Source: Syntrophomonadaceae bacterium (GTDB lineage: Bacteria > Bacillota > Dethiobacteria > DTU022 > UBA8154). Taken from it: 47,767 nucleotides of DNA. Positions within the stretch are counted from its first letter, which is position 1, and every line of letters starts with the position of its first letter. The notes beneath the pieces were generated by a model. That model saw only the letters and a program-made list of their open reading frames with translations. It ran no database searches and had not been told where the DNA came from. This document shows positions 1 to 47,767 of the stretch, piece by piece. A program made the translations under genes and the position numbers. Location: assembly GCA_003556225.1 (NCBI GenBank), contig PWRN01000055.1, positions 1 through 47,767 of the forward strand, written 5' to 3'.

Positions 1-983
1 AGCGCCCAGATCGTTTCATATTCCAAAGATGAAGTCATCTCAGTGCCGTCTTCATTGGGGTAAACGGTTGAGCAACGAATCACACAGCCGGGATGGCAGC
101 CATGGCCCATCATACCGCCGCCGCGTTTTTCGCAGGCTTCGGCCATGGCTTCCCCGCTGGTGGGCTGGGCGCCCGCGAATTTACCATCGCTGAAGTTCCG
201 GGTGGGGTAGCCGCCGGCTTCGTTGAGAATATTGACCAAAACAGCGGTCCCGAAACTGTTCAGCGCCCCGCCGGGTTTGGTCACATCGTGGCTGCGCAGG
301 GCCTCCACCATCTTCTTCTGTCCCTGTTTGAAAAGGTCCTTGTCCTTGATCTCCACGCCGGGGGCGCCTTCGTCGTCCACGACCATGGCCTTTAAACCCT
401 TGCTTCCCAGCACGGCGCCCAGGCCGCCCCGGCCCGAGTAGCGGCTGGCCCGGCCCTCGGCGTCGTTGAAGCAGACCCCGGCCATGGCCATCTTGAAGTC
501 CCCGGTGACTCCGATGGTCATGATCCCGATTTTTTTCCCGTGCTGCGCAAAAAGCTGCTCATTGATTTCACTGGTCAGCTTGCCCTTCAGGTCGTCGGCA
601 GGCACCAGCTCCGCGCCGTCCTTGTTGACCTTCAAGAGATACGCACCGTCCCCGGCGATCCCTTCCACGATCACGGCTTTGATCTGCAGGCGGCCCAGGC
701 GCTGGGCTGTGGGCGTGCCGGCATTGGCTTCCTTGATCCCGCCGGTGAGGGGAGACTTGCCGCCGACCGAAATACGGCCGGAACTGGGGGCCGTAGTGCC
801 TGCCAGGATACCCGGGGAAATCACGATCTTGTTATACGGCCCCAGGGGATGACAGGCTGCCGGAACCTCGTCCAAGACAACCCTGGATGTTAAAGACCGG
901 CCGCCGAGATGAGCATACTTTTCGGGAACATCTTCTACCGTAACCTTCTTGTCCGTCATGTTTACCCTTAAGATTTTGCTCAT
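1..983 (-). CDS. Aldehyde:ferredoxin oxidoreductase, N-terminal part (cut by left edge)
   Basis: Tungstopterin enzyme that interconverts aldehydes and carboxylates with ferredoxin, in the cytoplasm. About 327 of the usual 600 or so residues are inside the window; the C-terminus lies beyond base 1. Seen: the N-terminal pterin-binding domain with GGRSLTSR and the SSGRISVGGKSPLTGG stretch, then GHGCHPGCVIRC near the window edge, a Cys-x3-Cys-x3-Cys group matching the [4Fe-4S] ligand region of the family. The start is the ATG at 983, 7 bases behind AAAAGGAGG. It follows the Fe-ADH gene on the same strand (256-bp gap, no -24/-12 element found in it), so the two probably share a transcript. The radical-SAM maturase at 7912 supports a W/Mo-pterin enzyme of this class. 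Natural substrate is not visible; acetaldehyde or other short aldehydes are plausible. Confidence 0.93.
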   Translation of the reverse strand, partial: MSKILRVNMTDKKVTVEDVPEKYAHLGGRSLTSRVVLDEVPAACHPLGPYNKIVISPGILAGTTAPSSGRISVGGKSPLTGGIKEANAGTPTAQRLGRLQIKAVIVEGIAGDGAYLLKVNKDGAELVPADDLKGKLTSEINEQLFAQHGKKIGIMTIGVTGDFKMAMAGVCFNDAEGRASRYSGRGGLGAVLGSKGLKAMVVDDEGAPGVEIKDKDLFKQGQKKMVEALRSHDVTKPGGALNSFGTAVLVNILNEAGGYPTRNFSDGKFAGAQPTSGEAMAEACEKRGGGMMGHGCHPGCVIRCSTVYPNEDGTEMTSSLEYETIWA

Positions 984-1132
984 GTTCAACCTCCTTTTCA
1001 GATAACAGATGTTGGCGAATATAACGCTTCGCCACTAATAATTATACCACACTCGTTTCCCTTTTTGAACTATCCCGTCCGGCAAATTGTCTTAAAATAG
1101 AAACTTTTTTCTTCTTGCAAAGAGAAGAAGGT

Positions 1133-1158
1133 CAGGGAGCAGGATCCCCTGCTCCCTG
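1133..1158 (-). other. 11-bp perfect inverted repeat between ADH and AOR genes
   Basis: CAGGGAGCAGG and CCTGCTCCCTG flank a 4-base loop, giving a strong hairpin in the intercistronic RNA. Read leftward it is followed by a pyrimidine-rich stretch (ACCTTCTTCTC) but no clean U-run, so it is a weak terminator at best. It may set the ADH:AOR ratio by partial termination or by protecting the upstream mRNA 3' end. Confidence 0.55.
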
Positions 1159-1239
1159 GGGTGGGGGGAGCCACCTTTTCCCTTCCAAGCTTGCGTCCAA
1201 GGTATAACCTGTCTCGTTCAGGCAGTCGGGCCCAGGGCG

Positions 1240-2391
1240 CTACATGGCGTTTTTGAATATGCCCTTCACGTCTGCAGCCTTGGCAACGACCGGGTTGGTG
1301 AAGCTGCAGGCATCTTTCATGGCGTTTTCCACCATGATGTCGAAGTCTTCCTCTTTCACGTCCAGTTCGGCCAGGCCCGCGGGGATGCGAATATCCATGG
1401 AAAGCTGGGTGATGGCATCCAGGGCTTTTTCCGCAGCGGCGCGAATGGAGAGGCCCTCTACCGGCTCGCCCATGGCGATAGCCATATCGACAAAGCGCTG
1501 CGGGTTGGAAATGAGGTTGAAGCGCTGCACGTGGGGCAGCAGGATGGCGTTGCAGACCCCGTGGGGCAGGTCATAGAAGCCGCCCAGCTGGTGGGCCATG
1601 GCGTGCACGTAACCCAGGCTGGCATTGTTGAAGGCCATCCCGGCCAGGAGCTGGGCGTAGGTCATGCCGTCCCGGGCTTCAAAGTTATCCCCGTTGGCCA
1701 CGGCCGTGCGCAGGTACTTGAAAATCAGCTCGATGGCCTTCAGGGCACAGGCATCGGTTACCGGGGTGGCAATGGTAGAAACATAGGCCTCCACGGCGTG
1801 GGTCAGCGCGTCCATGCCGGTGGCTGCTGTGAGGCCCGGGGGCATCTTCATCATGATCATGGGGTCGTTAACAGAAACCTGGGGCGTGGTTCTCCAGTCC
1901 ACGATAGCCATCTTCACCTTGGTATCCGTATTGGTGATAATACAGAAACGGGTGATCTCGCTGGCCGTTCCCGACGTGGTGTTCACGCAGATCATCGGGG
2001 GCATGGGTTTGGTGGATTGATTCACACCTTCAAAATCCCGGATGTGCCCGCCGTTACCGGCAACCAGGCCAACGCCCTTGGCGCAGTCGTGGGAACTGCC
2101 ACCGCCGACAGAGACGATCATGTCGCAATTTTCCTTCTTGTAGATGTCAAACCCTTCGTGGACGTTTAAATCCGTGGGGTTGGGCTGTGCCCCGGCATAC
2201 ATAACCGTTTCCAAACCCGCTGTTTTTAAATATCCTTCTACCTCACCGGGGATACCCACCTTGGGAAGATCGGGGTCGGTGACAATCAGCGCTTTTTTTC
2301 CGCCCAGATCGTTGGCAAGGTTACCTACCTCTTTCACACAACCCGCACCCATAAAGTTTACCGTTGGCATAAAAAACTGCATTACACTCAT
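1240..2391 (-). CDS. Iron-containing alcohol dehydrogenase (first copy)
   Basis: NAD(P)-dependent group III alcohol dehydrogenase of 383 residues, interconverting alcohols and aldehydes in the cytoplasm. Seen: the nucleotide-binding GGGSSHDCAKG near residue 97-106, GMDALTHAVEAY carrying Asp194 and His198, and the GYVHAMAHQ...LPHG region with His263 and His277, i.e. the full set of family metal ligands. The ATG at 2391 was chosen because AGGAGG lies 9 bases upstream; an in-frame ATG at 2466 has no comparable SD. Upstream is a sigma-54 promoter (2672-2687) with a leader of about 270 nt. The gene precedes the AOR gene on the same strand, so alcohol oxidation to aldehyde and aldehyde oxidation to acid (or the reverse, reducing acids to alcohols) are coupled. 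About the same length as the second ADH at 3475 but clearly diverged from it. Confidence 0.94.
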   Translation of the reverse strand: MSVMQFFMPTVNFMGAGCVKEVGNLANDLGGKKALIVTDPDLPKVGIPGEVEGYLKTAGLETVMYAGAQPNPTDLNVHEGFDIYKKENCDMIVSVGGGSSHDCAKGVGLVAGNGGHIRDFEGVNQSTKPMPPMICVNTTSGTASEITRFCIITNTDTKVKMAIVDWRTTPQVSVNDPMIMMKMPPGLTAATGMDALTHAVEAYVSTIATPVTDACALKAIELIFKYLRTAVANGDNFEARDGMTYAQLLAGMAFNNASLGYVHAMAHQLGGFYDLPHGVCNAILLPHVQRFNLISNPQRFVDMAIAMGEPVEGLSIRAAAEKALDAITQLSMDIRIPAGLAELDVKEEDFDIMVENAMKDACSFTNPVVAKAADVKGIFKNAM

Positions 2392-2671
2392 CCAGAAATA
2401 CCTCCTAGTTGATTTTTTCATCGTATTATTTGTGCTTCTTAACTTCTTGTTGCTCGTGTAAACCACACTACCGTTCCTCGCTCATGCTTACCCAAGAGTG
2501 TTCTCCGTTAAGATTCTCCCTTCCGAACCGGCACTGCTTTTGTCTCCACCTCCCTTGCAAGCAAATGGTTCAACATTCTTTGATAGGGGCCCAGGTGCGC
2601 TCTCTCGCATGGGCGTAAACGAAGCATTCACATCTGTGCGGAATCTGTTTGGATAATTTGAAATATTTAAA

Positions 2672-2687
2672 TGCAAGAGTTGTGCCA
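2672..2687 (-). promoter_or_regulatory. Sigma-54 (-24/-12) promoter for ADH-AOR operon
   Basis: On the minus strand TGGCACAACTCTTGCA fits the consensus TGGCAC-N5-TTGCA exactly, with GG and GC separated by the required 10 bases. The predicted start is near 2661, about 270 nt ahead of the ADH start codon at 2391. A sigma-54 activator is encoded at 6394, which supports the assignment. Confidence 0.82.
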
Positions 2688-2746
2688 TCTAGCTGCATAA
2701 ACAGCATACCCGAAAAGTTTATACTGCCGGTTTTCCTTCACCTCTT

Positions 2747-2763
2747 GCGGCGGGCCCCGCCGC
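2747..2763. promoter_or_regulatory. Candidate enhancer (UAS): 17-bp palindrome
   Basis: GCGGCGGG-C-CCCGCCGC is a perfect 8-bp dyad around one central base. It lies about 86-102 bp upstream of the predicted start of the 2672-2687 promoter, the usual distance for the binding site of an NtrC-type activator. That the regulator at 6394 binds here is inference. Confidence 0.45.
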
Positions 2764-2918
2764 GACAGCATCCTTCCCCCTGTCTTTCCGTGGATCTACT
2801 CTCCGCGGCTGCATAGGCACGGCTTCCTGGAAAAGTTCGTGACTGCGGTTCCAGGGGTAACAAAATAATGTGACGAATGCCAAAAAATTGTTGCTTTCAA
2901 CGTGATTTTGTGCTACGA

Positions 2919-3061
2919 CTAAAAAGGCAGGTACCCTACGCCCATTAACCAGAATGCCGGCATCCATAAGCCCACAAAAACCCAGGTAATCAGAGACCAG
3001 GCCAGGGCTTTCGCCGGGAATTTGCCGTAGGCGTTAAGCCATCAAATATGGCGGGGGTCAT
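2919..3061 (-). pseudogene. Small one-span membrane protein gene, frameshifted
   Basis: From the ATG at 3061 the reading frame gives MTPAIFDG and then leaves frame, stopping after 23 residues. Restoring one base near 3037 continues as LNAYGKFPAK followed by a Trp-rich hydrophobic segment (about 25 residues) and a stop at 2919, making a 47-residue protein with one membrane span. A strong SD (GAGGAGGTG) precedes the ATG, and a perfect -24/-12 promoter ends 55 bp upstream. The signals are intact, so this is either a recent loss or a single-base sequence error. It resembles the short membrane subunits that accompany some transporters, but I do not recognise the family. Confidence 0.55.
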
Positions 3062-3115
3062 CTTGTCACCTCCTCGTGAAGCATTTTTTCTGGCTATGAT
3101 CTCGCTACCCTGTTG

Positions 3116-3132
3116 TGCAACATGTGTGCCAA
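3116..3132 (-). promoter_or_regulatory. Sigma-54 (-24/-12) promoter for the small membrane gene
   Basis: On the minus strand TTGGCACACATGTTGCA matches the consensus at every conserved position, with GG-N10-GC spacing. The predicted start near 3105 is about 44 nt ahead of the ATG at 3061, so the promoter, SD and start codon are properly ordered. Transcripts could run on into the ADH-AOR operon. Confidence 0.83.
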
Positions 3133-3139
3133 AACTGAA

Positions 3140-3155
3140 GATTCGGACAAGAATC
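3140..3155. promoter_or_regulatory. Short dyad next to the upstream -24 element
   Basis: GATTC-GGACAA-GAATC, a 5-bp dyad with a 6-base centre, lies just upstream of the 3116-3132 promoter. At about -35 to -50 it is too close for a typical enhancer, so it might be a repressor or IHF-adjacent site, or chance. Confidence 0.25.
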
Positions 3156-3385
3156 CCCTTTCAAGCTGCCATGACTTGTGCTAAGATGTAAGAGAAAACA
3201 GGGACTCATGGCTGCTTCAAGGTTTTGGCCGCCTTTGATAAATTTTCAGCTTCCCGTTATTTTCGCCTTCCCTGGTGTATACCGCGGCAACCGGATGACA
3301 AAAAATTGCCTTTAAGGAACATTTTTGCGCTGATCAGGCAAGTTTTTTGTCCTGGACGTCGGAAATGGCAGGATGTGGGTAAGAA

Positions 3386-3402
3386 TTGGTTTGCTTTTTG
3401 CA
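3386..3402 (+). promoter_or_regulatory. Sigma-54 (-24/-12) promoter for the second ADH
   Basis: TTGGTTTGCTTTTTGCA keeps the invariant GG and GC with exactly 10 bases between, and the TTGG and TTGCA blocks; only the CAC of the -24 box is lost. The start is predicted near 3413, about 62 nt before the ATG at 3475. It may drive the whole rightward set ADH-kinase-regulator-maturase. Confidence 0.7.
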
Positions 3403-3474
3403 AGTTAAATAGCTTATAGCGATTTTTATAGCGATTTACCGTAACCGGATATGCTTTCATGAAAGGAAAAAACG

Positions 3475-4623
3475 ATGGAGATATTTAAGTTCATGACACC
3501 GGAAATCATTTTTGGTCCCGGAACCATGGCCCAGGTCGGGGAAAGCCTGGTGCGGCTGGGGGCAACCCGGGTCTTTCTCGTCAGCGATTGCGGCGTCCAG
3601 CAAGCACACTGGGTTGAAAAAGCTCTGAAATACCTGGATGAAGTCGGACTCACCTATGTGGTCTGGACCGGCATTACACCAAACCCCAAGGATTATGAAG
3701 TAGCCGAGGGGGCCAAGGAGTATCTCCAGGCCCAGTGTGACGCCGTTTTGGCGATCGGGGGAGGCAGCCCCATCGACGCCGCCAAGGGGATTGCCCTGGT
3801 TGCGACGAACGGGGGAAGAATCAACGACTACGAGGGCATCGATAAAGTTACCCGCCCTTTGCCGCCTATGGTCGCGGTTCCTTCCACGGCGGGCACCGGG
3901 GCGGAGGTGTCCCAGTTTTCCATCATCGTGGACAGCGGTTCAAAAGTGAAAATGACTATCATCTCCAAGTCCCTCATTCCCGATATTGCCATCATCGACC
4001 CCTATATCCTCACGACAAAGGATAAAAAGCTGACCGCCTGTACCGGGATGGATGCTCTCTCTCACGCCGTCGAGGCTTATGCCTCGCTGGCGGCCACGCC
4101 CCTGACGGATATCCACGCCTTGAGCGCCATTTCGCTCATCGGCAAATACCTTCCCGCTTCTGTCTCCAGTAACCAGAATCTCCGCGCCAAGCGCCAAATG
4201 GCCATGGCCAGCCTGAAGGCCGGGCTGGCCTTTTCCAACGCCATCCTGGGCGCCGTGCACGCCATGACCCACCCCCTGGGCGGCGAGCTGGACCTGCCCC
4301 ACGGCGAAGCCAATGCCATTCTCCTGCCTTACGTCATGGAGTTTAACCTGCCCTCCTGCATCAGCCGCTATGTTGATGTTGCGGAAGCCCTGGGAGAAAT
4401 AACCGGCGGTTTAAGTGAACGCGCCGCGGCTCTAAAAGCCATCCAGGCGGTTCGAAAACTTGCTTCCGACATTTGCATTCCAGAAAACCTTTCGGAAATG
4501 GGGCTGAAAAAGGAAGTCATTCCCTATCTCAGTCAATGCGCGATCAAAGACGCCTGCCTGATCACCAACCCCCGAAAAGCGTCCACGGAAGATATTGAAA
4601 AAATATACTACCGGGCCTACTAG
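3475..4623 (+). CDS. Iron-containing alcohol dehydrogenase (second copy)
   Basis: A second group III Fe-dependent alcohol dehydrogenase, 382 residues. Seen: GGGSPIDAAKG near residues 95-105 for nucleotide binding, GMDALSHAVEAY with Asp193 and His197, and VHAMTHPLGG...LPHG with His262 and His276, so all metal ligands are kept. Start ATG at 3475 with GAAAGGA about 8 bases upstream. It is transcribed divergently from the first ADH and has its own sigma-54 promoter at 3386-3402. The kinase gene follows 148 bp downstream on the same strand. Two diverged ADHs under one regulatory region suggest different alcohols, or one oxidative and one reductive role; the sequence does not say which. Confidence 0.94.
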   Translation: MEIFKFMTPEIIFGPGTMAQVGESLVRLGATRVFLVSDCGVQQAHWVEKALKYLDEVGLTYVVWTGITPNPKDYEVAEGAKEYLQAQCDAVLAIGGGSPIDAAKGIALVATNGGRINDYEGIDKVTRPLPPMVAVPSTAGTGAEVSQFSIIVDSGSKVKMTIISKSLIPDIAIIDPYILTTKDKKLTACTGMDALSHAVEAYASLAATPLTDIHALSAISLIGKYLPASVSSNQNLRAKRQMAMASLKAGLAFSNAILGAVHAMTHPLGGELDLPHGEANAILLPYVMEFNLPSCISRYVDVAEALGEITGGLSERAAALKAIQAVRKLASDICIPENLSEMGLKKEVIPYLSQCAIKDACLITNPRKASTEDIEKIYYRAY

Positions 4624-4666
4624 CCTGCAGCGCCACGGGTTGGGATCCGAAAAAGAGCCAAAGAGA

Positions 4667-4735
4667 CAGGGAGAAAACCCCTGCATCGCCTGAAGTTGGC
4701 CCGGGCTTCTCTTTCTTGTCCCTGCTTTCTCCCTG
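4667..4735 (+). other. Structured leader between ADH and kinase genes
   Basis: CAGGGAGAAA (4667-4676) and TTTCTCCCTG (4726-4735) are perfect 10-bp complementary arms around a 49-base interior with GC-rich segments. It ends 36 bp before the kinase ATG and lacks a U-run, so it is not a plain terminator. It could be a cis-acting RNA or a processing site; I cannot match it to a known Mo/W-cofactor RNA motif. Confidence 0.4.
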
Positions 4736-4771
4736 GAAGAGACCGCCATCACGTCCTGGAGGTGTGATCGT

Positions 4772-6358
4772 ATGTTGGAGAAATTGACCGGTGTTTACTC
4801 CTCGAAAAAGAGCTACTACGTTGAACTGAAGAAGCAGATCCAGGAAACAAAAAAACGCAATACCCAGCTGGAGATTCTCTTCAAGCTGGCCAAGAGCATG
4901 GATGTGGATATCGACCTGCCCGAAATTATGGACAGCATCGTGGATGAATTAAGTGAAATCCTGCCCTTTGATCACCTGGAACTGGTGGATTTCACCCGCG
5001 AAAACGGAGCACAGAACACCTTTTTTTGGAAACCCAATCATTCCTTGGCACGGCACAGCTCCTCACAAGACTTTGCCCAGGTGATCAAGATCCATCTCAA
5101 TGCCAAGAACAGCAACGTGGGAAAACTCCTGGTCTGCAATCATCAAGAAATGAACTACTCCGATACCGACCTGCTCTTCCTGGAGCAGCTGGCCGCACAG
5201 CTGTCCGTTTGCCTGCAAAACCTCAATCTTTACGAGGAAGCCATTCAGCGAAAAATCGAGTGGGAAGAAACCTTCCGGGCCGTGCAGGATCCCATTATAT
5301 TTATTGACCTGGATTACAACATCCGCCGCGTCAACGACTCGGTTCTAAACTGCTACCACCTGGAACTGGAAGAAATCGTTGGTCAAAAATGTTTCAGCTT
5401 TCTGCACAACGAGGAGGATGTCTGTAACCCCTGTCCTGTCCGGGAAGTTCTAAAAAAAGGAAAACCCTCCCAGCAGCAGATGGAAATGCGCAACGGGCGG
5501 ATCTTCGATTTTTCTTACTACCCCGTGTACAACAATAAAAACGAAATCTACGGCATTATTCAATACGGAAAAGATGTCACCAAAAAATTGGAAATGGAGG
5601 CCCACTGGCGAAACCTCTCCAAGCAGGTGGCCCTGGGGGAGATGGCCGCCCGGGTAGCCCACGAACTGAACAATCCCCTGACCGTTGTCCTGGGCAATAT
5701 CCAAATGTCTTTGTTGGATCTGACTGAAAATCACGAGGATTATAAAGCCCTCAGTGACGCTTTTAATTACGGCTTGCGCTGTCAAAAGATCGTGCACGAT
5801 CTGCTCACTTTTTCCCGGCACGATAAACATGTCATGGTGCCGCTGGATTTGCACTTTTTGCTCGATGAAAGCATGGATGCCACCCGTTTCCAGATCGATT
5901 ACCAGCAGCTCGACATCTCCAAGGAGTACTATCAGCACCTGCCGGTGATCCAGGCCAACCCCGACCAGCTTAAACAGGCTTTAATCAATATCCTCACCAA
6001 CGCCTGGGACGCCATGCAGCATACCCCTGAGAAAAGGCTGGCCATTCGAACGGGCCTAATCGACGAGAAAGTCTATATTACCATTGAAGATAACGGCTGC
6101 GGCATCCGCCCTGAGCACCACTTCAAGGTTTTCGACCCGTTTTTTACGACCAAGGAAGAGGGAACCGGCCTGGGACTCTCCATCAGCTATGGGATCATCA
6201 AAGCCCATGGCGGCGAGATCAGCCTGCGCAGCGAGGCGGGAAGCGGAAGCACCTTTCGCATCACCCTGCCGATCACACCGGAAGAACGAGAAAGAAACGT
6301 CCAGCTGCCAGGATCCCACAGCCAGGGCGATGTAAACATTTCGGAGGCGATGAAGTAA
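4772..6358 (+). CDS. Sensor histidine kinase (GAF-PAS-HisKA-HATPase)
   Basis: Two-component sensor of 528 residues with no membrane span, so a cytoplasmic sensor. Order: an N-terminal coiled-coil-like segment, a GAF domain (about 30-155), a PAS domain (about 160-270) containing a CNPCP cysteine pair, the HisKA dimer with phosphoacceptor His297 in ARVAHELNNPL, then HATPase with N box (NILTNAWDAM), G1 (DNGCGI) and G2 (GTGLGLSISYG). This is the NtrB-like layout that partners NtrC-type regulators. The next gene, 35 bp on, encodes exactly such a regulator. ATG at 4772 has GGAGG 10 bases upstream. The signal is unknown; the GAF/PAS pair and the CxxC in the PAS domain allow a redox or small-molecule input, and the neighbours point to an aldehyde, an alcohol or the redox state (inference). 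Confidence 0.93.
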   Translation: MLEKLTGVYSSKKSYYVELKKQIQETKKRNTQLEILFKLAKSMDVDIDLPEIMDSIVDELSEILPFDHLELVDFTRENGAQNTFFWKPNHSLARHSSSQDFAQVIKIHLNAKNSNVGKLLVCNHQEMNYSDTDLLFLEQLAAQLSVCLQNLNLYEEAIQRKIEWEETFRAVQDPIIFIDLDYNIRRVNDSVLNCYHLELEEIVGQKCFSFLHNEEDVCNPCPVREVLKKGKPSQQQMEMRNGRIFDFSYYPVYNNKNEIYGIIQYGKDVTKKLEMEAHWRNLSKQVALGEMAARVAHELNNPLTVVLGNIQMSLLDLTENHEDYKALSDAFNYGLRCQKIVHDLLTFSRHDKHVMVPLDLHFLLDESMDATRFQIDYQQLDISKEYYQHLPVIQANPDQLKQALINILTNAWDAMQHTPEKRLAIRTGLIDEKVYITIEDNGCGIRPEHHFKVFDPFFTTKEEGTGLGLSISYGIIKAHGGEISLRSEAGSGSTFRITLPITPEERERNVQLPGSHSQGDVNISEAMK

Positions 6359-6393
6359 TACGCGGCCAAATAACGCACTGGAGGCATGCCTTG

Positions 6394-7890
6394 ATGGTCG
6401 AGAAAAATGTTCTCGTCGTTGATGATGAAAAAGGCATCCGGGACTTCCTGGAAAGACTGCTACAACGAAAAGCGTACCGGGTATTCACCGCTGCCTCAGG
6501 CGAAGAAGCTTATGTTTTGATGGAAGATCAGCCCCTGGACCTGGCCCTCCTGGATTTAAAGCTGCCGGATACCGACGGCTTAACCCTGCTCAAACACCTC
6601 AAGGAAAAGCAGCCTTTCTGCCCGGCTATCATCATTACAGCCTACAGCACCATTCGCTCGGCAGTTGAAGCCATCCAGCTGGGGGCGTACGATTACCTGG
6701 ATAAACCCTTCACAGACATCCAAAACCTGTATGAAATTATCCACAAAGCGGTTAGCAGCAAAGAGTTAGAACAAACGACCGAACAAGATGAAGAGAGGTC
6801 CGCTGCAGCAGGATTTATCGTCGGCAAAAGCCAGGAAATGCGCCAGCTGAAACAAGTTGCCGATGTGATTTCACCCAAAGATATTACCGTCCTCATCCAG
6901 GGAGAAACAGGTACGGGCAAAGAAGTGCTGGCCCGGTATATCCATTCCATCAGCAAAAGGGCCGATAAACCTTTCATCGCCGTTAATTGCGGCGCATTTA
7001 CGGAAAGCCTCCTGGAAAGTGAGCTGTTCGGCCATGAAAAAGGCGCGTTTACAGGGGCGACCAACCTGCGGCAGGGGATCTTTGAAATTGCCAATGAAGG
7101 AACGCTGCTGCTGGACGAAATCAGCGAAGCCAGCCTGAATGTGCAGGTCAAACTCCTGCGGGTTTTAGAAACCGGGGAATACTACAGGGTAGGGGGCAAG
7201 GATTGCCTCTACTCCAATATTCGCATTATTGCCGCGACCAATGTGAACCTCGAAGAAGCGGTAAGCAGCGGAAACTTTCGCAAAGACCTGCTCTACCGAC
7301 TGGATGTGGCCCGCCTTAACCTGCCCCCGCTGCGGGAGCGCCTTGAAGATCTTCCCCGCCTGACGCATTTCTTCCTGGAAAAACACGCTTCCTCCCACGC
7401 CCAGGCGAACATATCCGAGCAGGCCCTGGCGCTGCTCAGGGCGTACCCCTGGCCGGGAAATATCCGCGAACTTTCCAACGTGATCGCCCACTCCCTGTTG
7501 ATGGCCAAAGGTCAGGAGATCAAGCCTTTTCACCTGCCGGAAAAGATCCTCTACCACAAGGACAAAAAAGCAGGGGCAGCAGGTTTTCCGGAGGTAACGG
7601 TGCGCATCCCAAACAAAGAAATAGGGGGAGACGGCCAGGACCTGGCTAATATCCTGGAATCGTTCCTGGAAAGGTTAAGCGCTTACCTGGTCGAGGAGTA
7701 TAAACACCGGGGAAAGATTAACCTCCCCGAAGTTTTGGACAGCATCAGGGCTTTTGAAGGACAGCTCGCCGTGAAAATCATTCGCGAAGTCATTGCCGAT
7801 ACCCTGGGCAACCGCCAAAGTGCGGCCCAAAAACTACATTTGAACACACGCAGCCTGCGTTACCTGTTAAAGGAAAAGAAAAAAAGTTAA
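6394..7890 (+). CDS. Sigma-54-dependent response regulator (NtrC family)
   Basis: Transcription activator of 498 residues. Order: receiver domain with phosphoacceptor Asp54 (LLDLKLPDTDG), an AAA+ sigma-54 interaction domain with Walker A GETGTGKE (170-177), the sigma-54 contact loop GAFTGA (217-222) and DEISEAS, then a linker of about 100 residues and a C-terminal Fis-type helix-turn-helix (NRQSAAQKLHLNTRSLRYLL). It couples ATP hydrolysis to open-complex formation at -24/-12 promoters. The ATG at 6394 has GGAGG 9 bases upstream; a TTG at 6391 is the alternative. It probably receives phosphate from the kinase just upstream. The three -24/-12 promoters in the 2392-3474 gap are the likely targets. 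Confidence 0.95.
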   Translation: MVEKNVLVVDDEKGIRDFLERLLQRKAYRVFTAASGEEAYVLMEDQPLDLALLDLKLPDTDGLTLLKHLKEKQPFCPAIIITAYSTIRSAVEAIQLGAYDYLDKPFTDIQNLYEIIHKAVSSKELEQTTEQDEERSAAAGFIVGKSQEMRQLKQVADVISPKDITVLIQGETGTGKEVLARYIHSISKRADKPFIAVNCGAFTESLLESELFGHEKGAFTGATNLRQGIFEIANEGTLLLDEISEASLNVQVKLLRVLETGEYYRVGGKDCLYSNIRIIAATNVNLEEAVSSGNFRKDLLYRLDVARLNLPPLRERLEDLPRLTHFFLEKHASSHAQANISEQALALLRAYPWPGNIRELSNVIAHSLLMAKGQEIKPFHLPEKILYHKDKKAGAAGFPEVTVRIPNKEIGGDGQDLANILESFLERLSAYLVEEYKHRGKINLPEVLDSIRAFEGQLAVKIIREVIADTLGNRQSAAQKLHLNTRSLRYLLKEKKKS

Positions 7891-7911
7891 CCGCTTCCTG
7901 GGGGTGAAAGC

Positions 7912-9147
7912 TTGAAGACGGTTCGCACGGAGATGCCGTGGAAAAAGGGCGCAACAAGCGTGTGCGACCCGGATAAACCGTACGTTGTCCTGGAGCAGGA
8001 AAATGAAACCATCCTGTTGAAACGCCAACCGGACCTGAAAAAGCTGTACCTGGAAGTTACATCTAGATGCAACCTGGAATGCCTTTCTTGCGTGCGCAAG
8101 CACTGGACCGAAACCGCGCTGCAGGAGATGGATATGGACCTGGTGCGCCAAATTGCAGCGCAAAGCAAGGAACTTCCCCATCTTAACCGTATCCACCTGG
8201 GCGGGTTCGGAGAGCCGCTATCCCACCCGCATATCGTGGAGATCGTCAACATCTTCACTGACAACGGATTGAGGGTTTCCATGAGCACAAATGGCACCCT
8301 GCTTTACCCTGAACTCTCCGCAAGGCTTATCCGGGCGGGCCTGGAACACGTGATCGTCTCCGTTGACAGCACGGAAAAAGAGCTGTTTGAGTCCCTTCGG
8401 GTAAAAGGGGAATTGCACCAGGTCCTGCAAAACATCGACCAGCTTCAGCGCAACAAAAAACGCCTGGGCTTTCATAACCCCAGGCTGGGACTGGAATTTG
8501 TGATGATGCGCAGCAATGCCCACCAGGTGAAAGAACTTCCCTCGCTGGCGAAAGAACTGGGCGCAACATCCGTGTTGTTAACCAACCTGCTGGCCCACTC
8601 CCCGGAAATGTACCGGGAAGTGCTCTACGAGCAGCCCGGCCAGGATCGCCTGATTAAAGGAGACGTTTTGGCGCCGCCAGCCTGGGATAAACAGCCCTTA
8701 ATGCATGTTTTCCCTTCCCGCAGGACCTGGCCTGTCGTGGCAGAGGATTGGATTCTCTGGGCAACCATGACCCTGCCTCGCATGTACTGGAGCAGCGAAC
8801 GAAAGTGCAGCTTTATCGACGGGCAGGCAGCCGTGATCCGTGCTGATGGAAAAGTCAGCCCCTGTTATGCCCTTCTCCGCTCCCACCCTTACCTCTTGGA
8901 TAACCGCCAAAAACACGTGGAAGCATACCTGGTCGGCGACATCAGGGAACAACCCCTGCTTGATATCTGGACGGCGTCGGAGTATCTCAAGTTTCGTTAC
9001 ACCGTCCGCAACTACAACTTTCCCTCCTGCATGGACTGCCAGGTGAATAAATACTGTGAATACGCGCTCTCCAACGATGACTGCTGGGGCAACAGTCCAT
9101 CCTGCGCCGACTGTCTCTACTCCCAGGGGATTGTGCGCTGTCCTTGA
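7912..9147 (+). CDS. Radical SAM maturase for tungsten-cofactor oxidoreductase
   Basis: Radical SAM protein of 411 residues. Seen: the cluster motif Cys53-x3-Cys57-x2-Cys60 in VTSRCNLECLSC, a GGFGEP loop after it, and a Cys-rich C-terminal SPASM-like part ending in DCWGNSPSCADCLYSQGIVRCP-like text split over 9077-9144. This C-terminal pattern is what I know from the family named tungsten cofactor oxidoreductase radical SAM maturase, which sits beside AOR-type genes. The AOR gene 7 kb away fits. The chemistry of these maturases is not established. Start is a TTG at 7912 with GGGGGTG upstream, 21 bp after the regulator gene, so the genes are most likely cotranscribed. Confidence 0.85.
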   Translation: MKTVRTEMPWKKGATSVCDPDKPYVVLEQENETILLKRQPDLKKLYLEVTSRCNLECLSCVRKHWTETALQEMDMDLVRQIAAQSKELPHLNRIHLGGFGEPLSHPHIVEIVNIFTDNGLRVSMSTNGTLLYPELSARLIRAGLEHVIVSVDSTEKELFESLRVKGELHQVLQNIDQLQRNKKRLGFHNPRLGLEFVMMRSNAHQVKELPSLAKELGATSVLLTNLLAHSPEMYREVLYEQPGQDRLIKGDVLAPPAWDKQPLMHVFPSRRTWPVVAEDWILWATMTLPRMYWSSERKCSFIDGQAAVIRADGKVSPCYALLRSHPYLLDNRQKHVEAYLVGDIREQPLLDIWTASEYLKFRYTVRNYNFPSCMDCQVNKYCEYALSNDDCWGNSPSCADCLYSQGIVRCP

Positions 9148-9174
9148 TTCGCAGCACTTCCATCCGGGCTGATG

Positions 9175-9624
9175 CTAGATCTGCCAGCTGGGAGATTCAT
9201 GAGCCTGCAGCAGTTTTTTCTCCTGCTCTTGCACCAGGTCGGCCAGGCTCATGGATTTTAACTCCCCGCTCACCAGCTCTTTTATCCGCCCCCAGAGGTC
9301 CCGGGTAGCGCAAACATCCACCCTCTCACATAAATCAGCATGATCCACGCAGGAAACAGGGGCCAGGGTCCCCTCTACCGCCTGGACAACTTCAAAAAGT
9401 GAAATCTCCTCCGGCGACCGCGAGAGCGTATAACCACCGCGGCTGCCTTTCCGGGTGTAGACAAGGCCCTGGGTGCGTAAGGGTGCCATGACCTGCTCCA
9501 GGTACTTATCCGAGATCCCCTGCCTCCTGGCAATTTCCTTTAAGTGCAAGGGATCTTCGCCATGATCGGCAGCCAGCTCCATCATGGCGCGCAAGGCGTA
9601 ACGCACCTTGGTTGAGAACTGCAT
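9175..9624 (-). CDS. Rrf2 family transcriptional regulator
   Basis: Winged-helix regulator of 149 residues. The DNA-binding part is typical (MQFSTKVRYALRAMMELA, then ISDKYLEQVMAPLR and KGSRGGYTLSR). Cys92, Cys99 and Cys105 stand where IscR has its three cluster ligands (92/98/104), so it may bind an Fe-S cluster. The gene follows cysK by 14 bp on the same strand. In Bacillus and Staphylococcus the Rrf2 protein CymR represses cysteine metabolism and forms a complex with CysK; this pairing points to a CymR-like role, but CymR lacks cluster Cys residues, so an IscR-like role in Fe-S supply is the alternative. A dyad in the shared promoter region (10666-10680) is a candidate autoregulatory site. 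Confidence 0.92.
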   Translation of the reverse strand: MQFSTKVRYALRAMMELAADHGEDPLHLKEIARRQGISDKYLEQVMAPLRTQGLVYTRKGSRGGYTLSRSPEEISLFEVVQAVEGTLAPVSCVDHADLCERVDVCATRDLWGRIKELVSGELKSMSLADLVQEQEKKLLQAHESPSWQI

Positions 9625-9638
9625 CTCTGCTCACCTGC

Positions 9639-10574
9639 CTAACATTTAGTGTCGTCCACAAACAACGCCGTGGACAGGTAGCGTTCCAGCGGAGAGGGAA
9701 AGATCACAACGATGAGCTTATCCTGGTTCTCCGGGCGCTTCGCTACCTCTAACGCAGCATAACACGCGGCGCCGGATGATATGCCGGCCAGTATGCCCTC
9801 TGCAGCGGCGATCTTCCGGGCCATTTCCAGGGCTACTTCATCAGGAACCTGGATCACCTCGTCGATCAGGGAAGTATCCAGGACATCCGGGATGAAGCCC
9901 GCCCCAATTCCCTGGATGCGGTGCGGTCCCGGGTTCCCACCCGAAAGTACGGGAGATTCCTCCGGCTCCACGGCAATGGCCTGAAAAGCCGGCTTCTTTT
10001 CTTTGATCACCTGGGCGCAACCGGTGATCGTGCCTCCCGTTCCTACGCCGGCCACCAGGATATCCACATTTCCATCGGTATCATTCCAGATCTCCAGGGC
10101 CGTCGTTTCGCGGTGCACCCGGGGATTCGCCGGGTTGGAGAACTGCATGGGCATAAAATAGCGTGGATCCGCGGCAGCCATCTCCTCCGCTTTTTCGATG
10201 GCCCCCTTCATGCCTTTTGACCCGGGAGTTAAGACCAGCTTCGCGCCCAGGACCTGGAGCAGCCTGCGTCTTTCCACGCTCATGGTCTCCGGCATGGTTA
10301 ATACACAGGGATATCCTTTGGCCGCACTGACCATGGCCAGGGCGATCCCTGTATTCCCGCTGGTCGGTTCCAAGATGATGGAGTCTTTAAGAATTTTTCC
10401 CTGTTTCTCCGCTTCTGCAAGCATGCTCAAACCGATCCGGTCCTTCACGCTTCCACCCGGGTTGTAAAACTCAAGCTTGGCGGCAACCTTCGCTTTGTGC
10501 CCCGCAGCCAGGGCTTGCAAATAGACCAGCGGCGTCCCTCCGATCAGCTCCGCTACATTCCCGGCAATTTTCAT
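9639..10574 (-). CDS. cysK: Cysteine synthase (O-acetylserine sulfhydrylase)
   Basis: PLP enzyme making L-cysteine from O-acetylserine and sulfide. 311 residues from the ATG at 10574, chosen because AAGGAG lies 7 bases upstream; ATGs further upstream lack that spacing. Seen: the PLP-lysine region [22 protein letters not shown], the phosphate-binding GTGGTITG and GISSGAA near the C-terminus. An oddity: the usual P-S/D-S/T-G-ERYLST motif near the end reads [11 protein letters not shown], so a normally conserved Ser-Gly is Pro-Leu here. Operon with the Rrf2 gene downstream. Promoter and dyad are visible upstream. Confidence 0.95.
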
Positions 10575-10665
10575 GATCATGCTCCTTTCTCTCCTCAAAA
10601 ACTCCCGCGCAGGCGTTAGTCCGGTCAATTAAAGCACCTTGAAACGCCGTTGCTGCCATCCATTG

Positions 10666-10680
10666 CTACCATTATGGTAG
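10666..10680. promoter_or_regulatory. Candidate Rrf2 operator upstream of cysK
   Basis: CTACCAT-T-ATGGTAG is a perfect 7-bp dyad with one central base, in the leader between the promoter (10704-10732) and cysK. A partial half-site (TGTGGTA, 10685-10691) follows. Position at about +17 to +31 would suit repression. Binding by the Rrf2 protein of this operon is inferred. Confidence 0.5.
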
Positions 10681-10703
10681 TTATTGTGGTATTAATAATT
10701 ATA

Positions 10704-10732
10704 ATGTTAATGCAACAGGTGCCATCTGTCAA
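10704..10732 (-). promoter_or_regulatory. Sigma-A promoter for cysK-rrf2
   Basis: On the minus strand a perfect -35 TTGACA is followed after 17 bases by TAACAT as -10. The predicted start near 10697 is about 120 nt ahead of the cysK ATG. Confidence 0.6.
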
Positions 10733-10738
10733 GCTCTC

Positions 10739-10785
10739 AGTTTTGGAGGTTGTCTAAGTTTTGGAGGTGCTTTCAGTTTTGGAGG
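10739..10785 (-). repeat. Three tandem 18-bp units at the 3' end of the nucleotidase gene
   Basis: CTCCAAAACT (minus strand) recurs three times at exactly 18-bp spacing (copies of AGTTTTGGAGG on the plus strand at 10739, 10757 and 10775). The period is a whole number of codons and each copy reads Leu-Gln-Asn in the nucleotidase frame; the stop codon falls in the first copy. This looks like a slippage duplication of the gene end. Confidence 0.7.
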
Positions 10786-12668
10786 ATACGACCGGAAGCC
10801 ACGGCATAACTTCCCGGAATGAAAGGAACCAGGATTTCTTCCTGTATTGGATACGAGGACGCATATTCCACCAGGGATTCCCAAACTTTTAGTTCCCTTC
10901 CCTCTACCGTGACCAGGGCTTCGCGCAGGTCGTCCAGGGGCAGACCGTCTTCATCCCGGGGGACGATCCCCAGGAAAGCAGGAAGAAATTTTGCAGCTTC
11001 TGCAAAGGAGTCCATCAATCGATAGCTGGCAGCCACCCGGTAGAGCTGATCGCCCTGCAGCGGTTCGTAGCGTTGGTCCTGCAGGGTCTGAAAACCTTCC
11101 CCCGTAAACACTTCAAGATCACGCACCCCCCGCAAGGAGGGAACGGGAACGTCCAAAAAAGGTAAATGAAAAAGAACCGCCCGTTCCGGAGAATAATGGA
11201 AACGCAAACCCGACACCTGCAAAAAATACATGTTGTCCCATGCCTGGGCCAGGAATGAAGAGAACTCCAAGAGCCTCCAGAGCTCCTCTCCCTTGAGGTG
11301 CACAGATACCAGGGGATAACCCGGCCTGCCATCTAATCCCCGCCCCAACCCTGATGTAACAGCGAGGTCATAAATCGAGATGCCTCCTGAAAGGGTGCTG
11401 GGGATCAGCGCCCCCCGGATCTGCCCGTTGCTCTGCAGGGCAACATCAACTTTACTGCCGGTCTTCTCTTCCACCACAAGGCGCATGGCATCGGTGACGA
11501 AGTTACCAAAGGCCGTTTCCTGCAGGGATTCTTCGCCGGGCAAAGGAAACGCCGAGTATGCAACCGGTGCCATGATGCTGCCGAAGGTATTGCGGGTCAA
11601 CTGCTGAAAATACTGCTCCAGCACTTCCGAATATTGGATCAAATATGTCTCCAGGGCTGGATAAAGCGGGAGGTGGTGATCCAGGGCCAGCAGGTAAGGA
11701 CGTCCGGTTTCTTGGTTTCTCAGGCGGAGTTCTCCGCTCTGTGGATTATAACCCAGCTCTAAAACTCCCAGGTGACTAAGCAGGGCACCGGCCTGGGCAA
11801 TAATCGTCCCTTCTTCCACAACAAAAGGTTCTTCCAGGACAGAGTGTGAGTGACCCCCTACAATAACATCGATCCCCTGCACATTTCTCGCCAGGCGAAT
11901 ATCTTCACTTAAACCCGCATGGGTGAGCGCCACGATGATATCTGCCCCCTCTTCCTTTAACGCCAAAACGCTTTCCCGGGCAGCAGGGAAAGGCGAAGTG
12001 AAACGCACGGGCGCAGGATCGGGCGTTACAGACTGGGCTGCGTGACCGAGAAGCCCCAAAAAACCGACCTGAAGTCCGTTATCCAGCTGCACCAGGTGGG
12101 TCTGCCGGATCCCCATCTCCCCCAGGAGATGATCATCGGGGAAAAGCATATTTGAAGCGACCAGGGTCATTGTTTGACCCGTTTCCGGATAGCCGGCGGC
12201 CTGCAGGTAGCGAGCCAGCACTTCCGGCCCGAAATCAAACTCATGGTTCCCCAGGGTGATCACGTCATAACCGATCTGCCGCATGATATTCAACTCCGGT
12301 GAATAGCCCTGCAGGGCCAGCCATCCATAGGGTGTCCCTCCTAAAAAGTCCCCGGCGGAAAGCACCAGCAGCGGTTCATCCTGGTTCTTTTTAATTTCAC
12401 GCAGCTGGGAAACAGCGGCAGCCAGGCGGGCAGAACCTCCCGCCAGGGGCCCTTCGAATCCAGGGCCATAACGGGTAACCTGGGAACGGGGAAGTAATGC
12501 GGAATGTTCATCGTTGGTATGCAGGAGAGTAAAAAACAGTTCCTTATCGGGTTCCGGCTTTGCGGTAAAAGGAGAAATCGCCTCCTCCCGCTCTGTTGCA
12601 TCCCAACCAGGAAAACCCCAAAGCAGGACCACCAGCAGTAAAACCGCGAGCAGAACCGCGCCGGTCAA
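10773..12668 (-). CDS. 5'-nucleotidase / UshA-like metallophosphoesterase
   Basis: Exported two-domain phosphoesterase of about 631 residues. After an N-terminal hydrophobic segment (signal or anchor, about residues 3-20) comes the calcineurin-like catalytic domain with LLHTNDEHS, SAGDFLGGTPYG, TLGNHEFDFG, LTHAGLSED and GGHSHS metal motifs, then the 5'-nucleotidase C-terminal domain beginning near FGNFVTDAMR that binds the base. It acts outside the membrane on nucleotides or related phosphoesters. Start is uncertain: the only usual in-frame codon is TTG at 12668, but the GGAGGG SD sits 8 bases before an in-frame ATC at 12686, which would add the basic KRFVI stretch expected of a signal peptide. 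The LtaS-like gene is just upstream on the same strand, 70 bp away. Confidence 0.9.
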   Translation of the reverse strand: MTGAVLLAVLLLVVLLWGFPGWDATEREEAISPFTAKPEPDKELFFTLLHTNDEHSALLPRSQVTRYGPGFEGPLAGGSARLAAAVSQLREIKKNQDEPLLVLSAGDFLGGTPYGWLALQGYSPELNIMRQIGYDVITLGNHEFDFGPEVLARYLQAAGYPETGQTMTLVASNMLFPDDHLLGEMGIRQTHLVQLDNGLQVGFLGLLGHAAQSVTPDPAPVRFTSPFPAARESVLALKEEGADIIVALTHAGLSEDIRLARNVQGIDVIVGGHSHSVLEEPFVVEEGTIIAQAGALLSHLGVLELGYNPQSGELRLRNQETGRPYLLALDHHLPLYPALETYLIQYSEVLEQYFQQLTRNTFGSIMAPVAYSAFPLPGEESLQETAFGNFVTDAMRLVVEEKTGSKVDVALQSNGQIRGALIPSTLSGGISIYDLAVTSGLGRGLDGRPGYPLVSVHLKGEELWRLLEFSSFLAQAWDNMYFLQVSGLRFHYSPERAVLFHLPFLDVPVPSLRGVRDLEVFTGEGFQTLQDQRYEPLQGDQLYRVAASYRLMDSFAEAAKFLPAFLGIVPRDEDGLPLDDLREALVTVEGRELKVWESLVEYASSYPIQEEILVPFIPGSYAVASGRILQN

Positions 12669-12738
12669 GATGACAAATCGCTTGATCTTGCTGTCCCTCC
12701 CTTCCCCACGCTTCTCAGAAATCGCATCGCGCCAGCCT

Positions 12739-14631
12739 TCATGGCCGAAATCCGTGCTGTATTACCCGGAAAAAATCAATGCGGTAAATTTTTCGCGAGA
12801 TGCGCAGGGTTTCCTCTGCTTTTCTTACCAGGTGATGGTCATCTGCAACCACTCGCAGGGCTCCTGTTTCTAAATCATACATGGTTTTCGTGGGGGCATG
12901 ATACAGGTAATTCCCCTTAATGAAAGATCCGCGCTTCAAGATGACCATGTCTTCCTCCGTATTCAAGAGATCGCGTCCCATTAAATAGGGATTATCAACC
13001 GCCAGGGCATTGGCAATCGTGGGAAAAATATCAATCATCCCGGCATTCTCGCTGACCAACTTCGATACGTTCCCACCAGGAAAGCGCAAGTAGACCGGAA
13101 CCTGGTGCCGTTGCAATTGTTCCAGGGGATCGCGCATATCGGCTCCAAAGAAACAATTGAGTGCCTCCCAGTCAATTTCATTATAATGAAAGGCCACGTG
13201 ATCGCCATAGATCAACAGCAGTGAACGATCGAGCAGGCCTTGTTCTTCCAGCAGGTCATAAAAGATCCCGATCGCGGCATCGGTATAGTGGATGGACCGG
13301 ATATAATCGCCCACGATCGTGCCTTCATAGCCGTCCACATCGATCTCCTCGTATCCTTCCAGGTAATTGAACGGATGGTGACTGGTCAAGGTGATAATGA
13401 AAGAGTAAAAGGGCTCGTTCAACTCTTCCAACAATGAAGCCGTCTGCGTTAAAAATGTTTTATCTCCCAGCAGCCCGTTGTAAACTTCGTCCTTCTCGAA
13501 ATGCCTACGGCTGAAGTAGCGGTTGAACCCCAGGTTGGGGTAGGCTTCCTGGCGATTATAAAATTCTCTGCGGAAGCCGTGAAAAACGGCAGCATCCCGG
13601 TAGCCATGATGATGCAGTGTCCGGGCCAGGGAGTTAAAGTAATTGTCCGGGTGCCGCATGTACACACTGACATCGCTTAAAGGATACTGGGATAAATTAA
13701 CCAGCACTTCAGCATCCGCAGTAGCCATATCCACCTGGTCGAAACAGTTTTTGAAGTAGACACTCTCTTCTTTCAAGCGGTTCAAGTTCGGCGTAATTTC
13801 TTGATCGTTAAGGGTTTTACCGATGACTTCTTGCTGCAGTGCTTCCACCTGCAGGATAATCAGGTTTTTCCCTTCTGCTTTGCCGTAATACTGAGCCGCT
13901 TCTCCCTTTATCTCATTTTCTTCATGGTGCCGGGCAAACCAGTGTTTAATGGCCTGGATGTCCTCTCCAAAAACGATGTTTTCTTCTTCCTGGGTAAAAT
14001 ATAAGGCCGCTTCCCTTAAATAGAACAGCAAAATGCCACTCTCTCTCATCTTTAAATTTTGCTGTCCATGATGCTGCGTGTAGTTCAGTGAAAGGGAAAA
14101 CACAAAAAAACCTGTTAACGCCACCAGCGAAAATTTCTTCCCGCGCTGGAACAAGTGAAAAAGAGGTTTACGCTCCACCACAGAAGAGCGGCGCAGGAGG
14201 AATACAATTAAGGCCAAATCGACCAGCCACAATAACTCCCAAAAACGCATGGTGGAAAGCAGGGCTTGTTTCATGGAAAGAGCCTCGTGGGAGAGCATAA
14301 TTGTCTCAGGTGAGATATAGCTTTGAAAGAACATGTTATAGACCCGATTAGCCATGATGCCGATGGAGATGGCCGCGTTGACCACAAGGCCATAGTAAAG
14401 CTGGTTGTTTCGTTGCTGGAACAAGAAAGCCGGGGCCAATAAAATAGCCAGGAAGCCTGCGCTGGCAAAAATTAAAGGAGGGATCGTTCTGATCTCCCAC
14501 TCCCAACCCATTTGCGGTGTATCAACAGTCAAGGAAAACAGGATAATTTTTGCCAGGCAGAGCACACCAAGGGTATAGAGAATATGATCCCGTTGTAGCA
14601 TAAGATTAAGGAAATCTTCTATCCGCTGCAT
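12739..14631 (-). CDS. LtaS-like membrane phosphoglycerol transferase (sulfatase family)
   Basis: Polytopic enzyme of 630 residues: about five membrane spans (roughly 17-36, 50-71, 78-97, 130-147 and 166-184), then an extracellular alkaline-phosphatase/sulfatase fold. Seen: Glu263 in ILQVEALQ, Thr304 in DMATADAE at the place of the LtaS nucleophile, and Asp477-His478 in IYGDH, the metal ligands. Family members transfer glycerol phosphate from phosphatidylglycerol to build lipoteichoic acid or to modify other glycans. The phosphoesterase gene downstream on the same strand suggests a joint role in envelope phosphate turnover (inference). A candidate sigma-A promoter lies at 14856-14884. Confidence 0.9.
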   Translation of the reverse strand: MQRIEDFLNLMLQRDHILYTLGVLCLAKIILFSLTVDTPQMGWEWEIRTIPPLIFASAGFLAILLAPAFLFQQRNNQLYYGLVVNAAISIGIMANRVYNMFFQSYISPETIMLSHEALSMKQALLSTMRFWELLWLVDLALIVFLLRRSSVVERKPLFHLFQRGKKFSLVALTGFFVFSLSLNYTQHHGQQNLKMRESGILLFYLREAALYFTQEEENIVFGEDIQAIKHWFARHHEENEIKGEAAQYYGKAEGKNLIILQVEALQQEVIGKTLNDQEITPNLNRLKEESVYFKNCFDQVDMATADAEVLVNLSQYPLSDVSVYMRHPDNYFNSLARTLHHHGYRDAAVFHGFRREFYNRQEAYPNLGFNRYFSRRHFEKDEVYNGLLGDKTFLTQTASLLEELNEPFYSFIITLTSHHPFNYLEGYEEIDVDGYEGTIVGDYIRSIHYTDAAIGIFYDLLEEQGLLDRSLLLIYGDHVAFHYNEIDWEALNCFFGADMRDPLEQLQRHQVPVYLRFPGGNVSKLVSENAGMIDIFPTIANALAVDNPYLMGRDLLNTEEDMVILKRGSFIKGNYLYHAPTKTMYDLETGALRVVADDHHLVRKAEETLRISRKIYRIDFFRVIQHGFRP

Positions 14632-14933
14632 CTGTATCCGTCACTCCCAACTCCAGGCCTCGCTGTGCCCTGGCGGAGGATCTTCCCTCATACGGCAACC
14701 GGAGAAGATTGACCTGGCCTGCTTCATCTTTAAACCAGGTTGGTCTGTTGAATAAAAAAGGCCCGATTTCGTACTGCATTTCGACGCCTCAAGGAATAAG
14801 TATCAATGTCTCGGATTTATGCTCATCAAGTAGTGAAGTTAACTTTCTTCTAGATATTATAAAGAATATCAGGAATTACCGCAAGGATAGATATTACCAT
14901 ATATTAACACCTTCTGCCTGCCTGGTTGGATGG
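14632..14933. other. Gene-free stretch upstream of the LtaS-like gene
   Basis: About 300 bp, AT-rich in its right half. It holds the candidate leftward promoter at 14856-14884. A plus-strand frame from 14709 has no SD and a composition unlike the genes around it, so I do not call it. Confidence 0.5.
14856..14884 (-). promoter_or_regulatory. Candidate sigma-A promoter for the LtaS-like gene
   Basis: On the minus strand TTGCGG, 17 bases, TATAAT. The start would be near 14849, leaving a 5' leader of about 218 nt. Confidence 0.45.
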
Positions 14934-15104
14934 TCAAGAGAGGGCGATGTAAAATATAACCAGGAGTATGAGCGCAATTAAGATAATGGTTCCCCAGTTC
15001 AAACCAATGCGCTCCCGGATGTCCAGAAATTCTTTCTTGCCCGTTAGTTTTCCCAAGATCCAAAAAAACACCAGGACCAGCAGTAAGCCGGCAAGCCATC
15101 CCAT
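14934..15104 (-). CDS. Small membrane protein, two spans
   Basis: 56 residues from the ATG at 15104 (AGGGTG 6 bases upstream; another ATG two codons earlier is possible). Two hydrophobic segments (about 2-17 and 35-54) flank a charged cytoplasmic or extracellular loop with KLTGKKEFLDIRERIG. Family not recognised. It is upstream of, and on the same strand as, the LtaS-like gene but separated by 300 bp with a promoter in between, so it is probably its own unit. Hydrophobicity pattern and SD make it credible. Confidence 0.6.
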   Translation of the reverse strand: MGWLAGLLLVLVFFWILGKLTGKKEFLDIRERIGLNWGTIILIALILLVIFYIALS

Positions 15105-15462
15105 CGGCATCACCCTGCAATTTGATTTACAAATCCTCTTACACAAAAAAGCTTGCTGGAAGATCTTTTTGGTCTTTCAGGAAACAGTCGCACTGTTAAC
15201 CAGGTAAGCGCAGGAAAAGAAAAACATGTTTCCTGGGCGAGCTTGATTGCCAGGTATATTTAAGCTTCCTGGCATCTTTTCGACAAAGCTCTGCCAGTTC
15301 CTTTATTTTTCAGCCACCTATTTATCAGAATTGCTAGAGGATTTTGCCACGCAATAGAGAATTACTAGATTAGCTTCAGTCAACAAACTCTCTCCATGAC
15401 AAAAGAAACTGCTGCCCGCTAAAAACACGCATCGCTCAAACCGATGAAAGGAGGTTTCAGGC
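15105..15462. other. Gene-free stretch with three consecutive hairpins
   Basis: Three inverted repeats follow each other on the plus strand: AACAG/CTGTT (15183-15197), CAGGAAA/TTTCCTG (15211-15235) and TGCCAGG/CCTGGCA (15248-15274), the last followed by TCTTTT like an intrinsic terminator. No protein gene ends here on the plus strand, so a small RNA of about 100-150 nt is possible. The remainder to 15462 shows only a weak promoter-like pair. Confidence 0.4.
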
Positions 15463-15642
15463 ATGATCGTTTGCTCCAGCTGCAACCAGAAAGTGGTTAT
15501 CATGGAAAGTTTGGCATCCTGTGAACGGCTGCAAAACCAAAAAGCCGGCATGCTCGTCCCCCAGGAAAAAGGCTACCTGGTGAAGTGCATGGACTGTATC
15601 GCAAAAGAAGAAATAAAAGACGTCCCCCAGGGTGGATTCTGA
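15463..15642 (+). CDS. Small cysteine-pair protein, probable zinc ribbon
   Basis: 59 residues. The ATG at 15463 follows AAAGGAGG by 8 bases, one of the best SDs in the window. Two CxxC pairs, Cys4/Cys7 and Cys42/Cys45, could bind one zinc; Cys20 is extra. No known family recognised. The next gene on the same strand (15714) also ends in a CxxC pair, and the two may be cotranscribed (71-bp gap). Confidence 0.7.
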   Translation: MIVCSSCNQKVVIMESLASCERLQNQKAGMLVPQEKGYLVKCMDCIAKEEIKDVPQGGF

Positions 15643-15713
15643 CATTAAACCAACGTGATTATATCCCGTCCATGTCAAAACACCTTGATACCAGAAGGTT
15701 AGGTGATATGAAC

Positions 15714-16079
15714 ATGAGTATGATGGATGTTCTGTGGGAAGTGATCGTCGTGACTTTAATATTCGCAATTTTCTTTATACTTGTGGTCTTCTTTTTTCGA
15801 CGAAGTCTCCGCCTGTTGGTAAAAATATTTCGCAAAAAAAACGCTGTCACTATTAAGCAAGCAAAAACCTGCGAAGAACTGGGCATTCACAATGAGAGCA
15901 ATCCAAACGAACTGGATTTCACCCCGCTGGCATTGAAGATCTTAAAGGAAAGAAACATCATCGTCCTGCTGGAAAGCGAAAGGTATTACCTCTCAGAAAA
16001 CGAACTGGCTGCCCATTGCAATAACTGCAAGATCATGAAGTTCTTCCTTCCTCCGCCCTATTACGAAATAGGAGCCTGA
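15714..16079 (+). CDS. Membrane-anchored small protein with C-terminal CxxC
   Basis: 121 residues from the ATG at 15714 (AGGTG 8 bases upstream; ATGs at 15708, 15720 and 15723 are alternatives). One membrane span (about 8-28) followed by a basic stop-transfer stretch (RRSLRLLVKIFRKK), then a soluble domain of about 80 residues ending with HCNNCK. Topology suggests the soluble part is cytoplasmic. Not recognised. A bidirectional terminator at 16165-16189 closes the unit. Confidence 0.65.
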   Translation: MSMMDVLWEVIVVTLIFAIFFILVVFFFRRSLRLLVKIFRKKNAVTIKQAKTCEELGIHNESNPNELDFTPLALKILKERNIIVLLESERYYLSENELAAHCNNCKIMKFFLPPPYYEIGA

Positions 16080-16164
16080 AGAATCCTATCGTATTCAACC
16101 TGGAGCATGGCGGGGCTAAAGTTCACCCCAAATCTTAGCAGTCTTGCCCGACGCCCTCCAAAAG

Positions 16165-16189
16165 AAAAACCCGCCTTCAGCGAGTTTTT
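16165..16189. terminator. Bidirectional intrinsic terminator
   Basis: AAAAACCCGC-CTTCA-GCGAGTTTTT: a 10-bp stem with one G-T pair and T-runs on both strands. It serves the plus-strand gene ending at 16079 and the minus-strand tRNA. Confidence 0.85.
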
Positions 16190-16205
16190 CTAAGGGTAAT
16201 ATTTA

Positions 16206-16291
16206 TGGTGCCGAAGGGGGGAGTCGAACCCCCACGGGCATAGCCCGCGTGATTTTGAGTCACGTGCGTCTGCCGGTTCCGCCACTTCGGC
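16206..16291 (-). tRNA. tRNA-Leu (anticodon CAA)
   Basis: Type II tRNA with a long variable arm. Acceptor arms GCCGAAG and CTTCGGC pair, the anticodon arm CGTGA-CTCAAAA-TCACG gives anticodon CAA (reads UUG), the T-arm loop is GTTCGAC, and A-CCA is encoded at 16206-16209. Promoter at 16405-16433 and terminator at 16165-16189 make it a single-gene unit. Confidence 0.97.
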
Positions 16292-16404
16292 ATGTTTTTT
16301 AGTTTTCTCCGTTTTGCTCCCTTTTTCGATGCAGTTCCATTTGGTAAAATCCTGTACGCAGCCGAAATAATCAAGTTCAGCCAGTCCAGCTAATAGTTAA
16401 GAGA

Positions 16405-16433
16405 ATTATACCATGCGATAAAATAGGAGTCAA
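16405..16433 (-). promoter_or_regulatory. Sigma-A promoter for tRNA-Leu
   Basis: On the minus strand TTGACT, 17 bases, TATAAT, one mismatch from consensus. The predicted start near 16398 lies about 107 nt before the mature tRNA 5' end. Confidence 0.7.
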
Positions 16434-16442
16434 ATATCATAG

Positions 16443-17096
16443 CTATTCATGGGTGGACGAGGAATATTGCCTGATTCGTGCTTCCACTTTTTCCATAAAT
16501 TGCCGACGAGGGTGGTTCTGGAAATAGTCGAACCAAGGTTTGCCGGCCATTTCCTGGAACAGCCTGCTCCTTAAAGCCGGCTCTTTCAGCCTTGCTTTGA
16601 CCTGTTCTCTCAAATCACCCAGCACTTCAAGATACTCGCCATATTCCGGGCCAAATTGTTTTTCCAGCTCCTCTCTCAAGCGCCGGGCAAAGGCCGGGCT
16701 TCTACCCTCAGTCGAAATGGCCAGGCTAAAAGGCCCCCTGCTGACCACCGCGGGCACAAAAAAGTTTCCCGCGCGCGGATCGTCCGCCACGTTGACCAGG
16801 AGACTGCGGGAAAGGCAGTCTTTCTGCACCTGCTGATTTACCTCACCCTTATCGGACGCAGCGATAACCAGGAATGCACCCTGGAGGTGTGCTTCCCGGT
16901 ATTCTTCCCGGATTAACTGGACGAGCTGGCGCTTTTCCAGTTCCTGCAGTTGGCCGCTACACTGCGGGCTGACGATGGTCACCCGGGCCATCGCGGCAAG
17001 CAAGGATTTCACTTTCCGCGTGGCCACCTCGCCCCCGCCGACGACGAGGCATTTTTCCCCTCGCAGGTGGAGAAAAACCGGGAAGTATTCTTTCAT
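16443..17096 (-). CDS. Precorrin-2 dehydrogenase / sirohydrochlorin ferrochelatase
   Basis: 217 residues from the ATG at 17096 (GGAAGGG upstream). NAD-dependent oxidation of precorrin-2 to sirohydrochlorin, the branch point to siroheme. Seen: an N-terminal Rossmann fold with VVGGGEVATRKV, VIAASDKGEVNQQV, and VNVADDPRAGNFFVPAVVSRGPFSLAISTEGRSPAFAR-like text in the order typical of the Met8/CysG N-terminal family (split here only for description). Whether it also inserts iron cannot be read from sequence. It is the last gene of a four-gene leftward run beginning at the methyltransferase; siroheme would serve sulfite or nitrite reductase or haem made by the siroheme route. Confidence 0.9.
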   Translation of the reverse strand: MKEYFPVFLHLRGEKCLVVGGGEVATRKVKSLLAAMARVTIVSPQCSGQLQELEKRQLVQLIREEYREAHLQGAFLVIAASDKGEVNQQVQKDCLSRSLLVNVADDPRAGNFFVPAVVSRGPFSLAISTEGRSPAFARRLREELEKQFGPEYGEYLEVLGDLREQVKARLKEPALRSRLFQEMAGKPWFDYFQNHPRRQFMEKVEARIRQYSSSTHE

Positions 17097-17139
17097 GGAA
17101 TCACCCTTCCTTGCTCCCGGGCGTTTAAACCATACCGCC

Positions 17140-17475
17140 TCAGACAATCAATAAGACCGCAATAATGACCAGCAAGGCCGCGATCGCCGTCCTCAGGGTC
17201 GGGATTTCCCCGAACCAGAAATACGAGAACACGGCGATGTTCATAAAGTTTGCCACCCACAGGTAGATATTCAGGTGCCAGATATTCGCAATCTCCTTGT
17301 ACCCCGTATTAAAGGTATAATTGATCCCGAAGTTGGCGACAAAAAAAGCCGGGATCATCAGCACGGTGTAGAGGAAAATCGCCCGGGGATTGGCAGCGAT
17401 ATTTTTAACCTGGTAGTAGTTCACATTGGTCAAAATGGCAAACGCGGGGATAAAGTATAAAATATAACGGAGCAT
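17140..17475 (-). CDS. Small polytopic membrane protein
   Basis: 111 residues, start ATG at 17475 with GAAGGAGG 5 bases upstream. About four hydrophobic segments (roughly 2-16, 32-50, 68-86 and 91-110) with little soluble sequence. The size and layout recall small DMT/SMR-type transporters, but the SMR signature is not evident, so I leave the function open. It lies 47 bp after the YkgJ-like gene and 43 bp before the precorrin-2 dehydrogenase gene. Confidence 0.75.
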   Translation of the reverse strand: MLRYILYFIPAFAILTNVNYYQVKNIAANPRAIFLYTVLMIPAFFVANFGINYTFNTGYKEIANIWHLNIYLWVANFMNIAVFSYFWFGEIPTLRTAIAALLVIIAVLLIV

Positions 17476-17522
17476 GATTACCTCCTTCGCAGGGGCGCAT
17501 CAGGGCCTGCCTGCCCCTGCTG

Positions 17523-18206
17523 TTATCCAAAAATTGTTTTCCGTTCACCGTTGGACAGCGTAAAAAAAGACCCCTGCTGCAGATCATACAAGACGGCATG
17601 GCAAGAATCCTGGCGCTCCTGGATAAATTGCCGTAAAAATGCCCTGGATTCTTCGTCGTGATCTGCCAGGCACCAGAATGCAAAAGGCGCTTTGAATAAG
17701 GCCCAATCCTCGTTGAGCCGCAGGGCGATGAATTGTTTGTTGGCATGGTAGAGACAGTCATAAGCCCGGTAAAACAGTTTTTCATCCAGTAAGATCGGTT
17801 CGATATTCTCTTCACAGGGCGCAGCGGTTGTTCCAAAGACACGACAAATCAACGGCCGGACCTGGTATATTTTGCAGTGCTCCCATGCCTTGTAGCGGTC
17901 CAAAAAAGGGCAGCGCAAGGTGGAGTCATTCTGCATGATCTTGATGTCCTCATGCAAAAGTTGGTCCATCTGCGCAGCTGACCAGGTCTGCTCCAGGTAA
18001 AGCCAGATATAAGTAAACTCGGTATAGGACATGAGAATTGCACCCTGGCAACAACGGTTACAAGCAGGGGGACAGCTAAACTTTTCGCTGTGCAGCAGCA
18101 TTTCCTGGACTTTTCCCATCTGATCCTGGGCAAATTCGTTCAGCGCTTCCGGCCTGTTAAATAAGTTTTGCAGTGAAGTAAAATTATAAGGGATCTGTTC
18201 AGGCAT
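17523..18206 (-). CDS. YkgJ-type cysteine-cluster protein
   Basis: 227 residues. The ATG at 18206 fits AAGGA 9 bases upstream; a GTG two codons earlier is possible. Near residues 40-50 is CPPACNRCCQG, then LRCPFLD and HCKIYQVRPLICRVFG: the Cys spacing of the YkgJ family of putative zinc- or iron-chelate-binding proteins. The C-terminal half has no motif I recognise. It follows the DNA methyltransferase gene by 21 bp. Function unknown. Confidence 0.85.
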   Translation of the reverse strand: MPEQIPYNFTSLQNLFNRPEALNEFAQDQMGKVQEMLLHSEKFSCPPACNRCCQGAILMSYTEFTYIWLYLEQTWSAAQMDQLLHEDIKIMQNDSTLRCPFLDRYKAWEHCKIYQVRPLICRVFGTTAAPCEENIEPILLDEKLFYRAYDCLYHANKQFIALRLNEDWALFKAPFAFWCLADHDEESRAFLRQFIQERQDSCHAVLYDLQQGSFFTLSNGERKTIFG

Positions 18207-18227
18207 GTTCACTCGTCCTTTTTCTGA

Positions 18228-19019
18228 TCATCTCTGTTTTTGAAATATCATGATGTATTCGTGAATTTTGTTGATTCGAAAAACATGGGGAAATCCCAGG
18301 GGCCTTAACTGGTTGTACTCCCTCCTCCGATCCCATATAATCATATCATCAAGTGTAAAACCAAGCAATTGCATTCTTTGGGCCAGGTCCATGTGCAAAG
18401 GGAAAAACCGGTTTTTCTTGCGGATGTCCATAACGACCACCAGGCAGTACTTCCCGGGCTTCAACGCCTCGTACACTTCTCTAAAAACCCCTGTCAAGGC
18501 TTCCAGGAACTGAATATAATCATCAATGCTGCCCAGGTCGGACTCATGGTCGCCGTAATGGCGGAGTTGCTTTTTATCGGCGCTCCGCCGTTCTTTTAAG
18601 ATATTCCAGTAAGGGGGAGAAGTTAAGCACAGGTCCACGGACCCGGGGGCAACATATTGCAGCAGGTTCCTGGCATCATCCTCGTAGGCCGTGAGCGAAA
18701 CGGATTCTCCGGCGCTCTCCTCCATCCTTTTGTGAAAAAGGTTAACATATTCCCGTGATAAATCCAGCCCGACAGCGTAGCGCTCCGCGCATCCCGCTTC
18801 CAGCAGGGTACTTCCACTTCCCATAAAAGGATCCAGGATAAGATCGCCCGGCCGTGAGAAAATGCTGATCAGCCTGCGAGCCAGGTGTCGGGGAAAAAGG
18901 GCAGGATGTTTTAAGCTTTTTTCCTCTACCGTTTTTTGAATGTCGTTCCAAACGCTGATGCTGTAGCGGGTCCATGTTTTGCCGTTCAGTTCATTGGCCC
19001 TTTTGTCTTTCCCGCTCAA
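18228..19019 (-). CDS. Orphan site-specific DNA methyltransferase (N4-C or N6-A type)
   Basis: 263 residues. SAM-binding motif DPFMGSGST (63-71) precedes the catalytic TSPPYW (133-138); the Ser-Pro-Pro-Tyr form is most common in N4-cytosine enzymes, though N6-adenine cannot be excluded. No restriction endonuclease, specificity subunit or repair gene is adjacent, so it is an orphan that may act in regulation or replication control. Start is TTG at 19019 behind AAGGAG. The N-terminal ELNGKTWTRYSISVW text is one I associate with a vertically inherited clostridial family, which argues against recent transfer. First gene of the leftward run ending with precorrin-2 dehydrogenase. Confidence 0.87.
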   Translation of the reverse strand: MSGKDKRANELNGKTWTRYSISVWNDIQKTVEEKSLKHPALFPRHLARRLISIFSRPGDLILDPFMGSGSTLLEAGCAERYAVGLDLSREYVNLFHKRMEESAGESVSLTAYEDDARNLLQYVAPGSVDLCLTSPPYWNILKERRSADKKQLRHYGDHESDLGSIDDYIQFLEALTGVFREVYEALKPGKYCLVVVMDIRKKNRFFPLHMDLAQRMQLLGFTLDDMIIWDRRREYNQLRPLGFPHVFRINKIHEYIMIFQKQR

Positions 19020-19408
19020 TCTGCACCCTCTCCTTTGCTTGCAAACGAAGCCTTCGTTCGCTCGATACCAATAATTCCTTTGCTGTATAATTTTCTGCTG
19101 TAAACGGTTTATCCTTCTGCCTTACTAAAAGTTTCTAGCCGTCTCCAAGAATGATGACATGAATGATGATTTGAAATGAATTTTCCCCTCAATTTCCTTC
19201 CGGCTTGCGGGACTTGCGACAGGATTTTATCTAAGCCGGAGTTGTACCGGGAAACAGGGAAAACCTGGTTCAACTTCCTCCTCATCCCGGCTTTCTTCCC
19301 GACGCACTATATCCCATCCCTGTCCAATTGTTCCTTGCCTTTCTGATCCCTTTTTAGTAGAATGTTGATAAAAGATTTTGACATTTATTTCGGCGAGGAG
19401 TTTTATCC
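19020..19408. other. Divergent intergenic region
   Basis: 389 bp between the methyltransferase (leftward) and the CBS protein (rightward). Holds the rightward promoter at 19335-19363 and a 7-bp inverted repeat CCGGCTT/AAGCCGG (19200-19206 and 19233-19239). No small gene is credible. Confidence 0.5.
19335..19363 (+). promoter_or_regulatory. Candidate sigma-A promoter for the CBS/nucleotidyltransferase gene
   Basis: TTGCCT, 17 bases, TAGAAT; the start would be near 19370, about 40 nt before the ATG at 19409. Confidence 0.5.
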
Positions 19409-21355
19409 ATGCCCAGGCGCACGGCAGTAAACCAGGAAAAGCTTGCAGAAAAAATATCGATTTTAAGCCAGGTGGTTCCTTTTAACATCCTTGGTGAAGA
19501 GAACCTGCGCTTCCTGGCAGAAAAAGCAGAGTACCAGTCTTTTCCCAAGGACTCCTTTGTATTCAGGCAGGGAGAGTCCTCCAAAGGCAAGCTCTATACG
19601 ATTGTTTCCGGAAGGACAAAAATTGTGGTGGACAATGAAACAACGGGAGAAACCGTGGCTGGCTATCGCAACCCTTTTGATTTCTTTGGAGTCACGGCGC
19701 TTTTTTCCGAGGAAGAAGAGTATCCCGTGTCCGTCCTGGCCTTTGATGATTTGACCTGCCTGGTGATCGACCACGAAGACGTGGAATCCATCATGGCGAA
19801 AAATGCCGAATTCTCTTCCTTTTTCACCTATGAAATCTGCCGGCGTTTGAGCGGGCTTTACAAGAGTTTCATGGAGGAAAGCCGGGGAAGCGCTTTAATC
19901 ACGGGACTTCCCATGAGAAAAAAAGTTTCTGAGATCATGAACTCTCCACCGATAACCTGCGGTTACATGGACAGCATAGAAAAAGTCGCCTCGATCATGT
20001 CGGAAAACGATGTTTCCTCGGTGGTTGTCATGGCCCCCAACGGGAATCCCCTGGGCATTATTACCGAAAAAGATTTGGTTAAAAAAGTGCTGGCAGCAGA
20101 ACCATCAGCCGGGAAAAACCTGCACGCCCACGATATCATGAGTGAGAACCTGGTCTCTATTCCTCCCCACGAGTATTCCTACCAGGCGCTGCTGCTGATG
20201 GCGAAGCACAGCATCAAGCATATCGTGGTCAAAGAAAACGGTACACTGGCGGGTATTGTTACCATGCGCGACCTGATACGCAGCAGGCAGTCAGGCGCCC
20301 TGAGTATCGTGAATGCCATTGAAACCAAAGAGACCGTTGATGAGTTGAAAAAAACCGTGAGAGATATCGACCTGGTCCTGCAAGCCCTGATCTCGGAAAG
20401 GGCCTACGCCTCGGAAATTTGTCCCCTGATCACCGAATTTTATGATCGCCTCACCCGAAAAATTATCTTTTTAGCCGAACAAGAAATGACCGCCGAGCAC
20501 GGCTCCCCGCCCGTGAAGTACAGCTTCATCAACATGGGAAGCAGCGGCCGCATGGAACAGTATTCCAGGACCGACCAGGATAACGGGATCATATTTGAAA
20601 ACATATCCGGCGGGAAAAAAACTCAAGAAGTCCAGCAGTATTTTACCACCCTGGGAGAAAAAATCGTGAGCGGCTTGGAAGCATGCGGCTTTAAGCGATG
20701 TGAAGGCCACGTTATGGCCAATAATCCGGACTGGTGCCACTCGCTTTCCCAGTGGAACGAACTTAACCATCGCTGGATCGAAGAACTGAAACCGGAAAAT
20801 ATTCGCAAGATGACAATCTTCCTTGATTTTCGGCATATTTATGGCGATGCGGAGTTGACAAGCAGCTTGCGGGGGTTCGTCGCGGAAGCATACCAAAATG
20901 CCAATACAGCGCTGCTTTTCCTGGTGGAAGACGACCTGCAGCACCGGGCACCACTGAATATCTTCAGGCAGATCGTGACCGAAAAGAGCGGCGAGTACCG
21001 CGACCAGGTTAACTTAAAAGGGGCTGCCTGCGTACACATCGTGGACTGCATCCGTCTCTTTTGTCTGCGCGAAGGCGTAGTGGAAACATCAACCTTTAAG
21101 CGACTGGCCGAGTTAAAAAAGCAGACCGTCTTAAAGAAGGAAGAAATCGAATTCATTGAAGCGGCTTATGAAACCTTGATGATGTTTCGCATCCGTGAAG
21201 CTGTGGAGAAAATGAGCCGGGGAGAACAACCGAGTAATTACATTAGCCCCTACAAGTTAAGCAAAAAAGAGCAATCTCTCTTACGTGAGTCGTTCATTGT
21301 CGTAAACCGCCTGCAAAACCTGGCTGCTAAATATTTCCGGGTCTACCAGGGATAA
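19409..21355 (+). CDS. cNMP-binding / CBS / putative nucleotidyltransferase protein (DUF294)
   Basis: 648 residues in four blocks: a cyclic-nucleotide-binding beta-roll (about 15-140), two CBS domains (about 175-230 and 240-295) that usually bind adenine nucleotides, a nucleotidyltransferase-like domain with Gly377-Ser378 and GSSGRMEQ...DQDNG, the GS-x-D-x-D type metal site, and a helical C-terminal domain. This is the DUF294 architecture. The job is not established; the fold suggests nucleotidyl transfer controlled by nucleotide levels. Start ATG at 19409 after GCGAGGAG. The DEDDh exonuclease gene follows 16 bp on, and this pairing is seen in other bacteria, so the two probably act together. 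Confidence 0.88.
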   Translation: MPRRTAVNQEKLAEKISILSQVVPFNILGEENLRFLAEKAEYQSFPKDSFVFRQGESSKGKLYTIVSGRTKIVVDNETTGETVAGYRNPFDFFGVTALFSEEEEYPVSVLAFDDLTCLVIDHEDVESIMAKNAEFSSFFTYEICRRLSGLYKSFMEESRGSALITGLPMRKKVSEIMNSPPITCGYMDSIEKVASIMSENDVSSVVVMAPNGNPLGIITEKDLVKKVLAAEPSAGKNLHAHDIMSENLVSIPPHEYSYQALLLMAKHSIKHIVVKENGTLAGIVTMRDLIRSRQSGALSIVNAIETKETVDELKKTVRDIDLVLQALISERAYASEICPLITEFYDRLTRKIIFLAEQEMTAEHGSPPVKYSFINMGSSGRMEQYSRTDQDNGIIFENISGGKKTQEVQQYFTTLGEKIVSGLEACGFKRCEGHVMANNPDWCHSLSQWNELNHRWIEELKPENIRKMTIFLDFRHIYGDAELTSSLRGFVAEAYQNANTALLFLVEDDLQHRAPLNIFRQIVTEKSGEYRDQVNLKGAACVHIVDCIRLFCLREGVVETSTFKRLAELKKQTVLKKEEIEFIEAAYETLMMFRIREAVEKMSRGEQPSNYISPYKLSKKEQSLLRESFIVVNRLQNLAAKYFRVYQG

Positions 21356-21371
21356 GAAGGAGACAACCTGT

Positions 21372-22187
21372 ATGGAGGTCAATTATTTTTTTGAACCCGA
21401 CTGCTACATGCTGAACCGCAAGGCCCGCTTTCATTACCCTGTACATCTCCGCATGGTCGATTTCGTGGAGAAATATTTCGGATTAAACCTCTTCAATCAA
21501 AATATCGCCCTTTCAGAAGCCGATGAGGATACAAAGAAGAAGCTCGTACAAAAGATTAAAATGAACGGTTCTCGCATCAACTGGGATGAGGATCTGCGGG
21601 AAGCTTCCTACGTGGTTTTTGATACGGAAACAACCGGTTTGCAGCCCTTTAAGGGGGATAAAATCATTTCCATCGCGGGGGTTATTACAGAGCACGGGAG
21701 CGTGCATGAAGATAAGCTTTTCGATCGACTGGTCGACCCCGGCCGCCCGATTCCTACCACGGCCAGCCACATTACAGGGATCACCAATGCCATGGTCGCC
21801 GATAAACCCAATATCATCAGCGTGCTGCTTGACTTCTTCAGTTTCGTGGAGGGGCGGGTTCTCGTCGCTCACAACGCGGCCTTTGACCTGGCTTTCCTCA
21901 ATGTCGCGCTGACCAACTGCGCCCCCTGCAGGGTCCTGAACCCGGTGATCGACACCTATACATTGGCCCGGTGTTTAATCCCGGATATGTTCGAATACTC
22001 CCTGGAAAGCCTGGTGAAACGCTTCAACATTGAAGAAAAAGAACGGCATACTGCCCTGGGTGACTCCCTGATGACATCCCATATCTTCGTCCGACTGCTG
22101 GAGCTGCTGGAAAAGCAGGGGGTATCAACCTTGAACCATCTCTGCAGTTTCTTTGCGACGTACCGGGACGAGTACCGAAAAATCTAA
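21372..22187 (+). CDS. DEDDh 3'-5' exonuclease (DNA polymerase III epsilon-like)
   Basis: 271 residues. An N-terminal extension of about 78 residues without recognised motif precedes the exonuclease domain: Asp84 and Glu86 in FDTETTGL, Asp172 in HNAAFDLAFLN, His226 and Asp231 in HTALGDS, all metal and catalytic residues of the DEDDh class. It would remove nucleotides from DNA or RNA 3' ends. Start ATG at 21372 with AAGGAGA upstream, 16 bp after the DUF294 gene. Not the main replicative proofreader by context; a stand-alone nuclease tied to the upstream nucleotide-sensing protein is likelier. Confidence 0.9.
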   Translation: MEVNYFFEPDCYMLNRKARFHYPVHLRMVDFVEKYFGLNLFNQNIALSEADEDTKKKLVQKIKMNGSRINWDEDLREASYVVFDTETTGLQPFKGDKIISIAGVITEHGSVHEDKLFDRLVDPGRPIPTTASHITGITNAMVADKPNIISVLLDFFSFVEGRVLVAHNAAFDLAFLNVALTNCAPCRVLNPVIDTYTLARCLIPDMFEYSLESLVKRFNIEEKERHTALGDSLMTSHIFVRLLELLEKQGVSTLNHLCSFFATYRDEYRKI

Positions 22188-22214
22188 AGAGACTCCTCCA
22201 GGATGAGCGTGTTC

Positions 22215-23516
22215 TTATTCGCCCAGCTTCAGCATAATCAACCCCGTTACAAACTTGGGGTAAAAATAAGTGGATTTTTGCGGCATTCTTATGCCTTGTC
22301 CAGCGTAGTGTATGATCTCTTCCACGGGGGGTTTGTTGACAAAAAAGAGATACCTGGCTTCACCCCGATCGATCATCTTTTTCGCTTCCCACTCATCTTT
22401 CATGTAGACCAACACGGGATCGTCCTTTCGCTCCTTGCCGCCTACCCCGAAGACGGTGAAAAAGACAAGCTCCTGCAAGACAACCGTATCCATCCAGGGA
22501 TACGGTTTTGCTTCTTCTGCCAGGTCTTGCCTGAGCACCAAGTTATATAACTCCTTTTCGGGAGTATACAGGCCAAAGGCCAGATTTTCCGCCACGGCAC
22601 TGGTTTGATGAAGATGCAACCATCGGTCCAGGTCTTCCCGGCTGGTCGGCTCCGCATATTTATGCACCTCAAAGTGCGCGGAGAGGGCCCGCAAAACTTC
22701 TTCCGTGTGAAGCGAACTCCGGGTGATCAGGCGGTGCGTCGGATAGACCAGGAGGCCCGGATTGTGAATGTTTACCAGCGACATGAGGACGTGATCGTAA
22801 CCCGGGGCCTCTCCTCCCTGCAGGGCTTTTTTTTCCTGGTAAAAGTGTAAAGCGGTCTCGTAGCGGTGGTGTCCATCCGCAATAAACAAAGACTTGTTAG
22901 CAAAAAAGCGCTGAAGCTCCTCGATCTGCTGCGCCTCACTCAAAGCCCAGACCCGGTGCTGCTGCCCCTCAAAATCGAAAAAATCAACAGCGGGTGGAAC
23001 AGAGCGCTTCAGGTTCGCGAAGCGCTCTTCCAGGAAGCCCCCTTCATCTTCATATAAAACAAAGATGGGACTCAAATTTGTTTCACAGTGCCTCAATAGT
23101 TCCAACCGGTCGGCTTTCGGTTTGCTCATGGTTTCCTCGTGGGGAATCACCTCTCCCTTTTCAAGGGGAGAGAGGGAAACTGCGCAGAAAAGGCTTTCCC
23201 TGACATAATGTTGTTGATCGATTTCAAAATGCTGCTCGTAGAGGTAGACAGAAGGGTTATTTTCCTGCATGATGATACCGTCACGCCGCCAGGTAGAGAG
23301 GGTTTCCGCTGCCCGGGTATACTTGTTTCTTTCGGGGTTATCACCCGGAGATGATTTACCGTACTCCAGGCGAATGATGTTATACGGACTTTTCTGGTAA
23401 AAGGCTTCCTGCATTTGCTCATCAATTACATCATACGGGGGTGTAATGAGTTTCGCAAAGTCCAAACTGCCATCATTTTTAAAGCGCAATCCCCTGATCG
23501 GGCGTATCTGTACCAT
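22215..23516 (-). CDS. DUF1015 family protein
   Basis: 433 residues. Family features: N-terminal IRPIRGLRF...ITPPYDVID, then SPYNIIRLEYGK, a GHHRYETAL stretch (IADGHHRYETA) near the middle and a helical C-terminal half. The family is widespread in anaerobes and archaea, with no established function known to me. Start ATG at 23516 with GAGGTAAACCGAG upstream. It converges on the exonuclease gene (27-bp gap). 95 bp upstream lies the HDAC-family gene on the same strand. Confidence 0.88.
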   Translation of the reverse strand: MVQIRPIRGLRFKNDGSLDFAKLITPPYDVIDEQMQEAFYQKSPYNIIRLEYGKSSPGDNPERNKYTRAAETLSTWRRDGIIMQENNPSVYLYEQHFEIDQQHYVRESLFCAVSLSPLEKGEVIPHEETMSKPKADRLELLRHCETNLSPIFVLYEDEGGFLEERFANLKRSVPPAVDFFDFEGQQHRVWALSEAQQIEELQRFFANKSLFIADGHHRYETALHFYQEKKALQGGEAPGYDHVLMSLVNIHNPGLLVYPTHRLITRSSLHTEEVLRALSAHFEVHKYAEPTSREDLDRWLHLHQTSAVAENLAFGLYTPEKELYNLVLRQDLAEEAKPYPWMDTVVLQELVFFTVFGVGGKERKDDPVLVYMKDEWEAKKMIDRGEARYLFFVNKPPVEEIIHYAGQGIRMPQKSTYFYPKFVTGLIMLKLGE

Positions 23517-23611
23517 CTCGGTTTACCTCCATCCTTTGGCTGAAACTGCTGGTCTCTTGTACGAAATCGAGGGCAACTTGCAGGCGGGCGTGGCATCGAG
23601 CACACCCTGCG

Positions 23612-24673
23612 TTAATCCTGTTGTTTCAAGCACTGCCAGTACTGCTTGTGGGTATCCAGCACGGCCTGGATGGCCCGGCCCCCTCTACCTCCCTTGGAAT
23701 CCTTGTGATCTTTCTCCAGGGGCAAGTTCCAGTCGGACAGCACATTGATCACGTTAAAGATAATCGATGCCTGTGCATCTACGTTGTAGCCGCCTTCTAA
23801 AAACAAGATCATCTTTCCCTCGCAGTGTTTTTCTGCGCCTTCTTTGAGTATCTGGGCCATGGTGCCGTAAAACTGCTTGGAGAGGTTCATGGAGGCCAGC
23901 GGATCGCCCATGTATGCATCCTGGCCAGCAGAAATTAACAGGATTTCCGGCTTATACTCCTCCATCACGGGAATAACAACCTGCTGAAAAAGATTCAAGT
24001 AATCTTCGTCGCCGCAGCCGGCCGGCAGGGGTGCATTCAGGGTATACCCTTGACCCTTCCCCCGGCCTACTTCTTTTAGCCCCCCCGTTCCGGGATAGGC
24101 GGGGCTCTGGTGAACTGAGAAAAACAGCACTTCCGCTTCATTTTCAAAAACATGCTGGGTGCTGTTTCCATGATGGACGTCCCAATCCAGGATCATGATC
24201 CTGGAAAGTCCATACCGGTTTTGCAAAACCCGGGCGGCGATGGCGATGTTGTTAAAGATACAAAACCCCATCCCCCGGTTCGGTTCAGCGTGATGGCCGG
24301 GAGGCCTCAGCAGGGCAAAGACCCGGTCCAACTCCCCGTTCATCACTTTTTCCACGGCGTCCAGGGCGCCCTGCACAGCAAGGCGGGCTACCTCATAGGT
24401 GTCCGGGGTTAAATACGTGTCCATGTCCAGCTGTCGAACGCCTTTTTGACAGGCCGTTTCCACGCTCCGGATATAGTCCTCGTCATGGACCAGGGCAATG
24501 GTTTCCACGGGGGCTTTTTCCTGGGGAGTAATCTGCACCAGCGAAGGAAGCACACCCTCTTTCTTCAGCTTGGCCATGGCGGCTTCCAGGCGCTCCTTGC
24601 ATTCCGGGTGATAGTAATTGAAATGCAGTAAAAAATCATCGTGGTAGACAATTCCCGTTCGCATGTTATTCAT
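23612..24673 (-). CDS. Histone deacetylase family protein (AcuC/acetylpolyamine amidohydrolase type)
   Basis: Zinc amidohydrolase of 353 residues from the ATG at 24673 (AGGAGG 6 bases upstream; ATGs at 24676 and 24664 possible). Seen: RPPGHHAEPNRGMGFCIFNN with the paired active-site His, DWDVHHGNST with two zinc ligands, SAGQDAYMGDP with the third Asp, and FLEGGYN. It removes acetyl groups from lysine or polyamine amides. In Bacillus subtilis the relative AcuC deacetylates acetyl-CoA synthetase; an acsA gene with the target lysine motif lies at 37961-39907 in this window. A palindrome sits just upstream at 24701-24715. Confidence 0.92.
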   Translation of the reverse strand: MNNMRTGIVYHDDFLLHFNYYHPECKERLEAAMAKLKKEGVLPSLVQITPQEKAPVETIALVHDEDYIRSVETACQKGVRQLDMDTYLTPDTYEVARLAVQGALDAVEKVMNGELDRVFALLRPPGHHAEPNRGMGFCIFNNIAIAARVLQNRYGLSRIMILDWDVHHGNSTQHVFENEAEVLFFSVHQSPAYPGTGGLKEVGRGKGQGYTLNAPLPAGCGDEDYLNLFQQVVIPVMEEYKPEILLISAGQDAYMGDPLASMNLSKQFYGTMAQILKEGAEKHCEGKMILFLEGGYNVDAQASIIFNVINVLSDWNLPLEKDHKDSKGGRGGRAIQAVLDTHKQYWQCLKQQD

Positions 24674-24700
24674 CATTTCCCTCCTGGCATCAGGATATTT

Positions 24701-24715
24701 GCGCCGTCACGGCGC
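24701..24715. promoter_or_regulatory. 15-bp perfect palindrome upstream of the deacetylase gene
   Basis: GCGCCGT-C-ACGGCGC lies between the thioesterase and deacetylase genes, both leftward. It has no T-run, so it is more like an operator or an RNA stability hairpin than a terminator. Confidence 0.35.
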
Positions 24716-24772
24716 GGCAGAAAACGTTTACACCCTTCGGCTTTTCCTGTTTACGCTCTTTTTCCATTTGAC

Positions 24773-25201
24773 CTAAATCTCTTTTTCCTGGACCTGGTCC
24801 TTCAGTATTCTACATAGAAACGGGTTCTGTTTGCGGAGCACAACCGGTTTTCCCGCTTTATTGACAAAGGCATGGGCTGTTTCTCCCTGGGCTAACCGTT
24901 CACCGGAGTCAGCGTGCACAATTTCATATTGAAACCCCAGCCGGACTTCCTGGAGAAACTGCAGGCGAGTGATCACTTTCAGCGGGTCGTCGTAGCGCGC
25001 CGGGTTCTTATATTTGCAGTAAGCTTCAATGACCGGCAAAAAGAGTTCATTTTGTTCCAGGTCCTTGTAGCTCATGCCGAATTCCCTTAAAAAATCGGTC
25101 CGCCCTACCTCGAACCAAACAAAGTAATTGGCGTAATAAACCACGCCCATCTGGTCCGTATCCTTGTACCTGACCCTGACAAGAGTCTCGCTCTGCTTCA
25201 A
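24773..25201 (-). CDS. Acyl-CoA thioesterase, YbgC/4HBT hotdog family
   Basis: 142 residues of a single hotdog fold. VRYKDTDQMGVVYYANYFVWFE carries the family's catalytic Asp16 within YxDTDxMGVVYYxNY. It hydrolyses acyl-CoA or acyl-phospholipid-type thioesters; substrate unknown. TTG start at 25201 behind GGGGAG, 18 bp after pyk on the same strand, so it closes the dnaE-pfkA-pyk run. Confidence 0.93.
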   Translation of the reverse strand: MKQSETLVRVRYKDTDQMGVVYYANYFVWFEVGRTDFLREFGMSYKDLEQNELFLPVIEAYCKYKNPARYDDPLKVITRLQFLQEVRLGFQYEIVHADSGERLAQGETAHAFVNKAGKPVVLRKQNPFLCRILKDQVQEKEI

Positions 25202-25219
25202 CTACTGTCTCCCCTTCCC

Positions 25220-26968
25220 TTATAAAACAGTGGCTTTCCCCCGGTGAACCAGCCCGCGAACCGTTTCTACCGTGACGAGCTGGCCTGTTGTAAGTGCCTG
25301 GGTTGCCCCGGAAGCGCCGACAATCACTGGTATTCCCAGGTTTAAACCGACGATCGCAGCATGGGAGGTGAGCCCCCCGGCTTCCGTAATGATCGCCGAT
25401 GCCTTTTCCATGGCAGGTAGATAGTCCTTGTCCGTGCAGGGGGCAACCAAAATTTGCTTCTCACCCATTTTTTCTACCTCTGCGGCAGTTAAGGCCACGA
25501 ACACTTCTCCCGTGACCGCGGCTTTACCGACACCCAAACCCTGCACCAACACTTCACCTACCGTATCAATGCGCATGAAATTCGTGGTGCCCGGAACCCC
25601 CACGGGCACACCGGCAGTCAGGATAACCAAATCCCCGTTTTTGATCAGACCGGCTTCCAGTGAAACGTCAACCGCCGTGTTAAACACGTCTTCGGTATGA
25701 AAAGTCGGCGGAGAAAGCAGGGGATATACTCCCCAGGTCAACGTTAGGGCCGCGGCGATCTTTTCCCTGGGGGTGACCGCAATAATCGGTGCTTTCGGTC
25801 TGTACTTGGACACCATGCGGGCCGTATGTCCCGACTGGGTGGCAGATATGATGGCAACAGCACCCAGCTCATGGGCCGCCCGGCACGTCGCGTAGCTGAT
25901 CGCATCGGTTACCGTTTTCTGGATGGGAAGATCCAGGGACTCGATGACCTTTTTATCATCCAGGGCTTCTTCCGTCCTGCAGGCAATGCGGGCCATGGTT
26001 TGAACGGCTTCCAGGGGATAAGCCCCTGCCGCCGTTTCTCCTGAAAGCATCACGGCATCGGTTCCATCGAAGATCGCATTAGCCACATCGCTGGCTTCTG
26101 CCCGGGTAGGCCGGGGCTGCCTGATCATGGAATCAAGCATCTGTGTCGCCGTAATCACGGGTTTGCCGGCATGATTACAAATTTGAATTAATTTTTTCTG
26201 CAGCAGGGGCACATCCTCGGCCGGAATTTCAACTCCCAAATCGCCCCGGGCAATCATGATCCCATCGGCAACATCCAGGATCTCAGTAAAATGATCCACT
26301 CCTTGCTGGCTTTCTATCTTGGCGATAACCCGCATATCCGCATTGCTTTTCTCCAGCAACCGCCGGATGGCTAAAATATCCTCCGGTCGCCGGATAAACG
26401 AGGCGGCGATAAAGTCAACACCGTGATCAATCGCAAAATTGATATCCCGGATATCATCCTCCGATAAAGAGGGCAGGTTCACCGAGATCCCGGGCAAGTT
26501 AATACTTTTCCGTGAAGAAAGACGTCCGCCGTGGATCACGCGTGTAATCACGTTATTTTCACTGCTTTCCTCGGCTCTTAATTCAATCATGCCGTCGTCC
26601 AGTAAAATACGGGCCCCCGGTTTTACCTCCCGGGCAAAATCAGGATAGGTTACGGCTACCCGATTTTGGTCGCCCTCCACGTTTTCGGTGGTTAAGGTGA
26701 AGGTATCTCCATCTCTTAAGGTAATTTCACCCTGGAAAATCCCCTTGATGCGGATTTCCGGGCCGCGGGTATCGACCATGATCCCCACCCTTTTTCCCGT
26801 TACCTCGCTGGCCCGCCTGATTTCCTGTATCCTGAGCTGGTGATCCTGGTGGGTGCCATGGGAAAAGTTTAACCTGGCGACATCCATCCCCGCATCAATC
26901 AGATCGCGAATCATTTCGTATTTTTCAGATGCCGGTCCTATGGTGCAAACAATTTTTGTGCGTCTCAT
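25220..26968 (-). CDS. pyk: Pyruvate kinase with C-terminal PEP-utiliser mobile domain
   Basis: Final glycolytic step, PEP plus ADP to pyruvate plus ATP. 582 residues, about 110 longer than the E. coli type because of an extra domain. Seen: TKIVCTIGPAS, RLNFSHGTHQDH, MVDTRGPEIR, IAKIESQQGV, MIARGDLGVE, TATQMLDSM and MLSGETAAG. The C-terminal domain carries GGLTSHAAIVG, the phosphohistidine motif of PEP-utilising enzymes, as in Bacillus pyruvate kinases. ATG at 26968 has AGGGTGAT upstream. 20 bp after pfkA on the same strand. Confidence 0.97.
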   Translation of the reverse strand: MRRTKIVCTIGPASEKYEMIRDLIDAGMDVARLNFSHGTHQDHQLRIQEIRRASEVTGKRVGIMVDTRGPEIRIKGIFQGEITLRDGDTFTLTTENVEGDQNRVAVTYPDFAREVKPGARILLDDGMIELRAEESSENNVITRVIHGGRLSSRKSINLPGISVNLPSLSEDDIRDINFAIDHGVDFIAASFIRRPEDILAIRRLLEKSNADMRVIAKIESQQGVDHFTEILDVADGIMIARGDLGVEIPAEDVPLLQKKLIQICNHAGKPVITATQMLDSMIRQPRPTRAEASDVANAIFDGTDAVMLSGETAAGAYPLEAVQTMARIACRTEEALDDKKVIESLDLPIQKTVTDAISYATCRAAHELGAVAIISATQSGHTARMVSKYRPKAPIIAVTPREKIAAALTLTWGVYPLLSPPTFHTEDVFNTAVDVSLEAGLIKNGDLVILTAGVPVGVPGTTNFMRIDTVGEVLVQGLGVGKAAVTGEVFVALTAAEVEKMGEKQILVAPCTDKDYLPAMEKASAIITEAGGLTSHAAIVGLNLGIPVIVGASGATQALTTGQLVTVETVRGLVHRGKATVL

Positions 26969-26988
26969 GCGATCACCCTGTCCCCTCG

Positions 26989-27948
26989 TTAGATGGCCAG
27001 AATCCCTGCCAGCTTGTAATCATCCCAAGAAAACGATTTCTCGTTGGCAAATACATCCTTGTAAGGAATGACTTGAATCCCCGCCTGGTAATAACCAACC
27101 ATGACCCCACTTGTTCCTTCCATTAACAGGTCTACGGCCCTGGCTCCCAGCCTGCTGGCCAGGATCCGATCATAAGCCGTCGGCGTGCCGCCCCGCTGCA
27201 GGTGGCCAAGGATCGTTACCCGCACCTCCATGCGGGTAAGTTCCTCGATGTCCTTGGCAATTTGAATGGCGCTTCCCGCACCTTCCGCCACCAGGATAAT
27301 ACTGTGCAGTTTGCCGCGCTCCACGCCTCGCATCAGGCGGCTGCAAACTTCGGCCAGGTCAAAAGGAACCTCGGGGACAATGATGGATTCGGCACCCCCG
27401 GCCAACCCGGCCAGTAAAGCGATATGGCCCGTATCCCGCCCCATGACCTCGATCACGTAAACCCTTTCATGGGAGGTGGCCGTATCGCGAACGCGGTTTA
27501 TGGCATCGGTGACCGTATTCAGCGCTGTATCAAAACCGATGCAGTTATCCGTAAAAGGGATATCATTGTCAATGGTTGCCGGGATCCCGATGGTATTTAT
27601 TCCTGCCGCCTCCAGCACACCGGCCCCGCGGAAGGATCCGTCACCACCGATGATGATCAACCCCTCCAATTCCTTTTGCTTGAGGAAGGCGATCCCTTTA
27701 GCCTGGCCTTCTTCTGTCAAAAATTCGGGAGACCTGGCCGTGTGGAGAATCGTCCCCCCGCGGTGTATTGTATCCGCAACAGATCCCAGAAGCATGGGCT
27801 TCATTTCCCCGTTGATGAGCCCTTGAAATCCACGCATAATCCCGTAAATTTGCAGTTCATGGTAAATACTTTTCCGTACAATCGCTCGCACGGAGGCATT
27901 CATGCCGGGGGCGTCCCCTCCGCTGGTTAACACGGCAATTTTTTTCAA
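26989..27948 (-). CDS. pfkA: ATP-dependent 6-phosphofructokinase
   Basis: 319 residues, normal length. Fructose-6-phosphate to fructose-1,6-bisphosphate. Seen: TSGGDAPGMN (ATP site), GGDGSFRGA, the catalytic PATIDNDI and VIEVMGRDTGHIAL, plus GHLQRGGTPTAYDR. GGDG rather than a PPi-type motif points to ATP as donor. TTG start at 27948 with GAGTGAGGA upstream. It lies between dnaE and pyk, the usual order in Firmicutes. Confidence 0.97.
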   Translation of the reverse strand: MKKIAVLTSGGDAPGMNASVRAIVRKSIYHELQIYGIMRGFQGLINGEMKPMLLGSVADTIHRGGTILHTARSPEFLTEEGQAKGIAFLKQKELEGLIIIGGDGSFRGAGVLEAAGINTIGIPATIDNDIPFTDNCIGFDTALNTVTDAINRVRDTATSHERVYVIEVMGRDTGHIALLAGLAGGAESIIVPEVPFDLAEVCSRLMRGVERGKLHSIILVAEGAGSAIQIAKDIEELTRMEVRVTILGHLQRGGTPTAYDRILASRLGARAVDLLMEGTSGVMVGYYQAGIQVIPYKDVFANEKSFSWDDYKLAGILAI

Positions 27949-28030
27949 TGATCCTCACTCCAAGTATGGTATCATGACGCTCCTTTTTCATCCAGGGCAA
28001 TCCCAGGGACGCATCACCCGCGGAGGCGCT

Positions 28031-31000
28031 TCAATGGGCTTCTATCTGCTGGATTTTTAAGCAATCCTGGCCCAGCAATCGCTCAATCCGTTCGTAGAGG
28101 CTGCCATCTTCCCTAACCCAACAATTCTGGCCGGCCAGCAGCAATTTTCCTCTGTCTTCAAAATACAGGTAAACGGGCATACCCCCTTGGAAGTCCGTGA
28201 GAATGTCCCTGAGCGCCACCATATCCCCCAGGGGCTTTTCTCCACAGATTTTTATGAGCAGCTGCTTGGCCTCTTTCGGTAGAAAGGTGATTTCCTTGCA
28301 AAGAATCTTTACCTCGTCGTCTTCCTTGCTGTCCGTTTGGCCTTTCAGGATCACAACCCGGTCCTCTTCAATCTCCTCCTGATAGCGTTCATAGATATCA
28401 TTGAAGGCGATCACTTCAACCTCTCCCGTTAAATCCTCGATCTTGAGAAAACACATGGGTTGCCCCCTCTTGGTATAGATCTTGCGCAGTGAACTGATCA
28501 TCCCCGCAATGGAAACCTGCCGTCGATCACCCACGTCCGGCAGTTCCCCCAGGGGCACAACGCGGTTGATATTATCCAGGATGGGACGATACTGGTCCAG
28601 TGGGTGGCCGGAGATGTAAAGCCCGACCATTTCTTTTTCCATGGACAACTTCTCCTTGGCGGAAAACTCTGGAAGCGGAGGCAGTTCATCTTCCACGCTG
28701 GAAGACGTTCCTTCTTCACCCATCAAGGAGAACATGGAGAGCTGCCCGTTCATTTTTTCCTTTTGGATCTGGTGACCTTGCGTCAAGGCGGGCTCCAGGA
28801 TGTTTAAGTACTGGGAGCGCCGCCCTCCCAGGGAGTCAAAAGCCCCGCTTTTGATCAAGCTCTCCACGACTTTCTTATTACAGGTCCTCAGGTCAACCTT
28901 GCTGCAAAAATCATGCAGTCCAGTAAATTTTCCTTCCTGTTCCCGGGTTTTAATGATCGCTTCAATGGCGCCTTTGCCCACGTTTTTCACGGCAGCCAGC
29001 CCGAAACGAATGCGGTTCTCGCCCACCACGGTAAAGTTTGTTTCACTCTCGTTGACATCGGGAGGCAGCACTTCGATCTCCATTTTCTGGCAGTTGGCAA
29101 TATAGAGGGCAACTTTTTCGCTGCTGGACATCACCCCGGTTAAGAGGGCCGCCATGAATTCCACGGGGTAATTGGCCTTTAAGTACGCCGTTTGATACGC
29201 GACCATAGCATAAGCCGCTGCGTGGGACTTATTAAAACCGTACGAGGCAAATTTGACAATCAGGTTATAGAGGTCTTCGCCCAGCTTGCGGTCATATCCC
29301 GTCTTCTCAACTCCATCGACAAAGATCACCCGCTGCTCATCCAAAACCTCCTTTTTTTTCTTCCCGATGGCCCGGCGTAAAAGATCCGCCTGGCCCAGCG
29401 TAAAGCCGGCCATTTTTGCCGCTACCTCGATGATCTGCTCCTGGTAAACCATCACGCCGTAGGTTTCCTTTAAAATGGGTTCCAGGTCTGGATGCAGGTA
29501 CTTGATCGGCTTTATACCGTGCTTGCTTTGGATAAACACGGGGATCTGCTCCATGGGTCCTGGACGATAAAGGGCCACGACGGCGATTATATCTTCAAAC
29601 TTGTTGGGCTTCAGGTCACGAAGCACGGAACGCATGCCGCTGCTTTCCAGCTGGAAAACCCCGGCAGTTTCGCCCCGAGATAACAAGGCGAACGTCTGGG
29701 GGTCATCCAGGGGGATGCGGTTAATATCCAGGTCAATACCGCGTGAGTTAACCTGCCTGGCTGCTTCCCCGATAATCGTCAGCGTCCGCAATCCCAGGAA
29801 ATCCATCTTGAGCAAGCCCAGCTCTTCCAGGTTACCCATGGAAAATTGTGTGACCACGGAATCGTCGCTGGTTTTTTGCAAGGGCACGTGTTCGACCAGG
29901 GGATCCCCGGCAATGACGACACCTGCGGCATGGGTAGAAGAATGACGTGGCAAACCTTCCACCGACCTGGAGGTGTCCAGCAGCCGGCGGTAGCGTTCGT
30001 CATTATAATACAAAGTTCGCAAGTCGCTGTTCATCTTGAGGGCCTTTTCAATACTCATTCCCAACTCAAAGGGAATCATTTTGGCGACGCGGTCGGTTTC
30101 ACCGTATGAGAAATTTAGCGCCCGGCCCACATCGCGGACAGCCAGCCGGGCTGCCATGGTGCCGAATGTAATGATTTGCGCAACCCGTTCTTCACCATAT
30201 TTATCCACCACGTAGCGGATGACTTCGTCCCGCCGTTCGTAACAGAAATCGATGTCAATATCCGGCATGGAAACCCGCTCCGGATTTAAAAAGCGCTCGA
30301 AGAGGAGACCATAGCGCAGGGGGTCAATGTTGGTGATCTGCAGGGCGTACGCCACCAGGCTGCCTGCCGCAGAACCACGACCGGGTCCGACCAGGATTTG
30401 ATGGTCCTGGGCAAACTTAATGAAATCCCAGACGATCAGAAAATAGCCGGCATAACCCATCTGGTTGATCACCGACAACTCAAAATCAAGGCGCTCTTTA
30501 ATTTCCGGGGTTACCCGGGCATATCTCTTTTCCAGTCCCCGGTAACACATGGCCTGCAAGTACTCTTCGGCGTTCGCATAGGGCGAAGGAATGGCATAAG
30601 GGGGAAGATGCATCTGGCTAAAGTCAAATTCCAGGTTAACCTGGTCGGCGATCCGGGCCGAGTTGAGGAGGACCTCTTCAGGAAAGGCAGCAAACGTTTG
30701 CTTCATTTCCTCCTGGCTCTTAAAATAAAACTGGTTTCCTGCAAATTTCAACCGGTGGGGATCATCCACATTTTTCCCTGTCTGGATGCAAAGCAGCACA
30801 TCATGGGCCTCAGCGTCTTCCTGGTCCAGGTAATGGATGTCGTTGGTGGCTACCAGGGGAATGCCCGCCTGCTCGCCCAGGGCCAGCAGTTTCTGGTTCA
30901 GTTCTTGTTGTTCCGGGAGGCCCTGGTCCTGCAATTCCAGGAAAAAATGCCCTTCCGCAAACGTGTCGCGATACCAGCCGGCAGCCTGCAAAGCTTTGTC

Positions 31001-31450
31001 GTCTTCTCCTTGCAGCAGCAAGGTCGGTACCTCCCCGGCCAGGCAAGCGCTCAAGGCAAATAATCCTTCGCTGTGTTCTGCCAGCAGTTCTTTGTCAACC
31101 CTGGGCTTGTAGTAAAACCCTTCCAGGTAACCGGCCGAAACCAGCTTCATGAGGTTGCGGTATCCTTCCCTGTTTTTCGCCAGTAAAACCAGGTGATACT
31201 GAAAATCATCTTTGCCATGTTCTTTGTCAAATCTGCGGCGTGGCGCTACATAGACCTCGCAACCGATAATCGGCTTCAGGCCTGCCTTTCGTGCCTCCTT
31301 GTAAAATTCTACGGCGCCGTACATGACCCCGTGATCCGTCACGGCAAGAGCCGGCATCCCTAAGCGAGAGGCCTTTTCTACCATCTTCTTGATCCGAGCC
31401 GCCCCATCGAGCAGGCTATACTCAGAGTGATTGTGCAGGTGAACGAACAA
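28031..31450 (-). CDS. dnaE: DNA polymerase III subunit alpha, DnaE type
   Basis: Replicative polymerase catalytic subunit, 1139 residues. N-terminal PHP domain (HLHNHSEYSLLDGA), palm with PDIDIDFCYERRDE holding the catalytic Asp pair, GRGSAAGSLVAYAL, thumb and fingers, a helix-hairpin-helix part, and an OB fold near residues 985-1060 (VSIAGMISSLRKIYTKRG). No exonuclease insertion, so it is DnaE and not PolC. TTG start at 31450 with GGAGGG 8 bases upstream. First gene of the dnaE-pfkA-pyk-thioesterase run; divergent from the AI-2E-type gene. Confidence 0.97.
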   Translation of the reverse strand: MFVHLHNHSEYSLLDGAARIKKMVEKASRLGMPALAVTDHGVMYGAVEFYKEARKAGLKPIIGCEVYVAPRRRFDKEHGKDDFQYHLVLLAKNREGYRNLMKLVSAGYLEGFYYKPRVDKELLAEHSEGLFALSACLAGEVPTLLLQGEDDKALQAAGWYRDTFAEGHFFLELQDQGLPEQQELNQKLLALGEQAGIPLVATNDIHYLDQEDAEAHDVLLCIQTGKNVDDPHRLKFAGNQFYFKSQEEMKQTFAAFPEEVLLNSARIADQVNLEFDFSQMHLPPYAIPSPYANAEEYLQAMCYRGLEKRYARVTPEIKERLDFELSVINQMGYAGYFLIVWDFIKFAQDHQILVGPGRGSAAGSLVAYALQITNIDPLRYGLLFERFLNPERVSMPDIDIDFCYERRDEVIRYVVDKYGEERVAQIITFGTMAARLAVRDVGRALNFSYGETDRVAKMIPFELGMSIEKALKMNSDLRTLYYNDERYRRLLDTSRSVEGLPRHSSTHAAGVVIAGDPLVEHVPLQKTSDDSVVTQFSMGNLEELGLLKMDFLGLRTLTIIGEAARQVNSRGIDLDINRIPLDDPQTFALLSRGETAGVFQLESSGMRSVLRDLKPNKFEDIIAVVALYRPGPMEQIPVFIQSKHGIKPIKYLHPDLEPILKETYGVMVYQEQIIEVAAKMAGFTLGQADLLRRAIGKKKKEVLDEQRVIFVDGVEKTGYDRKLGEDLYNLIVKFASYGFNKSHAAAYAMVAYQTAYLKANYPVEFMAALLTGVMSSSEKVALYIANCQKMEIEVLPPDVNESETNFTVVGENRIRFGLAAVKNVGKGAIEAIIKTREQEGKFTGLHDFCSKVDLRTCNKKVVESLIKSGAFDSLGGRRSQYLNILEPALTQGHQIQKEKMNGQLSMFSLMGEEGTSSSVEDELPPLPEFSAKEKLSMEKEMVGLYISGHPLDQYRPILDNINRVVPLGELPDVGDRRQVSIAGMISSLRKIYTKRGQPMCFLKIEDLTGEVEVIAFNDIYERYQEEIEEDRVVILKGQTDSKEDDEVKILCKEITFLPKEAKQLLIKICGEKPLGDMVALRDILTDFQGGMPVYLYFEDRGKLLLAGQNCWVREDGSLYERIERLLGQDCLKIQQIEAH

Positions 31451-31537
31451 AGGGTTCCCTCCATTGCCGCTTGATCTTCCTGGACGTTCCTAAAGAATTT
31501 CGACTTTTCCAGGTCAAAACCCTTTTTCAGGTTGATG

Positions 31538-31566
31538 TTTTCAAGCGGTTTAAAATCAGGTATAAT
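31538..31566 (+). promoter_or_regulatory. Candidate sigma-A promoter for the AI-2E-type gene
   Basis: TTTTCA, 17 bases, TATAAT; start near 31573, about 26 nt ahead of the GTG start at 31599, with GGAGG between. Confidence 0.6.
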
Positions 31567-31598
31567 AGAGGCCAGGTACGAGAAACTGGAGGCATTAC

Positions 31599-32732
31599 GT
31601 GGATAACAACCTGAAGTCTAATATTAAACTTGTTCTATTTATCTTCGGACTTATTCTGTTTTTATGGGCGCTAAAAATCCTCTTTCCAGTCATTACCCTT
31701 GTGATAATTGCGCTTTTTATCGTTTACCTGGTGAGCCCCCTGGTTACCCTGCTGGGCAGGCTCCGCATCCCTCATCCGTTAGCTGCAGTGACGGTCTTTA
31801 TTCTATTCTTATTCGTGATCGGTGGCATCTTCTATTTCATTCCCCCCATGATTTATCGAGAAATCAGGCAACTTGCCGGCTACATCAGCACGGACTTTCG
31901 CCAGTATTTTATCATGCTCTCCACCCGGCTGGAAGAACTGGACATCCTCTACGACTTGACCATCTCCCAGACGATTTACTCCAGCCTCATGGAGTTCATC
32001 GAAAGCATTCCCATGATCCTGATCAGCTGGATTAACCGCATCTCGACCTTCCAAATTCCATTTCTTAGCGAGCTCTGGTCCCTGGTCGGGCTTTTCTTTC
32101 TTACCTTCTTTTTGCTCCTGGATATCGAGAAAGTCAAGGCCTCCATTGTTTCCCTTTTCCCTCCGAATTATCATCACGAAGTGCTTCACGTAATCGGGAT
32201 TATCGATTCCAAGGTAGGTGCCTACCTCCGGGGCAATGTGATCCGTTGTTCCATTGTCGGGGTTTTTACCGGCCTCGGCTTGACCTGGATCGGCATGCCC
32301 TTTGCCGTCACCCTGGGAATAACGGCGGGCCTTTTAAATATTATCCACAACATTGGCCCCCTGCTGGCAGCCATCCCCGCTGTCTTGCTCAGCCTGACTC
32401 CCGGCACGCCCCATCCCCTCATGGTTGCCAGCCTCTACCTGATCATCCAAACGGTCGATCCCTTTATCTTAACACCTTTCTTGCTGGGTAAAGCCGTGGA
32501 CCTGAGGCCTATTACGGTCATCATCGCCCTGTTAAGCGGTGCTCGTTTAATGGGGTTACTGGGAATCATCCTCTCCATCCCCGTAACGGCGATCCTCAAA
32601 GTTTTAATCCATCACTATTACATCAAAAAAATGGGCATCGAAATTCTTGAAGAAACCAGTGTATATGACGAAGATCTAAAAAAACAAAAAACTCCCCCGT
32701 TTATCGAAAAGGGAGTTGAAATCAAGCAATAG
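31599..32732 (+). CDS. AI-2E/PerM family membrane transporter
   Basis: 377 residues, GTG start at 31599 with TGGAGG 9 bases upstream. About eight hydrophobic segments: two or three at the N-terminus, a soluble stretch (about 90-140), then a group from about 165 to 345 containing the family's conserved IGMPFAVTLGITAGLLNIIHNIGPLLAAIPAV-like region (described, not quoted in full) and DPFILTPFLLGK. Members export small molecules or sodium; the AI-2 role is known for only a few. Its last 18 codons overlap a leftward terminator (32678-32717). Confidence 0.88.
   Translation: MDNNLKSNIKLVLFIFGLILFLWALKILFPVITLVIIALFIVYLVSPLVTLLGRLRIPHPLAAVTVFILFLFVIGGIFYFIPPMIYREIRQLAGYISTDFRQYFIMLSTRLEELDILYDLTISQTIYSSLMEFIESIPMILISWINRISTFQIPFLSELWSLVGLFFLTFFLLLDIEKVKASIVSLFPPNYHHEVLHVIGIIDSKVGAYLRGNVIRCSIVGVFTGLGLTWIGMPFAVTLGITAGLLNIIHNIGPLLAAIPAVLLSLTPGTPHPLMVASLYLIIQTVDPFILTPFLLGKAVDLRPITVIIALLSGARLMGLLGIILSIPVTAILKVLIHHYYIKKMGIEILEETSVYDEDLKKQKTPPFIEKGVEIKQ
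32678..32717 (-). terminator. Leftward terminator inside the 3' end of the AI-2E-type gene
   Basis: On the minus strand AACTCCC, a 12-base loop, then GGGGGAGTT followed by TTTTTGTTTTTTT. It ends transcription of the CopZ-like gene coming from the right and is coded within the last codons of the convergent plus-strand gene. Confidence 0.8.
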
Positions 32733-32752
32733 CCGCTTTTTTATCGCCGGGA

Positions 32753-32965
32753 TCAGGCAACGGTATAACCGGCTTCTTCAACCTTTTGTTTGAGATCTTC
32801 CACCTTCACCTGGGCAGGATCGATCTCCACCACGGCCCGTCCTTCCTCCAGAAACACTTCCGTGCGGGCAACACCGGGCAGGCCCTGCAGCGCTTTTTCT
32901 ACCGCGGCCTTGCAGTGTGCACAGCTCATTCCGCTGATCCTCAACTGGATTTCTTGCTTCGCCAA
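32753..32965 (-). CDS. CopZ-like heavy-metal chaperone
   Basis: 70 residues, one HMA domain with GMSCAHC (Cys15, Cys18) and the ferredoxin-like beta-alpha-beta-beta-alpha-beta pattern ending EEAGYTVA. Binds Cu(I) or a related soft metal and passes it to a P-type ATPase. No copper ATPase or CsoR-type repressor is next to it. TTG start at 32965 behind GGAGTGAG. Confidence 0.93.
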   Translation of the reverse strand: MAKQEIQLRISGMSCAHCKAAVEKALQGLPGVARTEVFLEEGRAVVEIDPAQVKVEDLKQKVEEAGYTVA

Positions 32966-33003
32966 CTACACTCACTCCGTTTCGTTAATGTAATCCCACG
33001 CGG

Positions 33004-33465
33004 TCATTCCATGCCGGGAAAGTGATGCTGCCGCAATGCTTCGTAAAGAACAAGGGCAACCGTATTGGACAGGTTGAGAGAGCGTTGAATGCCGCTGATC
33101 ATGGGAACCCTGGCAGAACAATGCACCCACTGTTCCAGTAAGCCTGGCGACAGGCCTTTCGTCTCACTCCCGAATACCAGGAAATCGTTGTATCCATAGG
33201 CGATTTCACTGTAGCGCTTTTTCCCCCGGGTGGAGAAAAAATAAAAGGTGTGATCCCCGTATTCCTTTACCAGCGCCTCGAAACTTTCATGGTAATAAAA
33301 ATCGAGATGCTGCCAGTAATCCAGGCCCGCCCTTCGCATATGGCGGTCATCCAACGAAAAGCCCAATTGTCCCACCAGGTGCAGGGATGTAGCGGTCATC
33401 ACGCAGGTTCGGGCGACATTGCCGGTATTTTGGGGAATATCCGGGTTGATCAGCGCCACGTGCAT
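33004..33465 (-). CDS. trmL: tRNA (cytidine/uridine-34-2'-O)-methyltransferase TrmL
   Basis: SPOUT-class methyltransferase of 153 residues. Seen: NPDIPQNTGNVART at the N-terminus, LVFGSETKGLSP and IPM-type SAM-knot text ending RSLNLSNTVALVLYEALRQ, the family signature. It methylates the wobble ribose of tRNA-Leu; a tRNA-Leu(CAA), one of its known target types, is encoded at 16206. ATG at 33465 with AAGGAGA upstream; a longer frame further upstream lacks an SD and is the 3' part of the next gene. Overlaps the upstream methyltransferase gene by 16 bases. Confidence 0.94.
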   Translation of the reverse strand: MHVALINPDIPQNTGNVARTCVMTATSLHLVGQLGFSLDDRHMRRAGLDYWQHLDFYYHESFEALVKEYGDHTFYFFSTRGKKRYSEIAYGYNDFLVFGSETKGLSPGLLEQWVHCSARVPMISGIQRSLNLSNTVALVLYEALRQHHFPGME

Positions 33466-34226
33466 GAAGGTTCTCCTTGTTTCTGCAGTACATAAAAGAT
33501 ATTCCGATCCGCTGGACCCGGATTTTCGAAAGTAAAAGCCCGGTAACAGGCCTGCACAGCCCATCCTGTTTTTACCAGGAGAGGCTCAAGTTCGTCCCTC
33601 GTATAGGAACGCTCCTGGTGTTCTTCCTTAAACATTCTATAGAGGCCATTCTCTGCGCGCAGAAAAGCCGTCAGGGCTATCGCCCAGGTTTTAGATTCCG
33701 GCTTAAACTGACTCTCCCAGACCAACACCATGTTTTCTTCCTCCAGCATGGCCGTTTGCGGTTGCTGAGAAGCAGGAAGTTTTTCAACCTCGTTGAGATT
33801 AAAGACGAAATAACCCCCCGGCCGAAGCGTCAAGTAGATGGAGCGCAGGGCCCGCTCCAGTTCCTCGTGCGTGAGCATATAATTTAAACCATCCTGGTAT
33901 AAAACTGCCGCATCGGCATCAAGGGCCAGCCTCATCTCGCGCAAATCTTCCTGGAAAAAGGCGATCTCCAGAGCCTGTTGTTTTGCTTTTTCACGGGCCC
34001 ACTGGAGCATTTCCGGGGAAATATCTACCCCCCATACCGTAAAACCCCGCTGCGCCCAGGGAAGCGTGGAGTTGCCGGTTCCACAAGCCAGGTCTACGAT
34101 CTTCTCCAGGGGATGGACCTGAAACTTTCTAAAAATATCTTCCAGGTAATCCGCCCATTCTTCGTAATCCACCCCGGAGAGGAGCTGGTCATAGATTTGG
34201 GCCAAGCCCGTATACGGTTGCTGCAT
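33450..34226 (-). CDS. Class I SAM-dependent methyltransferase
   Basis: 258 residues. VDLACGTGNSTLPWAQRG (motif I), GVDISPEMLQWAREK and a motif IV-like region are clear; the N-terminus YTGLAQIYDQLLSGVDYEEWADYLE matches a common Firmicute group of unknown target. Start ATG at 34226 with TAGGAG upstream. Its 3' end overlaps trmL by 16 bases, so the two are translated from one mRNA. Substrate not visible. Confidence 0.9.
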   Translation of the reverse strand: MQQPYTGLAQIYDQLLSGVDYEEWADYLEDIFRKFQVHPLEKIVDLACGTGNSTLPWAQRGFTVWGVDISPEMLQWAREKAKQQALEIAFFQEDLREMRLALDADAAVLYQDGLNYMLTHEELERALRSIYLTLRPGGYFVFNLNEVEKLPASQQPQTAMLEEENMVLVWESQFKPESKTWAIALTAFLRAENGLYRMFKEEHQERSYTRDELEPLLVKTGWAVQACYRAFTFENPGPADRNIFYVLQKQGEPSCTWR

Positions 34227-34284
34227 TAATTATAAACTCCTAACAAAATAGAAACCAGGTTTTCATGCCAAGCAAGGCTCAGCT

Positions 34285-36735
34285 TCAACTGGAACAGCCC
34301 GGTTCCCGGTCGTTTGGCTGCCCTTTCTCAGGATCCTGATCTTCTCCCTGCTGCCGACGCAACGATTCAGCCAGTTCCCCCAGCCGTTTTTCCACGCGGG
34401 CATAAAAGGAACCTTCCTGATATTTGCCGTCTTTACCGCGTTCCCCGGGCGGCAGGCCGGACAGGATTTCCAGGCCTTCTTCCACTGTTTCTACCGAGTA
34501 AATGTGGAAGCTGTTTTGCCGCACCGCTTCGACCACCTCTTCATTGAGCATGAGGTTGATCATATTTTGCCGGGGGATGATCACGCCCTGGTCTCCTGTC
34601 AATCCTTTGAGCTTGCAGGCAGCAAAAAACCCTTCGATTTTTCGGGTAATCCCACCGACAGGTTGTATCTCTCCTTTTTGATTAATGGAGCCGGATACAG
34701 CAAGACCCTGTTTTAAAGGAACTTCAGCCAGGCTGGAGAGTAAGGCATAAAGCTCTGCACTGGAAGCGCTGTCCCCGTCGATCCCCTCGTATGACTGCTC
34801 AAAACAGAGGGAGGCGGACAGGGTCAGCGGTTTTTCCTGGGCAAATTTTTGTCCCAGGTAGCCGCTGATGATCAGCACGCCTTTATCGTGAATCCGTCCG
34901 CTCATTTTGCTTTCTCTTTCGATATTTACAATCCCGCGACGACCCATGTACGTGGAGGCGGTGATGCGGGAAGGTCTGGCAAAGCTGTAGTCTCCCAGGT
35001 CAATAATGGAAAGTCCGTTTACCTGTCCTTCCTTTACACCTTCAAAATCCAGAAGAATCTGCCCCTGTTCTACCATTTCCAGCAGCTTCTTTTCGTATTT
35101 ATCAGACCGGTAGTTCTTTTCCATGATTGCCTGGTCGACATGGGCGGCCGTGACGTAAGCGTTATTGTCAATGCCTGCCCAGGTGTCGGCTTCGAAGAGA
35201 ATCTCCACAATATCGTTAAAACAGGTAGTCAGTTTTTCCTGGTGTTCGGCCAGGCGGGAGCTGTGCTCCACGACTCGGGCCACTCCGGTCCGATCGAAAT
35301 GCTTAAGCTTTTCCTGCTGGCAGTGGGTGGTAATAAATTCGGCCATCTTGCTCATGTTCTCCAGGGAACGCCCCATCACCGAGTCAAAATCCGCCTTGAT
35401 TTTGAACAGTTTGCGGAAATCTTCGTCAAACCGATAGAGCAGGTGGTACCAGAGGGGATTGCCGATGAGGATGACTTTCACTTCCAGGGGAATAGACTCG
35501 GGTTTTAACGTGGCCATGGTTAACAACGCATATTGTTCCCCGATGGTTTCCATGCGGATCTCTTTTGTCTTCAACACGCGCTTGAGCACTTCCCAGGACT
35601 GAAAGTTGGGCAGCAGGTCATTAACCTGGAGGATTAAATATCCCCCATTCGCCCGGTGCAGGGCGCCTCCCTTGATCATAGAGAAATCCGTGGTCATGGT
35701 CCCAAAGCGGTTCTCGTATTCTACCCGGCCGATCAGATTATAATACGTGGGGTTGGATTCAATGACGATGGGAGCACCCGTTAGTTCACTGTTATCAATG
35801 AGCAGGTTTACCTTATAGCGTGTTGAAGCTTCAGCCTGGGCCTGCCTTTTCAACCAGGGAAAGGGAAACTGTTTTTCATCATCTTCATCCCTGAAATCGC
35901 CCAGGTTTTCCAGGACGTCTTCCTGTAAAGCATCCAGGTATTGCAGCACCCGGGGGAAATCCTGGTACTTTTCCTTGAGTTCATCGATGAGGTGGCCTGC
36001 TGCATGCAGACCGGTTTTTTGTTCCAGTTCACGAAATTGATCCTTCATGGCTTTTTCTTCGTTTTGAATCTTACGCACGATTTCCAGTGCTTTAAGCTGC
36101 ACTTCTGTAGATTTTTTTTCTACTTCTTCCCGTTCGGACTTTTCCAGTTGATTAAACTCTTCTTCGTTCAGTTCTTCGCCGTCTTTCAAGGGCACACTTA
36201 AAAACCCGGTACTGGTGCGTTTTAGCACAAAACCTTTTTCCTGGGCAACCCCGTTTAGCTCCTCCATGAGGTTGGATCGGGTTTCCTGGAATTTTTTGAG
36301 GATTGCCCCCTTCTGCCGCTCATATTCTTCCGTATTGAAAGCCTTGGGGATCTCTTCTTTCAGCTCGTCCTGGAGATTATGGATATCTCGAACAAAAACA
36401 CTTCCAGTCCCGGCGGGAAGGCTCAACGCAATCGGCTCGCCGGGATGCTTAAAGTTGTAGACGTAGAGCCAGTCATCGGGGACCGGTTGCTCGTTTGCTC
36501 TTTCCTGGATAACCGAGCGGGCATAACTCAACTTACCTGTGCCGGTTAATCCGGTTAAAAAGATATTGTAGCCATACCGGTTTATCTTCAAGCCAAAGTT
36601 GACCGCGCGAACGGCCCTTTCTTGTCCAATGATACCGGCCAGAGGGGCGATTTCTTCTGTTGTTTCCAGTTCGAAGATTTCTGGCTTACAAGGTTTAAAA
36701 ATCTGCTCCGCCTCCAGGCGATTGACGCGGGTCAT
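34285..36735 (-). CDS. Lon-like ATP-dependent protease (LonB/AAA_32 type)
   Basis: 816 residues. AAA part with Walker A GLTGTGKLSYAR split by a long charged coiled-coil insertion (about 150-290), then Lon protease domain near residues 580-770 with the catalytic Ser in EGIDGDSASSAELYALL and Lys in GGITRKIEGF. Not the LonA type: no N-terminal LAN domain. ATG at 36735 after GGGGGAAAACG. Degrades damaged or regulatory proteins in the cytoplasm. The methyltransferase gene follows on the same strand 58 bp downstream. Confidence 0.92.
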   Translation of the reverse strand: MTRVNRLEAEQIFKPCKPEIFELETTEEIAPLAGIIGQERAVRAVNFGLKINRYGYNIFLTGLTGTGKLSYARSVIQERANEQPVPDDWLYVYNFKHPGEPIALSLPAGTGSVFVRDIHNLQDELKEEIPKAFNTEEYERQKGAILKKFQETRSNLMEELNGVAQEKGFVLKRTSTGFLSVPLKDGEELNEEEFNQLEKSEREEVEKKSTEVQLKALEIVRKIQNEEKAMKDQFRELEQKTGLHAAGHLIDELKEKYQDFPRVLQYLDALQEDVLENLGDFRDEDDEKQFPFPWLKRQAQAEASTRYKVNLLIDNSELTGAPIVIESNPTYYNLIGRVEYENRFGTMTTDFSMIKGGALHRANGGYLILQVNDLLPNFQSWEVLKRVLKTKEIRMETIGEQYALLTMATLKPESIPLEVKVILIGNPLWYHLLYRFDEDFRKLFKIKADFDSVMGRSLENMSKMAEFITTHCQQEKLKHFDRTGVARVVEHSSRLAEHQEKLTTCFNDIVEILFEADTWAGIDNNAYVTAAHVDQAIMEKNYRSDKYEKKLLEMVEQGQILLDFEGVKEGQVNGLSIIDLGDYSFARPSRITASTYMGRRGIVNIERESKMSGRIHDKGVLIISGYLGQKFAQEKPLTLSASLCFEQSYEGIDGDSASSAELYALLSSLAEVPLKQGLAVSGSINQKGEIQPVGGITRKIEGFFAACKLKGLTGDQGVIIPRQNMINLMLNEEVVEAVRQNSFHIYSVETVEEGLEILSGLPPGERGKDGKYQEGSFYARVEKRLGELAESLRRQQGEDQDPEKGQPNDREPGCSS

Positions 36736-36837
36736 CGTTTTCCCCCTTTATAAAATCACGTATTTAACTAGCATCGATGAACCTGCCAGGGAAACAATCT
36801 TTTGCCCGGTGAATAAACTTGCTCGGAAACAACCTCT

Positions 36838-36857
36838 TTTCCCTGCTTGCCCCCAGC
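36838..36857 (+). repeat. Direct repeat copy 1
   Basis: TTTCCCTGCTTGCCCCCAGC; differs at one base from copy 2, 175 bp away. Confidence 0.75.
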
Positions 36858-37011
36858 GAAAAGAAGATTTGTCGCAAGCATAGCTTTACATTTTCTAGTT
36901 GCGTTTTATAATTCTCCCTCGCCGGGATGATTCCTTTTGTTCTGATAAATTTTACGAAAAAAGACCCGAAATACTTTTTAAGGCTATAAAGTTTACTCAG
37001 GTTTTATGATC

Positions 37012-37045
37012 GTTTCCCTGCTTGCCCTCAGCCAACGAGGGAAAC
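37012..37045. repeat. Direct repeat copy 2 inside an inverted repeat
   Basis: The repeat (37013-37032) begins within GTTTCCCT, which pairs with AGGGAAAC at 37038-37045 across an 18-base loop. No T-run follows in either direction. Confidence 0.65.
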
Positions 37046-37085
37046 AAGGGTTTATTCCTGAGCAAGCTTGATCACCAAGATAATT

Positions 37086-37733
37086 TCATACAGGTTTCTC
37101 GGGGCGCAGGCATAAAGGGGAAAGAGGGCATGCGCTGCAGGTGGGATTCCTGGAGCGGCAAACTGTCCTCCCGTGGGCAATGAGCCGGTGATGGGTTGCG
37201 GTCCACTGTTTTTCCGGAAGCACGCGGCATAGTTCTTCCTCCACCTGTCCGGGTGTTTTTCCCCGGGCCAATCCCAGGCGCTTGCTGACCCGCATCACGT
37301 GGGTATCCACGGCCATGGCGGGAAAACCAAAAGCTGTGCTGAGGATCACGTTGGCCGACTTACGGCCAACGCCGGGCAAGGTCATTAATCCTTCCCGGGT
37401 GTCGGGGATCGTTCCATTGTGTTTTTCCAGCAAAACCCGGCAGGTTTCGCGAATTTGCTTGCTCTTTTGTCGGTAGAGTCCACAGCCCTTAACCATCTCT
37501 TCCAACTCGGACAATTCAAGGGCCAATACATCCCCGGGCCCCTGGATGCGACGAAATAACCCTTCGGTGATACGATTCACCTGCTTGTCCGTGGTCTGGG
37601 CAGAGAGGATCACGGCCAGTAAAAGCTCAAAGGGAGTACGATACTGCAGGGCAGTACGGACCTCGGGGTACTCCTGTTCCAAGATCTCCAGTATTTTGGA
37701 GAGATTCTTTGATGGATGCGATATGGTTTGCAT
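37086..37733 (-). CDS. nth: Endonuclease III
   Basis: DNA glycosylase/AP lyase of 215 residues removing oxidised pyrimidines. Seen: helix-hairpin-helix LPGVGRKSANVI with catalytic Lys125, Asp143 in VDTHVMRVS, and the [4Fe-4S] site Cys192-x6-Cys199-x2-Cys202-x5-Cys208. Normal length and complete. Lies alone between acsA and the Lon-like gene, with 350 bp of empty sequence downstream. Confidence 0.96.
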   Translation of the reverse strand: MQTISHPSKNLSKILEILEQEYPEVRTALQYRTPFELLLAVILSAQTTDKQVNRITEGLFRRIQGPGDVLALELSELEEMVKGCGLYRQKSKQIRETCRVLLEKHNGTIPDTREGLMTLPGVGRKSANVILSTAFGFPAMAVDTHVMRVSKRLGLARGKTPGQVEEELCRVLPEKQWTATHHRLIAHGRTVCRSRNPTCSACPLSPLCLRPEKPV

Positions 37734-37896
37734 TCTGTCACCCGAATGAACTTCAAGATCCAGCAGGGGTCTATGCTGTTGTGCTCATTATACGTCAATT
37801 CTCGAAAATGATCTAAAAGGGGAATTCTTTCTCCGGGGTGTCCATTCCTGCCGACTGCCCCAACCAAGCCCGTCCGGCAGCAGAAATCTTGCTGTA

Positions 37897-37935
37897 AAAT
37901 CATGCGGGGAGGCTGCAGACCAGCCTCCCCGCATG
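37897..37935 (-). terminator. Intrinsic terminator of acsA
   Basis: CATGCGGGGAGGCTG and CAGCCTCCCCGCATG form a perfect 15-bp stem with a 5-base loop; on the minus strand it is followed by ATTTTA, a short T-run. It lies 26 bp after the acsA stop. Confidence 0.8.
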
Positions 37936-37960
37936 AATCATGGCCCAGATCAAGTGATGC

Positions 37961-39907
37961 TTAAGCTTCGCTCTTGTATTTTTCCATGATCCCGGAAAGG
38001 ACTCCCGGGTCCAGCAGTGTTGTTGTGTCTCCCAGGGCCCGGCCTTCGGCGACGTCCCGCAGCAGGCGCCGCATGATTTTACCGCTGCGGGTCTTGGGCA
38101 GCTCGCTGGTAAAGAAAATGTCATCGGGACGCGCGATCGCCCCTATTTTTTTCACCACGTGGGCCTTGAGTTCTTCAACAAGCTCATCGGAGCCGTCCAG
38201 GCCTTCCTTCAGGGTGACAAAAGCAGAAATTGCCTGGCCTTTCAAATCGTGGACCTTACCGATAACCGCTGCCTCGACAACTGCCTTGTGGTCCACCAGG
38301 GCGCTCTCCACTTCCATGGTCCCAATGCGGTGGCCGGATACATTCATCACATCGTCAACGCGCCCCATAATCCAGAAGTATCCATCTTTGTCTTTCATGG
38401 CTCCGTCACCGGTAAAGTACTTCCCGGGATACTGCTGCCAGTACGTGTTCTTGAAGCGCTCCGGATCTTTGTAGAGCGTACGCAGCATGGCGGGCCACGG
38501 TGATGTAAGGGCCAGGAATCCTCCTTTCCCCGATTCGACTTCATCTCCCATTTCATCCAGGATCGCCGCCTCAATGCCGGGGAAAGTATGGGCCGCAGAA
38601 CCCGGTTTGGTCTTCGTTACGCCCGGCAGCGGTGTGATCAGGATCATGCCCGTTTCCGTCTGCCACCAGGTGTCCACGATGGGACACTTCTCATTACCGA
38701 TATGTTCGTGGTACCACATCCAGGCCTCGGGGTTAATGGGTTCTCCCACCGTCCCCAGCAGCCTGAGGCTGGAGAGGTCCCGTCTGGCGGGCCAATCTTC
38801 GCCCCAGCGCATGAAAGCCCGGATGGCTGTGGGCGCCGTATAGAAAACATTCACCCGGTATCTTTCAATCATTTCCCAGAATCGATCCCGTTCCGGGTAA
38901 TCGGGCGTCCCTTCATACAAAATCACCGTCGCGCCGTTGGAAAGGGGCCCGTAGACAATATAACTGTGCCCGGTAACCCAGCCGATATCGGCCGTACACC
39001 AGAAGATATCCTCATCCCGATAGTCAAACACGTACTTAAAGGTACAATGGACCCCTACCAGGTATCCGCCCGTGGTATGCAAAATGCCTTTCGGCTTCCC
39101 GGTGGTCCCGCTGCTGTATAAAATATACAGGGGATCTTCGGCTTGCATTTCTTCCGGGGCACAGTAATCGTCAGCTTCTTTCATGATTTCATGGTACCAG
39201 AGATCGCGCTGCTCATCCATGTTGACCGCATTGCCCACACGTTTCACCACGATCACTTTTTCCACGCCCGGGCAGGCAGCTACGGCCTCGTCCGTATTCT
39301 CTTTCAAGGGGACCACTTTGCCCCGCCGATACCCCCCATCGGCCGTAATCACGATCGTGGAGTCCGCATCGTCGATGCGGTCTTTCAGGGAATCGGAACT
39401 GAAACCGCCAAAAACTACGCTGTGAATCGCCCCGATCCGCGTACAGGAAAGCATGGCGATTATGGCTTCAGGGATCATGGGCATGTAAATGGTGACCCGG
39501 TCACCTTTTTGCACACCGATTTTTTTCAGCCCGGATGAAAAACGATTCACTTCCCGGTAAAGCTGCTGGTACGTCAGGGTAACGGAGTCTCCCGGTTCTC
39601 CTTCAAAAATCAAGGCGGCCTTGTTTCTCCGGGAGGTCAACGTGTGCCGATCCACGCAGTTGACGCTCACGTTCAAAGTGCCACCATTAAACCACCTGTA
39701 AAAGGGGGCATCGTCATCTTCAAGGATGGTGTCCCACTTTTTCATCCACTCCACATCCTCCGCCATGGTTGCCCAGAAAGCCAACCGGTCTTTCTGCGCG
39801 CTTTCATAGAGGCGCCGGTCAGAAATAAGGGCATTTTCCTGGAAGGATTCCGGTGGTGCGAAAAGTTGGGATTCACCGAAGAACTTATCCCTGGTCTCTT
39901 CTGTCAT
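37961..39907 (-). CDS. acsA: Acetyl-CoA synthetase (AMP-forming)
   Basis: Acetate plus CoA plus ATP to acetyl-CoA, AMP and PPi. 648 residues from the ATG at 39907 (AAGGAG 8 bases upstream; an ATG two codons earlier is too close). Seen: [11 protein letters not shown] (ATP/AMP loop), [38 protein letters not shown]-type hinge region and [11 protein letters not shown] whose Lys is the one acetylated to switch these enzymes off. Minus-strand neighbour upstream is the CaiB/BaiF-family gene (102-bp gap). An AcuC-like deacetylase at 23612 could reverse the acetylation. Confidence 0.96.
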
Positions 39908-40009
39908 GCTCATCGCTCCTTTCGTTTTATCCTACTATTCACAATATACGAAGATTTCACTCGATAGTTATTCGATGGTGACCCCGGCAATTCCTGCAAG
40001 ATCAAGCAT

Positions 40010-41194
40010 TTAAATGGCCCCTTTTCTTTTTAATTCCGCAATTTCTTCCGCGGATAGTCCCATCCCTTGCAAAATCGGTTCTGTATCTTCTCCCAGACCA
40101 GGCGGCGCTTTCTGCAGGCGCCCCGGGGTTTCCGACATCCTGCAGGGAAAACCCAACTGCTTGAATACACCATTCTGGGGGTGCTGGACCTCCAGGAAAA
40201 AGCCCCGAACCTGGTTCTGGGGATGGTCCTCTACCTCGTTCAATTCCAGCAAGGGTTCCAGGCAGCAGTCATCGTTGCCGGCAAAAAAATGCACCCATTC
40301 CTCCCGGGTACGTTCCGCGAGCAAGGCAGCGACCGCTTTTTTCAGCTGCTCCTGCACCGGGGCAGGGCCATACTGTCGGGGGACCCACTCGGGATGACCC
40401 ACGGCTTCACAGAAGGCGCGCCAAAACTTGGCTTCCAGGGCACCCAGGCTCACGTATTTCCCGTCTTTTGTCCGGTAAAGATTGTAGCAAGCATAGAACC
40501 CCGACAATAAACCTTCGTTGCGCCGGGGAATGGTTTGATCAGAGAAATATTCGGTAAACTGCAGGGGCAAGCAGGCCATACTTCCCTCTGTCATGGAAAT
40601 ATCCAGGTACTGCCCCCGACCGGTATGCCTGCGAGCATGCAGGGCCAGGAGTATCGCCACCAGGCTCCAAAGGGAGCCGCCGCCGATATCGGCCAGCTGG
40701 ATCGCAGGGACGACCGGTGAGAGGTCGGTTCCGCCGCTCAACGCATTGACCCCGGCAATGCTGGTATAGTTAATGTCATGCCCCGCCCGCAGGCGATAAG
40801 GACCCTCTTGCCCATACCCGGAAATGGCACAGAAGACCAGGCGAGGGTTTACCTGCCGCAGCTGTTCATAACCCAGGCCAAGCCCCTCCATCACCCCGGG
40901 ACGGAAACCCTCCACCAAAACATCGCACTCCGCCACCAGCCGCTTAAAAAGTTCTTTGCCCTCAGGTACCTTCAAATTCAAGGAAATGCTTTTCTTGTTG
41001 CGGTTTAACTGCCAGAAATAAGCGCTGTTTTCATCAATCATCGGACCCATTTTCCGCATGTAATCGCCTTCCTGGGGAGATTCCACCTTGATCACCTCTG
41101 CGCCGTGGTCAGCCAGCACCAGCGTACAGTACGGACCGGGCAGGAGCCGGGTTAAATCCAGGACTTTGATCCCTTGTAAGGCATCTTCCATCAC
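40010..41194 (-). CDS. CaiB/BaiF family protein, alpha-methylacyl-CoA racemase-like
   Basis: 394 residues of the class III CoA-transferase fold (LDLTRLLPGPYCTLVLADHGAEVIKVE at the N-terminus). Usually annotated as CoA transferase, but three positions match the catalytic residues of alpha-methylacyl-CoA racemase: His139 in RAGHDINY, Asp169 in QLADIGGGS and Glu254 in GALEAKFW. These would invert the 2-methyl centre of acyl-CoAs without CoA transfer. Physiological substrate unknown; the setting beside acsA and fumarate reductase genes points to acyl-CoA metabolism. GTG at 41194 has GGGAGG 8 bases upstream; the ATG at 41191 is the alternative. Confidence 0.85.
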   Translation of the reverse strand: MMEDALQGIKVLDLTRLLPGPYCTLVLADHGAEVIKVESPQEGDYMRKMGPMIDENSAYFWQLNRNKKSISLNLKVPEGKELFKRLVAECDVLVEGFRPGVMEGLGLGYEQLRQVNPRLVFCAISGYGQEGPYRLRAGHDINYTSIAGVNALSGGTDLSPVVPAIQLADIGGGSLWSLVAILLALHARRHTGRGQYLDISMTEGSMACLPLQFTEYFSDQTIPRRNEGLLSGFYACYNLYRTKDGKYVSLGALEAKFWRAFCEAVGHPEWVPRQYGPAPVQEQLKKAVAALLAERTREEWVHFFAGNDDCCLEPLLELNEVEDHPQNQVRGFFLEVQHPQNGVFKQLGFPCRMSETPGRLQKAPPGLGEDTEPILQGMGLSAEEIAELKRKGAI

Positions 41195-41321
41195 ACTGAA
41201 GACCTCCCATCCATAATTTTCGAGGCAAACGGCATTAAAACAGCTAATTCGATTTTTTCATGTCGTTTTCCTTTGTTCGGGTTAATTTGATTAAAATACC
41301 GGGGCATGAGTCTGTAATTCA

Positions 41322-41356
41322 TAAAAAAAGCGGCCCCTGTTTAGCACGAGACCGCT
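41322..41356 (-). terminator. Terminator of the fumarase-malic enzyme-fumarate reductase operon
   Basis: On the minus strand AGCGGTC, a 14-base loop, GGCCGCT (one G-T pair), then TTTTTTTAT. It lies about 50 bp after the FrdA-like stop codon. Confidence 0.75.
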
Positions 41357-41406
41357 GTTTCTTTGAATAAACGTCACATTTGATGTTTTCCCGGAGGCGT
41401 CGGCTG

Positions 41407-43026
41407 CTACGCCTCCTGCTCCAGGACTTCCCGGTGGGTGTAGCGAGGCAGCAGCATGGGCGAAATCCTTCCACCCGTAGCCACGCCATTTTTTTCCAGC
41501 TCAGCGTGATACTTTTTCACATGTTCCAGGGTCAGTTTTTTCAGCTTCACGTCTTTATACGTTTCTCCCGCATGGTAGCCGGCGCGGCGGCCAAAAACCA
41601 GGATGTCCAGCAGTGAATTGCCCATGAGACGGTTGCGACCGTGAATGCCGCCGGCGTTTTCTCCCGCCACATAGAGATTTTCTACATTGGTTTCCCCGTG
41701 CTCATCAATGAGCAGCCCCCCGTTCTGATAGTGGAGCGTGGGGTAGATCAGCATGGGTTCCTTGGAAATGTTTATCCCAAAGCGGCCGAACTGCCGCACC
41801 ATGGCGGGGAGCATTCTCTCCACGGCGCCTTCACCGTGAATCAGTTCAATCAGCGGGGAATCCAGCCATACCCCCACCATGCCCGTGGGGGTTGTAATGC
41901 CTTTTTTCCGTCCCACGCATTCCCTGATGATCGCGGCAGAGGCCACGTCGCGGGTTTCCAGGTGGTAAGCAAACTGTTCTCCGTCGATGTTTAGGAAAGT
42001 CGCCCCCCGGCCCCTGACCGCTTCCGTGACCAGCAGCCCCAGGATCTGGGGAGGATAAGCAGCTCCCGTGGGATGGTACTGGATCGTGTCCAGAAAGGCC
42101 AGTTTTGCTCCAGCCCGGTAGCCCATGATCAAACCATCACCGGTTGCGCCATAGTGGTTCGTCGTGGGGAAATCTTGGTAGTGCAGCCTTCCCGATCCGC
42201 CCATGGCGAAAATAACCTTTTTAGCGCGGCATACCTGGTACTCTTCCGTTTCCAGGTTATACAAGACCGCGCCACCTGCCTTGCCGTCTTCATCCAAAAG
42301 CAGCTCCACGGCGGCGGTGAATTCGATCACCTTGACGCCCCGGTTCAGGGTTTCATCCCGCAGGGTGCGCATGATTTCCGCCCCGGTATAATCGCGGGCC
42401 GCATGCATTCTTTTGCGGGAGGTCCCCCCGCCGTGGTTCGTGACCATGGTGCCGTCTTCTTCCTTGTCGAACATGGTTCCCAGGTCTTCCAGCCACTTGA
42501 TCACGATGGGGGCGTCATTTACCAGGGCGCGCACCAACCGGGGAACGTTATGATAGTGGCCGCCTCCCATGACATCCAGGTAGTGAATGGGTGGGGAATC
42601 ACTGGGTTTATCGGCTGCCTGGATCCCTCCCTGGGCCATCATGGTGTTGGCATCCCCGAAGCGCAGCTTGGTGACCAGCAAAACATCTGCGCCTTTTTCC
42701 TGAGCGGACAGCGCCGCGGCCGCACCTGCTCCCCCGCCGCCGATGACCAGCACGTCCACATCGTAATCATATTGATCCAGGTCCAGCTCCACGTTTTCAA
42801 TGCAGCTGCGGGCGTCGATCAGGGTTGCCAGTTCCAGTGGAACCCGGTCCCCCTTGTTTACCCCGACGGTGATCTCGCTAAAGCCGGCTTCAATGAAATC
42901 CGGATGGTACTTCTTTAGAACTTCTTGCTTATCTTCCGGGCTCATTCTGGGGAAATGCACGCCCACCCTTTGGGGGCGTGTTTCTTCAACCTTTTTTATC
43001 AGTTCCTTCATCTGGGGTGTATACAT
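41407..43026 (-). CDS. Fumarate reductase/succinate dehydrogenase-type flavoprotein (FrdA-like)
   Basis: 539 residues. An N-terminal extension of about 85 residues precedes the FAD-binding VLVIGGGGAGAAAA (93-104). Fumarate-site text is present: HPTGAAYPPQILGLLVTEAVRGRG and GENAGGIHGRNRLMGNS. At the position of the His that links FAD covalently in E. coli FrdA/SdhA (SHT-x3-QGG) this protein has Asn127 (DANTMMAQGG), so FAD is probably bound non-covalently, as in L-aspartate oxidase. In E. coli FrdA loss of that His abolishes succinate oxidation but spares fumarate reduction, so reduction is the likelier direction (inference). Pairs with the FrdB-like gene just upstream; no membrane anchor gene is present. 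The SD before the ATG at 43026 is weak. Confidence 0.88.
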   Translation of the reverse strand: MYTPQMKELIKKVEETRPQRVGVHFPRMSPEDKQEVLKKYHPDFIEAGFSEITVGVNKGDRVPLELATLIDARSCIENVELDLDQYDYDVDVLVIGGGGAGAAAALSAQEKGADVLLVTKLRFGDANTMMAQGGIQAADKPSDSPPIHYLDVMGGGHYHNVPRLVRALVNDAPIVIKWLEDLGTMFDKEEDGTMVTNHGGGTSRKRMHAARDYTGAEIMRTLRDETLNRGVKVIEFTAAVELLLDEDGKAGGAVLYNLETEEYQVCRAKKVIFAMGGSGRLHYQDFPTTNHYGATGDGLIMGYRAGAKLAFLDTIQYHPTGAAYPPQILGLLVTEAVRGRGATFLNIDGEQFAYHLETRDVASAAIIRECVGRKKGITTPTGMVGVWLDSPLIELIHGEGAVERMLPAMVRQFGRFGINISKEPMLIYPTLHYQNGGLLIDEHGETNVENLYVAGENAGGIHGRNRLMGNSLLDILVFGRRAGYHAGETYKDVKLKKLTLEHVKKYHAELEKNGVATGGRISPMLLPRYTHREVLEQEA

Positions 43027-43099
43027 AAAGGTTTGCCTGGCTCATTGCACCAGGGCTAAGCCCTCCTTCCGTTTGTGGATAGCCGCTCGTTATGATCGC

Positions 43100-43777
43100 C
43101 TATTCAATGTCGCGGTTATTATAAAGAGACTTCAGCTCTTCGATGTCTTTGTTCATGAGGTCATCCAACTCCGCGTCAAATGTTCCCGCCTCGATCTCTT
43201 CATAGCGCTGCTGCACATGGTCGGCCCGGGGTAAAACATGCTTTCCGTGCAGTCGGCGGGCGAGAATGCCCACAAAATACTGGGCAATGTGGGCAGGGCA
43301 GCGGGATGCGCATAAACCGCACATGACACAGTCGAACGATTCACTGGCACAGCGAGCAATATCCCCCCTCTGGGCGTAGGCCACGTACTGCATCACATTT
43401 AAGTCCTGGGGGCAAACGTTGGTACAGGAATTACAGCCGATACAGCGGTAGATCTCCGGGTAATACCTGGCCAAAGAAGCGGCTGTCGGTGTCAGCTCGT
43501 CGAGATCATAAACACCCTTCACCGCAGGGAAAAAGGGTATTTGTGCCAGGTACATATCCGCTTCCACCTTGGTCTGACAGGCCAGTCCCACTTTTAATTC
43601 GTAGTCCCCGGCGATGCGATAAACGGTGCCGCAGGCACCGCAGAAACCTGCCCGGCAGCCGCAGCCTCGTTTCAGCTGGTAGCCGGCAAATTCCATGGCA
43701 TCCATAATCGTTAACGATTCGGGCACCGAGTATTTTTTGCCCATGATATAGATATCAACCATTTCCACTTGGGGCAT
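43100..43777 (-). CDS. Iron-sulfur subunit, FrdB/SdhB-like
   Basis: 225 residues. An N-terminal plant-type ferredoxin domain has Cys39, Cys41, Cys46, Cys49 and Cys67 for a [2Fe-2S] cluster; the C-terminal part has two 4-Cys sets (112/115/118/122 and 150/153/156/160), each CxxCxxCxxxCP. Canonical SdhB carries [2Fe-2S], [4Fe-4S] and [3Fe-4S] clusters; here both C-terminal sets are complete, suggesting two [4Fe-4S]. It would pass electrons from an unidentified donor to the FrdA-like flavoprotein. No cytochrome b or quinone-anchor gene is adjacent. ATG at 43777 behind GGGAGG; a 13-bp inverted repeat lies 79 bp upstream. Confidence 0.87.
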   Translation of the reverse strand: MPQVEMVDIYIMGKKYSVPESLTIMDAMEFAGYQLKRGCGCRAGFCGACGTVYRIAGDYELKVGLACQTKVEADMYLAQIPFFPAVKGVYDLDELTPTAASLARYYPEIYRCIGCNSCTNVCPQDLNVMQYVAYAQRGDIARCASESFDCVMCGLCASRCPAHIAQYFVGILARRLHGKHVLPRADHVQQRYEEIEAGTFDAELDDLMNKDIEELKSLYNNRDIE

Positions 43778-43855
43778 TTACATTAGACCTCCCTCTATCC
43801 TTCGTATCAGGCAATTTTCGATCCTGCTTGAGCTCCTGTTGAATTCAAGACGCGG

Positions 43856-43902
43856 GATGGCTGGAAAGTCAAACACTGGTGTTCTCGATCTTTCCAGCCA
43901 TC
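43856..43902 (-). other. 13-bp perfect inverted repeat between malic enzyme and FrdB genes
   Basis: GATGGCTGGAAAG (43856-43868) and CTTTCCAGCCATC (43890-43902) pair around 21 bases; the loop itself contains the dyad AACAC-TG-GTGTT. No T-run follows leftward, so it is probably a processing or stability hairpin in the operon RNA, not a full stop. Confidence 0.6.
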
Positions 43903-44007
43903 ACCGCCCGTTGATGATCCCTTGCACATTTGCAGCCGACAGGAAGCCCGCTGGAGCCGTTTCCCGGCTGGATCCGGCCTTGCTGCATGGGTTATAAAGT
44001 TCTTATT

Positions 44008-45342
44008 TTACTCTGCTGGAGGCATGGGAACGATCCCATTGTCCTGGAGCAGCTTGGTCTGGTCCTGGGCTCTCTTGATCTTCTCGGTCGCGATCTTGTA
44101 AATTTCGTCTCTGCTGAGTTCCCGGCGAGCCACCCCTTCTTTAATCGCCTGCATGGCTGTGGCCGTGGCTACCCGGGGAAACACTTCCCAGTTATCCATG
44201 GTCGGGAGAATCTCTTCGGGATTCAATCCTTTTTCAGCCGCACAAGCCGCCAGTTCTTCCGCCGCGGCGATGCACATGGTATCGGTAATGGTTGAGGCAT
44301 GCACGTCCAGTACCCCGCGGAAAATTGCCGGGAAGCCGAGGGAATTGTTCACCTGGTTGGGGAAATCGGAGCGGCCGGTGGAAACCACGGCGGCGCCTGC
44401 CTCTTTCGCTTCCCAGGGCCAGATTTCCGGAATAGGGTTGGCGCAGGCGAAGACGATGGCATCCTTGGCCATGGACTCGACCCATTCTTTCTTGATGGTA
44501 TCCGGGCCGGGCTTGGATAGCGCGATGACCACATCGGCACCCTCCATGGCTTCGGCAATCCCGCCTTTTTTCTGATCTTTGTTGGTGATCTCGATGATTT
44601 TCAGCTTATCCTGGTGGGTTTCCTTGATGTCCGTGCGTCCTTTATGCAAGATGCCCGTGCTGTCGCACATCACGATATTCTCGGAAGGGACACCGGCAGC
44701 TAAGAGCAGGCGAACCGTGGCGACATTGGCGGCGCCCACACCGATCATAGCGATTTGGACTGTTTTCATATCCTTGTTGACGATCTTCAAGGCATTAATC
44801 AATCCGGCCAGGGTCACACAGGCGGTACCCTGTTGGTCGTCGTGAAAGATGGGAATGTGGCACTCTTCACGCAGACGGTCCAGCACGTAGAAACACTTGG
44901 GGTTGGCAATGTCTTCCAGGTTCACGCCTCCGAAGGATGGCTGCAGCATTTTTACGAATTCGATCAGCTTATCGGGGTCCTTGGTATCCACGCAGATGGG
45001 AAAGGCATCTACCCCTCCTAAGTACTTAAAGAGCAGGGCTTTTCCTTCCATTACGGGCATGGAGGCCTCGGGCCCGATATCACCCAGGCCCAGCACGCGG
45101 GTTCCGTCGGATACCACGGCGACAAAGTTGGCCTTGTTGGTGTGCTTGTATACTTCTTCCTTATTTTCGGCAATGGCCCGACAGGGCGCTGCTACGCCGG
45201 GAGTATACCAGATGGCAAAATCATGGTAGTCGCGTACAACGCACTTCAGGGTGACTTCAACTTTGCCCTGGTAAAAGGGATGCAGGATCATGGCATCCTG
45301 GGCAGGCTTTTGCGCCTTTGCTAACAGTTCATCTTTGTTCAA
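44008..45342 (-). CDS. NAD(P)-dependent malic enzyme
   Basis: Oxidative decarboxylation of malate to pyruvate and CO2, or the reverse. 444 residues from the TTG at 45342 (AAAGGAG 9 bases upstream; a TTG at 45351 is too close). Seen: WYTPGVAAPCRAI, SDGTRVLGLGDIG, the catalytic PICVDTKD and NLEDIANPKCF, HDDQQGTACVTLAGL, and Rossmann IAMIGVGAANVATV. Minimal bacterial type without the C-terminal phosphotransacetylase domain. It lies between the fumarase and fumarate reductase genes, linking pyruvate to the C4 acids. In place of malate dehydrogenase here, it lets pyruvate enter or leave the branch directly. Confidence 0.95.
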   Translation of the reverse strand: MNKDELLAKAQKPAQDAMILHPFYQGKVEVTLKCVVRDYHDFAIWYTPGVAAPCRAIAENKEEVYKHTNKANFVAVVSDGTRVLGLGDIGPEASMPVMEGKALLFKYLGGVDAFPICVDTKDPDKLIEFVKMLQPSFGGVNLEDIANPKCFYVLDRLREECHIPIFHDDQQGTACVTLAGLINALKIVNKDMKTVQIAMIGVGAANVATVRLLLAAGVPSENIVMCDSTGILHKGRTDIKETHQDKLKIIEITNKDQKKGGIAEAMEGADVVIALSKPGPDTIKKEWVESMAKDAIVFACANPIPEIWPWEAKEAGAAVVSTGRSDFPNQVNNSLGFPAIFRGVLDVHASTITDTMCIAAAEELAACAAEKGLNPEEILPTMDNWEVFPRVATATAMQAIKEGVARRELSRDEIYKIATEKIKRAQDQTKLLQDNGIVPMPPAE

Positions 45343-45424
45343 GACAGTCAACTCCTTTCAAGTTAACAGGTAAAATCATTCACGATCGGGATCCGTCATG
45401 CACAGCTTGCAGAGAGGGTAATGG

Positions 45425-45979
45425 CTACGCTTTGGCGTACTGCTTGCGGCCTTCCGCATAGAGGTCATTGCCGTGGGCATCATTGATCACCGTAACAGGA
45501 AAATCTTCGACAACCAACTTGCGGATGGCTTCGGGGCCCAGCTCTTCGTAAGCTACGACCTCCGCATCCTTGATCCGCTTGGCCAGCAGAGCACCGGCGC
45601 CTCCCGTGGCTCCCAGGTAAACGCCTTTGTACTCCTGGAAAGCCTTGCGGGTCGATTCATCCCGAGCCCCTTTACCAATGACCGCTTTAATACCGTACTT
45701 CAGCACGGCAGGAGTATACGAATCCATTCGTCCGCTGGTCGTGGGGCCGGCCGAACCGATCACTTGCCCGGGCTTGGCGGGGGTAGGACCCACGTAATAG
45801 ATAATCTGGCCCTTTAAATCCACCGGCCACTCCTCACCTTTCTCCAGGAGCTCGACCAGCTTTTTATGGGCAGCATCTCTGCCGGTGTAGATCACACCGG
45901 AAATGAGCAGGTTATCGCCCGCTTTTAGTTCCATGATCATCTCATCCGTCAACGGCGCACTAATTCTTTTCGGTTCCAT
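45425..45979 (-). CDS. Fumarate hydratase, beta subunit (class I, two-subunit)
   Basis: 184 residues, matching the C-terminal half of class I fumarases. Seen: GDNLLISGVIYTGRDAAHKKL near the N-terminus and VGPTPAKPGQVIGSAGPTTSGRMD in the middle, the substrate-binding half. Works with the alpha subunit 24 bp upstream. ATG at 45979 behind GAGGAGGG. Could equally act on tartrate or methylfumarate, but the malic enzyme next door points to fumarate/malate. Confidence 0.93.
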   Translation of the reverse strand: MEPKRISAPLTDEMIMELKAGDNLLISGVIYTGRDAAHKKLVELLEKGEEWPVDLKGQIIYYVGPTPAKPGQVIGSAGPTTSGRMDSYTPAVLKYGIKAVIGKGARDESTRKAFQEYKGVYLGATGGAGALLAKRIKDAEVVAYEELGPEAIRKLVVEDFPVTVINDAHGNDLYAEGRKQYAKA

Positions 45980-46003
45980 CGGTTATTCCCTCCTCTCTCT
46001 TAA

Positions 46004-46846
46004 TTAGATGACCCGTTCTTTATGACGGCTCGCATGGCAGTTGATATTCACAGCAGCGGGCATACTGGCAATATGGCAGGGAAATACTTCTAGCTGAACG
46101 CCCAGGGCGGTAAACCGGCCGCCGTAACCCTGGGGTCCGATACCCAGGTTATTGATTTTTTCCAACATTTCTTTTTCCAGGTCAGCATAAAAAGGATCCG
46201 GGTTGGGCTCACCCAGCGGGCGAAGCAAGGCCTTTTTCGCCAGGTAGGCAACCTTTTCGAAGGTGCCGCCAAAGCCGACGCCGACAACAACCGGCGGGCA
46301 TGGATTCGGTCCTGCTTTACTGACGGTATCGACAACAAAATCAACCAGTCCCTTGGCCCCCTGGGCCGGTTTAAGCATCCCCACGGCGCTCATATTTTCA
46401 CTTCCGCCGCCTTTTGGCGCCAGGGTGAGCTTGATTTGATCGCCGGGGACGATCTCCACGTGGATAATGGCAGGAGTGTTGTCCTTGGTGTTAGCCCTTT
46501 CCAGGGGGTCGCTCACGATGGACTTCCTTAAAAAACCATCGGTGTAACCCCGTCTCACACCCTCATTAATCGCCTCGTTGAAGTCGCCTCCCACCAGCTT
46601 TACATCCTGACCCAGCTCCACGAATAAAACGGCAAAACCCGTATCCTGGCACATGGGAACCTCTTCCTCCCTGGCAATACGGGCGTTTTCCAACAGCTGG
46701 CTGAACATCTCTTTCCCAACGGGCGATTCCTCTTCCTTCAACCCCTTTTCAAAGGCCTGCACCACATCATCCCCGAGAAAATAGTTGGCTTCTTTACTCA
46801 TCTCGGCAACGGCATCTGTAATCAGTTTCACATCAACCTCTCGCAT
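46004..46846 (-). CDS. Fumarate hydratase, alpha subunit (Fe-S, class I)
   Basis: 280 residues, the Fe-S half of the oxygen-sensitive fumarase. Seen: PMCQDTGFAVLFVELGQ with one cluster Cys, KGGGSENMS, PCPPVVVGVGFGG and CHIASMPAAVNINCHASRH with the others. Reversible hydration of fumarate to malate. ATG at 46846 with AAGGAGGGG upstream. First gene of a leftward operon fumarase alpha-beta, malic enzyme, FrdB-like, FrdA-like, closed by the terminator at 41322-41356. Confidence 0.95.
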   Translation of the reverse strand: MREVDVKLITDAVAEMSKEANYFLGDDVVQAFEKGLKEEESPVGKEMFSQLLENARIAREEEVPMCQDTGFAVLFVELGQDVKLVGGDFNEAINEGVRRGYTDGFLRKSIVSDPLERANTKDNTPAIIHVEIVPGDQIKLTLAPKGGGSENMSAVGMLKPAQGAKGLVDFVVDTVSKAGPNPCPPVVVGVGFGGTFEKVAYLAKKALLRPLGEPNPDPFYADLEKEMLEKINNLGIGPQGYGGRFTALGVQLEVFPCHIASMPAAVNINCHASRHKERVI

Positions 46847-47202
46847 CCTATCCCCTCCTTATTAATTTTTTGCCCTGGTTAGAAGCGCTTTTTAAATCCT
46901 TGCAGAAGTATAAAGATATACTGTGCGTTTGCTGCATTTCATGTTCTCGTCGCGCGGAGTTCTTCTCCTGGTTCGTGCTTCCTGTCGTCGCTGGAAAAGG
47001 GTGTTTCAGTCTGCGCCTGTTATTAGCTGAGAAAGCGCTCCCCCAATCTGCAGGGAAAATTCCTCCGTTTTTAAATTATTGGCTTTTTATTTCAAAATTC
47101 CTGCAGTAAAAAATGAAAATCCGAAAAATTTATTATAAATTTTACAGATATTCTAAGATTTATAGTTATTTTGTTCATTTTGTTTTCTCTCTACAAGTTG
47201 GC
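46847..47202. other. AT-rich region upstream of the fumarase operon
   Basis: 356 bp between gatB and the fumarase gene. The right third is strongly AT-rich; on the minus strand TATAAT at 47132-47137 could be a -10 but no good -35 stands at 17 bp. No gene or strong hairpin seen. A promoter for the operon must lie here if it is not read through from gatB. Confidence 0.4.
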
Positions 47203-47767
47203 CTACCCGTCCAGCTCTTTTTTTAGCGCATCCGCAGCCATTTGCGGGTTAGCCTGGCCCCGGGTCGCTTGCATGATCTGCCCCACCAGGAAAGCGATGG
47301 CTTTCTTGTTCCCAGCCAGGTAATCTTGCACGGCCTCCGGGTTAGATGCGATCGCCTGTGCGGCAAGTTCTCTGACTTGATTTTCATCACGAATTTGCAC
47401 CAGGCCTTTTCCCTGGACAATGCGGCGGGGTTGTTGCCCGGTATGAAACGTTTCCACCAGCACTTCCTTCGCCGTTCTCCCGCTAATTATCCCTTCATCG
47501 ACCAACTGGACCAGGGCGGCCAGGTTCTCGGGAGCCGGCTTCAGCGGGTCCATTTCCCGGGAAGCGCTTTTCTGGAGGTTTAAGACATCTCCCAGGATCC
47601 AGTTCGCCACGTGGCCGGGATGGTGGTGGAATTGGAGCGTCTCTTCAAAATAATCCGCCAGCTTCTTCGAGCTGGTAAGAATCTCGGCCTGGTAGGGGGT
47701 AATCCCGTATATTTCGATCAAACGCCGGTTCCGCTGCACCGGCAGCTCCGGGATTGCTGCAGCAGCC
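47203..47767 (-). CDS. gatB: Asp-tRNA(Asn)/Glu-tRNA(Gln) amidotransferase subunit B, C-terminal part (cut by right edge)
   Basis: Frame open to the right edge; about 187 C-terminal residues are present of the usual 475 or so. The text from IPELPVQRNRR through the helical YqeY-like tail (GNKKAIAFLVGQIMQATRGQANPQMAADAL) is typical of GatB. The tail binds tRNA. It amidates mischarged Glu-tRNA(Gln) or Asp-tRNA(Asn) with GatA and GatC, which would lie beyond the edge on the same strand. Ends with TAG at 47203-47205. Confidence 0.95.
   Translation of the reverse strand, partial: AAAAIPELPVQRNRRLIEIYGITPYQAEILTSSKKLADYFEETLQFHHHPGHVANWILGDVLNLQKSASREMDPLKPAPENLAALVQLVDEGIISGRTAKEVLVETFHTGQQPRRIVQGKGLVQIRDENQVRELAAQAIASNPEAVQDYLAGNKKAIAFLVGQIMQATRGQANPQMAADALKKELDG

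Follow-up and report, generated by a model that had tools for sequence, protein, structure and literature searches.

The 1.1-kb gap between two divergent genes for iron-containing alcohol dehydrogenases, ADH1 and ADH2, is on the whole best explained as a sigma-54 control region run by the two-component pair encoded beside it, a reading we consider likely. The window, 47,767 nucleotides in length, spans all of contig C94, one of the 108 that make up a 1.81-Mb genome. On the far side of ADH1, a gene for an aldehyde ferredoxin oxidoreductase (AOR) is cut off by the contig end; on the far side of ADH2 lie genes for a sensor histidine kinase, an NtrC-type response regulator and a radical SAM protein (Table 1). 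An Rfam search of the window returned nothing beyond one tRNA.

Two promoters in the gap, P1 and P2, match the sigma-54 consensus at every position and face ADH1. The initial annotation had reported two full-consensus -24/-12 elements on the minus strand, and both hold up as the sole exact copies of TGGCACN5TTGCW in the window. Genome-wide the pattern occurs five times, P1 and P2 included, and its reversed control has no exact copy in the 1.81-Mb genome. The three further copies comprise two inside genes and one intergenic copy that adjoins another sigma-54 activator gene; TGGCACNGGCCTTGCA on contigs C12 and C84, intragenic in both places, was ruled out as a promoter. When the gap was shuffled 1,000 times with dinucleotides preserved and scored with an approximate sigma-54 matrix that we composed ourselves, an equally good single match arose once and a pair of them never. 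By our judgement rather than by computation, P1 and P2 are almost certainly real sigma-54 promoters. They very probably switch on ADH1 under control of the neighbouring two-component system, a switch made plausible because the genome holds one rpoN gene (PF04552, E 6.2e-64) and the adjacent regulator carries a GAFTGA motif.

Table 1. Features of the ADH1–ADH2 region and of related ADH1 loci. Positions refer to the window unless a locus is named; G017 is a genome from another genus of the same family, and f6 is another family of the same class.
Feature	Position	Strand	Remark
AOR, tungsten-type aldehyde ferredoxin oxidoreductase	3..983	-	truncated by contig end
Sigma-A-type AOR promoter, TTCAAA-N17-TATAAT, extended TGG	1041..1069	-	10/12 consensus
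Terminator-like hairpin after ADH1, CAGGGAGCAGGGGATCCTGCTCCCTG	1133..1158	-	stem conserved in G017
ADH1, Fe-containing alcohol dehydrogenase, methanol/1,3-propanediol dehydrogenase-like	1240..2391	-	Pfam
P1, predicted sigma-54 promoter, TGGCACAACTCTTGCA	2672..2687	-	exact consensus; ~280 nt upstream of ADH1 start
U1b, candidate activator site, TAACAAAATAATGT	2858..2871	+	upstream of P1; in 63-nt block conserved in G017
U1a, candidate activator site, GCCAAAAAATTGTT	2879..2892	+	upstream of P1; same 63-nt block; exact pattern match
Scar of AmiS/UreI-type channel gene	2919..3061	-	initial codons and ribosome-binding site remain; bulk of gene deleted; final 39 codons out of frame
P2, predicted second tandem sigma-54 promoter, TGGCACACATGTTGCA	3116..3131	-	exact consensus; before decayed AmiS/UreI gene, toward ADH1
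U2a, candidate activator site, GACAAAAAATTGCC	3297..3310	+	between P2 and P3; direct repeat D3; exact pattern match
U2b, candidate activator site, GACAAAAAACTTGCC (minus-strand reading)	3337..3351	-	between P2 and P3; inverted near-copy of U2a
P3, weak sigma-54-like element, TGGTTTGCTTTTTGCA	3387..3402	+	3 mismatches; 72 nt upstream of ADH2
ADH2, second Fe-containing alcohol dehydrogenase, ErcA-like	3475..4623	+	NCBIfam NF041833
Soluble sensor histidine kinase: PAS, HisKA, HATPase	4772..6358	+	Pfam
NtrC-type response regulator: receiver, sigma-54 AAA+ with GAFTGA, Fis-like HTH region	6394..7890	+	
Radical SAM/SPASM protein, tungsten-oxidoreductase maturase type	7912..9147	+	TIGR04317
Near-consensus f6 promoters, ADH1 and (two genomes) AOR	L133 8964, 10400; L134 10422; L135 8393; L136 9817, 11177		

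Each promoter is accompanied by paired candidate activator sites. Two RRCAAAAAATTGYC-like sites lie 130–220 bp upstream of P1 and two lie at the same range upstream of P2. Around U1a (GCCAAAAAATTG, upstream of P1) and U2a (GACAAAAAATTG, upstream of P2), 15 of 17 bases agree, a level reached by none of 500 shuffle pairs. The second, weaker copies, U1b and U2b, flank U1a and U2a and can both be aligned in G017, where U2b corresponds to AACAAAAAATTTGAA. The exact pattern RMCAAAAAATTGYY has four matches in the genome, two of them being U1a and U2a; the others (C47:8297 and C51:3136) have no strong non-genic sigma-54 promoter within 1.5 kb. The pairs are probable enhancer sites of P1 and P2, and we infer that they serve as putative binding sites of the local NtrC-type regulator.

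The arrangement is preserved in a second genus. When related genomes were searched for the same promoters, as the initial annotation had suggested, both were found kept in G017, the one other genome among 71 of the order with a close ADH1 (90%). Its contig has the same order as the window, ADH2 (88%), gap, ADH1 and AOR (90%), with P3 directed at ADH2 and with P2 and P1 directed at ADH1. The P1 counterpart, TGGCATAATTATTGCA, lies 210 nt from ADH1, and the 63-nt block upstream of P1 is 78% conserved (E 2.5e-9); the P2 counterpart, TGGCATACAAATTGCT, falls within a conserved 80-nt block that ends in P2 (E 4.5e-6). A third genome, G058, keeps the order ADH2-kinase-regulator (identities 79, 63 and 65–66%) on PUKR01000091.1, a 4.1-kb contig of a Syntrophomonadaceae MAG. 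Its kinase is the one ortholog among 60 relatives, and no other was found in 398 genomes of the phylum or in the named genome collection. Regulator and sites are not seen together in a second genome because the kinase and regulator were not found in the G017 assembly, whose contig stops inside ADH2, and the G058 contig lacks the ADH1–ADH2 gap.

The activator encoded at this locus is of the two-component kind, a response regulator whose kinase is a separate protein, and not a one-component activator of the PAS or GAF-PAS type. The kinase/activator pair that had been placed at 4772–7890 is confirmed there, as a kinase followed by an activator. The kinase lacks membrane segments and is cytosolic; its N-terminus holds a probable GAF region without a Pfam match. 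Its PAS domain contains a Cys-X10-CXXC motif at residues 207–221, conserved in G058, for which metal or redox sensing is possible. The regulator has a PF00072 receiver with Asp54 and a PF00158 AAA+ domain with Walker A and with GAFTGA at 217. Its helix-turn-helix is assigned from an ntrC model match that reaches residue 494, together with the sequence, and has no separate Pfam HTH match.

These parts suggest how ADH1 could be switched on. Sigma-54 RNA polymerase would wait before ADH1, both at P1 and at the more distant P2. The kinase would phosphorylate the regulator, which would then bind the paired sites upstream of each promoter and open the polymerase by ATP hydrolysis, giving strong ADH1 expression on the kinase's cue. 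That cue may be alcohol, aldehyde or redox state, and we likewise infer the direction in which the ADH and AOR enzymes would work in the cell. Lying between P2 and P3, the U2 pair may also activate P3 and so provide positive feedback on ADH2-kinase-regulator. A more speculative extension, which we regard as quite unlikely, would make the ErcA-like ADH2 part of the sensor as well as an enzyme: co-transcribed with the PAS kinase, it would report alcohol or redox state to that kinase, which would drive ADH1 and, via P3, its own operon. If true, this metabolite-sensing loop would couple input of the ErcA type with output of the NtrC type.

Two rival accounts concern the promoters and their activator. 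It is highly improbable that P1 and P2 are chance matches without sigma-54 function: the two intragenic copies among the five exact genomic matches presumably did arise by chance, but P1 and P2 share one 1.1-kb gap, and their position and upstream blocks are conserved in another genus. An improbable alternative accepts both promoters as real and assigns them to another sigma-54 activator of the genome, leaving the neighbouring pair to control something else. The genome does encode five clear sigma-54 activators, and the kinase and regulator went undetected in G017 despite its conserved promoters and sites. However, the remaining intergenic strong sigma-54 promoters examined in the genome adjoin their own activator genes, the G017 contig breaks just before the expected place of the pair, and G058 keeps ADH2, kinase and regulator in order. 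As a matter of judgement, not calculation, the local regulator is likely to be the activator of P1 and P2.

The roles of P2 and P3 are less straightforward. The initial annotation had allotted three promoters to two divergent genes. P1 and P2 do face ADH1, but the scheme oversimplifies: P2 stands before a scarred channel gene and, apart from that, is the second of two tandem promoters for ADH1. The scar lies directly behind P2, between P2 and the U1 sites of P1, and its 39 residues share 64–74% identity with the C-terminal end of AmiS/UreI proteins (PF02293) in four genomes (G002, G003, G005 and G013). The minus-strand frame at 2919–3061 was ruled out as an intact small membrane gene, being a frame-broken scar. 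In those four genomes the intact channel genes sit in corrinoid-methyltransferase clusters, with sigma-54 promoters nearby in G013 and G005. Given these relatives and the scar behind P2, it follows that P2 probably once drove an AmiS/UreI-type small-molecule channel gene.

P3 had been noted as a plus-strand element with GG-N10-GC. That core is present and kept in G017, but with three mismatches the element is weak evidence alone. It meets only the GG/GC core and is far from the full sigma-54 consensus; the window holds 195 sites with three or fewer mismatches, most with three like P3, a total not above chance. By itself it does not stand out over the whole gap (p about 0.08), but it does when the count is limited to the 150 nt next to the start of ADH2 (p about 0.008). 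The G017 counterpart, TGGTTTAGTTCTTGCT, stands 53 nt before ADH2 and keeps GG-N10-TTGCW. Weighing this by judgement rather than computation, we lean towards a functional P3. It is somewhat unlikely that P2 and P3 are both non-functional relics, P2 left over from the lost channel gene and P3 a chance GG-N10-GC, with ADH2-kinase-regulator transcribed by sigma-A. The mismatches of P3 and the pseudogene behind P2 fit such an account, as does a possible extended -10 element directed at ADH2 in both genomes. Against it, G017 conserves P3 as well as P2 and the block upstream of P2, although no trace of the channel gene was found there. The element in question, TTTCAA-N17-TAAGAT with TGC before the second hexamer (3159–3187), is a possible basal sigma-A promoter for ADH2-kinase-regulator.

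AOR appears to stand largely apart from this control. The locus had been proposed as a self-contained sigma-54 regulon for tungsten-dependent metabolism; this is borne out in part, by the promoters at ADH1, rpoN and a competent activator, but not for AOR, which is preceded by a conserved sigma-A-type promoter of its own downstream of a conserved terminator-like hairpin. In G017 that promoter reads TTTAAA-N17-TATAAT, the -10 TGGTATAAT being common to both genomes, and no sigma-54-like site with three or fewer mismatches was found between ADH1 and AOR in the window. The G017 AOR is full-length (581 aa, 90% identity, AFOR_N and AFOR_C domains) and nearest to solved AORs. Since the conserved hairpin and the conserved TTYAAA-N17-TGGTATAAT lie between ADH1 and AOR, sigma-A acting at AOR's own promoter is likely the main source of its transcripts, and P1 would contribute read-through at most. 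Some read-through is possible because the T-run of the hairpin, set in a pyrimidine-rich tail after a strong stem, is weak. Strict sigma-54 dependence of AOR is, in our uncomputed estimate, quite doubtful. A single sigma-54 regulon of the whole set, with AOR reached by read-through from P1, is unlikely: ADH1 and AOR are adjacent and co-oriented in the window and in G017, and AOR has its own sigma-54 promoter in two f6 genomes, but the hairpin, tail and sigma-A-type promoter separate the two genes in both the window and G017. Sigma-54 control probably extends to ADH1 only, perhaps with the ADH2-kinase-regulator genes in addition. The W-rSAM/AOR loci of family f3 (L100–L105) contain AOR and maturase genes but no ADH1, and their AOR has no sigma-54 promoters nearby.

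Sigma-54 control of ADH1 is also predicted outside the family. Four f6 genomes have ADH1 orthologs (76–80%) at loci that also hold an AOR of another subfamily (36% to the window AOR), one or two radical SAM proteins weakly resembling the window protein, and a PAS-type one-component sigma-54 activator, with GAF also in two of the four at the cut-off used. A near-consensus sigma-54 promoter precedes ADH1 in all four (TGGCACGGTCCTTGCT, TGGCACGTTTCTTGCT, TGGCATGGATCTTGCT and TGGCACGGTTTTTGCT), and G422 and G464 have a further one between ADH1 and AOR. The N-terminal half of the window kinase has no significant match to the sensory half of an f6 activator. Loci with other activators therefore suggest that sigma-54 control of the ADH1–AOR gene pair recurs.

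The wiring is not new in kind; the difference is its two-component input, a kinase plus an NtrC-type regulator. It had been thought undescribed for AOR genes, which does not stand: a 2019 study predicted that AorR and sigma-54 govern aor-moaD in Clostridium and Geosporobacter (PMC6615313), and for alcohol dehydrogenase genes such control, by AdhR and sigma-54, has been shown (PMC7017808). Experiments in C. beijerinckii established that AdhR and sigma-54 (SigL) activate adhA1 and adhA2 via three upstream sites; adhR (Cbei_2180) and adhA1 (Cbei_2181) have neighbouring locus numbers (PMC7017808). The window resembles this system in its -24/-12 promoters of alcohol dehydrogenase genes, its several upstream activator sites and its presumed activation by looping. 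Unlike AdhR, a one-component GAF-PAS activator, the window has a response regulator with a separate kinase, other-looking sites and two tandem promoters; activator sites of the AdhR/AorR regulons read TGT-N10-12-ACA (PMC6615313), and the conserved window sites are RRCAAAAAATTGYC-like. As with AorR, an AOR-type gene in alcohol metabolism is associated with a dedicated activator and with sigma-54, but the window's sigma-54 promoters face ADH1 and its AOR has a sigma-A-type promoter. AorR is assumed here to be a one-component activator from the majority in the survey, where the two-component kind makes up only about 10% of activators (PMC6615313).

Other parallels are partial. In Pseudomonas, Fe-ADH genes co-transcribed with sensor kinases (ErcA-ErcS, YiaY-PP_2683) influence alcohol metabolism (review PMC12997753). 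As in ErcA-ErcS, an Fe-ADH gene occurs with a sensor kinase tied to regulation of alcohol oxidation, but ErcA-ErcS has a hybrid kinase and quinoprotein alcohol oxidation; the window has an NtrC-type regulator, and its ADH2 scores 501.7 bits against the ErcA model NF041833, under the curated cut-off of 550. The divergent orp operons of Desulfovibrio vulgaris are reportedly co-regulated by sigma-54 and a cognate regulator, as described by Fievet and colleagues in 2011; divergent genes, sigma-54 and one local activator are shared with the window, and the orp genes are unrelated. In Solidesulfovibrio fructosivorans the adh and aor regulators are unknown and the profiles of the two differ (PMC10084766). 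On our reading, uncultured Syntrophomonadaceae-like anaerobes would join Clostridium in placing alcohol/aldehyde interconversion under sigma-54 control, with a two-component system able to replace a one-component activator as the input. Exact promoters and candidate binding sites are now available for testing, and recurrent ADH1–AOR control, with the f6 loci, helps in predicting when these organisms produce alcohols and when they consume them.

Both ADH1 and ADH2 retain the Asp/His metal-ligand motifs, and their nearest PDB entries are an NAD-dependent methanol dehydrogenase and 1,3-propanediol dehydrogenases; the best match to ADH1 is the NAD methanol dehydrogenase 8zrl (E 4e-147). The radical SAM protein matches TIGR04317 over its full length at 370.4 bits, just under the curated cut-off of 380. 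In a genome of the same genus (G001, L107 3289–3579), a radical SAM gene 98% identical lies at a contig end, and neither ADH1 nor the kinase was found elsewhere in that incomplete assembly.

Further sigma-54 loci came to light in the survey. Corrinoid-methyltransferase clusters with mtaB-like, CobW-like, RamA-like and mtaA-like genes and the AmiS/UreI channel occur in relatives at L127 8749–18428, L128 464–2771 and L125 626–6147. L127 and L128 have strong sigma-54 promoters, L127 also has a GAF-PAS activator, and such clusters are likely a sigma-54 regulon for methanol or methylated compounds. In the window's own genome, three TGGCAT-N5-TTGCT promoters surround a PAS-type activator on contig C47 (L111 4174, 10637 and 12870), near genes for an acyl-CoA dehydrogenase, a sodium:solute symporter and an MFS transporter. 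On contig C2 (L108 11874), a strong sigma-54 promoter lies upstream of a gene for a DctP-type solute-binding protein, beside another PAS-type activator.

Follow-up and report, generated by a model that had tools for sequence, protein, structure and literature searches.

Two reports on Desulfofundulus kuznetsovii (PMC5770442, PMC10907483) contain passages describing adjoining genes for an alcohol dehydrogenase (ADH) and an AOR that are abundant on methanol and ethanol; an operon for a methanol methyltransferase is present as well in strain 17T (PMC5770442, PMC10907483). An aquaporin-family gene is named within the altered methyltransferase operon of strain TPOSR (PMC10907483). Literature searches found no report of a UreI-like channel linked to methanol or alcohol clusters, and nothing relevant on sigma-54 in connection with AOR-ADH. 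Dedicated alcohol channels are not known to have been described in the methanol and alcohol clusters of anaerobes; if the relatives described below pass alcohols, they would be such channels.

The locus considered here lies in a 47,767-nucleotide stretch of DNA (the window) from a Syntrophomonadaceae bacterium, where a broken gene sits behind an intact-looking promoter inside an alcohol-oxidation gene cluster. A sequence-only reading had taken this gene for a 47-residue, single-span membrane protein disrupted by one base. Homologues indicate that it is the remnant of an AmiS/UreI-type gene, and not a member of that family as it stands.

The gene cluster and its sigma-54 sites

The features of the cluster are collected in Table 1. 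Promoter 1, described as perfect in the sequence-only reading, is indeed an exact TGGCAC-N5-TTGCW with the -24/-12 consensus at the correct spacing, its position is kept in the syntenic genome G017, and the Shine-Dalgarno sequence and ATG, also said to be in good order, are both present. The window has 2 sites of the form TGGCAY-N5-TTGCW versus 0.20 expected (at least two were found in 2 of 100 shuffles), and exact TGGCAC sites number 5 in the 1.81-Mb genome, with 0 for the pattern read backwards. The second exact site, omitted by that reading, is on the same strand as promoter 1. RpoN (PF04552) is encoded in the same genome (G000), and an NtrC-type activator is encoded within the cluster itself.

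Table 1. Features of the window around the broken channel gene
Feature	Position	Strand	Basis
AOR gene, 5' part, cut by contig end	1..983	minus	NCBIfam PRK09849, E 5e-31, weak, under cut-off; 57% to AORs of G193, G348
Iron-containing alcohol dehydrogenase (ADH)	1240..2391	minus	sequence/profile match
Second exact sigma-54 site, assigned to ADH	2687-2672	minus	same place as in ADH orthologues
Retained 3' end of channel gene: 40 codons (WLNAYGKFP...LPF) + TAG	3041-2919	minus	homologue alignment
Deletion-join region	3046-3042	minus	in-frame TGA directly before W130; end points approximate
Retained 5' end of channel gene: ATG + four codons (MTPAI)	3061-3047	minus	resembles MTTAI of relatives
Shine-Dalgarno AGGAGG	3074-3069	minus	read from sequence
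Sigma-54 (-24/-12) site, promoter 1	3131-3116	minus	TGGCACACATGTTGCA, predicted
ErcA-like iron-containing alcohol dehydrogenase	3475..4623	plus	NF041833, 501.7 bits vs cut-off 550
PAS histidine kinase	4772..6358	plus	profile match
NtrC-type sigma-54-dependent response regulator	6391..7890	plus	profile match
Radical SAM/SPASM protein	7912..9147	plus	nearest TIGR04317 (tungsten-oxidoreductase maturase), 370.4 bits vs cut-off 380

About 50 nt upstream of promoter 1, CTTACATCTTAGCA (3176-3194, minus strand) is common to the window and G017 and is possibly an activator binding site. A weaker sigma-54-like site, TGGTTTGCTTTTTGCA, precedes the ErcA-like gene (3387-3402, plus strand), with loose sites of this type near chance in number (8 vs 5.4 expected).

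Probable two ends of a UreI-like gene

The open reading frame that starts at ATG 3061 has 23 codons (2990-3061, minus strand), and a peptide of 39 residues, LNAYGKFP...LPF (LNAYGKFPAKALAWSLITWVFVGLWMPAFWLMGVGYLPF), lies in another frame and is followed by a stop, in agreement with the frame break that had been noted earlier. The sequence-only reading was to be given up if the present sequence were confirmed and the restored peptide proved to be without homologues; the downstream peptide has clear homologues, and half of that ground therefore falls away. Own genome counted, the peptide matched in 17 of 60 genomes at E <= 1. Strong matches besides its own were in G002, G003, G005 and G013 (E 7.5e-16 to 3e-12, all 39 residues aligned at 64-74% identity), where the piece forms the C-terminal end of a longer reading frame; the remaining matches among the 60 genomes (E 0.007 or weaker) were set aside as chance. 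Further copies came from a scan of named genomes, with seven loci in a Desulfovibrio sp. bin, a Dethiobacter sp. bin, an uncultured Firmicutes, two Deltaproteobacteria bins and a Syntrophomonadaceae (two contigs), and a scan of the phylum gave a match in 3 of 398 genomes, again with the window's own counted. Channel genes were found in one of four genomes of the class of G193 and one of ten of the order of G348, in each case that genome itself, and searches of plasmids gave no match.

The eight other genomes with the channel are thus G002 (contig as L075), G013 (L076), G005 (L077), G003 (L080 and L081, split), those of L078 and L079, G193 and G348, and the full-length proteins have 169 or 176 residues. 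Six of these proteins (G002, G013, G005, L079, G348 and G193) were scanned at full length against PF02293 (AmiS_UreI), and all six passed the cut-off, that of G193 narrowly, at 28.1 bits against 25, and not reported at a stricter limit. The split G003 copy had no match at E <= 0.01, nor did the 39-residue remnant on its own match the profile.

When four full-length relatives were compared with the window by tblastn, 3041-2922 was 65-80% identical, gap-free, to the C-terminal 40 codons of the channel, and all other matching pieces in the window had E of 0.5 or worse. Across the eight genomes the match spans 40 of 40 codons in every case, with 26-32 of 40 identical; the best match (32/40) is the G193 copy, which adjoins ErcA-HK-RR genes like those of the window. 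Homology on this side begins at W130, directly behind the in-frame TGA, which places about codons 6-129 in the missing part and the join out of frame. About 123 codons and five of the six helices are gone, and of the helices just the sixth, in codons 130-169, has been retained; to fix the exact end points of the deletion, the ancestral sequence would be needed. At the other end, 4 of the 14414 positions in the window's long open reading frames carry the pattern T.AI, so the N-terminal match, which consists of five codons, one being the start, is suggestive and not proof. The start codon context and MT.AI are at the right distance from promoter 1, which favours this reading. Together the two pieces are very probably the two ends of one UreI-like gene.

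That both frames are open, and that a frame change between them would yield 47 codons, is what favours a gene for a 47-residue single-span membrane protein hit by one base, through a sequencing error or a very recent mutation. Intact homologues of 47 residues were not found, however; in the strong homologues the match is to the C-terminus of a longer protein, none stops at 47 residues, and the piece extends upstream into proteins of 169-176 residues for which six helices are modelled, all of which makes the one-base explanation extremely improbable. The homologues place the pieces at the ends of a 169-codon gene with some 370 bp missing. The earlier suggestion that a real component had been hidden by an error, or recently lost, holds as to the component, which is either lost or hidden by assembly, but not as to the lesion, which is not one base. 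A false small-protein gene is thereby removed, and the case illustrates that where one added base would open a frame, the actual lesion may be a large deletion within a gene.

Origin of the deletion and tolerance of the loss

The remnant is an internal deletion, real or artefactual, of a genuine but dispensable accessory. More probably than not (about 0.65), the organism itself carries the deletion, as opposed to its having arisen in assembly. A sigma-54-controlled gene for a 169-residue, six-helix channel of AmiS/UreI type would have lost some 123 codons from its middle, with the join out of frame; promoter 1 would still work, and its message would encode just a 23-residue peptide, so that no channel would be made. 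The loss of the middle is likely to have been recent.

It is rather unlikely that the channel gene is intact in the organism and lost its middle only when the metagenome-type bin was assembled. This would agree with the promoter, Shine-Dalgarno sequence, start and 40-codon end, all of which appear unspoiled, and with gaps or internal deletions at contigs of the channel gene or cluster in G193 and G005 as well, which could point to assembly. The occurrence in G193 of deleted and intact forms with the same flanks means that such forms arise in bins. Against assembly, the join in the window is inside a 47.8-kb contig and not at a contig end, and the syntenic G017 is entirely without the gene, so real loss does happen. 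No intact paralogue was found in the window's own genome bin (PF02293 had no match at E <= 10, and profile A3 found the remnant alone), nor was MtaB; with the bin at 90.6% completeness and divided among 108 contigs, an intact copy may have escaped detection, and absence is not proof.

The forms seen in G193 may be described separately. At a contig end (L088 5468-5585), the upstream region runs straight into the gene at about codon 97, and L086 1-593 has an intact gene with the same flanks as L088 (108 and 112 nt identical). The L088 form is either an assembly chimera or another case of internal deletion.

The divergent ADH/ErcA pair of the window recurs in G017, with ADH 90% identical, and the G017 sigma-54 sites align to both sites of the window, the counterpart of promoter 1 being TGGCATACAAATTGCT. 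There is no trace of the channel at this locus or in the G017 genome as a whole (88% complete), and sequence matching the window resumes just after the remnant's stop codon, in a conserved stretch that includes ACAATTTTTTGGCA (2878-2891, minus strand). With its promoters present and the channel gene absent, G017 indicates that channel loss is tolerated. Upstream of ADH, the pattern TGGYAYN5TTGC is found at 27 of 31 loci, i.e., the window, G017 and 29 further loci (L046-L074, those of the ADH matches for which a locus was available). Of these 29 from other genomes, 25 have the site within the upstream stretch examined (up to 900 nt), where 0.105 would be expected by mononucleotide shuffle, and a chance match at the second exact site of the window is thus ruled out. 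No channel match was found within about 1.5 kb on each side in the other 30 ADH loci, and since the channel is not adjacent in the 29 loci beyond the window and G017, it is not a standard part of the ADH locus. The genome G001, of the same genus as the window and 79% complete, gave no match for ADH. G193 and G348 are among the 29; their ADH contigs are without the channel, the channel genes being on other contigs.

The same comparison bears on an alternative in which the channel remnant is of no consequence and promoter 1 has become an additional promoter, in tandem, for ADH-AOR; this is unlikely but compatible with a deletion. The aligned sigma-54 site in G017, at the place of promoter 1 and without a channel gene, would fit such a role, as would the stretch common to both loci after the remnant and the failure to find a convincing terminator in between (one terminator-like site vs 1.6 expected). 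Two sites, on the other hand, occur at just 2 of the 31 ADH loci, the window and G017.

By codon position, the remnant differs from G193 at 7, 6 and 21 sites, and the intact genes of G193 and G348 differ from each other at 9, 4 and 24; differences in the remnant are thus mainly at third positions, as between intact genes. Half of simulated sequences would still be free of stops after as many as 15 random substitutions, and 40 codons are too few for a firm statement on selection or on the age of the loss. The low ratio of amino-acid-changing differences in these codons, together with the intact Shine-Dalgarno sequence and ATG, might speak for the 23-residue frame or the 40-codon end being a still functional small peptide. 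Yet the ATG is in a different frame from the 40 codons, which also come behind a stop, and the relatives have no short form apart from the contig-end case of G193, leaving a functional peptide highly improbable.

Intact relatives and comparison with known systems

Genes of methanol:corrinoid methyltransferase clusters accompany the channel in six of the eight genomes. MtaB, MtaC, CobW and RACo occur with it in G002, G013, L078, L079 and, over two contigs, G003, and most MtaB-MtaC clusters with the channel also have a URO-D-family protein (labelled MtaA-like here); in G005, RACo and the MtaA-like protein are represented just by pieces, on a 3-kb contig. Several of these clusters are preceded by sigma-54-like sites (L076 4894, L078/L079 5691). 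The channels within MtaB-MtaC-CobW-RACo clusters (L075 5638-6144, L076 10001-10507, L078 and L079 10001-10528) are candidate methanol channels, judging by their neighbours. Among these contigs, that of G013 has MtaB divided between two overlapping frames (L076 5078-6456), by a frameshift or a sequencing error. In G005, L077 464-1174 has a sigma-54-like site identical to that at L076 4894; mid-RACo pieces in two frames come within 200 nt after it, and MtaB, MtaC and CobW are absent from this contig; it is a rearranged or decayed cluster, or an assembly fault.

AOR genes are near the channel in two of the eight genomes. In G193 the channel is tail to tail with RR-HK-ErcA, AOR lies upstream according to an overlapping contig, and no sigma-54 site of standard spacing was found in front of the channel. 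In G348 the channel is 87 nt behind a sigma-54 site and its neighbours are AOR, AIR-carboxylase-domain, creatininase-family and acetamidase/formamidase-family proteins; the creatininase-family and acetamidase/formamidase-family proteins would be in keeping with a channel for amides. The intact protein of the window would have passed a small uncharged solute for the neighbouring enzymes, the likeliest candidates being amides and the alcohols methanol and ethanol, and for the intact relatives the gene context suggests alcohol transport. As an accessory of sigma-54 alcohol/C1 modules, the channel gene is genuine but rare. Tentatively, the intact relatives may form a UreI-type subfamily that carries methanol or ethanol instead of urea and is co-induced through sigma-54 with methyltransferase clusters or ADH-AOR-ErcA, the window holding the scar of a dispensable copy. 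The comparison also brings out a UreI-like group that is rare and is associated with the methanol and alcohol clusters of anaerobes, and this association with alcohol/C1 modules holds more interest than the lesion itself.

The fold of the intact protein was modelled with AlphaFold2 from the L075 protein and four relatives (pTM 0.71 and mean pLDDT 78.1, with values as low as 46 for other models of the run), giving six long helical segments of which the first is kinked. The best PDB matches of the model are Helicobacter pylori UreI, 6nsj (Z 18.5, rmsd 2.8, 164 residues aligned) and 3ux4 (Z 18.0), followed by a designed six-helix barrel and SatP channels (Z 16.0-16.6); a sequence-profile search of the PDB gave none at E <= 1. 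With SatP and the designed barrel this close, the fold alone does not decide between UreI and SatP, and the Pfam result does.

In comparison with described systems, the window resembles D. kuznetsovii in having ADH and AOR genes side by side, and differs in its UreI-type remnant, UreI having 0 occurrences in PMC10907483. The SatP acetate/succinate channels share the six-helix fold (Z 16.0-16.3), whereas the scanned proteins had no reported SatP match in Pfam, PF02293 being reported instead. With H. pylori UreI, the relatives scanned at full length (6 of 6) share the Pfam family, by its cut-off, and the six-helix fold of the L075 model, but are only 17-19% identical in structural alignments. 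Unlike the AmiS/UreI family as described, the relatives sit in methanol or alcohol gene clusters, and the window copy keeps just the last of the six helices.
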